Source: Cutaneotrichosporon cavernicola (lineage: Eukaryota; Basidiomycota; Tremellomycetes; Trichosporonales; Trichosporonaceae). From it: a stretch of 64,000 bases of DNA. The stretch covers positions 2,914,001-2,978,000 of the forward strand of contig NC_083393.1 of NCBI RefSeq assembly GCF_030864355.1, given 5' to 3'. The notes beneath the pieces were generated by a model that was not told the origin of the DNA, made no database searches, and worked only from the letters and a program-made list of their open reading frames with translations. The position numbers and the translations under genes were made by a program. Shown here one piece after another: positions 1 to 64,000 of this stretch. The number at the start of each line of letters is the position of its first letter. The stretch's first letter is position 1.

Positions 1-1279
1 GTCTGGCTTGGCTTGGCTTGGCTGTGGGACGCCGTTCCCTATCCCACCGATTGCCCACCGGCGCTTATGCTCGCCGATTCTTGTCCGAAGCGGACGCCTT
101 CTCGCACGAGGGATACGCGCTGGCACTCAAGTATGGTGCTTTATTTGCGACCGGTCCCGAAACCCGAGCGATTCCCGCATATCCGTAAATTGCGCCACTG
201 TACTTGTACATTCCGTGGCTGAGGACGTGGGTGAAGGTGGGAATGCTTCTCTGCTCAAGACGGTGAGGACTTTTCCCTCTTTCCTCTCTTTTCTCGTTGC
301 GTTCCTTAGGGTCGATAATGATCGGGTGAGGGTGAGATGCTGGAATTGGGGTGGGGATTGTGGGTGGGGAAATGGTAGGGTTTGTCAAGTCGTTGCATAA
401 GCCGTCGGCATGCAAGGATAACGCGAGCACAAGCTAGTGGCCGTGGGCGCCAAGGCGGCGGTATGGCTGCGTGCACGGTCTGGGTGGCTGGTCGGCATGG
501 TCGGCATGGTCGGTATGGCAAAGTGAATGGTGTGTAGTGATGAACCTGCATAGCTGCATGCTTGATGGAAGGCTGGGCCTGGTTTTGGACAATGGGCCAT
601 GGACCAGCAGAGGCAGAGGCTGAGGCTGAGGCTGAGCATGTTACGTTTGTGGGGGCAGAGTGCGAGCAAAAGGCACAACTTACTCAGCTTACTCATTTGT
701 ATTGGTGTGTTGCACGTAATCGATCCAATAACACGGCACGTGTCACCCTTACTGTTACTATAGTTCCTCGCATCCACGCCGACTTACCAACTACAGAACT
801 TGCCCAAAAACCGCAGCCCCCGACCCGCAAGGCTCCCAACTCTGTCCCAAAGTATTCGACATTCCTCTGGCTAGCGGTAACCTGCGGCCGACAGCTCGTT
901 GCCTTTGCTGGTCCGGAGCCGGGGTCCCCCACCTGAATTGGTTTACATTGTAGAGTGTCTCACCTTGGTTCCGCAGCCCGTGCGCTTGCCTTCCCTCCCA
1001 TTCCCAAGACCAGAACGGAGTCGTGATTTTGTATATCCCATCCTCTGCCAGCCTCTAGCCGCAGTCCTGGAGCCTGGGAAAGCTGGGAAAGAAAGAGACA
1101 ACTACACAGCCACATATACATAGGAAAGGACTTGGTAGAACCCTGCCTGTTTCTAACACCCTGGCCAGGCATCCCCCACAGCCGTACTGTACTTAGAACA
1201 CATTGCTCCCCACTCGACATCTCCTGCCGTTCGTTGTTGTTGAACATACACACTACACCTTGTCTCCAGTATATCGGCA
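1..1279. other. Intergenic, upstream of the transcription factor gene
   Basis: No convincing coding region is seen. The stretch opens with tandem TTGGC pentamers (1-23) and holds a short GAGGCT-type hexamer run near 605-637 and TCGGCATGG-type repeats near 490-520. Short open frames overlap on both strands with no splice-linked continuation or recognisable domain. The 3' part is probably promoter and 5' leader of the gene starting at 1280. Confidence 0.6.
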
Positions 1280-3720
1280 ATGGATCCCGGTACATACGGT
1301 CACGGCCACGGCATCCAGTTTGTGCAGAAGAAGGCGCCGATTCGGCGTCCTCGGAAGGCGTAAGTAAAATCACGGAATACGCCCCTGGTAGTCTTGTTGA
1401 TTGCTGATTCCCCAAAAGCTGTACCATATGCCGTGGTCTCAAGGTGCGTTTTTCATCCATTCCATTTCAGCCTTGGCTCACCACCCAATTTCCCCATCCC
1501 CAAACCTTGTCTAGCGTCCTAACATCCAGACTCGCTGCTTGCCTGATGGCGATGATAAGGACCCCCAGTCCTGTTGCTCACGGTGTGCGCGACTCAGTCT
1601 CCAGTGCGAGTATTCGCGGGCCCGACGAGGAAGGTGAGTGGCTCAAGTGGATTGAGATAATTTCAAGCTTGGGTAACTGACCTGTTTTAGGAAGACCAGC
1701 GACAATGAACACAATTCGCCCCCCTCTGGCGAGTCGTTGAAGGAGTCGCATATGCCAAACAGACTGGGCCCGGGCAATAATGGCTTTGCCTCCCAGCGCG
1801 GCAAGTGGGACCTGATGTCGGCCTACGACAACAACCCGAGTAGTGACGGGCGCATGTTTTCCTCTGCCATGCTCGACAACAAGAATCCCCAGTGGCCCCA
1901 GCCCCAGCCACGCAATAGCCTGATCCAGAATGCGGACGACCACTCTCCCGTCATGTACCCGACGTCAAACGGCTCCGAGACACATCCGTCACCCCTTGCG
2001 CCCTACAACCTCCTCCCTGGTAGAAACCCGACCGGGTTCACAGATTACCTCAACCCTCAAATCCATCTGATCGATGGACCACAGGTCCCGTTCAGTGGAC
2101 GGACTGTCGAGGAGAATGCTGATCGCTTGACTCCTGAAGGCTTCCCCAACCGTTACGCTACACCAATCGACGCTGGGTTCATATCCGACGCCGACGCTCG
2201 CCAGCTCTTCGCCTTGTGAGTACTCTCTTTGACTACACTAACAGGTATTTAGGTTCATGACCCGTATCGTCCCCAGCTCAAGCATGTTTGATCCAAACTA
2301 TCACACCTTTGAGCGGGTGAGGGTATCACCTGTACTGTTGACTGCGATCCTTTCGGCTTCTGCCTTGTTCTTCCGCCCTGAGCTGGCCGACCAGTTGTAC
2401 AAGCTCGCCGATTCTTACGTCTCTCACAAAATGTTCAGTGGAACCTACGACTTGACTTTGATCCAGGCTATCTCAGTCTTAGTATATTGGAAACATCCAA
2501 ATGACCGCACAACGTATCAAAAGATGGGGATGGCTGTGCGGCTTGTTCACGAGCTCCGCCTGACAAGTACCGCCAACCCAGCTCGTTCTCTCAAAAACGG
2601 AGTGACCGACGAAGATGATCGTCGCAAGGCGGACATCGAGCGTACCGTGTTCTGTGAGTGTCAACTGGAAAAGATATGTGTCTGACAGCCTCAGGGTGTT
2701 TTAGTGCGTTTTTCATTCTCTGTCTCCTAACCACAGCCCATGACATTGTGATCTCGCACGCTCTCCAGCTCCCTATTTCTCAACCCTCGTTAGCACCCAC
2801 AGCAGACCAGGTTTACGAGTGGGCCGAGTCAAACCGGCACTTGAACTTGCCAAGCGACTATTTTGCTGCGTTCAACGCTGGGTACGCAACTCTGTGTGAC
2901 GATTTCTGACACCAGTCTGTGGGAGGCCCATTCGTCGTTCCGTGCCTATCCGCGCTTCTTGATTGAGGGGGCACCGGTTAGGTATACGCCTCAAGGTTAC
3001 GCAATCCTCACAAGCCGTCTGGAGCAGCACATGAACAGGTTCCACAACCACCCTATGCTCACGCAGGAACCGTTTGTTACACTCTGCAAGCTGATGGGCG
3101 ACTCTGCCATCCTCAAGATACGCACCCTTGGATGGCTGCAGAACCTCTCACCCGGAACGAATTCAACCACGATTATCAAGCTGTGCGAGGACTTTGTGGA
3201 TGTGATCAGGCGGATGGAAGATCTTGTTCTCTGTTCTGACATGATCGTTCGCCAGGTCGCAGTACCAGGCATTTTACTCACTCTGGCAAGTATTTCTGGG
3301 CGGCGTCTCTGACAGCAGGCGAGCAAGAACTTTACCCCAGACGAGTTGAGGCACTGCTCGAGGATCATGATCCAGATTGCCAATGCCATTGGTGATTTCG
3401 CGAATCGTCGCGGGGCCGAGCTCCATATGCCAACTCTTGAACAGTTTTACCGCCATCTTGTGCAAAGCATTAACCGCCAACTTGATGGTAACGAGATGAC
3501 ACCAGCGACGGTAAGCCGTGTTGAAGCCTCCGTGTGGCAATGCTGATGCCAGTCGCTGCAGAATTTTGGCCACAACCAGTGGTCCGGGTTGTCCGCCGAG
3601 CTTGCCTCTGCCCCGGCTGCCCCTGTTGTGCTGGGAGACCAGAATGCGTCTGTGCAAGAGTGGCCGTGGACCAATGTGTTCAAAATGGTTCCATCCTGGG
3701 ACACGACTGTGCTTCAGTAG
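1280..3720 (+). CDS. Zn(II)2Cys6 fungal transcription factor
   Basis: Predicted nuclear DNA-binding regulator of about 669 residues. Exons: 1280-1359, 1419-1443, 1530-1633, 1691-2215, 2253-2653, 2695-2703, 2737-2881, 2916-3285, 3319-3510, 3562-3720; all phases close. The binuclear zinc cluster is assembled from exons 1-3: C-x2-C-x6-C-x12-C-x2-C-x6-C, beginning ACTICRGLKTRC at about residue 27. The middle follows the fungal transcription-factor homology region (for example LFALFMTRIVPSSSMFDP after the exon 4/5 junction, then an FERVR..SPVLLTAI segment). Oddities are a 25-nt exon, a 9-nt exon, and one GC-AG intron at 3286-3318 whose read-through would stop. The target pathway is not identifiable. 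It resembles PriB/ARO80-type regulators only in general layout (inference). Confidence 0.85.
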
Positions 3721-4778
3721 TTCTGGACGAGTTGACTGGGTGCCTTGCCCCCTTCGTTTCTCTTTTGGTTTTCCATTCCTCATAGTTATTGCGGGCGATA
3801 CCCGTGCCCACCTGACTTGTAGTGCTGTAGTATTAACGAGAGATATTTCAAAGCCAGAGCAGAGTAACCCTAGCCTTGGTTTGTTGTTGGCCGTGCTGAC
3901 AACGGGTGTCTGACAGAGGATCGACGTCCTTCCTCAATATGCCTGCAGCTATATCCAATCGGTAGCTAACGACTGAGACAGAAGGTGCGGAACAGCGCTA
4001 CCGCGGCACCCACCAGCCTCGTATCATCAGCCGGTGTAGCCTCGTATCAAGTATACGCTAAATACAAGACTGAACTGGCAGTGAGCAGTCTAGAATGCTC
4101 ACCGTCGTCCTACCGTACTAATCTACGCTGCCTCGCGATGTACAACACTTTCTCGTCCATCTGAAGTGAGGGTATCCCAGAACTCGCAGTGTCTTCTTCT
4201 ACTTTCTGCTTCCCTCTTTCTGCTTCCCTCTTTCTGCCTCCCTCTTAGGCCCCCATCCTTCGTCAGCCACCCTCTTACCCCCCCTGGCACCTAATGTGCA
4301 TGCCGCGATTGTGGGAACCGGCCGGTTCCCATCATGGTGCGAAAGGGCAGGGCCAATCGAAGCGAGACATAGACTCTCCAGGCCCTGGACAACAGCCGAG
4401 GTAGAGGAATGGGAATGCGAATGGGAATGCGAATGGGAATAGGAATGGGAATGGCCGACTTGCAACTTGTCGAGCAACGAGCTAGGAACGCCACAGTCGT
4501 GTGTGGATTGTGGGTGGCGGTCGGGGATCTTCAGGGATTCGGGATGGCATTGGTGACAATTGTGCCTGGCGCTTGGTGTTCGTCCGTCGGAGCACGCCAT
4601 GTCCGATGTCGGCGGCGAAAGTGTCAGACGTGGTTAGGTCAGTCGCGGCGGAGTGGGCTGGAGCTCGGCTGTGCCGAGGTCGCTTCGGGTTGTGTACATC
4701 CACACCTCATCTTTCCGAGACACACCGTCACAATCCAAAACAATGCCATATGCTAGCTCCTACAGTACAATTTTGGGT
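3721..4778. other. Intergenic between convergent transcription factor and ADE16 genes
   Basis: About 1 kb with no supported gene. It contains pyrimidine-rich CTTTCTGCTTCCCTC repeats at about 4201-4245 and a 12-bp tandem repeat at 4406-4453 (separate entry). Open frames here are produced by the repeat and have no recognisable domain. Confidence 0.6.
4406..4453 (+). repeat. Short tandem repeat, 12-bp GGGAATGCGAAT-type unit
   Basis: Roughly four imperfect copies of a G-rich unit of alternating GAATGG and GAATGC hexamers lie in the ADE16 3' intergenic region. It is a simple microsatellite-like array with no sign of coding use. Confidence 0.85.
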
Positions 4779-6862
4779 TTAGTGGTGGAACTGGGGTCAG
4801 TTGTGTTTCGGGCTGGGCTCGAGTCTTGCATAGACTTACCAGACGCAGGTTGGTGTGGGCGTACACCATGCCGTACTCGTCGGCAGTCTTGACGCACTCG
4901 GCGTCCATGATCGAGCCCGACGGCGCGCCAATGTACTGGGCGCCCGAGCGGTGGGCGCGGTGCACATTGTCCGAGAAGGGGAAGAAGGCGTCCGAGGCAA
5001 TGGAGACATTCTTAAAGTTGGCAAAGTGGCTCTTCTTCTCGTCGTCGGTGAGGGGCTTGGGAGCCTCGTCAAAGAGTGACTCCCACTGTGCGCGCTCCTG
5101 GGGCGACGCGACAAAGGCCTCACCAGTGACAAAGAGGTCGATGGCGTTGGCCTTGTCGGCGCGCTTGGTGCCCTTCTTGAAGGGGAGGGCGAGGACACGA
5201 GGGTGGTGGCGGAGCCACCAGTTGTCGGCCTTGTCACCGGCCAGACGGGTGCAGTGGATACGCGACTGCTGGCCAGCGCCGAGGCCGATGACAGCACCGT
5301 TGAGGGCGTAGCACACCGAGTTGGACTGGGTGTACTTGAGCGCGAGGGTGGCGACGATCAGGTCGGTCACGGCGTTGGAGGGCATGTCCTTGTTCTGCGA
5401 GACAATGTTGGTGAAAAGCGACGCATCAATCTTGGCGTCGTTGCGCTTCTGCTGCACCGACACGCCATAGACTTGACGAGTCTCGATGTCACCAGGGACG
5501 TAGTTGGGGTCCATCTGGAGGACGCAGTACTTGCCGCCCTTCTTCTTCTTGAGAATCTCGAAGGCCTCGGGCTCGTAGCCGGGGGCAATGACACCGTCCG
5601 AAACCTCACGGCTGATGATCTTGGCCGTGGCGACGTCACAGGGGTGCGAGAGGGCGAGGAAGTCGCCAAACGACGACATGCGGTCAGCGCCACGGGCACG
5701 TGCGTAGGCGGTGGCAAGGGGCGAGAGGTCCTTGAGGTCGTCAACACCAAACACCTTGGCCTCGACCTCGGAGAGGGGGACACCGACGGCGGCACCGGCG
5801 GGCGAGACGTGCTTGAACGACGCGGCGGCGGGGAGGCCCAGACCCTCCGAGAGTTCCTTGACGAGGGCCCACGAGTTGAGTGCGTCGAGGAGGTTGATGT
5901 AACCCGGCGAGCCGCAGAGAGCTTTTGGTTAGCTACAAAAACAAGTTTTAGCTCACCCTTGACGGGCATTTCGCCAGTCTCGACAAAGGCCTGGGCTGGC
6001 TTCTGGTGGGGGTTGGCGCCGTAACGCAGGGGAATGCGCTGGTAGTCGACACCGGCGGCGGCCTTGAGAGCGGCGTCAGAGTCGGTCGACGAATACATCT
6101 TGCGGAAGTAGTCGGCAATCGCCTCGTCGTAGCTCTTGGTAGCCTCGAATGCCTTGAGGGCCAGACCGCGGCGAGTCTCGGGCGAGACTTGACCCTTAGC
6201 CTTCCACTCGGCGATAACAGCGTCGTAGTCGGAAGGGCTGCAGACAATGGCAGTGCGCTCGTGGTTCTTGGCCGCTGCGCGCAGGAGCGTCACTCCGCCA
6301 ATGTCAATCTCCTCAATCGCTCCGGCGAGGGTGCAGTCGGGCTTGGCCGTCTGCATGACAAAGGGGTAGAGGTTACACACGACCATGGTGATTTTGTTGA
6401 TGCCATTCTCGGCAAGGTCCTTCTCGTCACTCTCGATTGAGCGGGCGAGGATTCCGCCATGCACAGCCGGGTGGAGGGTCTTGACACGGCCACCAAGCAT
6501 CTCGGGCGCGTTAGTGATCGAGCTCACATCCTCAATCTCAAGACCGTTCTCGCGGATAAGGCGGGCCGTGCCACCCGAGCCAAGGAGGCGGAAACCGAGC
6601 TCCTTGAGCGACTTTGCGAAAGGCAACAGGCCGTCCTTGTCGTAGACGGAGAGGAGCGCTGGGATGAGCACGGGAGGTTAGAGAAAGAGCCAGTGCGGAG
6701 CATAAGCTAGGCCAGGACAGGCCGTGGCCAAAGCTCGAGGCGCTCGGAGCGTGTCAACATTCACTGGCGAGCTTGGGAAAGCCGTAGCTCGCCAACAAGG
6801 TGAGTACACGCGCCCGCGACACCCGCATGCGTACTCGTGTACTCACCGATAGGAGCAGCCAT
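4779..6862 (-). CDS. ADE16: Bifunctional AICAR transformylase / IMP cyclohydrolase
   Basis: Catalyses the last two steps of de novo IMP synthesis in the cytosol: formylation of AICAR using 10-formyl-THF, then ring closure of FAICAR. Protein of 603 residues, close to the usual ~590. Exons on the minus strand: 6862-6847, 6658-5957, 5921-4840, 4790-4779. The N-terminal MGS-like cyclohydrolase domain starts [16 protein letters not shown]. The transformylase domain begins at about residue 200 and contains the catalytic Lys-His in [13 protein letters not shown]. The protein ends HTNLRLFHH, the family's typical C-terminus, which needs the 12-nt last exon. The first exon codes only about five residues. 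Yeast has two paralogues (ADE16/ADE17); only one lies here. Confidence 0.95.
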
Positions 6863-7154
6863 TTTTGGAATGTTTTACAACAAAACAACTACACCCGACA
6901 AAGTTGACGAGGGGGTGGCGGGGCAGGAAGGGGAGCAAGGAACGACGGGCCAAAATCCACAAGTATGCCGTCATTTGATTGGAGGATAAGGCACACAGTG
7001 TATCAATCCTGACGTGTCATTCTACTGATAATGTAATGTCTCATTCTCATCCGTCCATCCTAGCCGAGGGCTGATGCGGCGAGTGAGTGCGACGAACATG
7101 ACATGATCATCAGTTCTTCTACCTCTTATCAACCTGACGCGGCACTATCATTTT

Positions 7155-7218
7155 GCCAGAAGTGTACGCTGCCAGAAGTGTACGCTGCCAGAAGTGTACG
7201 ACGCCAGAAGTGTACGAG
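7155..7218 (+). repeat. Four tandem 16-bp repeats (GCCAGAAGTGTACG core)
   Basis: Units start at 7155, 7171, 7187 and 7203. Each carries the 14-nt core, followed by CT, CT, AC and AG. There is no spacer sequence, so this is not a CRISPR array. It lies about 300 bp upstream of the ADE16 start on the opposite side, so it could be a promoter element array (inference). Confidence 0.9.
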
Positions 7219-7499
7219 ACAACAGGCACTTCCGAGTACGACAGCTGAGCCTTTCCAGTGAATCTCGCGCCGCGAGCCAATAATAGCGGCGCGTAGTCGT
7301 CCATGAGGCACATTACGACTCTCGACACTGCTAACCACCTCTGCGTTACAATCTTGTTCTGACTGTTTTAAAGTTGTACCTTGCCAACACTAATGGATTC
7401 GTCCACCCGCTCTGGCTCTGGTCCGCTGCCTTGACAACCCTCGAAACTTGGAGTCTGGAACACACCCCGGGTCCCCTGCCTGTCCAAACACTCTTCGTG

Positions 7500-7757
7500 C
7501 CAACTCTAACTCTGAGATTTGACCATAATGACAACCGAGAGTACGTACGTACGGGATGGGAATCAGAGAATCTGAGCGCCGACCACAGATGTTTTGTGAT
7601 TCGAATGAGTTACAATGGTGTGCATGGTGTGGCTGATACACGGCTTGTTCCACATGTAGCTGATAACCCAACTCTAACTCTGAGACGTGAGCTTACTGAC
7701 ACCCGAGAGTACGTACGGGATGGGAATCAGAGAATCTGAGCTCCGACTACAGATACA
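7500..7757 (+). repeat. Imperfect ~90-bp direct duplication, 168-bp period
   Basis: Copy 1 is at about 7500-7588 and copy 2 at about 7668-7757. Shared blocks include CCAACTCTAACTCTGAGA, CGAGAGTACGTACG and GGGATGGGAATCAGAGAAT. An ACATGTAG.TGATAA block follows each copy (7651 and 7756), so copy 2 looks like a copy of the whole 168-bp unit with an internal deletion. No terminal inverted repeats or coding signal. Confidence 0.8.
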
Positions 7758-8288
7758 CATGTAGATGATAATAACCTGTTGCGTTTGCCATGCTAACGTG
7801 TTTTATGTTGCAGTCGGGGGATTGGGGACTGGGACTGGGGGTTAACACTGGTTTGATCACTCTCGTTCCTAAGTCACTTGACAACAACCAACCTTTACTC
7901 TCATCCCGTGCGCCTAGCCATCAAACCTAACGAACCGTTTCGTTCATACTGGTCACGATCTGTACCAAACACTACGGTTTCCCTTCTCCCTCTCCAGCAG
8001 AAGACCTAGTACAGCAATGGTACCAGGGTGGTTGTGTGAGCGGGTCAACCTTGTTGATTCCGCTGCTGCTTTGGCGTGAGACCCCGCAACAGCTCTGCAC
8101 AACACAAGGCCTCGTCCCGGTGCAACGCCCCAGATACCATTTCCCCGTGCCTTTGTACAGTGCACCTTTGTGCAGTGCCTTTGGGGAGACGAGTTGGAAC
8201 CAGAAAACATGGCCAATCTTGAACCCCTTTCCAAAGCCTTCTCATCGAGCTCACCATCGCACTCTCACATTCCACCACTCATTTACCC

Positions 8289-10324
8289 ATGACTCGCAGA
8301 CGTAGCAGTGACTGCGAGCAGTCCGCCCCTCTGCTGGGTGCAGACGCCGAACACGGGCCCGATCGCCGGCAACGTCGCAGGCCAAGGACACTGTTTCTCC
8401 CGGGGTTGAGCCGCTACCTTCCTCGGCTGGGACGGTGGCCACTACTCATCGCTATTGCGGCGCTGTGGTTCTTCGCTGGTGTGGTGTTCTCGAAAGGCCC
8501 ACAAGAACTACTCGGCACTACCGAGACATACCTCACGAACCCCAACCTCGACGCGTCGGTTCGCGTGCGAGTCCTCAATAGCCTGTTGAAGGAACGTTAT
8601 CCCCAAGCGTACGTCCCTCAGACAACCTCAGATGTAGGAGAGTGCTGATGTAAGATCCGGCGAGCATGCGGCGCGCCAAAGTAACTGGGACTCGCTGGAC
8701 AGGTTGGCATCCTGTCTCGAGACACATACTTGTTCCGAGAATGAACGCAAGGTTCTCCTCCTTGCTAGCTTCCGTTTTGGTCGCTCCGAGATTGGAATGA
8801 ACAGCGGAGAGGAGGTGTGGGCGCGTTCCATGATCTCGGCATTCCGACACCTCAACTATACGATCCTCTTCGCTTGGGGAAGCATGGAAACGCTGCTCAT
8901 GTATCAGAACATTCCCGACATGGTCACCGTTGTTCTGTGGGAAGGTGCGGAGAGGCTGCGGTGTCTCCATCGCAACGAGACAAACTACCTCGAGCTTGAC
9001 AGGCAGGAGAGGCAATTTAGCACTTGGCAGACGGGAAAGCATGCTTGCGCCCAGAGTGAGGACTTTCCACATGGCATTCCACACTGGAAGAGCTTCCAGT
9101 TCCACTTCTGGGCTCATACCAACGTCGCCCTCGGTGGACGGTGGGTACTCGCACCCGAGGACTATGACCTGTGGCGCCCCGAGAAGCCGGGGCATACATA
9201 CATTGGTGAGTTGTGTGTTGCAGTGTGGTGCTGTTTGTCAATGAAGAGTTGTGATCGCTGCCTGTGAATGCGTCCCCGTCAATAAACTCGTCGTTAACAC
9301 CAGGCTACTCGATCGAGAAGCGGTGCGACAAGTTCCCGATGTTTACCAACCGCGAGCACAGGGCGCTCATCCTCGCCAAGAAAGTCGAATACTTTACCAA
9401 GGAGAAGAACTTGTTCCATGGCCTCTTGGGGCCTGCGCGAGACGGCGTAACTCCCGTGTTCAACGACATGGCCCAGCCAGTGAATTTCAAGCTCATCTCA
9501 ACTGCTGGGGAGGCCGGCGACCCAATTGATGAAGAGGAGGGAATCGAGACGGTCGGGCGTAAAGATCAAGGCGAGTGGACCGAGATCCTTGCCCGAAGCA
9601 AGGCACTCGTTGGAATTGGTGATCCCGCGCTGTCCCCATCACCATACTATGCCCTCTGTATGGGGGTGCCGTTCATCAACCCTGTCAAGAGGTGGGATGA
9701 AAAGGACCCGGATAACAGGAACAAGTGGTACACGCAACAGGACGCACTACGATACACCAAGGAGCCGTACGTCTACCATGTCCATGCAAACGACCAGGAC
9801 GGGCTGCGGGATGCGTTGCAGCGCGCAGCGGATAATCCCATCCCGCGATATATCCGTGAGTTTTCGTCACGGGAGGAGGGAGTGGCGGAAAGCCGAGTTC
9901 GGGAGCAACCGGGAGAGATCAATCAGGCATGGAAAGCAAGGGAGTGGAACGACCAAGGCGACTACGTTGGACCACGCTGATCCCAGCCCCGCAAATGCGC
10001 TTCGAGGCCATAGTTGACCGCGTACGCGAGTTTGTCGACACGGACTGGCAAGCTGCGGCGCGCGAGGTCGTTGCCGAACAATACAACAACTCGCCCCAAT
10101 ATCAGTACCTCGCAATGGACGAACCAGCCGAGTTCCTCCGACTCGGCCCCAAGTATGTAAGCTAGCTGCCATCTGAATATCTTTACTTTACTTGTGCACA
10201 GTCGCCTTGGCGTCTTGGTCCGATGCAGGAGGTGCGTGCAGAGGTGCGTGCAGAGGTGCGTGCAGAGGCAAACTGCCAATATTCCTTGGCGACCCTCAAC
10301 TGGCGGCGCCACCAAGTAGGTTGA
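8289..10324 (+). CDS. GT18-like type II membrane glycosyltransferase (A)
   Basis: Predicted Golgi glycosyltransferase of about 571 residues. Exons: 8289-8608, 8655-9205, 9304-9855, 9987-10156, 10202-10324. An Arg-rich cytosolic tail (MTRRRSSDC) precedes one membrane anchor (WPLLIAIAALWFFAGVVFS, about residues 53-75), then a lumenal domain. Motifs match fungal family-18 (MGAT5-like) proteins as I know them: HTYIGYSIEKRCDKFPMF, then VGIGDPALSPSPYYALCMG and VPFINPVKRWDEKDPDNRNK with a downstream YVYHVHAND. Substrate is unknown; MGAT5 itself adds beta-1,6-GlcNAc. The last exon is less certain: reading through the intron at 10157-10201 ends the protein at 10165. The final exon contains three in-frame 12-bp repeats. 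It heads a cluster with two SGNH proteins and a second GT18-like gene. Confidence 0.75.
10231..10266 (+). repeat. Three tandem 12-bp repeats (GGTGCGTGCAGA) in last exon
   Basis: Exact copies at 10231, 10243 and 10255. In the proposed final exon of the GT18-like gene they encode a repeated V-R-A-E tetrapeptide, in frame with the upstream exon. Confidence 0.9.
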
Positions 10325-11015
10325 AACTCATCGCTTCGCACTGGCATACTCACCCTGGTGATATTGAAAGCTCCCGCCGCCCTAACGGTTTGGCGACGTT
10401 TGGCGGTACACAAGGCGAGAGTGAATAGATCGAATAGATGAAAGACGCGGTCAAGTCGACGCTAAACGCCTTTGTTTGTTTATGACTCGATTTCGCGACT
10501 AGCTTGGTTATTTTAAGGATCAGGGTAGACCAGTCAAAATAGAACCGGCCCCGCTCTATTCAGTACAAGCTCAGAAGTTAGTAAGGTTAAGAGTTCAGTG
10601 GTTAGGAATACCCTGGCAATGTTTTTCTGCAAGTGCTGCATCGTGATGTTTGACAGTGGGGACCGACGCTGAACAGTGCATCAATGTTAACAAGTCATAC
10701 CACCTTATGCGGCTCGAGCGCCCATGCCATTTCTTCTTGCTGTTGTTTCTGAGCTTGGACTATGGATGTGTGGTGGAGTGAATGTACGATGCCTCGAATA
10801 CGGTTGAACGTGCGCACAAATTAAGAGCTCAGGGTTCGAGTACTACAGTTCCACAAGACCATGGATGAACAATTGATATTCCTCTAGACCTTGAAGCTGG
10901 TTGAACTGATGCAAGAAATCCTCCCTGGCGATGTGGGCGTGTCGGCGAGCCATACAGACCATAGCTGAGGCCATCAGTCAACCCATTGCTGCAAAATCTC
11001 TCCAATCTCACTACC
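10325..11015. other. Intergenic, within the glycan locus
   Basis: About 690 bp, AT-richer than its flanks, between the first GT18-like gene and the first SGNH gene, both on the plus strand. It presumably holds a 3' end and a promoter. No gene or notable repeat seen. Confidence 0.55.
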
Positions 11016-12842
11016 ATGGAGTTGGAGCGACCGACGAGCCACGATTCAGATACGACACTGTACGTCGGCTCTCCTGGCCCCAAAATGGGTGTGCCCAGCA
11101 GACTCCGCCGGCGATGGTGGTTGAGACTGAGCGTGCTCGTCAACTTTATCGCAACCGTCATCGTCGCCCATAACTACCTCGTTGGGTCAGATGTCGCCCT
11201 CGTCAAAGCCGTCTTATTACCCATCACCCCCCTGGATCCTCTTCCACCAGCGCCGGCCTACATTCCTGGGATGGAGGGTGGCGAGTGCTCCCTCTGTGCT
11301 GTCAACCCGGCATTGTGTGAAGAGTTGGGGTGAGTTTAGCTACCACTCCCCAATACTGATGGCAGGCCAAACAATGCGATCCGCGGACTTGGGTATCGGG
11401 GCGAGAATGCGCGCCTCCGACGCATGCTAGCCCGAGTGCGTGCCGGCAAGCCGTTCAATGTCGCCGTCGTTGGCGGGTCTGGTGAGTCGACTATGATAAC
11501 CAGCTTACATGTACCCAGTGTCTAAAGGATACTCGATTCTGACACACCACCCCAATGTCGACCCAGGCAACATGCACCGTATCGTGTTTGACCACCTCAA
11601 CGCCCGGTTCCCCGGAAAGGGGGAGCCTGCAATCGAAGGCGAGTCGCGCAAGGCCGAGGGTCGGAACGGGATGACCAATGGCGCTCTTGGGGCCACCGGA
11701 ACCGATTACTTCCAGTTTGTTGACGACGTGACAGCGCTGAATTTAGGTACTGCTTCACCGAGGACATTCCGCCTGATGTTGATCTCGTGCTTGTCGAGGC
11801 TGGTATGTAGATTCTTATTCGGGGCTGACATCAGCGATCAACGACCAACGAGACTTTAGTTTCTCGGATAGCTACGAGCAGCTCGTTCGGTCCATCCTCC
11901 AACTTCCGGGCGAGCCAGCGATTATAAACATTCAGTAAGTATGGCTTGGTCATCAGTCACTTACCCAAGCGTCTTCGCGTTGGTGTTCTCGCATATCTCC
12001 ATGGGTGGAGATATGCATCTCGCCACGGCCGAGTATTACGACATCCCCACAATGTCATTACGCAACATTTTTCTCCCCCATATCCTTGAGAACCCGGAAG
12101 CGATCAAGGACCTCTTCTGCAGGGACAGCAAAGAAGTGCGAGACGAGCTCGATTTATATGACCTGCGTCATGTGTGTGGGCGCGGCCACCGTATTGCCGG
12201 TAACCTCACCAGTGCGTACATCGACATGCAGCTATGCGAGATGGACCGGATCGAAGCTGCAGCGGGTCACAGCCGAATCGACGAGCTTTACCCTCTCCCC
12301 ACGTTACCGCGGCAGGGGTTGAACGAGCGGTTCGAGATTGGCAAGACGCTGCCTCGATTCACACCCAATTGCTTCACGATGAATGCTGTCAAGAACAAGC
12401 TCGTTCCGTCCAAGAACGATGGGTGGCGCGAGTGGTTCCATCCCGATGTTCCCAGCAAGGTGAGTGGGTTGTGAACCACATGACGCGTGACACGGTTGCG
12501 GATCCAGTCCCTACTGACTCTAAGAAATACATGGTGGCAGACAAGCCAGGCGCATCACTCACGGTCAAGTTCCGCACTGCTCTTGGACGGGTCGAGTTGC
12601 ATTACCTCATTTCAGGCACATTCGGGCTTGGCAGTGTTGAGTGCAATGTCGACGGGGGGTCCAAAGTGCGGTTTGACGGGCATGTTGGTCGATTGGGACA
12701 GGGTGTGAATGTTGGCCGTGCAAGAGTTGTGGCAAACGACCTGTCACCTGGAGAGCACGAGGTGACATGTGTATTGCTGGACCAAACGCTTGACCCTGGT
12801 GGTGGGCGCGAGTTTCGGTTGATATCAGTGCTGAGTGTATAG
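11016..12842 (+). CDS. Membrane-anchored SGNH-hydrolase-like protein 1
   Basis: About 529 residues. Exons: 11016-11329, 11366-11481, 11519-11714, 11747-11802, 11835-11934, 11970-12459, 12525-12842; phases close. A short cytosolic N-terminus and one membrane anchor (about residues 32-55) precede a lumenal domain. SGNH/GDSL signatures: block I VAVVGGSVSKGYS (Ser nucleophile in GGS), block III EAAIND, and the D-x-x-H pair in YDLRH. A C-terminal beta-rich segment begins KKYMVADKPGA. Basidiomycete relatives are commonly annotated as capsule-associated proteins, so polysaccharide acyl transfer or de-esterification in the secretory path is plausible (inference). Introns of 32 nt and a junction near 11714/11747 make exon 4 the least certain. 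Paralogue of the next gene. Confidence 0.75.
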
Positions 12843-13994
12843 ATAGCACGTATTTTGTTTGGTTTGATTCTGAAAACAAATTCAAAAGATCTGACCGGTC
12901 CTGACCAGACGCAGACACGAGCCGTTTTTCTAATGTCGCCAAGGGTTTGACTACGAAGTACAGAGATTGTAATGGCAATACAACGCGTCAGCCTCAGCGG
13001 CAGCGGCAGAGCCAGCGTCAGCCTTATCCTGATGTGGCGTGGCGTGGCTTGGATCCTATCTAGGGTCTAATACATTCAAAGGTCAGGGAAACGCAGAGTG
13101 ACATCTCCACCCTGCCCGACCCCGCCCTACCCTTCCCTTGCTTCAATAACAACAAGAGAGATATCCTCGTCGTCCATTAGTTTGACCAACCTTCAAAGCT
13201 TCAACTCTGCCTATTCCATTCATTTCCCGCAACAACAGAACCATGCCTTGTCTCTACACAAACCAAAGCCACACCAAGAACTCGACTCGACTCGACTCGA
13301 CTTGCCTTGCAGTTTGTACAACAGGCCCAGAATCAATCACCAGGGTCACCCAACTTGCACTCACTGGGACTGCAGGGTTTGATGAACTGGAGAAAGGAAA
13401 AGCGCCACTTGGCACTCGGCTTGTCAACACAGGAGACTCCCGTGCAACCCGCCAGTGCCCTTGTCCTCAAGATTAGGGAGTACCCAAATACCTGCTGGTG
13501 ATATTCAACTACAAAGTAAACCAACAATTACCTTGGGCCAACAAGGGCCCACGTGAGCGCGTCAAGAGCGCCACGGCCCAAGGTGGGCCTAGAGCCGCAA
13601 TCATGGGATAGGGAGTACAGTACAGCTTCCATGTGCGTGCAACCCAGTACCGCGTTCCAATAACCGCTCGTTCACTCCTCTGCAGGTGGGGCTCCCTTTA
13701 CCAACAGAATTCTGCTTGAATAAACAGACTGTTACTCTTGTCGATCTTGTTCATTTCTGTATTACTCCACATTCCAGTCGACAACACTCGCGCCACCACT
13801 TGCTCACGTGAGAATCTGCTCATCTATTCGCCGACTACTCACCTCCCGTCACTCCTCACCTCGCACCTCGTTGAACCCATTCCCTTTACCCATTCTCCTT
13901 GTCCATCGAGAAAACCCCTTGAGCCACAACTCTTTGCTCACTCGAGTTGTTAATCTTACATCTCACCATCTTCATTCCTCTCCTCGCACTCAAG
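12843..13994. other. Intergenic between the two SGNH genes
   Basis: About 1.15 kb with pyrimidine-rich leader-like sequence towards 13995 and a CTCGA pentamer run at about 13278-13300. Short open frames exist but show no domain and no splice-supported extension. Probably promoter and leader of the second SGNH gene. Confidence 0.55.
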
Positions 13995-15535
13995 ATGGAT
14001 CGGCGCACAACGCTCCGCCTCTCGGTGGTCCTCAATGTCCTCCTCCTCCTCTCCTCACCTCTTTACGTAATCTTCCGCCAAACCGCTTTCAAAGAGCTCG
14101 AGGTCGTGGACAAGTCCGACTCGTTCAGGTTTAGCGAAGAGCTAGCCCAGGTACCTAGCACACCTCCAAATCCTGTGTTCGAGTGCGGGATGGGAGAGGC
14201 CGGCCCTATCGGGCGTCGGTTGACCGAAGAGTTGGGTGACGTCGCGATGCGACGCAGCGTGGCATACTCTGGTGAGCTTGGCTACAAACAAGTAATCTGA
14301 TGATAGGTTCCAATCACCGCCTGCGCCGCACCCTCGCCAAGATGCGGGCAGGTGAACCCTTCTCAATGGGCGTCATTGGCGGCTCAGTGTCAGCCGGCCA
14401 CGGGATGGACCGCTCAAAGGAGTACATGCAGTCCATCATGCACCAAGTCCTCTTCGACTACCTCAACTCTAAATTCCCCTCCGCCCAACCCGCAGTGGAC
14501 GGTCGACACACCAAGAACAGCAACCGGAACGTCTACTGGAACGGCGCCCAACGAGCCCGTGGCTCCGATTACTTTTCTTTCTGCGCTTCCCTTCACCTCA
14601 ACACTGACGTGGACTTGGTGATCGTCGAACTCGCCGTCAACGACCGGTTAGACCCTGTCAACATCAAGCACTTTGAAAACCTTATGCGCTATCTTCTCCA
14701 ACTACCGTCGCAACCAGCCGTCTTGGTTGTCAACACGTTTGCACTCATGTTCTGGGCCATTGCCACGGGTGGAGACCTAAACTTTGGCAACGCACAGTAC
14801 TACGATCTTCCCGTCGTGAGCGCGCGCAACGTCGTCCTCCCAAGTGTGCTCCAGAACTACACCCGCCTTGGCCAAGTTTTCAACACGGACGACTGGAAGC
14901 CCATGAAGCCGGACCTGTCCAACGCCGACCTGCGCCACTTTGGCAAGGAGATGCACATCATCACAGGCGAGCTCATGATCTCATACATCGAGAGCCAGCT
15001 GTGCGAGATGGACCGCCTCGAGTACCGCCGGCCCGACGCCACCTCCAACGAGCTGTATCCCGTCGACCCCATCCCCCGCCTGCGCCTGCAGGACAAATAC
15101 GAGTACGACGCCAAAGACTTCCCCAAGCTCGAGCCCAAGTGCGCCACCACCAACAGTGACGAGTTCCCCCTCGTACCCGTCAAGCAGGACGGTTGGAGGC
15201 CGTGGGCGTGGAAGGGGAAGAAGAAGTATCTCATTGCTGACCGGGTCGGCGCAACGATTACCTTCGAGTTCACCACCGTCGTTGGCGTCGCCAGCCTCTA
15301 TTACCTGCGCAGTTGGGAGTTTCCTCTCGGCAAGCTCAGGTGCTGGGTCGACGGCATCCAGGGGACCGCACAGGTGTCCAACGGCAGGTGGGACAAGAGG
15401 ATGAACATTGGCGATACGACAGAGTGGTCAGGCCTCACGCCGGGCAGCCATACACTCGATTGCGAGATTATCGCATCCACAGACGACCCAACGGGCAAAC
15501 ACGAATTCCGTCTCATTTCTCTCATGACCCTGTAG
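13995..15535 (+). CDS. Membrane-anchored SGNH-hydrolase-like protein 2
   Basis: About 501 residues from two exons (13995-14271 and 14307-15535). It starts MDRRTTLRLS with a hydrophobic anchor (VVLNVLLLLSSPLYVIF), then a lumenal domain. Block I is MGVIGGSVSAGHG, block III is VIVELAVNDR, and the catalytic-type D-x-x-H is in ADLRHFGKEMH, all clearer than in the paralogue upstream. The C-terminal region KKYLIADRVGA onward resembles a carbohydrate-binding beta-sandwich (inference). It shares order and spacing of all motifs with the upstream paralogue but has one intron against six, so one copy has lost or gained introns. Likely role: esterase or O-acyltransferase acting on a surface polysaccharide together with the flanking glycosyltransferases (inference). 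Confidence 0.8.
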
Positions 15536-15852
15536 ATGAGTATACAATCAGAGATTACTATACATTCATATACCATGCCATATCATGCTCTTGTTTAGCC
15601 ATGTGTGAGGTGTGATCTAGAGTAAACGACAATGGGGACATATCTATAGACAAGTGTTCCATTAATATATGCAAAGACGGTGTGATATCGAATGCGCCAA
15701 CAAGAACCGACGAGCGCTGGCCGGCGAATGACAACAGGAACAGAGTGCCACATACCGTAAGTGTAAGCGAGGTGGTGGCGACCAGCTGTCCGTGCACTAG
15801 CGATAGCCGGTTCAGTCGTAAGCCAAGAATATTATCGATATTATCATAGACG
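15536..15852. other. Intergenic between convergent SGNH2 and GT18-like B
   Basis: About 317 bp, AT-rich, shared 3' flank of two convergent genes. Nothing else seen. Confidence 0.6.
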
Positions 15853-17518
15853 CTATTCGTCCTTGTCCTTGGTACACCATCTCTTCTTCCAGCAGTTGGC
15901 GCGGAGGTCGTCTGCAAGTCCAATGGGCCCGCCTCGTTCTTCTCTTTGACTAAGATACTCGTCCTCGTAGTCGTAATTCAAAACAGCCTCGAGGCTCTCA
16001 TACAACCCGAGCGGCCCAAACTGGCGCGGTGTGCTTATGTCAGCTAGTCCCAAGACAGCCGTACTGAGGAGTTTTTCCGCTCTCGAGAGCCTTCCACAGC
16101 GCGTTAGCCAGCTGTTCATTATTCCCCCACATGTACGTGAACCCGTACGGTTCCGGCTCGTCGACGTAATACTGCCCATGTTGAGTCCATGAAGGATCGT
16201 ATCGTTCCCATCCCTCGAGCATTCCCATCCCATCGAGGTCCCTCATCGATGGGAAGACAGCAGGCGTACCCCGACACATGGCGATATAAGGTGTAGTGGG
16301 AATATGTGGACCGCCGATACCCAGGAGAACGTCGACATCTCCAAGGAGATCGGGGTATGATTCGGGATCAATCGAGATAGCCTTTATCCATCCATTTCCG
16401 GTGGGTCCAGAGGAGGGAATTGTAAAGGTGACATTATATCCTCGGTCGTAGAGGAGTAACCACACGAGGGCCCAATTCAGTGTATCGAGATACAGCCCGT
16501 CGCCCAGGATGAGCACGGTTCGTTGCGCCCCGCGGCGTTTTGGTTTCTGGATGACGCTGAATGTCGACGGATCACACGCTCGAGAGTGGATGAACGGCAC
16601 CCAAGCGTGGTCGGGAAATGCGTAGGGTCTGGGTTAGTCTGGAAAGGCAGGTCTTACGAGATGATATGCCATCGGCCGAGAGGGTGGATGCTCCAGTTCT
16701 CTTCTCCACCTTCTGTTGTCACGCCCCAGTCAAGAGTTAGGTCGTGTCCTGGCGACTGGGCGCGGCTTGGTCGTGCGCCGAGCTGCGTGAGCTTGTTCAA
16801 CAACCGACTCACCCAGCTCGTCACCATCAAGCGCCACAAGTCGACTGGTCCCCGCCCTGCGTTGGATACAGTCGAGTTGGACACCATCATCTCTGGATCC
16901 GACGACTCGATGTAATCCTCAGCAATGCAGCGCGAATTCTGCATACACTCAATAGCGTCTTTTTCTCCCATCCAAACTTGGTGAATACTCGATTCGAGTG
17001 CCTTTACGAGATGTAACGCTGTTTTCCGATTATAAACCGGAATAAAGACGTACTTGAACACGCCCATTGTTTCGGCCTAAGTCAGCTCACTCGGAAGGGG
17101 AGTATACGATATCATCCCGCCACGCGAGTTGGGCCCGCCTCTCCACCTCGTCGAAGAATGACTCCTCGGCAAGTATCTCGGGCCACAAGGACACGATCAG
17201 TGGTCGGTCTGGACATTCCAAGAGACCCAGCCGGCATGCCTCCAGTCTCCGTAATCCGTTATATATCGTATCGTCAAATTGAGGTTGGCCCAGTAGAGCC
17301 TGTACCTGCCGCAGCGGAGTTGACGCGGGGCATTTGTGGTCCGTCGATGGATCGGTCGGTACCCAACCGACACAGTCGAATTGCGCGAGGACCACTTCTG
17401 TCGGTCGTAGAATCTCCACGAAACCCACAATCGCTGCGATTCCGAGTACCATTCCGAGGACCAATAGGAGGACCCGCCGCGGGCGCATACGGGGGACGGT
17501 GAAGCGCAGGCGGAACAT
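15853..17518 (-). CDS. GT18-like type II membrane glycosyltransferase (B)
   Basis: About 524 residues. Minus-strand exons: 17518-17108, 17076-16658, 16628-16065, 16033-15853, separated by introns of only 31, 29 and 31 nt; phases close. The start MFRLRFTVPRMRPRR is followed by a membrane anchor (VLLLVLGMVLGIAAIVGFVE). The lumenal part contains DVLLGIGGPHIPTTPYIAMC and later QHGQYYVDEPEPYGFTYMWG. These sit where the paralogue near 8.3 kb has its VGIGDPALSPSPYYALCMG and YVYHVHAND segments, supporting a diverged family-18-like transferase. The C-terminus carries DDLRANCWKKRW. Substrate is unknown. It closes the glycan locus on the opposite strand. Confidence 0.6.
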
Positions 17519-18352
17519 TGGCAATGCCTCCAGCTGCCAGGTTGGCCACAGCAAAACACTCGATGTCGATGAGTACCAAGAACAGATGCGCGATCACAAG
17601 TGCAGTACACGCCGCGCCCCACGTCGCCAAGCCTCCGCAGTTGAGTTTGCGCAGTTGTCACCAACCAGCCACATGGAGTGCTTGTGCCTGTTTCGTGCTC
17701 GGACCTTCTATGAGCTGCGGAGGACATGAGCATGAAACATGTGCCTAGAGTTAAAGCACAAGTCGGTCAGTTGGAGACGGACGTGACTCGGGACCGGGAG
17801 GGGTGGGCCTTCACAACGCTGTCTCTGTGATTTAATTGAGTGCACAAGTGTCCTGCACAACTGTACTGCAGCAGAATCTTGACGTTTCCAGTTCTCGGCT
17901 CAGGTGGTCAGGTTTCGGACTGCCGGGTCGCGTGTCTGTGCAGACCTGCGGCAAGGACACGCCTAATCTGTCAAGCAAAGCCCACACACTCGGGTTAGTG
18001 AACGACGCGCAGTTCTCGCACCAGCGTCGTCGGCATGTTAGCGGTGGGACAAGAAGAAGATAACTACAATGGCTCGTGGTGGCAGTATGGAGGTCGACGC
18101 TGCATCTGCGTGCCGATGTATGAGTGTTCTCTGCGCGACATATCTCGGCCTCTCAAATCTCTGCCGGTTGACCGACTCTGAACGCCAGCCGATCCATCCA
18201 ATTTACCTCCGTCCAAATCGTGAAACTTTCTTAACACCGACACCCAACGGTCACCCAGGCACGTCGCTTTGGTCCCGCCCAGCCCTCGCTGCTGAGTTAG
18301 GCGTTGATCGGGCAGCGTGCACACCATCCGTCAAGTCGGTACACTCTCAAAA
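17519..18352. other. Intergenic between divergent GT18-like B and RPL31
   Basis: About 830 bp, presumably two promoters. Overlapping open frames on both strands lack recognisable domains. No repeat or RNA gene seen. Confidence 0.55.
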
Positions 18353-19242
18353 ATGGTGAGTACGCGCGCGAGCACGGCGCCGTCGGTGGCACCGGCGGTG
18401 TGCGCGGTGTGCGCACGTGTCGAAAGTGTACATGGATGATGCTGACCTCAGGCGCCCACCCAGAAGGTTCGTTCGCGCGTCCGAGTGTCACAGGAGGATT
18501 TGGACTCGAGGGATGGGGCTGTGGAGGTGGAGACGGTGGAGACGGCGGATCGCAGCGAGAGGTGCGCACGGTGTGCGTAAACGGGGCGCGGCGTGCGTGA
18601 ACCGAACTGCGCAGAGGGCGAGCGGAGGATTAGCGAGAGACTGGGCGGCGAGTTGAGGCCTGACGTGCCGTGCCGCACAACCTGGCCCGGCTGGCGACAG
18701 CGGCTTGCGCATCCTTACCTTGCTGTTCTGTTCTTGCCGCGCAGTTTGCGCATGTACCCAACGTGCTCCTCCCAGCACCTCGAGCGGCGATTCCCTCCCT
18801 TCGATTCCATCCCTCGACAACCTACAACCCTCCCCAATCCCTCCTTGGCCTAAACGACCCCCACACCCACACCCACTAACCGCAGACCCGCAAGCAGCGC
18901 TCGGCGCTCCAGGACGTTGTCACGCGCGAGTACACCATCAACCTGCACAAGCGCGTGCACGACCTCGGCTTCAAGAAGAAGGCCCCCAAGGCCGTCAAGT
19001 CGGTCACCGAGTTTGCCCAGAAGACGATGGGTGTCAAGGACGTCCGCATCTCCCCCGGCCTCAACCAGGCCCTCTGGGCCCGTGGTGTCCGCTCGCCTCC
19101 CCGCCGCGTCCGCGTGCGCCTCGAGCGCAAGCGTAACGACGACGAGGGTGCCAAGGAGAAGCTCTACGTTGTCGCGTCGGTTGTCGAGGGCGTCACTTCG
19201 TTCAAGGGCCTCGAGACCGTCGTCGTCGAGGGCGACGAGTAA
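18353..19242 (+). CDS. RPL31: 60S ribosomal protein eL31
   Basis: Component of the large ribosomal subunit near the tunnel exit. 124 residues, the normal family length. Three coding exons: 18353-18355 (the ATG alone), 18452-18466 (15 nt, APTQK) and 18886-19242. The spliced start reads [20 protein letters not shown], which matches the family N-terminus; conserved stretches include [20 protein letters not shown] and [11 protein letters not shown]. Introns of 96 and 419 nt are much longer than elsewhere in the window, as is usual for ribosomal protein genes. I looked for C/D snoRNA boxes in the introns and saw none that were convincing. Confidence 0.95.
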
Positions 19243-19696
19243 TCTCGTCCTGGGACTCGGGATGGGTAGATGGCGGGGGTGTAGGCTGTAGCCCGGCGTC
19301 ATGACATTCTTCAGCCGTGTACGACTGATCTTTGGTGCAGCGTGTGGCGTGCGAAGGGAGTACGATGGTGGTCGAAGCGACGAGTTGGGCCAACGATGTG
19401 GCAGCAGGCATCCAGACATGCAGAGAGGTGTAGAAAGAAACGAGGGGCTCCAAGGTGTTCCGTCGCTGCTCAGATGCTCAGATTTAGCCCAATTTGCGCC
19501 GCTGCACAAGAATTCGGCGACGAGCGGCGTTGGTGCGGCCAGTCCGGGTGTACTCTCTGTATCTCTGTAGGGGTAACATTTGGCCCCACTTGACTTCAGG
19601 CACGGGAAAATCTTTGAACCGCCCCATTAACCCCCATAACAAGCCATCCTCACAAGCAGTAAATCCTAGAATCATCTATCCACTCATCACACCAAA
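19243..19696. other. Intergenic RPL31-DBP3
   Basis: About 450 bp between two plus-strand genes, both linked to ribosomes. Nothing beyond a terminator/promoter region is seen. Confidence 0.6.
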
Positions 19697-21458
19697 ATGT
19701 CAGTCGACACAGAAATCAAGATTAGCAAGGAGGAGCGCCGTGCCGCCAAGGAGGCCAAGCGCGCACGCAAGGCTGCCAAGGCCGCCGCTGTCGCCGAGGC
19801 TGGCGAGGGTGCTCCCAAAAAGGACAAGAAGCGGTCGCGTGAGGACGACGGCGAGAGCAGCAAGTCGAAGAAGGACAAGAAGGCCAAGAAGGTCACGTCG
19901 GGCGAGTCGACCCCGGCTCTCGCCACTGGCGCCTCATCGCCCGTCGAGACCGCCCTCGCGACGCCCGCCGAGGCCGAGACCGGGACCACGCCGCTATCGA
20001 AGAAGCAGCTTAAGAAGCTCAAGGCTGCCGCTGCGGCCGCTGAGGCTGTGGAGGCCACCGACGTCCCCGTCCCTGCCGACTTTACAGCCGCCGACAAGGC
20101 ATACCTCGCCGAGCAGAACATTACTCTCGAACCGGCACTCTTCCCACCACACCTGAACATGGCCACGCTGCCAGTGACGGCGCCCATCGCGGCGTTCCTC
20201 AAGGCGTTCCCGAAGCCGACACCGATCCAGGCCGTCTCGTGGCCTGCTCTCCTCGCGAAGCGCGACGTCGTCGGCATTGCGGAGACAGGCTCCGGTAAGA
20301 CCCTTGCGTTCGGCGTGCCGGGTATTCAGCACATCTCGTCGCTCCCCAAGCCGAGCAAGAACGGCAAGGGCAAGCTCGCGATGCTCGTGCTTGCGCCCAC
20401 TCGTGAACTCGCCCAGCAGAGCTTTGACACCCTCGTCAAGCTTGGCAAGGAGGCTGGCATCAAGGCCGTCGCCCTCTTCGGCGGCGTCGGCAAGCACGAC
20501 CAGATCCGCGACATTCGTGCCGAGGGCACACGCATTGTTGTCGGCACGCCCGGCCGTACGCTCGACCTGGCCGACTCGGGCGACCTTGACCTCTCGTCCA
20601 TCTCGTACCTCGTCCTCGACGAGGCAGACCGCATGCTCGACCAGGGTTTCGAGCAGGACATTCGCCGTATCATCGCCCACACTCCCAACCACCCCAAGCG
20701 CCAGACCGTCATGTTCTCCGCGACGTGGCCCGAGTCGGTGCGCCGCCTCGCGAGCACTTTCCTCACCAACTCGGTCAAGGTAACGGTTGGCTCTGACGAG
20801 CTCTCCGCCAACAAGCGCATCACCCAGGTCGTCGAGGTCTTTGACAACCCGCGCGACAAGGACCAGCGTCTCCTCTACCACCTCCGCCAGCATCAGAAGA
20901 GCCACCCCGGTGCTCGCGTGCTGGTGTTCGGGCTGTACAAGAAGGAGGCTCAGCGTCTCGAGTACACGATCCGCCGCGCCAACTTCAAGGTCGGTGCGCT
21001 GCACGGCGACATGTCGCAGGACGCGCGCTTCAAGGCGCTCGAGGCATTCAAGGACGCTTCGGTCAACGTTCTCGTCGCCACCGACGTCGCTGCCCGTGGT
21101 CTCGACATCCCCGACGTTGCTCTGGTCATCAACGTCACTTTCCCCCTCACAACCGAGGACTTTGTCCACCGCTGCGGACGAACGGGACGTGCCGGCAAGA
21201 CTGGGCGTGCTGTGACGTTCTTCACCGGTGAGAACCACGAAAAGTCGCTCGCGGGCGAGTTCATGCGCGTTCTCCGCGACGCAGGCGCCGAGATTCCCAA
21301 GGAGATGGACCGCTTCCCATCTACCATCAAGAAGAAGGGTGAGTAATTTGTTAAAGAGTAAAAACAATCGCTGATACTCTTCAGAGCACGGAGCGTACGG
21401 AGCATTCTTCCGCGACACTGCCGACGCACCAGCGGCGACCAAGATCACGTTCGACTAG
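19697..21458 (+). CDS. DBP3: DEAD-box RNA helicase, DBP3 type
   Basis: Nucleolar ATP-dependent RNA helicase; the yeast DBP3 family acts in pre-rRNA processing for the 60S subunit. 571 residues from exons 19697-21338 and 21385-21458. A Lys/Ala-rich N-terminal extension (about 130 residues, [14 protein letters not shown] nuclear signals) precedes the core. Core motifs in order: [11 protein letters not shown] (Q motif), [57 protein letters not shown]. The short second exon supplies the tail [11 protein letters not shown]. Assignment to DBP3 rests on the Lys-rich extension and this tail; DBP2-type helicases are the main alternative. Confidence 0.9.
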
Positions 21459-21856
21459 AGCTCTAGACGACTAGACGGACGATTGATAGATGGAGATGTC
21501 CACCACCACACTCACACAACCACACCTCCACCACAGCCTTCCAGGTAGACTGCATAGAGCCTGGCGTTGGGTTTATTGTCACTTGTCTGTAGTCATGTAC
21601 TGTATGCATCGGGATACCAGAGAAATGGGGGGAGAGGTGTCGTCTTTGTTTTTGTCCTCACAGTTTGACACAATGGAGACAACTCGGGCACCAGTGATCA
21701 GAATTTCAGGGCCAACGCGTGTGGTGGCCGATCACACAAAGTTCCAAAAGGTGACTCAACCTCGCGTCAACCTTGTTGTTCTTCTCTTCTCAATCCTCTG
21801 TCACTCACCTTCCCCAGCCCCCTCCCGACATCCCCAGCTACACAGAACGACACCCA
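21459..21856. other. Intergenic DBP3-RAD16
   Basis: About 400 bp; 3' flank of DBP3 and pyrimidine-rich 5' leader of RAD16. No other feature seen. Confidence 0.6.
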
Positions 21857-24800
21857 ATGAGCACTCTACGCCGCTCGGCGCGCTCCCGCGGCCTCGTGAC
21901 GCCCGCCACTAACGACTCGGTGTCCCCAGAAGTCAAGGCGGAGCAAGGGCTGCCGACGCCCGAGAGTATCGACATGGATGACTCGCCAAGCCGCACACGC
22001 AAGCGCGATCGTGAGTTGCTCACTTGCCCGCTGACACCAGCATCGCCTGTGCGCCCCGCTAAGCGCCAGATGCTTGAAGCCATTGTCATGCCTGGACGCC
22101 GCTCCAAGCTCAGCACCGAGAAGACGACGAGCGCCGACAACCTCACGCTTGGCACGCCCATCAAAACAGAGGTCAAGAGCGAGTTGAAAGGCGAGATGGA
22201 CGGCGACACAACCGAGTCCGACCCCGATCGACCTACGAAGAACGATTCGAGTGATGAGGAGATGCCCCTCGCCGCTCGCCGCAAACCCAGAGCAGTTGCG
22301 ACACGCCCCGGTGCATTGAAGCATGCGTCGAATCGGAAAGTCATTTCTATCTCGTCGAGCTCTGAGGACGAGGGCATGGACTACGCGTTAAACTCTGACG
22401 ACGAGGCCAAGCAGCTGCAGCGTGCCATTGCTGCGTCCCAGGCCGAGAATGGACGCACCAAGAGGGCGACGACCTCGCGCTCGCGTAGTACGAGCTCCGC
22501 CTCGACTGCCAAGTCTACACCCAAGCGTGCGGGGAATAGTGTGACGCCTCACCGCTCGGCCATCGCCCGTGCCGCCCAGCGTGAGTAGCTTCCTCCACCT
22601 TGCTCGCCTACACTGCTGACATCAGTCCGTATGCGCGCTTCGCGCGGCCAGTCGTCCACATCAGGCTCTACTCTCCCTACGCCCTTGGACAGTTCCGCTT
22701 CACCAGAGTACATCCCCGCGGACGACGACGAGTTTGAAGGCTCAGCCTCCGACTCGGCCCTCACTGCGCTATCGGGCGATGAGTCAGACGAGGCGTTGTC
22801 TGAGGAGGAGACCAAGAAGCCCCCGAAGAAGAAACTCAGGAAGACAAGGGCCCGTCGCTTGGACGGTCGCACCGTGGCGGACGAGTTACCTCCGCAGTGG
22901 AAGTACAAGTCGGTGGCGGAGCGCGACGACGAGCTTGACCGAATCAAGGAGGAGAAGGCTTTAATCAAGGACAAGGAGGGCACGATGTCACTGCGTCTTG
23001 GACGAAAGCTCACGCAGGGCGAGAAGAACGGGATTCGTCTGGGTCTGGTGAGCTCAATCGTGTTCTCCCCTAGCTAACATCAGCATCACCCGGAGCTCGT
23101 CGACGCCTGGGGTGACCTCGAGGCGAACATCGAACCCGTCAAGCCTGTTCCTATGGAAGCGGACCCGTCGCTCAAGCTCACGCTCCTTCCGTTCCAGAAG
23201 GAGAGCCTGTACTGGATGAAGAAGCAGGAGGAGGGTGTGTGGCGCGGTGGCATGCTCGCGGATGAGATGGGCATGGGTAAGACGTGAGTTGTGACACTGA
23301 TCAGGTCATCTGACAGCAGTATCCAGACCATTGCGCTGCTCCTCTCCGAGCCGCGACACAAGCCGTCGCTCGTCGTTGCGCCCGTCGTCGCACTCATGCA
23401 GTGGAAGAACGAGATCGAGACGCACGCTGAGGGCTTCAAGGTCTGCCTGTGGCACGGTGCTGGCCGCATGAAGGCTGATGACCTCAAGAAGTACGACGTC
23501 GTTCTCGTGTCGTACGGAACGCTCGAGACGTCGTTCCGCCGCCAGCAGAACGGGTTCAAGCGAGGCAACCTGATCGTCAAGGAAAAGTCTCCGATGCACA
23601 CGTTCGAATGGTACCGGTGAGTCAACCTTGCTCGCACCTTGCTTCAACCGTCGTCTTCTCCATTCCCGGTCTGACGCCTATAGTGTCGTGCTCGATGAAG
23701 CCCATAACATCAAAGAGCGCTCCACCAACGCCGCCAAGGCTGCATTCGCCCTTCAGGCCAAGTACCGCTGGTGCCTGTCCGGCACACCCCTCCAGAACCG
23801 TGTCGGCGAGCTGTACTCGCTAGTCCGCTTCCTCGGAGCCGACCCCTTCAGGTGAGCTTGACGTAGAATCATCTGGAGCTCGCGTTAACCGCAGCTTCTA
23901 TTTCTGCAAGAAGTGCGACTGCAAGTCCCTGCACTGGGCATTCAAGGACCGCCGCCACTGCAACGACTGCGGTCACAAGCCGATGGATCACGTCTCGCTG
24001 TGGAACTCTGAGATTCTCACTCCCATCGCTCGTTACGGCATTGAGGAGGGCGGTCCAGGCAAGGTGGCTTTCAAGAAGCTCAAGATCCTGCTTGACCGCA
24101 TGATGCTTCGGTGAGCTAAGGGTATCACCGTATAGCTGACCGCAGGCGTACCAAGCTGGAGCGTGCCGATGACCTCGGGCTTCCTCCGCGTACCATTGTT
24201 GTCCGCCGCGACTACTTCTCTCCCCAGGAGAAGGAGCTGTACATGAGCCTCTTCACCAACGCCCAACGCCAGTTTGACACATACGTCACGTCTGGTACCG
24301 TGCTGAACAGTGAGTGTGTGTTCACGGCCAATCTAACTGTCGCAGACTATTCGAACATCTTCTCTCTCATTACTCGGAGTACGTCCAACTTGACGACTAT
24401 AGTTTGACTCAAGCTGACATCCAGTGCGCCAAATGGCTTGCCACCCTGATCTTGTGCTACGATCTAAGACCAGCACCTTGGGCCAGGCGTCCCAGGAAGG
24501 TACTGTGTGCCGTATCTGCAACGACACTGGCGAGGACGCGATTGTGTCGGCCTGCCACCACGTGTTTGACCGCGAGTGCATCCGCCAGTACTTGGAGGTG
24601 CAGCAGTTGCGGGGACACAGCGTGAGCTAACTAACAACCGTTGAAGTAGCTGACAGCAGCCCGAGTGCCCGGTGTGCCATATCGAGATCTCGATCGACCT
24701 CGAGCAAGAAGCAATCGAGATCGACGACTCGTCCAGGAAGGCTCGCCAGGGCATCCTTTCGCGCCTTGACCTGACCAACTGGCGTTCGTCGTCAAAGCTG

Positions 24801-25455
24801 GAGGCGCTTGTCGAGGAGCTCGAGAAGCTGCGTAACGAGGACTGCACGGTCAAGTCGCTGGTCTTGTAAGCTGCGAGCCATTGACCATCAGCTGACATCA
24901 GCTCGCAGTTTGTTTCGTTCCTAGACCTTATCGCTTTCCGCCTCCAGCGCGCAGGGTTCAATGTGAGCTCTCAGAGTTGGATCAGCTGACAACCAGATTT
25001 GTCGCCTTGAGGGTGGCATGACTCCCCAACAGCGTGATGCGACCATTCAACATTTCAGTGAGCTCGGCGACGTTTATGACCTCTGACATTGCAGTGAAGA
25101 ACACGAGCGTCACCGTCTTCCTCATCTCGCTCAAGGCCGGAGGCGTTGCACTTGTGAGGTCACTTGATCGGTCCAGAGCTCACACCAGAATCTCACCGAG
25201 GCAAGCATGGTCTTCATGATGGACTCGTGGTGGAACCCCTCGGTTGAGTACCAGGCCATGGACCGCATCCATCGCCTGGGCCAGAAACGTCCTGTCAAGG
25301 TGGTCAAACTGGTTGTCGAGGACTCGATCGAGGACCAGATCGTCCAGCTGCAGGCCAAGAAGCTCGCCATGACGGACGCCGCTCTCAGCCGCGACCCTGA
25401 CACAGCACTTGGCAAGCTCACGGTCGACGACCTCGGGTTCCTCTTCAAGCTGTAA
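21857..25455 (+). CDS. RAD16: RAD16-type SWI2/SNF2 helicase with RING finger
   Basis: Nuclear ATPase/E3 protein of global-genome nucleotide excision repair, working with Rad7 in yeast. About 1024 residues from 14 exons (first 21857-22580, last 25189-25455); phases close across all 13 introns, most of which are about 35 nt. A disordered Ser/Arg and acidic N-terminus (about 380 residues) precedes the SNF2 core: [10 protein letters not shown] at about residue 445, VVLDEAHN at about 550, [20 protein letters not shown] zinc-binding insert ([10 protein letters not shown] ... CNDCGH) follows. The C3HC4 RING ([13 protein letters not shown] ... CPVCHI, about residues 770-815) sits inside the helicase, as in RAD16. 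C-terminal motifs are [15 protein letters not shown] and MDRIHRLGQ. The start at 21857 gives [12 protein letters not shown]; no upstream in-frame ATG is favoured. Confidence 0.95.
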
Positions 25456-26062
25456 TCGGGGTGTGTCGACCTGCGCCTGCGCCTTTGCGCTTGCCTTGAA
25501 TAGCCATCCTTTTGGCTCTGGAAGGCTGCTGTCTGTGACATGGCTTATAGATTGTTGTAGAGGCCTCGATGGCCATTAGATGGTTGTGTTTAGTCGAGGT
25601 GCAGTCGAGCCGCTTGGCCCAGTGGCGCACAAGTGGCCTGGAACTTCACAAGAGCGTAGCCCGCAGTCGAACTAGTCGGACCGTCCCTGCCGCCAGATCG
25701 CCAGCGTGTTGTTATCAAGCCCGGTCGCCACGAACAGAGCTGCAAGCGCCATTAGGAGTGGTGGTTAGAAATCAGCAGAATCAGGCAACCCATCGCAGTT
25801 TCCCCTCCCTCGTTCCAAGAGTTGTAATCCATGCCGTATGCCAGATGAGCACGACCACGCCTATGCCAGATGAGCACGACCACGCCTCCCACACCTTCCA
25901 TTCCTCCCTGGCAGTCGTCCCCGCGATCGCTCATTGACCGGGTATCCGTCTCCTCGTGCCTGCTTTCCTCCCCCTCCTCCATCCTCCATCCTCAACCCTC
26001 GACCCTCGACCCTCGTAATCCGATTGCGCGTGGGCACAGCGGCTCCCTTGTCAGTAATCCGA
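25456..26062. other. Intergenic between convergent RAD16 and RIB3
   Basis: About 600 bp. It contains a perfect 25-bp tandem duplication at about 25838-25887 (ATGCCAGATGAGCACGACCA and following) and part of the 39-bp duplication that overlaps the RIB3 3' end. No gene seen. Confidence 0.6.
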
Positions 26063-26093
26063 TCACGCGTGGGGCACAGCGGCTCCCTTGTCG
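26015..26093. repeat. Tandem ~39-bp duplication across the RIB3 stop
   Basis: Two near-identical units (26015-26053 and 26054-26093), each with GTAATCCGAT, CGCGTGGG, then CACAGCGGCTCCCTTGTC. The RIB3 stop codon (26063-26065, minus strand) lies inside the second unit at a position where the first unit differs and would not stop. Confidence 0.85.
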
Positions 26094-27092
26094 GTTGCGA
26101 GGTACGCGCGCATGTCCTCGATGCTGATGCACTTGAGGCCCCACTCGCGGGCGAAGCGCCAGCTCTCGTCGCGGCGTGCCATGGCACCCTTTGGGTCGTT
26201 GGGGTTGACGAGCTCGCACAGCAGGCCGGCTGGCGGCTCGCCTGCGAGGTAGCAGAGGTCTGGGGTGAGCTCTGAGCGAGTTGAGCTAGACGAGTGTAGT
26301 GCGGCAAGAGACCGAACACAGCTGCAGTGCAAACGTGCTATTCCAATCAAGGCCCGTTCGCGCAGCGCGCAAGCCAGCAGCCCGGTCACCATGGAAGATG
26401 ACAGAACACGCACACTGCTCGCGTGACTACCCCGGCTCGCAGCGCTAAAACCCAGCAGTCCATCATAGTGACTGCAGATAAATTGCGGCACCGCAAATCC
26501 GCGTCCATGTCCGCACCAACAACACTCACCAACAGCGGCCTCGGTGTGTCCGAAGCGCACGCGCGTCCCGCCCGTCGTGTAGCGTAGGGGCACGAGATGT
26601 CCTGGACGGGTAAACTCGTCGGCGGTCGCGCCGCTTGCAACAAGTCGGGAAGCGAGTGCGCGGTCGTGCGCGCTGATCCCAGTCGTCGTGGGGTGCTTCG
26701 AGTTATTGGCGTCGATGGTCAGGTGGTACGCCGTCCCCTTGGGGTCCTCGCTCGACCCGCTGGCAGCGAGGAGCGGGGGAAGCCGCAGCTCCTCGAGGCG
26801 CGACGGCGGCATCGAGAGGCAGATGAACCCGCTAGATGTCAGCACGGTCCCAACTGATCTTGGGCGTAAGGCAGCCACCACGACTCCACTGTGGTGTAGG
26901 GAAGCCACCACGACTCGACTGTCTCCGTTTCAACCGCGGCGATACCGGACCCCGAACCCGGATGCCGAGTACACGTCCTACTCATCCGGCCCACCAGGCC
27001 TCCCCCAACACCCAACCCAATCCAACCCACCTCGTCCACTTGATGAACCACGCCATGCCCTCCTCGGTGATCTTGGATGCGGCGCAGATGAC

Positions 27093-27124
<32 letters not shown>

Positions 27125-27236
27125 TGACGACCACAAACTCGCCGGCCTTGATCGCGGCCACGGCGTCCTCGACGCGGTCGAACACAAACGGCGACGGCAC
27201 CTCGGCAGGCACGGGGTGGTGTGTAGGCGCCGACAT
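26063..27236 (-). CDS. RIB3: 3,4-dihydroxy-2-butanone-4-phosphate synthase
   Basis: Riboflavin pathway enzyme that converts ribulose 5-phosphate to the four-carbon unit of lumazine plus formate (Mg-dependent, cytosolic). 238 residues; minus-strand exons 27236-27031, 26831-26530, 26271-26063. Family motifs: [15 protein letters not shown] near residue 37 (acidic metal site), [11 protein letters not shown] across the first junction, TGISAHDRA, the [10 protein letters not shown] loop, [16 protein letters not shown] across the second junction. Two unusually long introns (199 and 258 nt) contrast with the ~35-nt norm here. The last residues ([11 protein letters not shown]) are encoded by the local tandem duplication and are not expected to be conserved. 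Confidence 0.93.
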
Positions 27237-27717
27237 TATGTGTACAGTACAAGTTGAGAGGATGAGAGGATGCTAAGAGGAGACGGACTATTGGTGATGG
27301 AAGCCAACTTTTAGCCGGACATAAGCGCTTTGTTGGAGTTCGGCATACGGATGTGGGTGTTCGGCCGTACTCCTTACTCTCTCTAGGGACGATTGACTCA
27401 GCTTTAAACCAACATTGGCCCTTTTAAGCGGTTATACTAGACACGTGATCGGAACTTGGCCGTTGTTACATGACCAGGTCGAGTGTTCGATTCCTTTCAC
27501 TGGCATGAATAGAACAAAAACCTCCACTTTTGTCTGTGCCTGGTTGTGCCCCCTGGCCGACTTTACCCCTCGTGTGAGACGGATTGCGAACGCGTCCAAG
27601 ATTCCACCCTTCCACCCTTCCACCTCGACATCATCACATTAACATTAACACTCTACTCAATCCAATCCACAACATCCCTGTACCGCATCAGCGCATCCCA
27701 CACCCTTTCCTATCGCC
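27237..27717. promoter_or_regulatory. Divergent RIB3 / EMP70 promoter region
   Basis: About 480 bp between divergent genes. The side next to 27718 is pyrimidine-rich with CCACCCTTCC repeats near 27605, typical of fungal leaders. No specific factor site is claimed. Confidence 0.5.
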
Positions 27718-29644
27718 ATGCACTTTGCCGCACTAGCCGCACTTGCGGCTGCGGCAGCCGCCCCCGTGTCGGCCTTCTACCTCCCAGGCTCAGCACCAAG
27801 AGACTACAAGCCTGGCGACCAGGTCGACGTCTTTGTCAACACGGTCACTCCACTGTTGAACGCCACACTCCGCTCTCTCATCTCGTACGACTACTACGAC
27901 CCGAGGTTCCACTTCTGCCAGCCTGAAGGTGGGCCAGTCAAGCAAGCCGAGTCGCTCGGCTCGATCCTGTTCGGCGACCGCATTCTCTCATCGCCCTTCG
28001 ACATCAAGATGGGCGAAGACGTAAAGTGTCTCACGCTCTGCCGGAGCAAGGTGCCCGGCAACGACGCCAAATTTATTCACGACCGCATCCGAGAGGACTA
28101 TGGACTCAACTTTATCATCGACGGGCTGCCAGGTGCAGAGCTCAAGAAGGACTCGCGGACAGGCGAGCAGTTCCTCGACGGACAAGGCTTCCTGCTGGGC
28201 TTGCACGGGTACAACGGCATCGGGTCGGATGACAAGCCAGCGCTCAACAACCACTACGATATTTACATTGAATATCACAAGCGCGCAGAGAACAAGATCC
28301 GTGTCGTCGGCGTCATGGTGTACCCGCGCAGCGTCGACAGCATTGTGGCCGGAGAGGAGACGCCCAACTGCAACCGCGAGGGAAAGCCGCTCTACCTCTC
28401 TGAAACCGCCGACAACCAGTTCCTCTACACGTACTCGGTCCAGTTCCGCGAGTCAGACGTCGTTTGGTCCCTTCGTTGGGATAGCTACCTGCACGTATTT
28501 CACCCCAAGATCCACTGGTTCTCGCTCATCAACTCGCTCATCATTGTCGGTTTCCTCTGCTTCATGGTCTCAGCGGTCCTCTACCGCACCATCTCCAAGG
28601 ACATTTCGCGCTACAACCAGGTTGACCTTGCAGATGACGTCCAGGAGGACTATGGGTGGAAGCTCGTCCACGCCGAGGTTTTCCGCCAGCCGCAGCGCCC
28701 AATGCTCCTCGCTGTCCTCGTCGGCAACGGCTTCCATCTGGCCGGCATGACCCTCGTGACCCTCATGTTTGCGCTCCTCGGCTTCCTCTCACCGTCGAAC
28801 CGCGGCTCGCTTGAGACGGTACTGCTCATCTGCTGGACCCTCTTTGGTTGCGTGTCTGGCTACGTCTCGGCGCGCGTGTACGCTTCGATCGGCGGCGACC
28901 AGTGGAAGCCCAACCTCGTGCTCACGGCCGTGCTCTTCCCGACCATTGTCTTCACGATCATCGGCGTTCTCAACCTCCTCCTCGTGTTCACCGGCGCGTC
29001 GGGTGCTATCCCGTTCGGCACCATTCTCGTGATCCTGTTCATGTGGTTCCTCATTTCTGTCCCTCTCACCGTTGCCGGCTACTTCTTCGGCATGAAGCAC
29101 GGCGGCTGGTCCAACCCTGTGCGCACCAACCAGATCCCGCGCCAGATTCCTCCTTGCCCATGGTACCTCAAACCCGTCCCGGCCGCTATTCTTTGCGGTA
29201 TTCTGCCTTTTGCTGCCGCGTTCGTCGAGCTGTACTTTATGCTCTCGAGCCTGTTTGGCAACCGCGCGTACTACGCGTTCGGCTTCCTCTTCCTCACCTT
29301 TGGGGTGGTCGCACTCACTACGGCTACGGTCACCATTCTCTTCACTTACTTCATACTCTGTTCTGAGGAGTACCGGTGGCACTGGCGATCGTTCCTTGTC
29401 GGCGGTGGTGCCTCGTTCTGGGTGTTCGTGTACGGCCTCTACTACTGGGCGAGAAACCTGTCGCTTGGCAGCTTGACGTCTGTGGTGCTGTACTTGGGCT
29501 ACCTGTGAGTTGACCTGTCTGGGACTTTCTACTGACACCAGGCTGCTCGCCTCCCTCCTCGTCTTTATTCTGCTCGGGAGCATCGGTGCGACTGCGTCGT
29601 GGTGGGCCACGCGCAGGCTGTACAGTGCCGTTCGCGTCGACTAG
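27718..29644 (+). CDS. EMP70: TM9SF / EMP70 nonaspanin
   Basis: Nine-pass membrane protein of Golgi/endosomes; the family is tied to membrane trafficking, copper homeostasis and adhesion. 629 residues from exons 27718-29504 and 29542-29644. A signal peptide (MHFAALAALAAAAAAPVSAF) leads a lumenal domain of about 250 residues starting YLPGSAPRDYKPGDQVDVFV, followed by nine hydrophobic segments, the first at about residue 262 (INSLIIVGFLCFMVSAVLY). The region DVQEDYGWKLVHAEVFR and WYLKPVPAAILCGILPF are family hallmarks. The C-terminus ends VRVD, where the family usually has the K-x-D/E Golgi-retention tail. Which of the yeast paralogues (EMP70, TMN2, TMN3) it matches cannot be settled here. Confidence 0.93.
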
Positions 29645-29830
29645 ATGGCACCTCGTCTCGTGTCCGACCAGTGCGTGCGGGCGGCTGTTCACGCCAGTGC
29701 CGTGCTCAGTCCAGTTGAATCATAGAAGCATCATGCATGTCATTATCGTATCATCTATGTGCTAATGTTCGGGGCGCATGTGTGACGATGGGGTATCTAG
29801 GGAAGAGGAATCGCAATATGCACGTGTTGC

Positions 29831-30671
29831 TTAGGCGTTGCGGGCCTTGTTCTGTGCGGCACGGAACTCGTTAGCGAGCTTGATCATGTCGTCATTGTGC
29901 AGCTCGGTAACGCCCTCGGCCGGCGGGTGAATCGCGAGCTGCGCGATCGCAGCACCAACGTCGTCGGCGTCAACGGCGAGTGCCGTCGTGGGTACACCGA
30001 CCGCGCGCAGGCCCTTGAGCATTGAGACGTAGATGCTCTCGCCCGTACGTTTGATGTTACTGGCATTAGACATTTTCTTTTCGAGGCGGACGCTGGTCAA
30101 ATGGTACCACGCCTTGTGTCAACTCACCGGTCACCATCATAAAGCAGTGCGCCTGGACGAAGGATGATGGTGCGCCTAAACCCCATACCCTTGACGGCGT
30201 CCTCTAGCTCCCCCTTCATCTTGGGATACGCCAACCACGCGGCCGAACTGGCCATCGCCGTCGACACGAGCATGACCTAAATCTCAGCGATTTCTTTTTA
30301 GCTTTACTCACCGTCTCGGCGCCATCCTTCCTCGCCTGCTGGGCGAGATCACGATTCATATCGAGGTCGATAGCGCGCTGTTTCTCAATCCCACCCACAT
30401 CCGCCCGCGTCGTCCCCAAACACGAAACGAAGATACCCCCCACACTACCGACATTGGCCGGAGTCGGCGAGAGCTCACCCACGACATTCGTGTATGTCGT
30501 GCCGGGCGTGTCTGGCGTATTGGGGCTTGCGCGCCGCGAAAATCCCGTGATAGCGAACGGCGCCGGCGCGGATAGGAGGCAGGCGAGAGCGGCACTGCCT
30601 GTCAGGCCAGTGATGCCGACGAGGGAGATGGGGGTCGGCGTGGAAGGCATGGTTGGTTCGGGAGTGGACAT
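29831..30671 (-). CDS. FMP52: FMP52-like NAD(P)-binding oxidoreductase
   Basis: Atypical short-chain dehydrogenase related to yeast Fmp52 (mitochondrial outer membrane) and animal TIP30/HTATIP2; the substrate is unknown. 256 residues; minus-strand exons 30671-30312, 30276-30128, 30092-29831. A Gly-rich dinucleotide motif lies near residue 17 (VGITGLTGSAAL), and the Y-x3-K catalytic pair occurs as AYPKMKGELED, preceded by a Ser cluster (MASSAAWL), then RRTIILRPGALLYDGDR. Start choice: ATG 30671 is used; an in-frame ATG 21 nt downstream is also possible. It converges with the EMP70 gene, with a 186-bp gap. Confidence 0.85.
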
Positions 30672-31041
30672 TGGTTTGATGACAACGTGAACGTCAGAAT
30701 GAGGCGTCAAGTCAGACAACAGTGGTTGCGACTCAGGCACGGTAGATTGTTAGGTAGAACTGTTTTGACTCTGGTCAACTTTGACACCACCAATAAAACG
30801 GCCGATACTTTCAGCATTCGAATGTAATGGCTGCACGAGGTCATGCCGATCTGGTCATGGTCATGGTCATGAATCTCCGAGCTCAGCTCGGGTCGGCGAG
30901 CACCAAACCGGGGGTGGCGAAATACACTCTCGCGCGCTCTTCGCCACCTGCAGCTCTCAGAGGTGACGGGGTCCAGATCCAGATCCGCATCTACATCTAC
31001 ATCTGCATCTGCATCTTGATCACGCGTGACGTTGCCACCAG
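30672..31041. other. Intergenic with hexanucleotide repeat
   Basis: About 370 bp between FMP52 and the first small four-cysteine gene, which are divergent. It includes a run of CATCTA/CATCTG hexamers preceded by AGATCC units (about 30969-31018), ending 23 bp before the start codon at 31042, so the run may lie in the 5' leader. Confidence 0.6.
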
Positions 31042-31391
31042 ATGAAAGACAGCCCTCTCCCCAATCCCATACCAACCACGACGACTGGACCAGTCATAAT
31101 CTGCCCTGGAGACTGGTGGCGCACCAACCGCGGGTGTAGGTCACCCTGGAGCTGGCTAAGACAGTGCCCTGTGACGCTATTGATGGCGGTGACGGCCCCA
31201 TCTGCGACTACTGCCGCGCGGAACTGGACAGCAGCTGCAAGACGTGCCCGGGCGACTGGTTTGGCACGAACCGTACATGTGCGTCTGCCATACATTGTTG
31301 GCTGATGCGAGTCGCGTGTGATCCCATTGACCGGGGGGATGGGGTGATGATTTGCGACTACTGCCGCAAGGAGATAGGGAGGGGTAGATAA
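31042..31391 (+). CDS. Small four-cysteine protein, two modules (family member A)
   Basis: Predicted 95-residue protein, not a family I recognise. Exons 31042-31135, 31165-31278, 31312-31391, with introns of 29 and 33 nt; phases close. It contains two copies of a module also found in three genes downstream. Module 1: CPGDWWRTNRGLPC, then 10 residues, then CDYCRAEL. Module 2: CPGDWFGTNRTFAC, then 11 residues, then CDYCRKEI. Each module has one phase-1 intron at the same position, two codons before its second Cys. Four Cys per module suggest a zinc knuckle or a disulfide-bonded unit. No signal peptide is seen. Role unknown. The coding status rests on the shared pattern across members, not on a database match. 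Confidence 0.65.
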
Positions 31392-31427
31392 CCTACACCC
31401 ATCTGAAACAGATATCACATCTAGCAT

Positions 31428-31514
31428 TGCCCTATGGCTCAGTTGGCTAGCGCGTGGAGCTGTTATTAACCAGTAACAACTCCGAGGTCCACGGTTCGAG
31501 CCCGTGTGGGGCAG
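31428..31514 (+). tRNA. tRNA-Asn(GTT) with 13-nt intron
   Basis: Cloverleaf visible by eye. The acceptor stem TGCCCTA pairs with TGGGGCA, with discriminator G at 31514. The D arm includes AGTTGGCTAG. The anticodon stem TGGAG/CTCCG encloses C-T-GTT-A, then an intron at 31466-31478 in the canonical site after position 37. The intron carries AACC, able to pair with the anticodon. The T arm CACGG-TTCGAGC-CCGTG is perfect and supplies the internal B box. A T-run at 31519-31523 is a likely Pol III terminator. It starts 36 bp after the small four-cysteine gene A. Confidence 0.9.
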
Positions 31515-31921
31515 ATTCTTTTTGCTTTTGTCTTTGTTTTATATCCTTGCATTGCGGTGGCTATTTTGTATCCCTGTCAATGGAGAGACCTGACGCGGGT
31601 TTTTTTTGTCTCCAGTTGTGCTGTGATGCGACTTGGACTTGGGTGGCGGGTTAGTGCAATGCGTCCCGTCCCCACGGCCGCGTGAGACTACAGCACTTGG
31701 ATCACAACCCCAGCCTACAAAAGCCTTCAAAACGCACAGTATTACATGACAACACTAATGTCCAATGTCCCTCACAACTATGATCACAAGTGCACAGCAC
31801 CTTGACCTCTCATACCTATGGCAACGTGTCTGCTGTCAGCTTGAGGTGAAGCTAGAAGCGTGAGGACCAAGCCGACCCACTCTATAGTTTCAGTACAAGC
31901 CCGTCCTCCTGGTACTTTGGG
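31515..31921. other. Intergenic after the tRNA
   Basis: About 400 bp with a T-rich stretch (to about 31620). No gene seen; probably shared 3' flank of the tRNA and the minus-strand small gene B. Confidence 0.55.
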
Positions 31922-32236
31922 CTACACCTGAAGACGGCAGTACGCGCACACGGCAACCTTCTTCTTCAAGACCCATTTCCAAGTCTCCTCGCATGCGTCT
32001 GGGTTAGCCCGGCCCGACTTAAAGAAAAACTCACGGCCCTTATTGCTCCCGTCCTCGGCACCGGGACACTCGATCCACTCGCACCGTTTCGTCGCCGTGT
32101 GCTGAGTGGTAGAAAAGCTGGCCGTCGTCGGTGGTGGCGTCGCCGTGTGCGGGTGCGTCGCTTGTGCGGCCGAGTGAGAGTGCGGCGTGGGTTGCAAGTG
32201 TTGCGCAACCATCGGGTACGGCGAGTGCACCTGCAT
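31922..32236 (-). CDS. Small four-cysteine protein (family member B)
   Basis: Predicted 92-residue protein; minus-strand exons 32236-32035 and 31998-31922 with a 36-nt intron. A His/Thr/Pro-rich N-terminal half (low complexity) precedes one module: WIECPGAEDGSNKGHAC, 14 residues, then CAYCRLQV at the C-terminus. The intron splits the codon after N-K-G in phase 1, exactly as in the other members. The module differs from the others by Ala in place of Asp after C-P-G and by Lys in place of Arg. Function unknown; zinc binding by the four Cys is an inference. Confidence 0.6.
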   Translation of the reverse strand: MQVHSPYPMVAQHLQPTPHSHSAAQATHPHTATPPPTTASFSTTQHTATKRCEWIECPGAEDGSNKGREFFFKSGRANPDACEETWKWVLKKKVAVCAYCRLQV

Positions 32237-33327
32237 CGTGGAGACGAGGAAGAGGGGTGTGAGGCGCCGAGAGGTTAAATACAGACACGCAAGGATGTAG
32301 ATATGTGAGAGATGGAGTGTTAGGTAGAGATGACGGCGCCAGGTTTCAATTCCATGTCGGGGGGAAACGCCCCGGTGAATGGTCAAGTCTGGCACTTGCG
32401 GCGTTGGGTCTGGGCCTTGGTGCGAGGCGACTGCGAGGCGACCGGAGAGCAGGAGAGTACATCAGACAGGCCGGGTGCCGCGTGTGAATGGCGTGTAGTC
32501 GGACGCGGGGATGGCACTGGGCGATGCAGGGTGGGACTAGACGCAGTAGTGGATGCATTGGTCGGTGCAGTGGTATGTATGAGCTACCTGCCCCGCCGCA
32601 ATTGACAACTTTTGCAGAGTGTTGTTACTGCAAGACTTCAAGTGGCGCCGAGTATGCATGTTGAGGGTGGGCCGCGGAATGTGGCATTCGGGAGCGAGGT
32701 GATGTGGATTGTGTTTTGTTCTAGGTGGGTCCGGCCCCTCCGCTGCTCTCGCACCATATCATGAGATCTAGTGGCGTTTTTACTTGCCTTTTCGCTCCAA
32801 GTAGTGCTTTGGCTGAGGTGGGAGACATGACAAGCAGAGTGTGTCTGAATCGGTGTGGATACCGGGCCGCGTTGTGGCGGATAACTGGATAACTGTCGCT
32901 CCTCGGTGGCGCTGGTTTCGCATATGCATGTGCGCGACCGGGAATGTGGCGTGTGGCGGCCAAACATGGTCTGAGCTGGGTGCGAGCAAAGTGTTGTCAC
33001 CACTGGCCTGGGCCGCGATCGACTCGGGCGGATGGCGGATGGCGGCAACGGACGCTCGAGCCGTTTCAGTGGGGGATTTCCAGAGCTGAAAATTTCGGAC
33101 GACAGCAAGTAGTTCACCAGAGTTGCAAGTACTGAACAGATAGGACAAGGGCGTACAGGTGGAGAGTATGTGCATGTCTATCGTGTCGGGGCAAAGATAC
33201 AATGTCTATGGTAGTGTCCGGGTGATCACTATGAGCGGTGTGGCAGTCTGGGTCTGTTGGCGGTACTGGTACTGTCAGATTGGTGAGGTTGGGCTGCGGC
33301 ATTCGAGCCTGGCGCGCGACTTGAAGG
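32237..33327. other. Intergenic within the small-gene cluster
   Basis: About 1.1 kb. I searched both strands for further copies of the four-cysteine module and saw none. Short open frames lack domains. Confidence 0.5.
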
Positions 33328-33527
33328 CTAGCACTGGAGCTGGCAATAGCGGCATACGACGCGGTACGAGATGCCGTCGGTGTACGCGGTGGGGACGCAG
33401 TAGGCTGGTGTCAGAGTCAGACCACAGAGACTAGACTAGACTCACCGCCGCGGTTCGCTCCGTTGCTGTCGCCATGGCACACAATGTCGTACGAGCAGAG
33501 AGTAGGTGCGGGGTTGGTGTAGCACAT
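33328..33527 (-). CDS. Small four-cysteine protein (family member D)
   Basis: Predicted 52-residue protein; minus-strand exons 33527-33446 and 33404-33328 with a 41-nt intron ending in CTGACACCAG. It begins MCYTNPAPTLCSYDIV, followed by the module CHGDSNGANRGAYC, 14 residues, then CRYCQLQC at the end. His replaces the usual Pro after the first Cys. Three extra Cys (two N-terminal, one C-terminal) distinguish it. The phase-1 intron position is shared with all other members. It is too short for ordinary gene finders. Function unknown. Confidence 0.6.
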
Positions 33528-33983
33528 TTTGCAGGGCTTGACAATGACAATGAATGTACGCGTCGGGTCGAGTTGGGGATGAGGTTGACAAGATGAGATG
33601 AGCAGGGTTGATAAGGCGCGGCCGTGATGGGCCTGCGACTACCTCGCTTCGAGACGGATTCCGGCGGGGGCGAGGCGGGATGAAGCGGTGACAGCGGGGT
33701 TTGAGGATGCCGCACGTAACGAGGGCTCAGGCCATGTCATGGCATGTTTAGGTCAGTCATGTCTAGCCAACGTCGGCTTGACCCGCCTCGTCTTGTCCCG
33801 CACAGATCGGGTGTGGTGAGCGACAAGATGAGCCAAATTAGGGACTAAGACTGGACGAAACGCGTTTTGAAACACTAGACATGAACGTACAGGAACGTAC
33901 AGGAGGGCTACATTGTATGAGCGGTCGTCTATGGCGGTGTCGACCAGCCAAGGTGTGGTGTGAGTCTAAGCGCTCCTAAAGGC
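33528..33983. other. Intergenic within the small-gene cluster
   Basis: About 450 bp between two minus-strand small genes. Nothing recognised. Confidence 0.55.
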
Positions 33984-34161
33984 TTAGACTTGGAGGCGGC
34001 AGAACTGGCAGATGACGCGCCCGTCGGGCAGCTTGAAGGGCGAGCACTTGTCTGATGTTAGCATGAGCCATTGGTAGCCTGCCGAGCGGCCTGGTCTTTC
34101 CCCACTCACGCCCGCGGTTCATGCCATACACGTCGCCGGGGCACTGGATCCAGGTTGTCAT
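33984..34161 (-). CDS. Small four-cysteine protein (family member C)
   Basis: Predicted 39-residue protein, the minimal version of the family. Minus-strand exons are 34161-34110 and 34051-33984; the 58-nt intron ends in CTAACATCAG. The sequence is essentially one module: MTTWIQCPGDVYGMNRGHKC, 11 residues, then CQFCRLQV. The stop follows directly. The spacing and the split codon after N-R-G match the other members. Such a compact protein could be a zinc-stabilised peptide (inference). There is no signal peptide. Confidence 0.6.
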
Positions 34162-35683
34162 TCGTGGCGAGTGTATGTGCGGTGGCTAGGTGGCTAGGTG
34201 GCTAGGTTGCGAGGATGTGTGGTTGTTGCCGAGTGGCGAGGTCGAGACTGAGCGGCTTGGCTTGGGCTTGGGCTCGGGCTGGGGCTGGGGCTTGAGAGGG
34301 GACGAGGTGACAAGTTAAAGCCTGGGGAGAAGTAAAAGGCTAGAAGAAGGGAAACAAAAGAAGCACGTCATGTTATGCCCTCCCCCAGTCTCTACGAGGA
34401 ATGCGAGGTAAAGTAAGGAATGTAGAAAGCACATGGGACCGCGCGGATGAAGGCGGCGCCACTTGTTCCCACCTCGCACTGTCTTCGAAAGGATCCCGCG
34501 ATTATGACACTGCTTACTGGGGGATACTTGGCGAGGTCAAGGGGTTTAGCGGAGGAACGGCGCGGGGCTGATCAGGTAGTATGTCCGATAGGTTTGTCAC
34601 GGAATGGAGGATAGCGCGTCGCGTCGACGATGGATCTACTCCACCCAGAGTTGACCAAAGCTCCTTGGCCAAGTATCGATAATGTTGTCAGTTGCTGAGA
34701 AGATGTTCAACTGACCCAGATGAGTACAAGTTGGCGTGGAGCCCAACGCCGTTACACAGCTGCGGCCGCACGGGCCCGAACCATGTAGCCTGAAGACGCT
34801 CACAGGATGACAGGCACCGGCTCAAAAGCTCAAAAGTGCGCAGTATCGCTCCGCCCTCGACTTTATCTTTAGCCTGTTACGCAGCTGTTACTGTTCAAGA
34901 CTATTTCAAGACTCGAGGCAAAAGGAGCTGCAGTATTCAGAAGCTAGCACAAGTAGACATTATTCTCCCATGTCATTTTGTTTTTTTTTTGGCTTTCGGA
35001 CACTCGATCGGGTTCCGCCCGAGTTCATGTTCGGGCGAAAGTCGTGGATCTGGAAGCTACAGGGCGGGATCTGATGCGAACGGATGCTTCGACTTGCTCT
35101 GTCATCCCTGTCTCGGTCCGCTTGAAAACACCGCTTGGGCCTATGCCATCAGAGATCAAGTAGCGCCAGTCCTGGATCTCGGGCCGGTTGAAGAGTTGTG
35201 CAGTCGCAGTAGATTTGGAGTGGGCCACCATGGCGCGACGAGGCGATGGGACAGACAATGGTAATTCCGTCCTTGGCCCTACAGGCGAGACATGTTGGTT
35301 TGTCACGTGTGAAGCGTGGCTTGGTGGCTTGGCCGTCTGTTTGTCGCGCGCAATCTCAGCTCGGGCAGCTGGCACGACGTTTGAGTGTCTGTCACGGTGT
35401 GTGCATGCCACTCGGAACCGGTCTGTGCATGTCAGGATGTGAGCCCACACGATCAGTCTCCACCGAAGCAATCAGCAGTCAGCGCAACACAGCAGCGGAA
35501 CACAGTCTAGCACTCCATCGCACAGACTGCATCCGGCCGTCAGCATGATCACTCGACACGGACATCCGTGCATCCCAATACAGCAGCCACTCAGCAAGCC
35601 CGCACCAGCCCGCACCGCCCGCACCAGCCAAATCGTCTCTCGGAACACGCCCCTGCATCCACTAGTCGCTCGCCCCCCATCCA
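34162..35683. other. Intergenic, about 1.5 kb, with simple repeats
   Basis: It contains three GTGGCTAG octamers (about 34182-34206), GGGCTTGGGCT-type G-rich repeats (about 34259-34295) and a T-run at 34981-34990. The duplicated ATCCACTAGTCG at about 35657 and 35679 spans the 3' end of the next gene. Open frames of up to 148 codons occur on both strands but have no recognisable domain, and no further four-cysteine module was found. Confidence 0.5.
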
Positions 35684-37417
35684 CTAGTCGTCGCGCCCCG
35701 GCGGTGGCGACTTGGCGAGATACTTGATACGGTCCTGTTCCTCCTTGGTGGCGTACTTGAGCAGGGCCTCGCGGGGATCCTCGAGACCGACGCGACCCGC
35801 AAAGATCTCCTGCACAAAGCCAGCGGTGGCACTCGCGCCAATGCGCCCGCCCTTGCCGACACCTGACAGAGGCTCGGTGGGCTTGAACCGCTTCGCCCGC
35901 TTCTCCATCTGGTGTAGGCTCATTCCGTGTCGCTGGTCGGCCGAGATCTGGCCGTGCTCGTCTGGCGCGAACACGACCGGCGTGAGGTCTGCCGTCGTGT
36001 AGCTCACGTCGCGCGGTTTCGCCCGGGGCATCTTGGCGAGCGGGAGGAGGGCCCCGTGAATACTGGCGTTGGGCGAGTAGAGGACGTATACTTCGCCGTT
36101 GGAGCACGACGCAAAGAGCTGGTTGATGCGCGAATGCCATTGCACCCGCACAACGCTGGCCTTGGCAATCGGCACACGACGCTGGATCGACAGGTCGTCG
36201 GCTGAGAGAAACAGAATCTCGCCCACCGCCTCGGGGTCTCGCGGGTCAATGGTCGTTCCGGCCAGCACAGTGCGGCCGTCGGGTGACCACGCGACCTCCG
36301 TCTCCGAGTACTTGTTGTCGATCCCGTTTGCGACCGCTAGCGGTTGCCGCAGATTCTTCACGTCCCACACTACTGTCAGCTCCATACAACCGAGGTAGCT
36401 TACGCTTGATTGTCCCGTCCTGGCTGCGGCTAGCGAGTTTCCCAGAGTCGGGCGAGAATGCAACGCACGTAATCTCCGTCTCCTTCTCGTGCGCCTTCTC
36501 ATTGCTCTTATCCGGCCGCGCATAGTTTGATCTCGTGCTCCAAACATGCACTGCACCATCATGACATCCAGCTGCGATCGTCTTCCCGTCCGGGCTCCAG
36601 CAGCAGCTCGTGACGCGCGTCTTATTCCCCCGCGCCTTGGATCGTACGACCACGACGTGCTTCTGCTTGCTCGTGTCCCGCACATCCCACAGACGCAACG
36701 TGCTGTCGTTCGCGCACGTCAGAAACACTGTGTTGTCCGAGGGGTGCCACTTGCCCGCGTTGATCTCAGCAATGTGGCCTTTTGTCACCTTCATGTCGCG
36801 GATGTAAACGTCGCCCTTCATGAACTCCTTGGCGTCCTCGCCATCGCGCCCGAATACTTTCGGATAAAATGTTCCGCTCACGACGAGCAAATGCTTGCCG
36901 TCAGGCGAGTAGGAGAGGTCGTGCACAAAGTACGTCCCGTTCGGCTCAAAGCTCTTGAACGGGCGCAGGCGCGAGTCCATGCCTCCAAAGTCCCACAGCT
37001 TGCAGTCGTAGTCGTGGCTGCCTGTCGCAAGGCGCGCACCGGGTGGGTCAACCGCCAAGGCCGAGACCAGCTTGGTATGGTCCTTGAGCACAATCTCGTG
37101 AGTCACAGGTGTCCGGTCCTCCTCTGGTTCGAGCTCGTCGTCGCTGTCCTCGTCCGACTCGGCCTTCCGTTTTGGCGGCTGAGGACCGACATCGTCATCA
37201 TCTTTATCATCTTCTGGTGCTGCGGGTCCAGGTTCCGGCTCAGTCCGAGCTGGGCGCAGAGTCTCGCGTTGAGGAGGCGCTGCCTGTGGTCAGCTTGATC
37301 ACAGCCAAGTAAGCTCACCCTCTTCGTCTCGGCCACGCGCTGCTGGTTGACGGTTGGTGCACCACCGCCGCGCTTTGGCTTCTTACCGAAGCTCATTGGG
37401 AGGCCAAACCCGTCCAT
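35684..37417 (-). CDS. WDR70: WD40 protein, WDR70-like
   Basis: Probable nuclear WD-repeat protein; animal and fission-yeast WDR70 are tied to DNA-end resection and histone ubiquitination. 554 residues; minus-strand exons 37417-37319, 37283-36404, 36369-35684. The N-terminus MDGFGLPMSFGKKPKRGGG matches the family start, followed by an acidic linker (DDKDDDDVGPQPPKRK) and five to six WD repeats (for example LATGSHDYDCKLWDFGGM, LTCANDSTLRLWDVRD, ASRSQDGTIKLWDVKNLR across the last junction). The C-terminal region EDPREALLKYATKEEQDR is a family hallmark. The last residues (PPPGRDD) come from a locally duplicated 12-mer at the stop. Confidence 0.88.
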
Positions 37418-37885
37418 GTTGCTGGATACCTAGGTGGATGGACGACAGATGATGGAGTGTCACTTTCTAAAAACACGGTTGGTGGCAAACAGACTTGATC
37501 AGGGAAGGTGGAGGCAGGTGGAGGTCAGTTGTCACCTCACTTGGCTCCATTTGCATTGCTCCAGAGTGCAACCTCAGAACTCATGTCGATCTTGCTATGA
37601 AATGCTATGGACTTGTGGGCCCTCCTTGATGAATACCTCGCGCCGTCCGAGATGATGCAGTGTTGAGAGAAGGAAGGGATGGGGGTGGGTGGGCCCTCTA
37701 TGGAATTGATTCTACCTAGTTGCCAACAAAAAGCGTATGGAGGGTATGTGATGCGTGATGCCTATCTAATGTGGTGGTATCTCGGCGTGGGTACCAGAGC
37801 CAGTGAGAGGCGCCGCGCGGCGGCAAGCCAGCTAGCGGCGCCTCGCTGACGTTAAGAAACAAAGACAAAGCCACGGAATGACAGA
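37418..37885. other. Intergenic WDR70-KAP104
   Basis: About 470 bp: promoter of the WDR70 gene and 3' flank of KAP104, both on the minus strand. Nothing else seen. Confidence 0.6.
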
Positions 37886-40867
37886 TTAAACCTGGTAGCG
37901 CTCACGAAGGCGCTCGCGGATGACAGTCGGGAACGACGACGTCTGCTGCTCCCACTGAGCACCGAGCTGGTTCTTGAATGCTTGCAAGATCTGGCGGAAC
38001 ATGTCGTCGAGCTCCCGAGAGGGGTGCTGCCACTTGCACACGGCGTTGCAGAACCAGATGAAGCTCTGTTGGTCAGCTGCAAAGCGACAATGATCAACTC
38101 ACGTTCTCAAGACCAGCAGGGTTCTTGACAATGAGCATGCAGAAGCCGCGGAACGCCGAGTCCTTCTCGTCGTTGTCCTTGATCTCCCACAGGGCTGCGC
38201 ACCAGGCCTGAGCAAAGGTGCCGAGGTGGGGCGCGACACGGTCGGGCGCAACCAGGCCAAGACGACCAATCGTGACAGCGGCGTTCTCCGAGAGCGACTT
38301 TGGTGACTTGGCGTTGAGGAGGATGGGGATGAGACGCTGGATGAGGTCGTCTACGAAGGGCTCGATGGGAGAGGCGTCGCCCTGGTACTGGATGGCAATC
38401 TCGCCAGCTGCCCAGGCAGCGTTGTTGCAGACGCTGATGCTGTCCTGCTGGGGCTCGGGGATGATCTGCTCGATAATCGAGGGCATCAGGTCCGGCACGT
38501 AGGGGCGCAGAAGGGGGAAGCAGGTCATGGCCATATCACCAAGCAACGCGTGCGCCGACTGCCGGACAGGAGGCTCAAAGTGCTGAGGGTCAGCATGGGC
38601 GGTAACGTTCAACTCACAGTCAGACACGCCGCAATGAGCGTAAGGAGAGGCGGCTGCGTCGACTCGATGAGGGCCGGCATCTGCTCCGCAAGACCTTGCG
38701 CAAGGCCCGAGAGGAGGTCGAGCGCGACGACGATGAACGTGCGGTCAGGCTCGTGCACCTCGTTGGGGTTGCCGAGGTAGGCATTCCACTGCGCGAGCGA
38801 GGTGCTGATGATGGTGATGCAGCGCTGGTACACAGGGGAAGCGTAGGGACCGAATGCCTTGCCCGCAGCGAGGGTGACCGACGAAAGGCACTCGAGGAGC
38901 GGGACAAGGTCGGGGTCGCTGTCGCTCAGCTTCATCCACTTGTCGATCAGAGGAGGCATGAGGATCTCCATGTACTTCTCGGTGCCGAGAGCGTGCATGA
39001 CAGAGTCGGCAAGAGTACCGATAGCGTCGTACAGGATGAGCAAGTTCTTCTGCTGGTACTTGGTGAACGCGTAGGTGAGGTTACGCAGGATGGGCTCAAG
39101 GAAGGGGACCAACTCGCCGCCAGCTTCCTCCTCGAGCGTGGCAAACGCACTGCAGCCTGCCTCCTGCACGCGCTTGTTGCCGTCGAGGACCATCTGGAGG
39201 AGACCCTCCATTGTGGGCAGGAAGAAGCTCTGCTTGTTCTCGGTCGAGACAGCGACGACCCAGCTCGAGTAACGTCCGAGAGTCCAGCAGGTAATCGAGC
39301 GGACGAGCGCCTTGCGGTCCTTGAGCGCCTCAATGAGCCAGGGCACAAGCTGGGGGAGGTGAGGCTCGAGGCCCTCGATGCAGCCCTCGGCAATCGCACC
39401 AAGTGCAAGGATACCGCTCTCCCGATAGGTCCACTCCTGGTGGAAGAGGCGGTCCTTGAGGTGAGGGAGGAGGATGTTGAGGAGGTCGCCACGGAACGAG
39501 ACGGCCATGACGTCGAGCGCAGCGGCCGAGCACTTGCGGATGTTCCACTCGGCCGAGGCGTCGTCGTCATCATCGTCGTAGTAGTCGTCATCGTCATCAT
39601 CATCGTCGTCAAATGCCTGCTCGGCCGCCTCACGGGATTGGCCACCCTTCTGCGCCGACGCAGCCTCGTTGGACTCGCCAACACCGTGCGCCTTGCCGCT
39701 GTAGAGGTGGGGCTTGATGTCGGTCTCCTTGTCGGGGACTGCCTCGTCGTCCTCGTCATTGTCGAGGTAGAGGAGGTCAACCTCAGAGTACACCATGCCC
39801 TCGAGGAGGAGAGGGACAATCTTTTCAAGGTACGGCTGCATCTGCGACTTGAGGTTGGGGTCCTCGGCGAAAGTGAGCCAGAACTCGCACGCCTCCAGCG
39901 CTACCGACTCGTCCTCGTCCTTGGTGCAGTAGGTAATGTAGTCGACGACGTTCTTCATCTGCGGAACGAGCTTGTCTGGCCGGCTGGCAAGGATCAGGCC
40001 AAGAGCAGCACACACGGTGCGGCGGACATCGGGAGAGTCGTCCGACGCGCGCGCAAAGAGAGCTTGAAGGTAGTTCTCAAGCTGCGCCATGAGCGCAGGA
40101 GTGCGTAAAGCGATCAGGCACTGAAGTGTCTCGAGCGCGTAGAGACGGTTGCGCGCGTCCGAGTGGCCAGTGAACTGGATAAACAGTGGGACGAGGTGCT
40201 CAAACAGGCTGGCGCCCTGGATGGTAATGTCGAGACGCTGAGGACAGTCTTCGGCAACCTTTTGGAAAGTGTTGAGGACACCCTACCAAGTCAGCGGCTG
40301 GCATCTCGGTGGCTTACCTCGACGAGGTTTTCGTCCTGCGAGCTCAGGCCCTTTGTTAAGACGTCGAGCGCTTGTGGCCAAGCGCCAGTGTTCTCAGTGT
40401 AGAGAATGGCCATGACGACACTGCCAGAGGTGTGGCGGATCATCTTGTCCGCTTCCTGCAAGCCAGCAAGCGAGGCCTGCTTGACGTACTCCATCGCCTG
40501 GGCATCGCTGTCCGTGACGGGCTGTCCGCTCCGCTCAATGAGGGCGTTCTTGAGCACCAGACCGGCGACTGTGCGGTGCGTACCCACTTCGCTCGTGGCA
40601 AAGACGAGGATGTGGGCCAAGTAGGCGAGGAAATTTGGGATGAATCTAAGCTCCTTTAAGCGCTGTTGGTGGCAAGTGCAAGTGGTGGCGGTCGTTTCGA
40701 ATCAACAGGAGAATGACAAGGTCAGCACAGGTCCAGAGGAGTGAGTTTTGAGCTCAATCACGCACCGTGGCGACATGCTTCTGGACGTTGGGGTCTGGGC
40801 TAGCAGAGTCGCGCAGCATGCCGAGGACCTCTTGGAGCCCATCCTGGTTAGGAGTCCAAGATGACAT
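37886..40867 (-). CDS. KAP104: Transportin (karyopherin beta-2)
   Basis: Nuclear import receptor for PY-NLS cargo such as hnRNP proteins, regulated by Ran-GTP. 923 residues; minus-strand exons 40867-40766, 40662-40318, 40282-38618, 38582-38103, 38065-37886. The start MSSWTPNQDGLQEVLGMLRD begins HEAT repeat 1, and RLKELRFIPNFLAYL follows the first junction. The acidic H8 loop, rich in Asp with two Tyr, is plain at about residues 320-335, preceded by the DIKPHLYSGKAHG segment. Downstream HEAT repeats include WTYRESGILALGAIAEGC. The C-terminus ends RERLRERYQV. Length and loop match transportin rather than importin beta-1. It shares an upstream region with SMC4. Confidence 0.95.
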
Positions 40868-41567
40868 GGCTTGTTGGTTGGCAAGTCAATGAGCTTGGGA
40901 GAGTTTTGGAGATGGGTGAAGCGCGACAGGTGGAACTGGGATGTTGCCAAACTGCTTGGGCCGCGAAAGTTGTGAGGAGGTGGCCCGTGTGAGAGGAATA
41001 AGGAGAGATGAGATTGGGGGGACTGATGAGATGTAGAGCTTCGAGTGCTGTTGTAAGATGTCGTTTTGGTCGCTGTGATTAGATGAGGGTGGTCTGCCAG
41101 CAGGCGGCGATGCAAGTAGGATTATGATCTTGCCTTGCGGTGGGTGATGGGTGGTGGGTGGGTACTCTCTCTGTCCAAGTAGGTGGTTGGTGGGTTTATT
41201 CTTCCTGGGTGGGTGGCTAAAGGCTTGTACAGTGGCACTCCCCTGCCTGCTGCCTGGCTGGCACATTGCAGATATTTTGGTCCCACTTGAAGATATACTC
41301 CCGCTAGCAATACCGCAATAGCGGTTGACGATGAATCATGATAACCGGGGAGTGGGGCAGACGCCACATGATCAAATCCCGCAAACCTCCGTTGGACGCG
41401 CCTTCCTTCCGTTGATCCATGTGGCCCTGGCCCTGGGGGGGGGCCACTCCAAAGCTCCTGGGCCAGGCTCAACCAAAACAAACAACAACAAATCCCACCG
41501 GGGCAGATGATTTAGTCATTTGATGATCCCAACCCTACCACACCTACACCACTCATCAGCACTCAAC
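40868..41567. promoter_or_regulatory. Divergent KAP104 / SMC4 promoter region
   Basis: About 700 bp between two divergent genes, with a G9 run at about 41437-41445 and GGTGGGTGGGT repeats near 41150-41215. No specific regulatory site is claimed. Confidence 0.5.
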
Positions 41568-41823
41568 ATGCCACCACGGCGCTCAAATCGCAGCAGCGCC
41601 GCCACCGGTGCACCACCCCCCACAGCTTCCGCATCAACATCAAGCCGTCGTACTACGCGCACCCGGGCCAGCGTCGCCCCCGAGTCCGAGGAGGACGCGC
41701 CCAAGCCGGCGTCTAAGCGGACTGCAGCGCCCAAGCCGGCTTCTTCACGCGCATCGACTAGGAGACCACGGAAGGAGCCCACGCCACCTCCCGAGAGCGA
41801 GGAGGACGAAGAGGAGGAGGAGG

Positions 41824-41855
<32 letters not shown>

Positions 41856-44800
41856 GGTGATGAGGACGAGGACGAGGACGAGGACGACGATGACGACGAA
41901 GATGACGGCAGCGGAGAGGACGAGCCGGTCCACAAGCCGGCCAAGCATGCTTCTAAGCGAGTCAGTCCGCCTGCATCGCGTAGGAGTACGCGAGTCAAGG
42001 CCACGCCTGCTCCAGAGTCCGAGGACGAGAGCGACGAGGAGCCGGCTCCCAAGCCCGTGTCAAAGCGCCCATCTCGCAAGGCGTCCATCACACCAGCACC
42101 GGAGTCAAGCGATGCGGAGTCTAAGCCGACACCCCGACCAAGCTCCAAGGCCCCAGCGCGGAAGGGTCGGCGCGTACTTTCCGACTCTGACGAATCGGAT
42201 GGGCAGACACCGCGTCCGCTGTCTGTGTCTGCTGACTCGGAGGGCGAGACGCCCACGTCCAAGCTCGCGAAGAAGTCCAACTCGGTCTCGGGCGAGGAAG
42301 GCAATGTTGCTGCTCAAGCTTCACACTCCTGGATCAAGGTAGAGGAGCCGTCCACCCCCAAGGCGCAGGTGCGCGCCCTCGATGCTACCTCTCCAGAGTC
42401 CTCGCCAGACATCCCTGCCAGCGTCCTCCCACCCAAGACTCCCGGGCGCATCGTACCCCCACGTATGTCACTCATGGCTACGCCAGCCGCTCCTCCCCCA
42501 ACCGGGCCCAAGCCGCGCCTCACGATCCATAAACTTGTCCTCAACAACTTCAAGTCGTACGGCGGGCGGCAGGAGATCGGCCCATTCCACAAGTCCTTCT
42601 CTGCCATTGTTGGCCCTAACGGCTCGGGCAAAAGTAACACCATCGACGCGCTTCTCTTCGTATTCGGCTTCCGCGCCTCCAAGATGCGCCAGGGAAAGCT
42701 CAGCGAGCTCATCCACAACTCAGCAGGTCACGAGAGCATTACGTCGTGCTCAGTCGAGGTCCACTTCCGCGAGATTGTCGATGTGGTGAGCTGCTGAGAT
42801 GACGGTAGCTGACATCAGTCCGGTGTCGACGACTTCCTCCTCGTCCCCAAGTCGGATATCGTCGTTACGCGTACCGCCTTCAAGGACAACTCGTCCAAGT
42901 ACACGATCAACGGCGCCAACCGACGCCGCGAGGAGGTCGTGACGCTGCTCAAGAACAAGGGCATTGACCTTGACCACAACCGTTTCCTTATTCTCCAGGG
43001 CGAGGTCGAGTCGATTGCACTCATGAAGCCCAAAGCTCAGAACGAGCACGAGGACGGCCTGCTTGAGTACCTCGAGGACATCATCGGCACAACCAAGTAC
43101 AAGCAGCCGATCGAGGATGCGTCCGAGCAGGTCGAGAGTCTGAATGAGGAGCGCGGTGAGAAGATGAACCGTCTCCGCGTTGTCGAGCGCGAGAAGTCGT
43201 CTCTTGAGGTGAGGTGGATCGGGTCATGAACTGACAGCAGGACAAGAAGCGCGAAGCGGAAGACTACCTTCGCGACACCAACGACCTCACGCGCAAGAAG
43301 TCGCTCCTCTGGCAGTACCACATGTACACGCTGCAGAACAACATCGAGATCACTACCAAGGCAATCAACGGGCTCACCGCTCAGCTCACAGATGAGCAGG
43401 AGCGCAACGGTGACCTACTCGCACAGATCGAGAACCTCCAGAAGGAGTACGACGACAAGGCAGCCAACTGGGAGACGGTAAAGACGGCGTGTGATGCTCT
43501 CACCAAGGACGCCAAGAAGCTCGAGAGGGAAGAGGTCGGCTACCAGGAGAAGCGCAAGCACCTCGCCTCCAAGCAGAAGAAGCTCAAGAAGTCTATCTCG
43601 GACGATGGACACGCCAAGTCGGAGGCTCTAGCCACGATCGAGAGCTGCAGCGCCGCAATCGAGACGAACCGCACCAAGGTTGACGAGTTGGAGAGCAAGT
43701 TAGAGGCCGAGGAGAAGGAGCATGAAGAAGTCCGCGACGGTCTCAAGGATAAGACCGACGTGTTTACGACTAAGATCGAGGTCAAGCAGCGCGAGCTGCA
43801 GCCGTGGACCGCCAAGATCAGCGAGAAGCAGTCGGCCATCGACGTCGCCCAGTCAGAGCGTGACTTGCTGGCGCAGAAGGCCACGTCGGTCCAGACCGCC
43901 CTCGAAGAGGCTGAGCAGAACATCCAGACTATCAAGGAGGGTGATCATGCCAAGCGGGACGAGTACAAGCGGCTCAAGAAGGAGGCTACGGTGGCCAAAC
44001 AGGAGCTCGCCGACGCAGAGGAGCAGCTGCAGGGCATGGGCGCGCAGTTTGAGGCGGTACGGAGCAAGCTCTCCGCAGCCTCGCACAAGGCCGATGAGGC
44101 GCGCGCTAGTCTTGCCGCCGACAAGTCGGAGAACGCCGTGCTGTCCAGCCTCAACAAGCTCAAGGCGCAGGGGCGTCTCAAGGGCTTCCACGGCCGCCTC
44201 GGCGACCTCGGCGTAATCGATGACAAGTACGACGTCGCTGTCACCACGGCGTGTGGTTCACTCAATAACCTCGTCGTCGACACTGTCGAGCAGGGCCAGG
44301 CGTGTATCGAGCATCTTCGCAAGAACAACATTGGCCGCGCCTCAATCTTGATCCTCGACAAGCTACCTCCCCGCGACCTGCGTCCCATCAAGACCCCTGA
44401 GGGCGTGCCTCGCCTATTCGATCTCATCAAGCCCAAGGACCCGCGTTTCGCTGCCGCCTTCTACAAGGGCCTCACTAACACACTCGTTGCGCAGGACCTC
44501 GCCCAGGCCGAGCGCATCGGCTACGGCAAACCGCGGTGGCGCGTTGTCACGCTCGCCGGCCAGCTCATCGACACCTCGGGAACCATGTCGGGTGGTGGCA
44601 ACCGCGTCGCGCGCGGCGGCATGAGCTCCAAGTTCAAGGCAGACAAGGTCGGACCGGAGGTCGTCTCCCAGTACGAGAAGGAGCGCGCGGCAATCCAGCA
44701 AGAGTTCAACGCGTTCCAGACTGACCGGCGCGCCGTTGAGCAAGAAATTCAGCAGCTTCGCAAGCGCATTCCCGACATGGAGATGGAGATGGAGAAGACC

Positions 44801-46690
44801 GAACTCGACATTCAGACTGGCTCCAAGCGTGTCGCCGAGGCCGAGAAGCGCCTTGCCGAGCTCGCGTCGCAGAACAAGCCCAACGCCGCAGACGAGAAGC
44901 GCATCAAGCAACTCGACACCGATATCGCCTCGCTCACCAAAGATGTAAACGAGCTGCGCGAGAAATCGTCCGGTATCAACGAAGAGATCAAGGAGCTGCA
45001 GAACAAGATTCTCGAAGTTGGTGGTGTCAAGCTCCGCGCTATCCAGTCCAAGGTCTCGACGACCAAGGGTTTGCTGGACCTGGCCTACGATGCGATCACC
45101 AAGGCTGAGGTCGGGCAGGCCAAGGCGCAGCACGACGTCGAGAAGCTCCAGAAGGCAATTGCATCGAACTCGGCCAAGATAGAGGAGGTCGACACTGAAC
45201 TCGAAAGCGTGGAGGACGACCTCAAGGCGATCACCAACGACCTTACCATGCTCCGCCAAAGTGTCGAGGAGGCGCAGGACACGAGCGTCGACGTCAAGGA
45301 ACAATTGGCCGAGTCCAAAGCCAAGCTTGACGAAGCGTCGGCCGAGATTAACGCATTCCGCAAGATCGAGATGGACCTCAAACAGAAGATCGAGGATAAC
45401 GTTCGCGCCCAGAAGGACTCCAAGGACAAGTACAAGCACTGGGCGAAGAGGCACGAGGAGCTCGGGCTCGCTTACATTGAGTGAGTTCAGCAACATGAAA
45501 CGAAAGTGGCCCCAGCTGACAGTGTAGCGAGGAGGACGAAGAGGATGAGGACGAGGAGAAGGAGGCCGAGAAGGAGGGTGACGCCGGTGCCGACGCCGAG
45601 GACAAGGAAGATGAGGATGGCGAGGATGAGGGCGAGGAGGGCGACGAGCCTCGCTCCAAGGAGTCCAAGAAGACGCGCAATGACACGTTAGAGCTAGTCG
45701 AGTACAGCCCCGATGAGCTGCGTGCAGTCAATAAGGACGTCCTCAACGGCGAGATCTCGGTTCTCGAGGGTAAGTCGGCCGCTGATTCATCGTACTAACT
45801 CGCCCAGAAGAGATCGCCAAGGCTAAACCCAATCTCAACGTGCTTCACGAGTACCGCCGTCGCGAAGCGGAATTCCTTGATCGTGCACGCGACATGGAAA
45901 CCGTCACGTCGCAGCGCGACACGGCCAAGCAGCGGTACGACGACCTGCGCAAAGTACGCCTTGAGGAGTTTATGGCGGGCTTCTCGGCCATCAGTGCGAA
46001 ACTCAAGGAGATGTACCAGGTGAGTTGCGATGGGCAGCTTGCGCGTTACGATCTGACCACAGATGATCACGATGGGCGGAAACGCTGAGATCGAGCTCGT
46101 CGACACGATGGACCCGTTCTCTGAAGGGGTTGTCTTGTCTATCATGCCGCCCAAGAAGAGCTGGCGACCTATTGCCAACCTCTCGGGCGGTGAGAAGACG
46201 CTCGCGTCCCTCGCTCTCGTGTTCGCGCTCCACGTATTCAAGCCGACCCCGCTGTATTTCATGGACGAAATCGATGCCGCGCTCGACTTCAAGAACGTGT
46301 CGATTGTGGCCAACTACATCCAGTCCAAGACGCAGGCCGCGCAGTTCATTGTCATCTCCCTGCGTAACGACATGTTCGAGCTCGCGCACCGCCTTGTTGG
46401 CATTTACAAGACGAACAACGTGAGCTCATGCCAAAATCCAGAGCTGACACCAGTGTACGAAGAGTATAGCCATTGACAACAAGGACCTGCGGACGCAGGC
46501 CGTCCGGCGCCCATTAAATGCCCCGCACACGGTGGGCCGGCCAACACCAGGCAAAACACCTGGTCCGTCGCAGAGGTTAACCGCTGCGACGCCGTCCAAG
46601 GCGCCACCAACACCCGCCGCAGCACTGGCATCAACGCCATTACGGGACTCGCGGACATCGGTGCGATTGTCAACATCAACCCAGAGTTAG
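41568..46690 (+). CDS. SMC4: Condensin subunit SMC4
   Basis: ATPase core of condensin, pairing with SMC2 to compact mitotic chromosomes. 1631 residues from exons 41568-42785, 42819-43208, 43241-45480, 45528-45769, 45808-46019, 46063-46419, 46454-46690. A roughly 310-residue disordered N-terminus has a long Asp/Glu tract, then [19 protein letters not shown] and Walker [10 protein letters not shown]. Coiled coil 1 leads to the hinge ([20 protein letters not shown], near residue 850), then coiled coil 2. An acidic low-complexity insert fills the start of the fourth exon. The head closes with the signature [15 protein letters not shown] and Walker [16 protein letters not shown] Pro/Thr-rich tail (about 70 residues) with TP sites ends the protein. 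The length exceeds most SMC4s mainly because of the N-terminus. Confidence 0.96.
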
Positions 46691-46886
46691 AGAGTCTGTT
46701 TGGGATAGGGATACTGGACTGCATTGTCGATCTTGCTTCCTCACGTGTATGTTGTACGATTTTCCTGCAGTGGTGTTATGCATTATGATGCGAGTAATCA
46801 CAAAACGACACTCTATCGATCTCTGCTACCGATGGGTTATTGATAGTACTGCTGATACTGCGACAACATGCTCTCGCTCTCGCTCT

Positions 46887-48410
46887 CTACTTGGTGGTGG
46901 CCCACTCGCAGGGCGTCTTGAGGATGTCCTGGAGCGCCTTTTCGGGGCTGCCTTCCTCGGTGCCGACTGGTGTGCAGTACTCCCAGCGGGCGTTCTCGGG
47001 AAGGGACATGAGGATGGACTCGACGCGCGCGCCTGGAATGTTCAGTCCGAACTTGGTGCCGCGGTCGTAGAGCAGGTTGAACTCGACGTAGCGGCCGCGG
47101 CGGAGGAGCTGCCAGCGGCGCTCGTGCTCGGTCCAAGCCTTACCCTTACGGCGCTGCACGATGGGCACGTAGGCGGGAAGGAAGGCAGACGAGCAGCTCT
47201 TGACAAAGTCGAAGATTTCCTCACGCGAGGGGCTCTTGTCACCGTGAATCTCGGACGAGGAAGTGAGGTCGTCAAAGAAGATGCCGCCGACGCCGCGCGT
47301 CTCCTGGCGGTGAGGCAAGTAGAAGTACTTGTCGCACCACTTCTTGTAGGCCGGGTAGTAGGCAGGGCCGTGCTTGTCACAAGCGGCCTTGAGGGTATCG
47401 TGGAAGAGCTCAGCGTCCTCGGGGTACAGGTAGTTTGGCGTAAGGTCAGAGCCACCGCCGAACCACCAGGCGACGGGCTCGAGGGAGTCTGCGTCGCACA
47501 GCTCAAAGTAGCGGTAGTTGAGATGGACAGTAGGCACATGGGGAGAACGGGGGTGAATCACAATAGACAAGCCGGTTGCAAAGTAGGGCAACGGCGTGTC
47601 GGAGGGCACAATGCTCGAGTGGTCGGCGCGCATCTGCTCCTGGCCGCCGCGGGGCATACGCCCCTCCACGACCGAGACGTTGACGCCAGCCTTCTCAAAC
47701 ACGCGGCCGCCGGCCAAAACGCACGACGAGCCTTCACCTCCGGTCGGCCGAATCCAGTGGTCTCGCAGGAAGGTCGCAGGAGCATGCTCGCCGTCCGGGG
47801 GCGCCGAGGCCTCGATGCTCTCGAGCGTCTGCACGATGTGATCCTGCAGATTCGTGACCCACGTGGCCATGCGAATGCGCATGGGGTTCTGAGGGTCAGC
47901 CTTGATCAGAAGCGGCGCGGGGACACACGGAGCAGCAGGCCAAAGCCGAGCAAAAGGCCCACGCCCAGGTCGCGGTACGCTTCGCTGTCGTCTTCGGTCT
48001 CTTGGTGCGCTGTTGCGCCATACACGTGCCGCAGCACGCCGACATGGCGGTAGCCCGCACACACCTTGGGGTCGTCCATTTCGAGCGCGTGGATCGGCTG
48101 CCATTCCATGCCGCTAGTGTCGGGCATTTCGGGGACAGCGGCGCCGTCTGCGTACGCCGTCGCACTGGTGTTGAAGTAGTTGTAAAGGAGGGCTGCGGTG
48201 AAGCCACCCGCAACGCCACCCGCAGCGAGCTTGACCAGAGAGGTACCACTCGGCTGCTGGCCCGTCACGTAGGAGCGGGCGGCTGTGACGTCAGAACGTG
48301 GGCGCGATCAAGGTGAGGTCAAGTGAGGAAGGCTCACCGAAAGGAGCGCGGCGACGGAGAGCATGTGTCGCTGGCCGGGAAGCGCGGAGTGCTGATGTCC
48401 TGAGTGACAT
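46887..48410 (-). CDS. HEM13: Coproporphyrinogen III oxidase
   Basis: Heme biosynthesis enzyme that oxidatively decarboxylates coproporphyrinogen III to protoporphyrinogen IX with O2. 430 residues; minus-strand exons 48410-48338, 48282-48065, 47888-46887. The N-terminus MSLRTSALRASRPATHALRR is an Arg-rich presequence, followed by a hydrophobic stretch (LVKLAAGGVAGGFTAALLYN), suggesting intermembrane-space sorting, unlike the cytosolic S. cerevisiae enzyme. The junction MDDPK/NPMRIRM matches the family N-terminal helix. Core motifs: FEKAGVNVSVVEG, HLNYRYFE, AWWFGGGSDLTP, RQETRGVGGIFFDDL, YVEFNLLYDRGTKFGL. The 176-nt second intron is long for this genome and would stop translation if retained. 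Divergent from COQ8 and convergent with SMC4. Confidence 0.93.
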
Positions 48411-49293
48411 TGTAAAGGAAGTGGTTTGATGGGAAAGGGGGAGGCAGGGGGAGACAAAGCTATGGCTTAAGTAGGAAGGTTAGGAAGGGGTGGGTTGTTG
48501 AGGAAGGTGGCTTGATGGTTTACCTGTCGAAAGGTCAGATTGCCCAGCTGACCTTTTGTCTCTTGCATCATCAAAATCCAAATTCAGTGCCCCTAATTAG
48601 CCACTTCAACCAAAAGCTAGTTAGCTCAGACCCCTCGAGTCTTCGTAGCCCTTTGATATCTTTGATATCCTAGACTAGATCTTGACCAACATGACCCACG
48701 CGCACGCGCACAAATACGCCCACGCGTCTGTTGCTTGGTATCGCGCTCGACCTGCTCAATGGCCATCTGGGTGTGATTCTATACCAAATATGCTTCTTCC
48801 CTCGTTCCCACTTACCCTCCTACGAACAATGGTTTGTGCATTCCGAGTTGATTGTTGTTTGTGCGTCATTCTCACGTGCCACTGTCAATGTGCTTCTATT
48901 GTTCTTTCAGCCTTGACCCATCCATGCCATCCACCATGAACCAGTTACCCGGTACCCATTACCCACCTTCACCCACCGTTACTATCATCCCATGGAGGTT
49001 CCGTCCAATCTCAACTCGGCCGACTCCGCCCGTTCCCGAGCATGGCACGTGGATTTCACGTGACAAGTATAGCCGGTACACCGATGATGGGCGACAATGC
49101 CGATGGGCAGAAATGGTGATCTGTGCCAAAGTTGGCCAATAAACACAACGCCGAGGTCCGAACCGCGCAATGACCCTCTTGATGACCCTCTTGGAGACCC
49201 CACAGCCTTGAACAATCTCTCGCCGGAATCCGATTCACCGACAAGTCCGTACACAATACTGCAAGAGCGCTCACAGATATACATACAGCAACC
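48411..49293. promoter_or_regulatory. Divergent HEM13 / COQ8 promoter region
   Basis: About 880 bp between two divergent mitochondrial-enzyme genes. It holds a duplicated CTTTGATATC motif near 48651-48670 and CACACGCGCACGCGCACA-like alternating sequence near 48700. No domain-bearing open frame. Co-regulation is an inference from layout only. Confidence 0.5.
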
Positions 49294-52200
49294 ATGCGCC
49301 GCACGCAAAAGCTTTTCCGCTATACACCAACACCATCCATGCCCCCACGTCCCCGCCGCCCCGTGATCATGACTGCGGCAGCTCGAGTCTTTGCCCGCGC
49401 AGCCGCCATCCAGGCAGAGGACGCTGCCGCCGCTGCTGGCCCGGCTGCCATCGCCCGCCGTGCCTCGATTACCGAGGAGCCCTCGGTATCGGCCGCATCC
49501 TTCTCAACCTCAGCCAGCGCCCAGAACCTCGCGACCTCGATGGCTTCCGGCATACAGGTCACCCCCGAGATGTACCCCCCGCCGAGTTGGCGCCGCCGCC
49601 CTGTGAACCGCGAGCCCGACTATGATCGCCGCCAGCCTTTGCCAGCCGACATGCCCACGCTCCCGCTCGCTTCCCACTCGGTCCCGCTTACCGGCGCGAC
49701 ATTGTATGGCGGTAACGAGGGCCGCTTCGTCCCCGAGACCGAAGACAATGACCCCCATGACCTCGTGGCCTTTTCCCTCTCCGACCCGCTCGACCTTGCT
49801 CACCACCGCTTGGTGCCGGTTGAGGATAACGATCCGCATGACCTCATGGCCGCGACGCGCTGGTCGTTCGGCGACCCGACTGACCACGAGATGCTTGCGC
49901 GCAAAAAGTACACTCCGCGCCCATTCACGCCCGTCTTCATTGCGGGCGAGGACAACGACCCGCACGACCTCTCGGCAGCCACGCGCTGGAGCCTCAGCGA
50001 CCCGCTCGACCTCCACGCGGGGACGCCCGGTCTCAGCCGCGTCAACCACGAGGACAATGACCCTCACGACATGTGCGCCCTCACGAGCTGGTCCCTCAGT
50101 GACCCCCTCGACACTGACCCCAACAAGTTCAAGTACCTCCAGAGCCGCCTCGCCAAGGTAGAGGACGACGACCCGCACGACCTCATGGCTGGCACCAAGT
50201 GGAGCTTTGGTGACCCGACCGACCACGAGATGCTCGCTCGTAAGCGCACAAAATACACGCCTCCTGTGTTCAAGCCGGTCTATGTCGGCGCGAACGCCCC
50301 GACCTCTGACCTCCATGCGTGGAGCATGAGTGACCCGCTCGACCGTCCGGGCCCTAGCTACAAGCCCAAGGCACCAGCCAAGACCCAGGCGCAGATTGAG
50401 CGCGCAGCCGCCGAGAACAACGACCCTCACGATCTCATGGCAGCCACTCGCTGGTCGTTCGGCGACCCGACCGACCACGAGATGCTGGCTCGCAAAAAGT
50501 ACTGCCCGCCCGAGTTCAAGCCAGTGTTTGTCGGCGTCGAAGCCAAGCGCGGTCCGCACGATCTCACGGCCGCGACCAAGTTTAGCTTGAGCGACCCATT
50601 CGACAGCGCGCGCAAAGTCAAGACCCTCCCGAAAGAGGACAATGACCCGCACGACATGTGCGCCTCCACGCGCTGGTCCTTCGGAGACCCGACTGACCAC
50701 GAGATGCTTGCGCGCAAAAAGTACACCCCGCCAGAGTTCAAGCCGGTATTCGTAGGCGGAGAGGGAGCCGGCCGCAGCCCACACGACCTCACTGCCTCCA
50801 CAAAATTCAGCTTGAGCGACCCCTTTGACTCTGCGCGCAAGGTCAAGACGCTCCATAAGGAGGATAACGACCCGCACGACCTGATGGCCGGTACCAAGTG
50901 GTCGTTTGGCGACCCGACCGACCACGAGATGCTTGCGCGCAAGCGCATGAAGTACACCCCCCCTGAGTTTAAGCCTGTCTTTGTTGGCAGCGAGCAGGCG
51001 GCCGGCCGCAGCCCGCACGACCTCACCGCTGCTACCAAGTACAGCATGAGCGACCCGCTTGACTTTGATCGCGTCCGCAAGACAGGCTTGGCGACGCCTG
51101 CCGCGACCCGCCCGACGTCGCCAGTGGACACAGTGCAGAAGGCGGTGGAGGCAATTGCGGCTGCCAGGGCCTCCGAGCCGGCCCCAGTCATGGCTCCCAC
51201 GCCGCCCCTTTCGCCGGCCACCTCGGGCCTAGGCATCGATCTTGAGGGTGCGGACGTCGACCCGGCTTCCTTTCTCCCAAAGATCAACCGCGACCCCGAC
51301 GAGGAGAGGGTAGCGCTGCGTTCCTCGGCTGTCCCGTCATCCCGCATCGGCCGATTGTTTCACTACGGCTCCCTCGGCCTCTCCCTTGGACTCGGCGCTG
51401 CGACAGAGACTATCCGCCGTACCGCTGGCGGGGCGGGCAGCGGCAGCGTTTTCATGAGCGATGCCAATGTGCGCCGCCTTGTCGCGACGCTGGGCCGTAT
51501 GCGAGGCGCGGCACTCAAGCTCGGCCAGTTCATGTCGATCCAGGACAACACGATGCTGCCGCCCGAGATTGAGCGCGTCCTCCAGCAGGTACAGGACCAC
51601 GCCAACTACATGCCCGAGTGGCAGATGGAGAAGGTGATGCGCACCGAACTTGGCTCCGAGTGGGAGAGCCTGTTCAAGGTCTTTGACCGGGTGCCCGTCG
51701 CTGCCGCCAGCATCGGGCAGGTGCACCGCGCCGTGTTGGCCGACGGCACGCCCGTCGCCGTCAAGGTCCAGTTCCCTGGTGTCGCGGGCTCGATCGAGAG
51801 CGACATTTCCAATGCCTCGATCCTCCTCCGTGGCTCGGCTGTGCTTCCCAAGGGCCTGTACCTGCAGAACACGATGGCTGTCGCTAAGCGCGAGCTTGAG
51901 GACGAGTGCGACTACGTGCGTGAGGGCGCTGCCGGTACGCGTTTCCACAACCTCCTAGCCGGCGACGCAGTATTCGACGTCCCTCGCGTCTTCGAGCACG
52001 CCACGACCTCCAAGGTGCTTACGACCGAGTGGATGTCAGGTCGCCCTCTGAGCAAGATGAAAGGCATGAGCCAGGAGCAGCGCGACCTCATCGGCTCCAA
52101 CATCCTCCGCCTGTGTCTCCAGGAACTCTTCACTTTCCGCTTCATGCAGACGGACCCGAACTGGGCCAACTTCCTCTTTGACGCGCCCACCGGTCGTATC

Positions 52201-52647
52201 CAACTCATCGATTTCGGCGCGAGCCGCGAATACACAAAGGAGTTCATGGACGGATGGTACCGCCTCCTCCAAGCTGCTCTCAATGGCGACAGGGCCGCGA
52301 TGAAGACCGAGAGTCAGAGCCTCGGATACCTTACCGGTGAGGAGAACGATCTCATGGTCAACGCGCACCTCGACAGCATGGCTGCTCTCGCTTCGCCGTT
52401 CCAGCATGAGGGCAAGTTTCACTTTGCCGACCAGACCATTACGGACCAGGTGCGAGCTCTAATCCCCGTCATGCTCCAGCACCGCCTTACCCCGCCACCG
52501 GCGCCGACGTATTCCCTCAACCGCAAGCTCAGTGGCGCGTTCCTCATGTGTTCCAAGCTTGGGGCCGAGGTTGATTGCAAGGCCCTCTGGGAGGGGGTTA
52601 CGGCTGGGTACGAGTTTGGGCCTGAGACGACGGGCGCGACGGCCTGA
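49294..52647 (+). CDS. COQ8: COQ8/ADCK3 atypical kinase with N-terminal repeat array
   Basis: UbiB-family ATPase/kinase of the mitochondrial coenzyme Q complex. Single exon, 1117 residues, about twice the usual length. The Arg-rich start MRRTQKLFRYTPTPSMPPRP fits a mitochondrial presequence; in-frame ATGs at 49339 and 49369 are alternatives. Residues about 148-599 are twelve repeats around DNDPHDL.A.T.WS..DP.D, unlike any COQ8 I know. The kinase part begins at about residue 690: KxGQ motif ALKLGQFMSIQD (about 738), the Ala-rich loop VAAASIGQVH (about 803), FMQTDPNWANFLFD (about 953) and IQLIDFGASREY (about 972), all key COQ8 residues in place. The repeats are one continuous frame with the kinase, so a fusion is real in the DNA, not a splice artefact. 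Role of the repeats unknown. Confidence 0.92.
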   Translation: MRRTQKLFRYTPTPSMPPRPRRPVIMTAAARVFARAAAIQAEDAAAAAGPAAIARRASITEEPSVSAASFSTSASAQNLATSMASGIQVTPEMYPPPSWRRRPVNREPDYDRRQPLPADMPTLPLASHSVPLTGATLYGGNEGRFVPETEDNDPHDLVAFSLSDPLDLAHHRLVPVEDNDPHDLMAATRWSFGDPTDHEMLARKKYTPRPFTPVFIAGEDNDPHDLSAATRWSLSDPLDLHAGTPGLSRVNHEDNDPHDMCALTSWSLSDPLDTDPNKFKYLQSRLAKVEDDDPHDLMAGTKWSFGDPTDHEMLARKRTKYTPPVFKPVYVGANAPTSDLHAWSMSDPLDRPGPSYKPKAPAKTQAQIERAAAENNDPHDLMAATRWSFGDPTDHEMLARKKYCPPEFKPVFVGVEAKRGPHDLTAATKFSLSDPFDSARKVKTLPKEDNDPHDMCASTRWSFGDPTDHEMLARKKYTPPEFKPVFVGGEGAGRSPHDLTASTKFSLSDPFDSARKVKTLHKEDNDPHDLMAGTKWSFGDPTDHEMLARKRMKYTPPEFKPVFVGSEQAAGRSPHDLTAATKYSMSDPLDFDRVRKTGLATPAATRPTSPVDTVQKAVEAIAAARASEPAPVMAPTPPLSPATSGLGIDLEGADVDPASFLPKINRDPDEERVALRSSAVPSSRIGRLFHYGSLGLSLGLGAATETIRRTAGGAGSGSVFMSDANVRRLVATLGRMRGAALKLGQFMSIQDNTMLPPEIERVLQQVQDHANYMPEWQMEKVMRTELGSEWESLFKVFDRVPVAAASIGQVHRAVLADGTPVAVKVQFPGVAGSIESDISNASILLRGSAVLPKGLYLQNTMAVAKRELEDECDYVREGAAGTRFHNLLAGDAVFDVPRVFEHATTSKVLTTEWMSGRPLSKMKGMSQEQRDLIGSNILRLCLQELFTFRFMQTDPNWANFLFDAPTGRIQLIDFGASREYTKEFMDGWYRLLQAALNGDRAAMKTESQSLGYLTGEENDLMVNAHLDSMAALASPFQHEGKFHFADQTITDQVRALIPVMLQHRLTPPPAPTYSLNRKLSGAFLMCSKLGAEVDCKALWEGVTAGYEFGPETTGATA
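49735..51090 (+). repeat. Twelve-unit coding repeat (DPHDL/DPxD units) in COQ8
   Basis: Units begin near 49735, 49819, 49945, 50047, 50158, 50305, 50413, 50548, 50635, 50770, 50860 and 51007. Long units carry RWSFGDPTDHEMLARKKY then TPPEFKPVFVG; short units carry SLSDPxD. From about 50413 on the two types alternate strictly, giving three copies of a higher-order unit of about 70 residues. Unit 6 is degenerate and lacks the N-D-P-H core. Nucleotide identity between long units is high, so recent tandem expansion is likely. Confidence 0.9.
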
Positions 52648-53374
52648 TGTACAGTAGTTGCATTTATAGACCACTCTTGGATGTCATGTGTACATGAGAA
52701 GAGGCGAAGAGGAAGCTAGGAGAACTGTCCGCAGGTTTCATTAGGTTTGTGATTAGCACCCATAGGAAATATTTTGAATAGTTTGTAATGAGTCACAGCC
52801 CACCCCACTCCGTCTTCCTTGCAACCATCCTTTTCCAGCTGGCCTGCAGCCTTGGGATCACCCATCTAGTCCTGTTCCAGCATCGACTTAACTCGGACCC
52901 GTGCAAGTATGAGCGATTCAGTGAGGGGTAATGTACCTGTAGTTGCCTGCGTCCGGCCTTTGGCACCTCTAGCATTCTAGATCTGTGCCTCTGTAACGAA
53001 CTCTGTAGGCTCTCTGGTCGCACCAGACAAAGAGCATCGAGGTGGGGGCATCTGGGTTACTGACGCGTTTTGCCTCCGCTATCAACCCGATTCTTATTCC
53101 AGTTAGAACCAAGTATTAATTGACGGAGGTTTCGGCGTTTAAATGGTGTGGCACATGAATCTCTGGAGCTTTTGAGTCTAGTTCCTTTGTGCATCGGCGT
53201 GTCGAGCCACTCAAACCCGCTGTCGAGCACTTAACAAAACGCGCCGCGTGTCCCGTCCCACCCCGACCAGACACGACTAGCACGCCAGGAAGACCGTCCC
53301 AGCGTATCCGCGAGCGCGAGCAACCCCTTCTCCCCCCCCCCCCCACCAACAAAACACCCCCTACTACCAACAAA
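52648..53374. other. Intergenic COQ8-NIP1
   Basis: About 730 bp. The NIP1 leader contains a 13-nt C run at 53332-53344, shortly before the start codon. No gene seen. Confidence 0.6.
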
Positions 53375-56120
53375 ATGTCGTTCTTTGCCCGTCTCGGCGG
53401 TTCGGACAGCAGCGACTCGGAGTCGGACGACGAGTCCATCCTCTCGCAATCCGGCTCGGAGGATGAGAAGCCAAAGAAGAAGACTATGGCGTCCAAGTTC
53501 CTTGCCGGAAGCGACAGCGACAGCGATGATGACAGCTCGGACGAGGAGGAGATGATGAGCGACTCGGACGACGACGACGACGAGGCTCCCAAGAACAAGG
53601 TGAGTCAAAGGGCCCCCTTCTTGTCATGCTGATAGCAGCGCGCCAACATGTTCCTGAACAGCGACTCGGACTCGGACGACGACGACGACGATGACGAGAA
53701 GATCCGCGTCATGTCTGCCAAGGACAAGCGGTAGGTTGACATGGACGGTGGCGAAAACGGGATAAAGCAAGGAAATGAGACTGACCGAAAGCTTTGCTGA
53801 GATGGAGGCCGCGATCAACAGCCTTCAGAACGCGACCAAGGCCGGCGGCGCAGCGTGCGACTGGGTTGCCGCCAACAGCGAGCTCGACAAGCTTATCCGC
53901 TTCATCACGCGCCACGCTACTTCCATGAATAACTCTTCCACGCCTGCGGAGGGCCACATCCCGCCCTCGTTCCTTGCAGCCGTTACCGAGCTCGACGACA
54001 CGGTCAATGACACTATCAAGTCGGAGAAGTCGGCCAAGAAGAAGATGCCCGCCAACAAGGGCAAGGCTATCAACTCGATCCGCCAGACGCTCAAGAGGCA
54101 GCTCAAGACGCACGAGACCCAGCTCGGCCGGTACAAGGCGGACCCCGAGGCGTACTCTGAGGCGTACGCCAATGCTATTATCCCTCCCAAGGCCGAGAAG
54201 AGGGCGGTCCGCACCGAGGCGCAGGAGGGTGAGGACGACGAGGCCGGGTTCGCTACGGTTGGCCGCGGTGGCCGCTCGCTTAACCTGACTGCGGACGGCG
54301 TGTTCAAGACCCTCAAGGAGATCTTTGAGCAGCGTGGCCGCAAGAACACGGACCGTGCCGAGACCATCCGCATCCTCTCCAAGCTGCTCGAGGTTTCAGA
54401 GACGACCTACCAGCGCATCCGTGTGCTTCTTGCCCTGATCCCTGCCCGCCTCGACTACTCGACCAACCTCCCCTCCATTCCCCACGACTCGTGGGTCTCG
54501 TGTCTCCACGAGTACGACCAGCTCGTCACTATCCTTCTTGAGAACAAGGACTATGTTGTCAAGGGCGACGTCGAGGAGTACGATGACATGGAGGAGCGCA
54601 CGCCTGAGACTGAGAAGGGCCGTGTTGCCATCCGTGGCAACATTGTCAGCTTGCTGGAGAACCTTGACAACGAGTTCACCAAGACTCTGCAGCACACCGA
54701 CGCTCTCGAGCACGGCACCGAGTACATCGCCCGTCTCCGTGAGGAGGCGCCTCTGTACGTTGCGATTGTCAAGTCGCAAGTCCTGTTCGAGCGCGAGACC
54801 TGGGCGGACCAGATTGCCCGTGCGGTCATGCGCCGCCTCGAGCACATTTACGGGAAGCCCGACCTTATCATCGACCACTTCGAGGCTGCTGTCAACAAGG
54901 CTACTGCTGCTAGCAAGCTCCAGTCGGCCATCACTCCCTTTGGTGTCCAGCGTTCGGCCAGCGAGCTCGTACAGGCGCTGTGCGTGTTCATCTACCAGTC
55001 GGACCAGCCACTGCTCCGTGCCCGTGCCATCCTTGCCCATATCTTCAACCACGCCATGCACGTGCGGTACCACGAGGCACGCGACCTGCTGCTCATGTCG
55101 CACTTGCACGACACTATCCAGCACGCCGACGTGGCGACCCAGATCATGTACAACCGTGCGCTCATGCAGCTCGGCCTCGCCGCGTTCCGCAACGGTTATA
55201 TCCACGACTGCCAGACCATCCTTGCCGACATGTTCCAGAGCACCCGTACCAAGGAGCTCTTGGCGCAGGCCATCCAGCGCTACTCGAACACGCTCACGCC
55301 CGAGCAGGAGCTCATTGAGAAGCGCCGCCTCCTCCCCTTCCACATGCACCTCAACATTGAACTGCTTGAGGCTGCCTACCTCACCTCGTGCATGCTCGTT
55401 GAGATCCCCCTTCTTGCCGCCGCCGACACTGAGGACCAGAAGCGCCGCATTGCATCCAAAACGTTCAAGCGCTACCTCGACAACGCCGAGAAGGTTGCCT
55501 TCATGGGTCCCCCCGACATTACTCGGGATTATATCATCAAGGCATCCAAGTCCCTCGAGGCTGGCGAGTGGGAGCGTGCTCGTGACCTGATTCTGAGCGC
55601 AAAGATCTGGACTCTTCTGGACGACGTGGAGGAGGTCAAGACAATGCTCGCCCGCAAGATCCAGGAGGAGGGTCTCCGCACCTACCTCTTCACCTATGCG
55701 CCCTACTACGCCTCCCTCTCCCTTGTCCACCTCGCCGACATGTTCTCGCTTTCCCAGCAGACTGTCACCTCTATCATCTCGCGCATGATCTACACGGACG
55801 AGATTGCCGCTTCGCTCGACCAGATCGACCAGGTGGTTGTATTCCACCGCGTCGAGCAGACTGAGGTGCAGCGCCTGGCACAGCAGCTGGCTGAGCGCTG
55901 CGTCGGCCTCGTCGAGCAGAACGAGAAGGCTCTCGACGTCAAGCTCGGCTCGGCGCCTGGTGCTGAGCGCTCTGGCCCGCGCGACGGTGCTACTGACGGC
56001 CGTCCTCGCCAAGAGCGGAGGGGCGGGGGTGCTCGCGGCGGTGGCCGTGGGCGTGGGTTTGCAGGTCGTGGGCGAGGCTTCAACTCGGGCCTTGGCTCCC
56101 AACGGCGTGTCGCGGCCTAG
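53375..56120 (+). CDS. NIP1: Translation initiation factor eIF3 subunit c
   Basis: Core eIF3 subunit that bridges eIF1, eIF5 and the 40S subunit during start-codon selection. 881 residues from exons 53375-53599, 53639-53730, 53792-56120. The start [20 protein letters not shown] is the family's acidic Ser/Asp N-terminus, continued in exon 2 ([13 protein letters not shown]). The eIF3c N-terminal domain follows ([16 protein letters not shown] onward), then helical repeats ([20 protein letters not shown] segment near residue 570) and the PCI/winged-helix region, with [20 protein letters not shown] near 790. The C-terminal 40 residues are an RGG-type tail ([20 protein letters not shown]), expected to bind RNA and be arginine-methylated. 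This tail is shorter or absent in some yeasts. Confidence 0.95.
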
Positions 56121-56856
56121 GCGCGGCGTGTATATAGACTGCATGCAGAGGTTTAGTGAGCGAGCGGGCGATGCGTTGCGAGTTTAGAATTCCAGAATGA
56201 TGAAGCAGCGGAGATTGTACAAGAAAAGTCAGGATCTACTGACGTAGATGGTCTCGATATGGCCCTGGTGCGAGATGTGTCCCTGCCAGGTCTTGGAGCC
56301 GAGTAAGGCCAGGTGATGTTTGCTCCATCTTGATTCTCAAAGCATCGTTTCAACGGTAGCCAGTTTGTGTCTACGATCTCTACGATCTCTACCTTGACAC
56401 AATACGGCCGTACGACCTGCGAATCTAAAGGCGTTTACTGTCTTTATGAGATTGTTTGTTTTTGTTTGGGTAGATTTAGATGGCCCTACGACGCCAAGGT
56501 GCAACATGGAAAGACGAACGCGTCAAGTATTTGTGTTCAGGCACGTGCTGGCGCCTCCCATTCATACCCAGGGTAGATGTCATTGAGATCTATTTCTCAC
56601 TGGTCTCATGGTCTCAAAGCTTTCCAAACATCCCAACAAAGACCTGGACGCCAACAAAAAGAGACAGTCAAGGGATCATTTACCGAATTAGAGCCCAACT
56701 CTGCTCTGAAGCAACACCAAGGAGCAAGGAGCAAGAAGGTTAAGGAGCAAGGCAGAAGGACATAGGGATGCTTCTCTATTCGCACCCTCGACTGCCTCTG
56801 ACCGCGCCCTCCACTCTTCTCACCCAACCGCCACAGCCCGTGATGCAGCTACTCCC
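56121..56856. other. Intergenic NIP1-SRO7 with short uORF
   Basis: About 735 bp. It contains a doubled CTACGATCTCTACGATCT near 56373, AAGGAGCAAGGAGCA repeats near 56720, and a five-codon upstream reading frame (56843-56860) whose stop overlaps the start codon of the next gene. Confidence 0.6.
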
Positions 56857-56860
56857 ATGA
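56843..56860 (+). promoter_or_regulatory. Five-codon uORF overlapping the SRO7-like start
   Basis: ATG at 56843 followed by four codons and TGA at 56858-56860. The stop shares AT-G with the main ATG at 56857, giving an ATGA overlap. Such an arrangement can lower or couple initiation at the main start. The transcription start is not known, so the uORF may or may not be in the mRNA. Confidence 0.5.
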
Positions 56861-59800
56861 CCATGACCAAACCTCGCACCCTCGACGCGTTCCTCCCCTT
56901 CAAGTCTGGCAACTCTTCCCACTCTTCCCCTCCATCCTCTCCATCACGGGCCATGTTTCGATCACACAAGAGCCCCGCCCTCTCACCAACAACCGACTAC
57001 ACTGGCACACTCCGCGAGACCTCGTTCTACCGACATGGCCAACTGCGCCGCCTCGGCCTCGGAGGGGAGGTAGCTGCGCTCGCCGTCGATCCCCTCCTCT
57101 CTCTCCTGGCCGTTGCCGCGGGCAGCGCCGTGCACGTGTACGGTGGTCCAGCGTTCCAGTTCACACTTCCTGTTGGTGGCCGGGTTAAGTTTCTTGCTTT
57201 CCACCCCGGACATTCACGGTTGGTGGTCGTGGACGAGAGCAACACGCTGCACTCGTTCGCACTCAACAACATTGTCGAGAGCACAAATCCCAATGTCTCG
57301 CCTCCGCTGCCTAAGAAGGAGGCGAGCTACCCACTTTTCGGCGAGATCACCGCCATCGAGCAGCCCCTCCCGAGTTACACACACATGCTGTTGGCAATGA
57401 GGGACGGCGTGACTCTCGCCTGGGACTTGCGGCAAGCGACGCTGAGCAAGTTTCAGATCCCCAATCTGTGGGCCATGTACGAGGAACGACTGGTACGCTC
57501 GGGCGTTCCCGACCGACATAAAACTATCGGAGGGTGAGTCTGATACTCTGCAGAGCTAACATTAGACCACAAGCGACGTGCACCGCCATCAATCCGCGCG
57601 ACCTCAACATTTTGTTGATCGGGTATGAGGGCGGCGTGGTGGCGTACGACTTTCAGAAGGGCGAGACAGCCAAGACGTTCGAGCTCACACTCCCTCCCGG
57701 AGCACCAGGGGGAGGGAGTTACCACGACGACGCGCTGTGGAGTGAGCGCCGACCGGCGGTCACGAGCATCACCTGGCGGCCAGACGGGCTGGTGTTTGCC
57801 GTCGGGCACGCGGACGGGTGCATCGCCTTCTGGGCTTACGCAGACGCCGATAAGCCCTTTATGGTCCGCACCCTCACACACGAGGACGTGCATGTTCCTG
57901 ACGCCGAGGCGCTCATGGACGCCGGCGCGTTACCCTCATCAGAGCCTCAGGTCAGTCACGAGATCGAGGGCATGCCCGTGCTTTCGGCGCGCGTACCTAC
58001 GGCCGTCGGGGCGAACCGCGAACCGATCTTCAAGCTCACATGGGCAGGCTTCCCCGACCAGGCGGCGCTCAAGCTCATTGCCGTTGCATCCGAGGTGCCA
58101 CTCACTAACGCCACGGCCGAATACTCGGAGCGCGGCGAGACGCTGCTCGTCGTCCTTGGCGGCCAGAGTCCGGGTGAAAAACCGGGCATTAACCTACTCC
58201 AGTTCCCCGCGTACACTCCCCCCATGCCCAGTGTGGGGGCGAAGAAGGCCGCGCTTCTGGCCGAAGGACTAACCGCGGCCGAACGGCAGGCGTTCCGCGA
58301 CTCTCTTGCCCCAACCGGCTCGTCCAACTACCCCACCAAGACGCCGCCGGAGGACTTTGTGCTGCAGCCCCGTAGCAGCCCGTATTTTAACATGGCCCAC
58401 GATGCGGTCGCACTCTTTGTTTTGCTCACGCCGGACAATGACCTCCCCGTACCGTCCGAGCCGTCTGCTCAGCGCCAACTTGACGCGTTCGTATTCCCAC
58501 CACCTCGGTCCGACAATCCGCCTCCGGCGCTCGGTCGGAAGACGTACGTCACCCCAGGGAATGAAGATCTCGTGGCCATGACGCCCGAGCCCAGAGGCCC
58601 TGCTGTGCATCGTGTCCAGAGCGGACAGAGCGTGTCTTCCTGGCGCTTCCCCTGGACGGCGTCGACACCCGATCGCTCGCCAGCAGTTTCCGTCACGAGC
58701 CTGGCCCTCAGCACGACGGGACGACAGGATCTGCGCCGTCGCCTCCGCGTTCCCTCCCAGCTCTGGTCAGGTGGGCTTAGCGTGATCGGCGCCCGCCTCA
58801 TCTCCCTCCCGACGCCGACTTTTATGCGCCTCCTTGCCCACACCATTGCGACTGAAGAGATTGAGCGTGTCCCCCGCGTCCCACTCCGTGGCGGGATGGC
58901 TGTGCCAGACCTGCACTCGGCCGGAGCGCCTGATCTCAAGGTCGCCAAGATGGAGAACTACCGTGTCCTCACGACATGGCACACCGACTGCACCGTCCGG
59001 TTCTGGGACATCAGCCCCCACATCCTCGTCCTTCCGACTCCGCTTCACTTCGAGTACCCTGCCCCTCTCCCACACCTCACCATCCACGTCGGGAGCATCC
59101 TGCGGCGCCCGGAGGTCGAGCACCTCCCCATTGCCAAGCTATGGGCTACGGACCGCTCCAAGGTCCAAATCTCGGGTGTGCACCTCGCGCGCGAGACTCT
59201 CGAGTGTGTGGTCCTCTTCACTACTGGTGAAGTGCTCGTCGCCAAGTTCGGCGAGGCGCGGCGCTCCAATCGCTCCACCCCTTCTTCCCCGCTCACCCCG
59301 GCCGTCGGAGAGGACGATGGCGACGCGGATGATGCGTCGTCCACCGGCTACTTCCCGCAGCAGGAGTGGGTCGAGGAAGTCACTGAATTGGGCCAAATCG
59401 CCAACTGGACGACTGACGGCTTCAAGCCCGTCGCGCTTTGTACCGTGCGCCGCGGCGCTGTTATCTCCTGCGCCGTGTCCGACATTGGTGAGCTAAGAGT
59501 CGCGAACGCTAGCTGACAGCAGGCTTCATCGCGGTCGCTTATGAGCAAAACTCGCTCGCTATCCTCGACATGCGCGGGCCAGATGTGATTCTGCGCGAGG
59601 GCTTTGATGGTGATGGACGCACCATGAAGCGACGTAAGCGCAAGGCACACCCCCAGAACGTGGCCGCCGAGGGGTCGCAAATCGGCGCAATGCGCTGGAC
59701 CGTCTCCGGAATGGGAGGTGACCAGGCGCTGCGCCCGCGCCTGATTGTGTCGTACCAGAGCGGGTGAGCATCGCTCATTGCATGGTCAGCTGACACCAGT

Positions 59801-60850
59801 AAAACCAAGGTCTACTGCCTAAACAACGTGCTCGGCGAGTGGCTTGTCGACCCCAAGCCCCCTACATTCCAGAACGACAGCCTTGCCTCCCCGATCGCCA
59901 CCTACCTCCTCGATCCCATTAGTGGCAACGAGCTGCTCGCATCCCCCGAGGCACTCGCGGACGTTGCGAACGATCCCGTACCCGAGGGTAAGTGGACGAA
60001 GGATGCACCACCGCACTGCGTTTGGATAACGGCGTGCAAACGTACGATCCGGGTCGCGGTAAACTTCAACGGCGAGCGTGTTGCCAAGATCGAGCTCGAG
60101 GAGGACCTTGCCTCAGTGCACTACATCACGCGTCACGGGAAGCGCATCCTCGTCGCCCTCACAACCGCTGGGAGTGCGCTCGTCTACACCGTCCCGCACC
60201 TCGAGTTCGTTACCCGTCTCGACCTGTTCTTCGGCAACACCAGACCAGTGGGAAGCCTGAGTTTCGACGACCGCTCCGGCGACTTCATCGAGTTCGCGGG
60301 CCCACTGGACATTACTCTCCGCACCCTTTTCCACTTCCGCAAACCCTTCCCGCCCCGTATCGACCCGTGTTTCCTCAAGACCCCCATCCCCGCCCAACCC
60401 ACCCCCCTCTCCTCCTCCTCCTTCGGATGGATGTGGGGTGCCGGTCCCTTAACCGGCGCGGCCCTCGACTCGCTCATTTCCCCCGTCCGTGCTGCACCAC
60501 CCAAGCCGCCTCCTCCACCCCGCCAGCCACTCCTCACGTGGGACAACGCGGTTACGTGGGGTGAACCTCCCAAGCCCAAGTCCGAGCCAGCACACAAGCC
60601 AGAACCAAAAGTCAAGAACCAGGCTGTACGCAAAGTCCGCGCTCCCGAGGCGGACGGGAGAGAGAGGAACGACGCATACTCCCAGATGCGGGAGGGGCTG
60701 GAGCGGCGCGGCGAGGCGCTCGACTCGCTCGGCGTGCAACTCGATAACGTCGGAAAGGCTGCGGGACAGTACTTCCAGGCTGCGCGGGGTGCTGTTGCGA
60801 AGGAGAGCGCGAAGGCTGCGGGCAAGGGCATGTTCAGCAAGGTGTGGTAA
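56857..60850 (+). CDS. SRO7: SRO7/tomosyn (lethal giant larvae) family protein
   Basis: Cytosolic/plasma-membrane regulator of exocytic SNARE assembly. 1296 residues from exons 56857-57533, 57566-59487, 59523-59763, 59800-60850; phases close. A Ser/Pro-rich N-terminus precedes two WD40-type propellers (for example GEVAALAVDPLLSLLAVAAG, then TSITWRPDGLVFAVGHADG; later YRVLTTWHTDCTVRFWDISP). The last 60 residues form an R-SNARE-like helix (QMREGLERRGEALDSLGVQL) whose LER aligns with the VLER zero-layer Arg of VAMP2, followed by AGQYFQAARG. A Pro-rich linker precedes it. There is no C-terminal membrane anchor, as in tomosyn. Two start-proximal ATGs (56857, 56863) are usable. Confidence 0.88.
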
Positions 60851-61079
60851 GCTGTGTATTGTATAGACTGTGTATTGTATGTGATTGTTTGCCATTCGTG
60901 CTTGAAACACCTGTTCTTTCTTCCGGAAGCATGACTCCGTGTTGGTTGGTTATCCAGGCACGTCACCTGTCCGAAGTGGATTCCAATACCAGCATGTTGC
61001 ATGTCGAATCTCGATCTCGACTTGTCCCCTGGACCAATTTAGTCACCAACCACCCACTACACTACATCGCCCATTAACA

Positions 61080-64000
61080 ATGTCCCTTGACGTCCAACGC
61101 ATAGTGGACACGCAGCTCGCGAGCTCCGAGCCCGATCCCTCCCCCGAGCTCTTGCAAGGTACGTGACCTGCCTCCCCTCTTCTGACCTTAGCCATCAACA
61201 GCGGCACGTCGACGCTCCTCGACGTCGTGCGCGCCCTCGGCTCCTTCCTCGTCTCCGAGACCGAAAGTGTGCGCGTCCGCGGACTCGAGTATCTCTCCAA
61301 CGTGGTTGCCGCTGTCGACCGGAAACAGATCAACCGTCCCGCCGCGACGACACTGCGGTCCTTCTTCCTGAGCAAGCTCGATGACGGCCTCGAACATGCC
61401 CTCAAGGCGCTGGGTGTCCTCGCGCGCCTGAGCAGTTTCGGAGATGAGGAGGCCGAGGAAGTGTATCGCGCGTGAGTAGGAGACGAGAGAAGATGAGAGG
61501 AGAGAGAGGAGAGGAGAGAACATGATAGAGGGAGAGCTAATATCAGTATCGTCGAGAACGTCAATATGCGTGCTTATCCCCAGGGAGTTAGGCATCAAGT
61601 TTACCTCCTCTTTGATGTTTTGTTGGCTGGGCATCGGAATGGTGAGTACTTGAAGTTGAAGGATCGAGACTGTGCAGTTGTCGACTGGGTTCGACTGGGT
61701 TCAACTGCCTTGTTCGCCTTGCTCCCTCATGCTCACACTCAGCCTTCAAGAGCATGGGACCCGAGTTCATCTCTAGCTACTGCAAGATGGTCGATGGCGA
61801 GAAGGACCCGCGCAACCTCATGCTCCTGTTCCAACTCGACACTGTCATCCTCCGCGAGTTCAACGTCGCCCCACAGATCGAGGTGAGCATCGCACGCCCC
61901 GAAAGCTGACAGCAGGAACTCTTCGACGTCACCTTCTGCTACTTTCCCATCACATTCCGGCCGCCGCCCAACGACCCCTACCGCATTTCGGCGGACGACC
62001 TCAAGGTCGCACTGCGAGGAGTTCTGTCTGCCACGCCAGCGTTTGCACCCGTCGCCCTCCCACTCTTCCTCGACAAGTTCCAGACTTCGTCTGGGCAGAC
62101 CATGGTGCGTCCGCCACTGAGAGAAGCCGCTGATAAACAGAGGGACCTGCTGCAGACCATCGCCGCGTGCTTCCCCGTGTACGGGGCACAGGCGGTCGGC
62201 GAGCGCGGCAACGAGTTCTGGGACCTGATCAAGACAGAGGTGAGCTAGCGTTGAACTGTTGAGCTCACGCAGATCCTCTACTCGTCGGACAAGTCTGCCG
62301 AGATCGCCGCGCTTGGCGCGCTCGAGTCGCTTATGCGCACTCTCTACCCCACAGCTGCTGACAAGCCTGTCGGCCTCGGCCAGACCATCGCCACGCAGTG
62401 CGTCGAGGGCTTGCAGGACCCCGGCAAGAACTCCTTTCCCGGCTGGGCAAAGTGCATCGCTGCCATGCTCCGCGGCTCTCGTGAGCTACCTTGTTCACCA
62501 AGTGAAGCTAACCCCAGCCTCTGCCGGCGCGTTCGCCATCGCACAAACCTTCCCTTCACTGTTCAAGCTCTTTGATCAGCCAAAGGTCGCCGGCCACCGC
62601 GCTCCCATCCTCCACGCCATCACGTCCGTACTCCTCGCTGCACGGTCTGTTTACGCTATCGACGGAGCCACCCGTAGCGAGGCAGACGAGCGCAGCCTGG
62701 AGCCGTACCGCGAGGCGCTGCTGGACGTCCTTCGTGAGGGCCTACGGACCATCGATCTCAAGATTCCGGCGATCAAAGGCAGTGTTGCACTCGCTGAGAT
62801 CCCGGGTTTCTGGACTCGCTTGGAGGTAGAGGAGGTTGTCCGCGGTATGGACGAGCTGCTCATCCACGACAAGGACGATGAGGTTAGGTGAGTTGAGTCA
62901 AATGTCCTGTAGCTCACACCAGATCTGCCGTTCTCAGCGGATTGCGGACCATCGTTGGCGTCCAACCTGAAGTCGTCCAATCGCTCACCCTCCCGATCCT
63001 GTTCCACGCGCTGCCAGATGAGGCGCCAGCTGCCGACGACGCGGACACTCGCGAGACGTACCGCAGTGTGCTGCGCTCTTTAACTGAGCTCTGCACGATG
63101 CCCGCGCTCTTCGAGACCCTCACTGTGCGCATCACGACCAAGTTGGATCTGCTGTCGTCCTCTGACCTCTCTGGGCCGTCCGCCTCTGGACCAAGCCGGC
63201 GCGAGGTTGTTGTCGCCTACGCTTGGGACCTTCTCCACACCCTCGAGAATGTGATCAACAGGAAGATTGAAGACCAGCACGTCGATGTTGCGCGCCACTA
63301 CAGCCAGGTTGTGCCGCGTCTGTGCTCACTCGCTATCAAGGCTGCTTACGACGACGGATCCCCCGAGGCTTTGTTCCGCGACAGGAGGCTCTTGGCTGTC
63401 GTCGGGTCGATTACCGAGACGCTGTTCTGGGAGCTGAGTCCCGAGTGAGTTCCGTGCTCCATACAGAAATCTGACCACCCAGGAAGCAGAGCACAGCCTT
63501 CCAGGCCGCTTACTCTGCGTTCGAGGGCGGTGACCTCGGCGCAGTCATGCAGAACCCGAAGGAGGCTCCAACCTCCACTGGATCCATAGTGGCCGGCGGT
63601 GCCGACGCCCCTGGGCCGGAGAAGCAGGACCTCATTGCCATTTATTCGGCAATTGTGCGCGGTCTCAAGTCAGAGACGCCCGTAGCGTGGCCTGAGCCGA
63701 CGTCCGTAACCCACTTTTGGTCGCAGAAGCTCGCGTGGATCTACACCACGGCACACGACGAGTGGCAGCGTGGCATGATGGCCAGCCTCGTTGCTGCGTT
63801 CGTCAACAAGCGTCGCCCCGAGGTAGACACTCTGTGGCTCACGCAGGAGTTGGCGAACAACTGGCGCGATGAGGTGCAGGGTAACAAGCACAGCAAGCGT
63901 GCAGCTGCGATCTTGGCCTACTTCACGGTGAGCTGCAGTGTTTTGGTGCGCTAACATTAGGTCATCAAGGCGCTCGCTCTCTTGCGTGATGAGCTTGCAT
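61080..64000 (+). CDS. MMS19: MMS19/MET18-like CIA targeting factor (3' truncated by window)
   Basis: HEAT-repeat scaffold that delivers cytosolic Fe-S clusters to nuclear DNA-repair and replication enzymes. Starts MSLDVQRIVDTQLASSEPDP at 61080, first exon to 61158. Signature N-terminal segments: AINSGTSTLLDVVRALGSFL and VRVRGLEYLSNVV, then VYLLFDVLL, FDVTFCYFPITFRPPPNDPY and LYSSDKSAEIAALGALESL. About ten introns before the window ends; the coding region runs off at 64000, so the C-terminal HEAT repeats are missing. The intron at about 61472-61546 is almost pure purine (GAGAGGAGAG-type). Exon borders past 62.4 kb are less certain. Confidence 0.88.

Follow-up and report, generated by a model that had tools for sequence, protein, structure and literature searches.

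A stretch of the Cutaneotrichosporon cavernicola genome (64,000 nucleotides of contig NC_083393.1, hereafter the window) contains a run of tiny predicted genes with a recurrent four-cysteine module, which raises the question whether these genes are real and related, and what their module might do. Genes of 39–54 codons with introns of about 30–60 nt are likely to be missed by gene finders. A sequence-only reading had described five modules in four genes, and we recovered every one of them at the positions it had given. Gene A lies on the forward strand and encodes two modules (A1 and A2) in 95 aa; genes B (92 aa), D (52 aa) and C (39 aa) lie on the reverse strand and encode one each. No exon of the gene models contains a stop. 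The cluster adjoins a tRNA gene, and B and D hold extra cysteines. The parts of the four models are as follows:

31042..31135, forward strand: gene A exon 1, with start, N-terminus and first half of A1
31136..31164, forward strand: gene A intron 1, 29 nt, GTAGGT...GGCTAAGACAG, phase 1
31165..31278, forward strand: gene A exon 2, second half of A1 and first half of A2
31279..31311, forward strand: gene A intron 2, 33 nt, GTGCGT...GGCTGATGCGAG, phase 1; GAG acceptor, in frame, no stop
31312..31391, forward strand: gene A exon 3, second half of A2 and stop
32035..32236, reverse strand: gene B exon 1, modelled from the first ATG in frame, although a later one is possible
31999..32034, reverse strand: gene B intron, 36 nt, GTGAGT...GGCTAACCCAG, phase 1; length divisible by three, no stop
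31922..31998, reverse strand: gene B exon 2 and stop
33446..33527, reverse strand: gene D exon 1
33405..33445, reverse strand: gene D intron, 41 nt, GTGAGT...CTGACACCAG, phase 1
33328..33404, reverse strand: gene D exon 2 and stop
34110..34161, reverse strand: gene C exon 1
34052..34109, reverse strand: gene C intron, 58 nt, GTGAGT...GCTAACATCAG, phase 1
33984..34051, reverse strand: gene C exon 2 and stop

All five modules, located between 31.0 and 34.2 kb, fit C-[PH]-G-x10-C-x(10,14)-C-x2-C, and in each the codon that lies two positions ahead of the second cysteine is interrupted by a phase-1 GT-AG intron (29, 33, 36, 41 and 58 nt). The first two cysteines are separated by 12 residues in every module, the second spacing being 10 in A1, 11 in A2 and C, and 14 in B and D. 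N-[RK]-[GT] is present in all five, and an arginine directly follows the last cysteine in four, D having Q at this place. The fixed first spacing, both sequence features and the shared intron codon with introns of 29–58 nt were thus reproduced as the sequence-only reading had reported them. It had also judged a chance origin very unlikely, and a scan of 264 kb for the complete anatomy bore this out: five matches were obtained, all inside the 3.1 kb cluster and none elsewhere, compared with none in 60 dinucleotide shuffles of the 264 kb and none in the reversed sequence. Relaxing [PH] and N returned the same five, with a single match in the 60 shuffles and none in reverse. The 264 kb contained 37 C-x-[FY]-C knuckles, and only the five in the cluster were accompanied by the upstream exon and intron.

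Three further modules with the same first spacing and donor position were detected outside the cluster. One of them (E, on contig C3) constitutes a stand-alone protein of 54 aa. The other two (F and G, on contig C6, 23 kb apart) form the C-terminus of two larger predicted proteins, in which the longer frame ahead of the module appears by eye to be charged and of low complexity (in G over 401 bases only); no Pfam family was listed for F. E and F were detected via the knuckle pattern and G via protein similarity to the tail of F. The 12-residue spacing occurs in 8/8 modules, six residues (C, G, N, C, C, C) do not vary among the eight, and the copies are 22–46% identical to D. When scored with a profile built from the five modules of the window, the cysteines and the first glycine being held fixed, E, F and G were beaten by 30, 38 and 11 of 20,000 shuffles and by 21, 31 and 21 of 20,000 background decoys, respectively, the scores of E and F being partly circular because both had been found through the knuckle. 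Another locus, L081 on contig C5, carries the exon-1 motif and has a decayed look; it was not counted as a module since it has no donor at the position. The proposal of real genes related by tandem duplication therefore needs to be divided: real and related is well supported at the level of sequence, and tandem duplication applies only in part. An origin of all copies by that route was dropped in view of the modules on C3 and C6, and the genes look like a dispersed family, more than a tandem array.

Screens with the knuckle pattern yielded 2, 19, 15 and 50 matches in the genome versus 2, 25, 11 and 32 in the pattern's own control. As these numbers are not, or only moderately, above control, the knuckle alone proves nothing. 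In the 19-match screen, 16 matches lay outside the window and 11 of these were examined (ten, E among them, plus one more). All matches of the 50-match screen were examined, comprising the five in the window and groups of 6, 6 and 33 others; both groups of six were checked for an upstream C-x-G with a GT at the fixed distance, the 33 others also against the fuller model. Seven had a full exon–intron model and 43 did not. Since G falls outside the knuckle pattern (C-L follows its knuckle), further members may exist. With genes A, B, C and D and a consensus peptide as queries, word-based six-frame protein searches returned nothing beyond the cluster, and with E nothing beyond E itself; because such searches miss the other copies, they are insensitive at this divergence.

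The splice sites were compared with those of the source genome, where introns usually measure 30–50 nt. The 25–29 nt bin held 3 introns in real versus 3 in reversed sequence, and the 30–34 nt bin 32 versus 3; the 29-nt intron of A1 sits at the bottom of the local length range or under it. The donor GTGAGT is shared by six of the eight introns (B, C, D, E, F and G), and the usual CAG/TAG end is absent from three (A2, E and G). The GAG acceptor of A2 showed no excess (11 real versus 18 reversed) and the AAG of E and G a small one (15 versus 8; 8 versus 0 with GTGAGT donors). We regard the second intron of gene A as the weakest in the set, and beside it the exact intron end of E is among the least secure pieces. 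The latter, at 29 nt, was picked to fit the family: an alternative CAG end at 56 nt keeps the frame, loses the second cysteine and lies about 32 nt beyond a branch-like CTAAC, a distance at which the source genome shows no acceptor excess. In F (43 nt) and G (30 nt) protein similarity resumes directly after each AG. In five of the eight introns the length is not divisible by three, which means that the module can be read through only when spliced; intron 1 of gene A, for instance, causes a frameshift if retained. Unspliced reading at the introns of A2, B and G (multiples of three without a stop) would add 11, 12 and 10 residues, respectively.

Substitutions between copies carried a coding signal. 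A1 and A2 differ by 6/5/13 changes at the first, second and third codon positions (one-sided p 0.028), and F and G by 7/8/17 in 36 codons (one-sided p 0.016); the third-position excess pooled over both pairs gave a one-sided p = 0.0014. All ten pairs of window modules together gave 97/91/137. Third-position GC amounted to 0.70–0.90, as opposed to an overall GC of 0.58 in a nearby intergenic stretch.

The sequence-only reading had recognised no known family in the module, in agreement with searches of Pfam and the PDB with all eight modules, and of NCBIfam and PHROGs with the five from the window. No Pfam model reached its curated cut-off, the closest being PF17486 with gene B (16 bits versus 27); the per-module search, which reports E-values only, gave 0.0078 as its best. 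PDB profile searches with all eight modules produced 0 matches at E ≤ 10. Nothing significant was found with the five window modules in NCBIfam or in PHROGs, where three families of one member each appeared at E 0.066–0.096. Viral contigs and prokaryote genomes contained 3 and 54 stretches fitting the peptide pattern of gene D, none of them confirmed, and phages gave no match to gene C; these collections are non-fungal, so their nulls say little. Among the papers listed by literature searches, titles and the openings of abstracts had nothing on such a module.

Comparison with individual families led to the same picture. DZR_2, PyrI_C, Arc_trans_TRASH, zf-BED and zf-RING_2 resemble the module in the C-x2-C knuckle, but the matches are weak (E 0.02 or worse), each family was hit by at most one of the eight modules (DZR_2 by the whole protein A only), and scores stayed below the cut-offs (DZR_2 15.1 bits versus 27, zf-BED 14 versus 20.6, PyrI_C 13.8 versus 23.4). 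Zinc-ribbon and knuckle families possess two C-x2-C or similarly short pairs, whereas the module has only the last one, and its 12-residue first spacing does not fit zinc ribbons or TRASH, BED and RING knuckles. DUF6820 (PF20699) matched gene C weakly over 11 residues (E 0.08), but its 13.4 bits fall short of the cut-off, 27.5, and only one of the eight modules was matched. In the GRF-type zinc finger (zf-GRF), N-x-G precedes the third ligand and the last one lies close to an aromatic residue. An N-x-G stretch and an aromatic also occur in our module; however, the spacings differ and the final C-x-[FY]-C knuckle is not known to belong to the zf-GRF motif. Pfam listed zf-GRF for none of the eight modules (E ≤ 10, with HMMER filters dropping most matches of E > ~0.1).

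Several other explanations were weighed against a genuine gene family. That a loose pattern had been fitted to unrelated sequence is conceivable insofar as the pattern was chosen after the sequence had been seen and the genes are tiny. Yet the shuffles of the 264 kb gave no match while all five real ones fell inside 3.1 kb, three further copies turned up elsewhere (one via protein similarity alone), and the codon positions carry a signal; we consider this explanation extremely improbable. Spread by transposition of a mobile-element domain, e.g., a nucleic-acid-binding knuckle, would account for the dispersed copies and the adjoining tRNA gene. A DNA search of the 3.1 kb against its own genome, however, gave at least 13 other matches, 13/13 over the tRNA gene (counts are lower bounds, with simple repeats skipped), and a mobile repeat was dropped on this ground. 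The copies moreover retain the intron, and hence were not derived through RNA, and they are diverged. A mobile origin of the domain is thus very improbable. It could also be that only some copies are functional and that A, perhaps with others, represents duplicates undergoing decay, the neighbourhood of the tRNA gene being prone to turnover. The GAG acceptor of A2 and its NRT in place of NRG, the short A1 intron with its less usual donor GTAGGT and the relic-like copy on C5 are in line with such decay, but most differences between A1 and A2 fall on third positions, both modules retain all six invariant residues, and the exons are stop-free. We hold partial decay to be unlikely.

Secreted fungal peptides are typically of such small size and cysteine content, and the genes might accordingly encode secreted cysteine-rich peptides with the cysteines engaged in two disulphides. 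The additional cysteines of B and D fit this idea, as does the nature of B's best weak Pfam match (PF17486, a Cys-knot family, below cut-off). Against it, inspection by eye showed no signal-like hydrophobic N-terminal stretch in A, C, D or E, the modules of F and G end a longer frame of seemingly charged, low-complexity character (in G over 401 bases), and C-x2-C pairs typically belong to metal sites; secretion therefore appears improbable. With no N-terminus that to the eye resembles a signal peptide, the cysteines are probably reduced and metal-binding. The 12-residue first spacing, which departs from a classical knuckle pair, and the lack of any zinc family above its cut-off speak against zinc; even so, we consider a putative Zn(Cys)4 site, as suggested by the sequence-only reading, likely.

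The intron at the same place in every copy and the module at the end of two larger proteins look like the marks of a real gene family, and on the strength of sequence we conclude with high confidence that seven predicted genes of this one genome, with eight modules between them, represent a protein-coding family. Its module would be C-x-G-x5-N-x4-C-x(10-14)-C-x-[FY]-C, with the phase-1 intron in the same codon as an ancestral feature. The four cysteines may hold one zinc ion, one half of the site being provided by the C-x-[FY]-C knuckle and the other by the Gly/Asn loop of the first exon. The folded module might then serve as a contact unit for proteins or nucleic acids: the larger proteins would bind a partner through their module tail, and the stand-alone copies the same kind of partner on their own. 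A predicted interaction module is somewhat favoured over an enzyme or a metal store. The reading as a whole, an intracellular mini-protein family with one conserved, probably zinc-binding Cys4 module as interaction unit, is the one we lean towards.

MicroProteins (PMC6003976 and PMC4807768) are small proteins with a single domain and with larger, multi-domain relatives; the two abstracts concern plants and animals and not a module of this kind. Our gene models are reminiscent of this arrangement, as one and the same genome has the module both by itself in small proteins and as part of larger ones: C, D and E are single-domain proteins of 39, 52 and 54 aa, as against the module-tailed F and G. 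The likeness to microProteins concerns domain sharing, as predicted by the gene models. It is a rather doubtful speculation that a new zinc-module fold of one fungal lineage acts as a microprotein system, in which stand-alone modules compete with the larger module-tailed proteins and the in-frame introns of some copies switch between cysteine-spaced and interrupted forms. Eight modules with a fixed intron and six invariant residues indicate that such genes can be recovered from sequence alone, and the module as the tail of two larger proteins offers a direct handle on the function of the mini-proteins.

Reading of the DNA and gene models reproduced the five modules of the form C-[PH]-G-x10-C-x(10,14)-C-x2-C that the sequence-only reading had placed in four tiny genes at window 31042..34161, and the gene models also reproduced the phase-1 intron that splits the same codon in all five. 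The modules of the window are hence confirmed as an observation. The genes were modeled as follows:

Gene A, + strand, 95 aa, two modules (A1 and A2)
Gene B, - strand, 92 aa
Gene D, - strand, 52 aa
Gene C, - strand, 39 aa

Chance was assessed by an anatomy scan, which demanded an exon 1 half-module, a GT...AG of 26-75 nt at a fixed position and an exon 2 half-module, all without stops. Over 264 kb, comprising the window and 100 kb of flank at each end, the five modules were the sole matches, while 60 dinucleotide shuffles and the reversed sequence gave none. Even when the P/H and N requirements were dropped, the real sequence yielded five matches, the 60 shuffles one and the reversed sequence none. 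The same 264 kb offered a natural control: upstream exon and intron accompanied five of 37 C-x-[FY]-C knuckles (the second half of the module), and these were the window modules.

Spliceosomal introns are very short throughout the 264 kb. Distances spanning a GTRNGT donor, a CTRAY branch site and a YAG acceptor peaked at 30-50 nt, where they exceeded the reversed sequence, with no excess at 20-29 nt. Introns of 33, 36, 41 and 58 nt are thus ordinary or near so, while 29 nt, the length in A1, is at the lower limit or beneath it. Downstream of CTRAY, the first YAG mostly came within 0-9 nt (149 real vs 31 reversed), with no excess beyond that distance. Among acceptors, real and reversed counts were 114 and 15 for CAG, 23 and 10 for TAG, 15 and 8 for AAG, and 11 and 18 for GAG. 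The introns of B, C and D combine GTGAGT donors with CAG ends, and that of A2 (window 31279-31311) ends in GAG, in frame and without a stop.

Six-frame protein searches of the genome found no members beyond the window cluster. Further members were reached in the same genome by a 21-place pattern for the knuckle, the third by a genome search with the second as query:

E, contig C3, 54 aa, METADCAGTLDGLNYRRLCVGMEITGLYFCRFCRRQ..., gene model, GTGAGT donor in the position shared by the family
F, C6:740008-741424, - strand, C-terminus of a predicted 458-aa protein (gene model), 43-nt intron
G, C6:716682-716867, + strand, final part of a second long frame that is open for 281 aa, 30-nt intron at the family position

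Taken by themselves, match counts stayed close to those of the backward-pattern control (2 vs 2, 19 vs 25, 15 vs 11 and 50 vs 32 for successive forms). All 50 matches of the widest form were inspected: seven had a full model, five of them being the window modules and two new, and the other 43 had none. F and G lie 23 kb apart in opposite orientation and share similar C-termini of longer frames; no Pfam domain was found in F. The intron end of E was picked by fit to the family. Its 29-nt reading ends 5 nt past CTAAC in AAG (the end also seen in the intron of G) and retains the second Cys, whereas an alternative CAG end at 56 nt, ~32 nt past CTAAC, keeps the frame and loses this Cys. The short branch-to-acceptor distance of the 29-nt reading offsets the doubt arising from the chosen intron end, the AAG ends and the pattern controls. 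C-x-G-x10-C is common to all eight modules, as are the six residues C, G, N, C, C, C, and the family, dispersed over the genome, looks real. A possible decayed copy on contig C5 (C5:1067834-1068204), with MPLLPICKGDKDGENHGG... upstream of CRKQGEWVCAYCSAEY and a stop, lacked the GT donor expected at the shared position and was left out of the module count.

Coding evidence was as follows. Differences at first, second and third codon positions numbered 6, 5 and 13 for A1-A2 and 7, 8 and 17 for F-G (36 codons), a third-position excess with one-sided p of 0.028 and 0.016, respectively (pooled 0.0014). dN was ~0.19 and ~0.22; dS was not computable, which we read as saturation. Exon GC3 was 0.70-0.90, compared with 0.79 for the conserved EMP70 gene of the window and an overall GC of 0.58 in a nearby intergenic stretch. 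When scored on a profile built from the five window modules, E, F and G outscored all but 30, 38 and 11 of 20,000 shuffles in which the Cys and the first Gly stayed in place, a test that is partly circular for E and F since both were located through the knuckle.

Conserved eukaryotic genes flank the cluster on both sides. Pfam matches among 19 scanned window ORFs (4753-60850) included AICARFT/IMPCHase, DEAD helicase, DHBP synthase, EMP70, WD40, HEAT repeats, SMC hinge and N-terminus, ABC1 kinase, eIF3c and Lgl. Between A and B lies an intron-containing tRNA gene (31427-31515, +); its anticodon was read as gtta, and it is probably a tRNA-Asn GTT with an intron. At least 13 stretches elsewhere in the genome resemble it, one of which was inspected.

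The earlier statement that no known family is recognizable held: no Pfam model reached its cut-off for any of the eight modules, weak Pfam matches varied between members, PDB returned nothing for five, seven or eight modules, and NCBIfam nothing for the window's five. PHROGs gave three one-member matches for these five (E 0.066-0.096). 'Unrecognized' accordingly means missing from Pfam, NCBIfam, PHROGs and PDB, not missing from other fungi.

The finding is solid and a little surprising; small zinc-like families restricted to one lineage are common in principle. According to the gene models, one module occurs singly or doubled in small proteins and also at the C-terminus of two larger ones. Since no signal peptide is visible, the cysteines would be reduced and form one Zn(Cys)4 site, the metal being enclosed by the first half of the module, which contains Gly and Asn, and by its C-x-[FY]-C second half. 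The module would probably serve as a contact unit, a function that we infer. The introns of A2, B (window 31999-32034) and G, three of the eight, have lengths divisible by three and contain no stop, which makes unspliced reading possible there, while the other five would shift the frame if left in; retention in A2, B and G would yield longer in-frame forms. More speculatively, stand-alone copies may act like microProteins (PMC6003976, PMC4807768), competing for a partner with the larger proteins.
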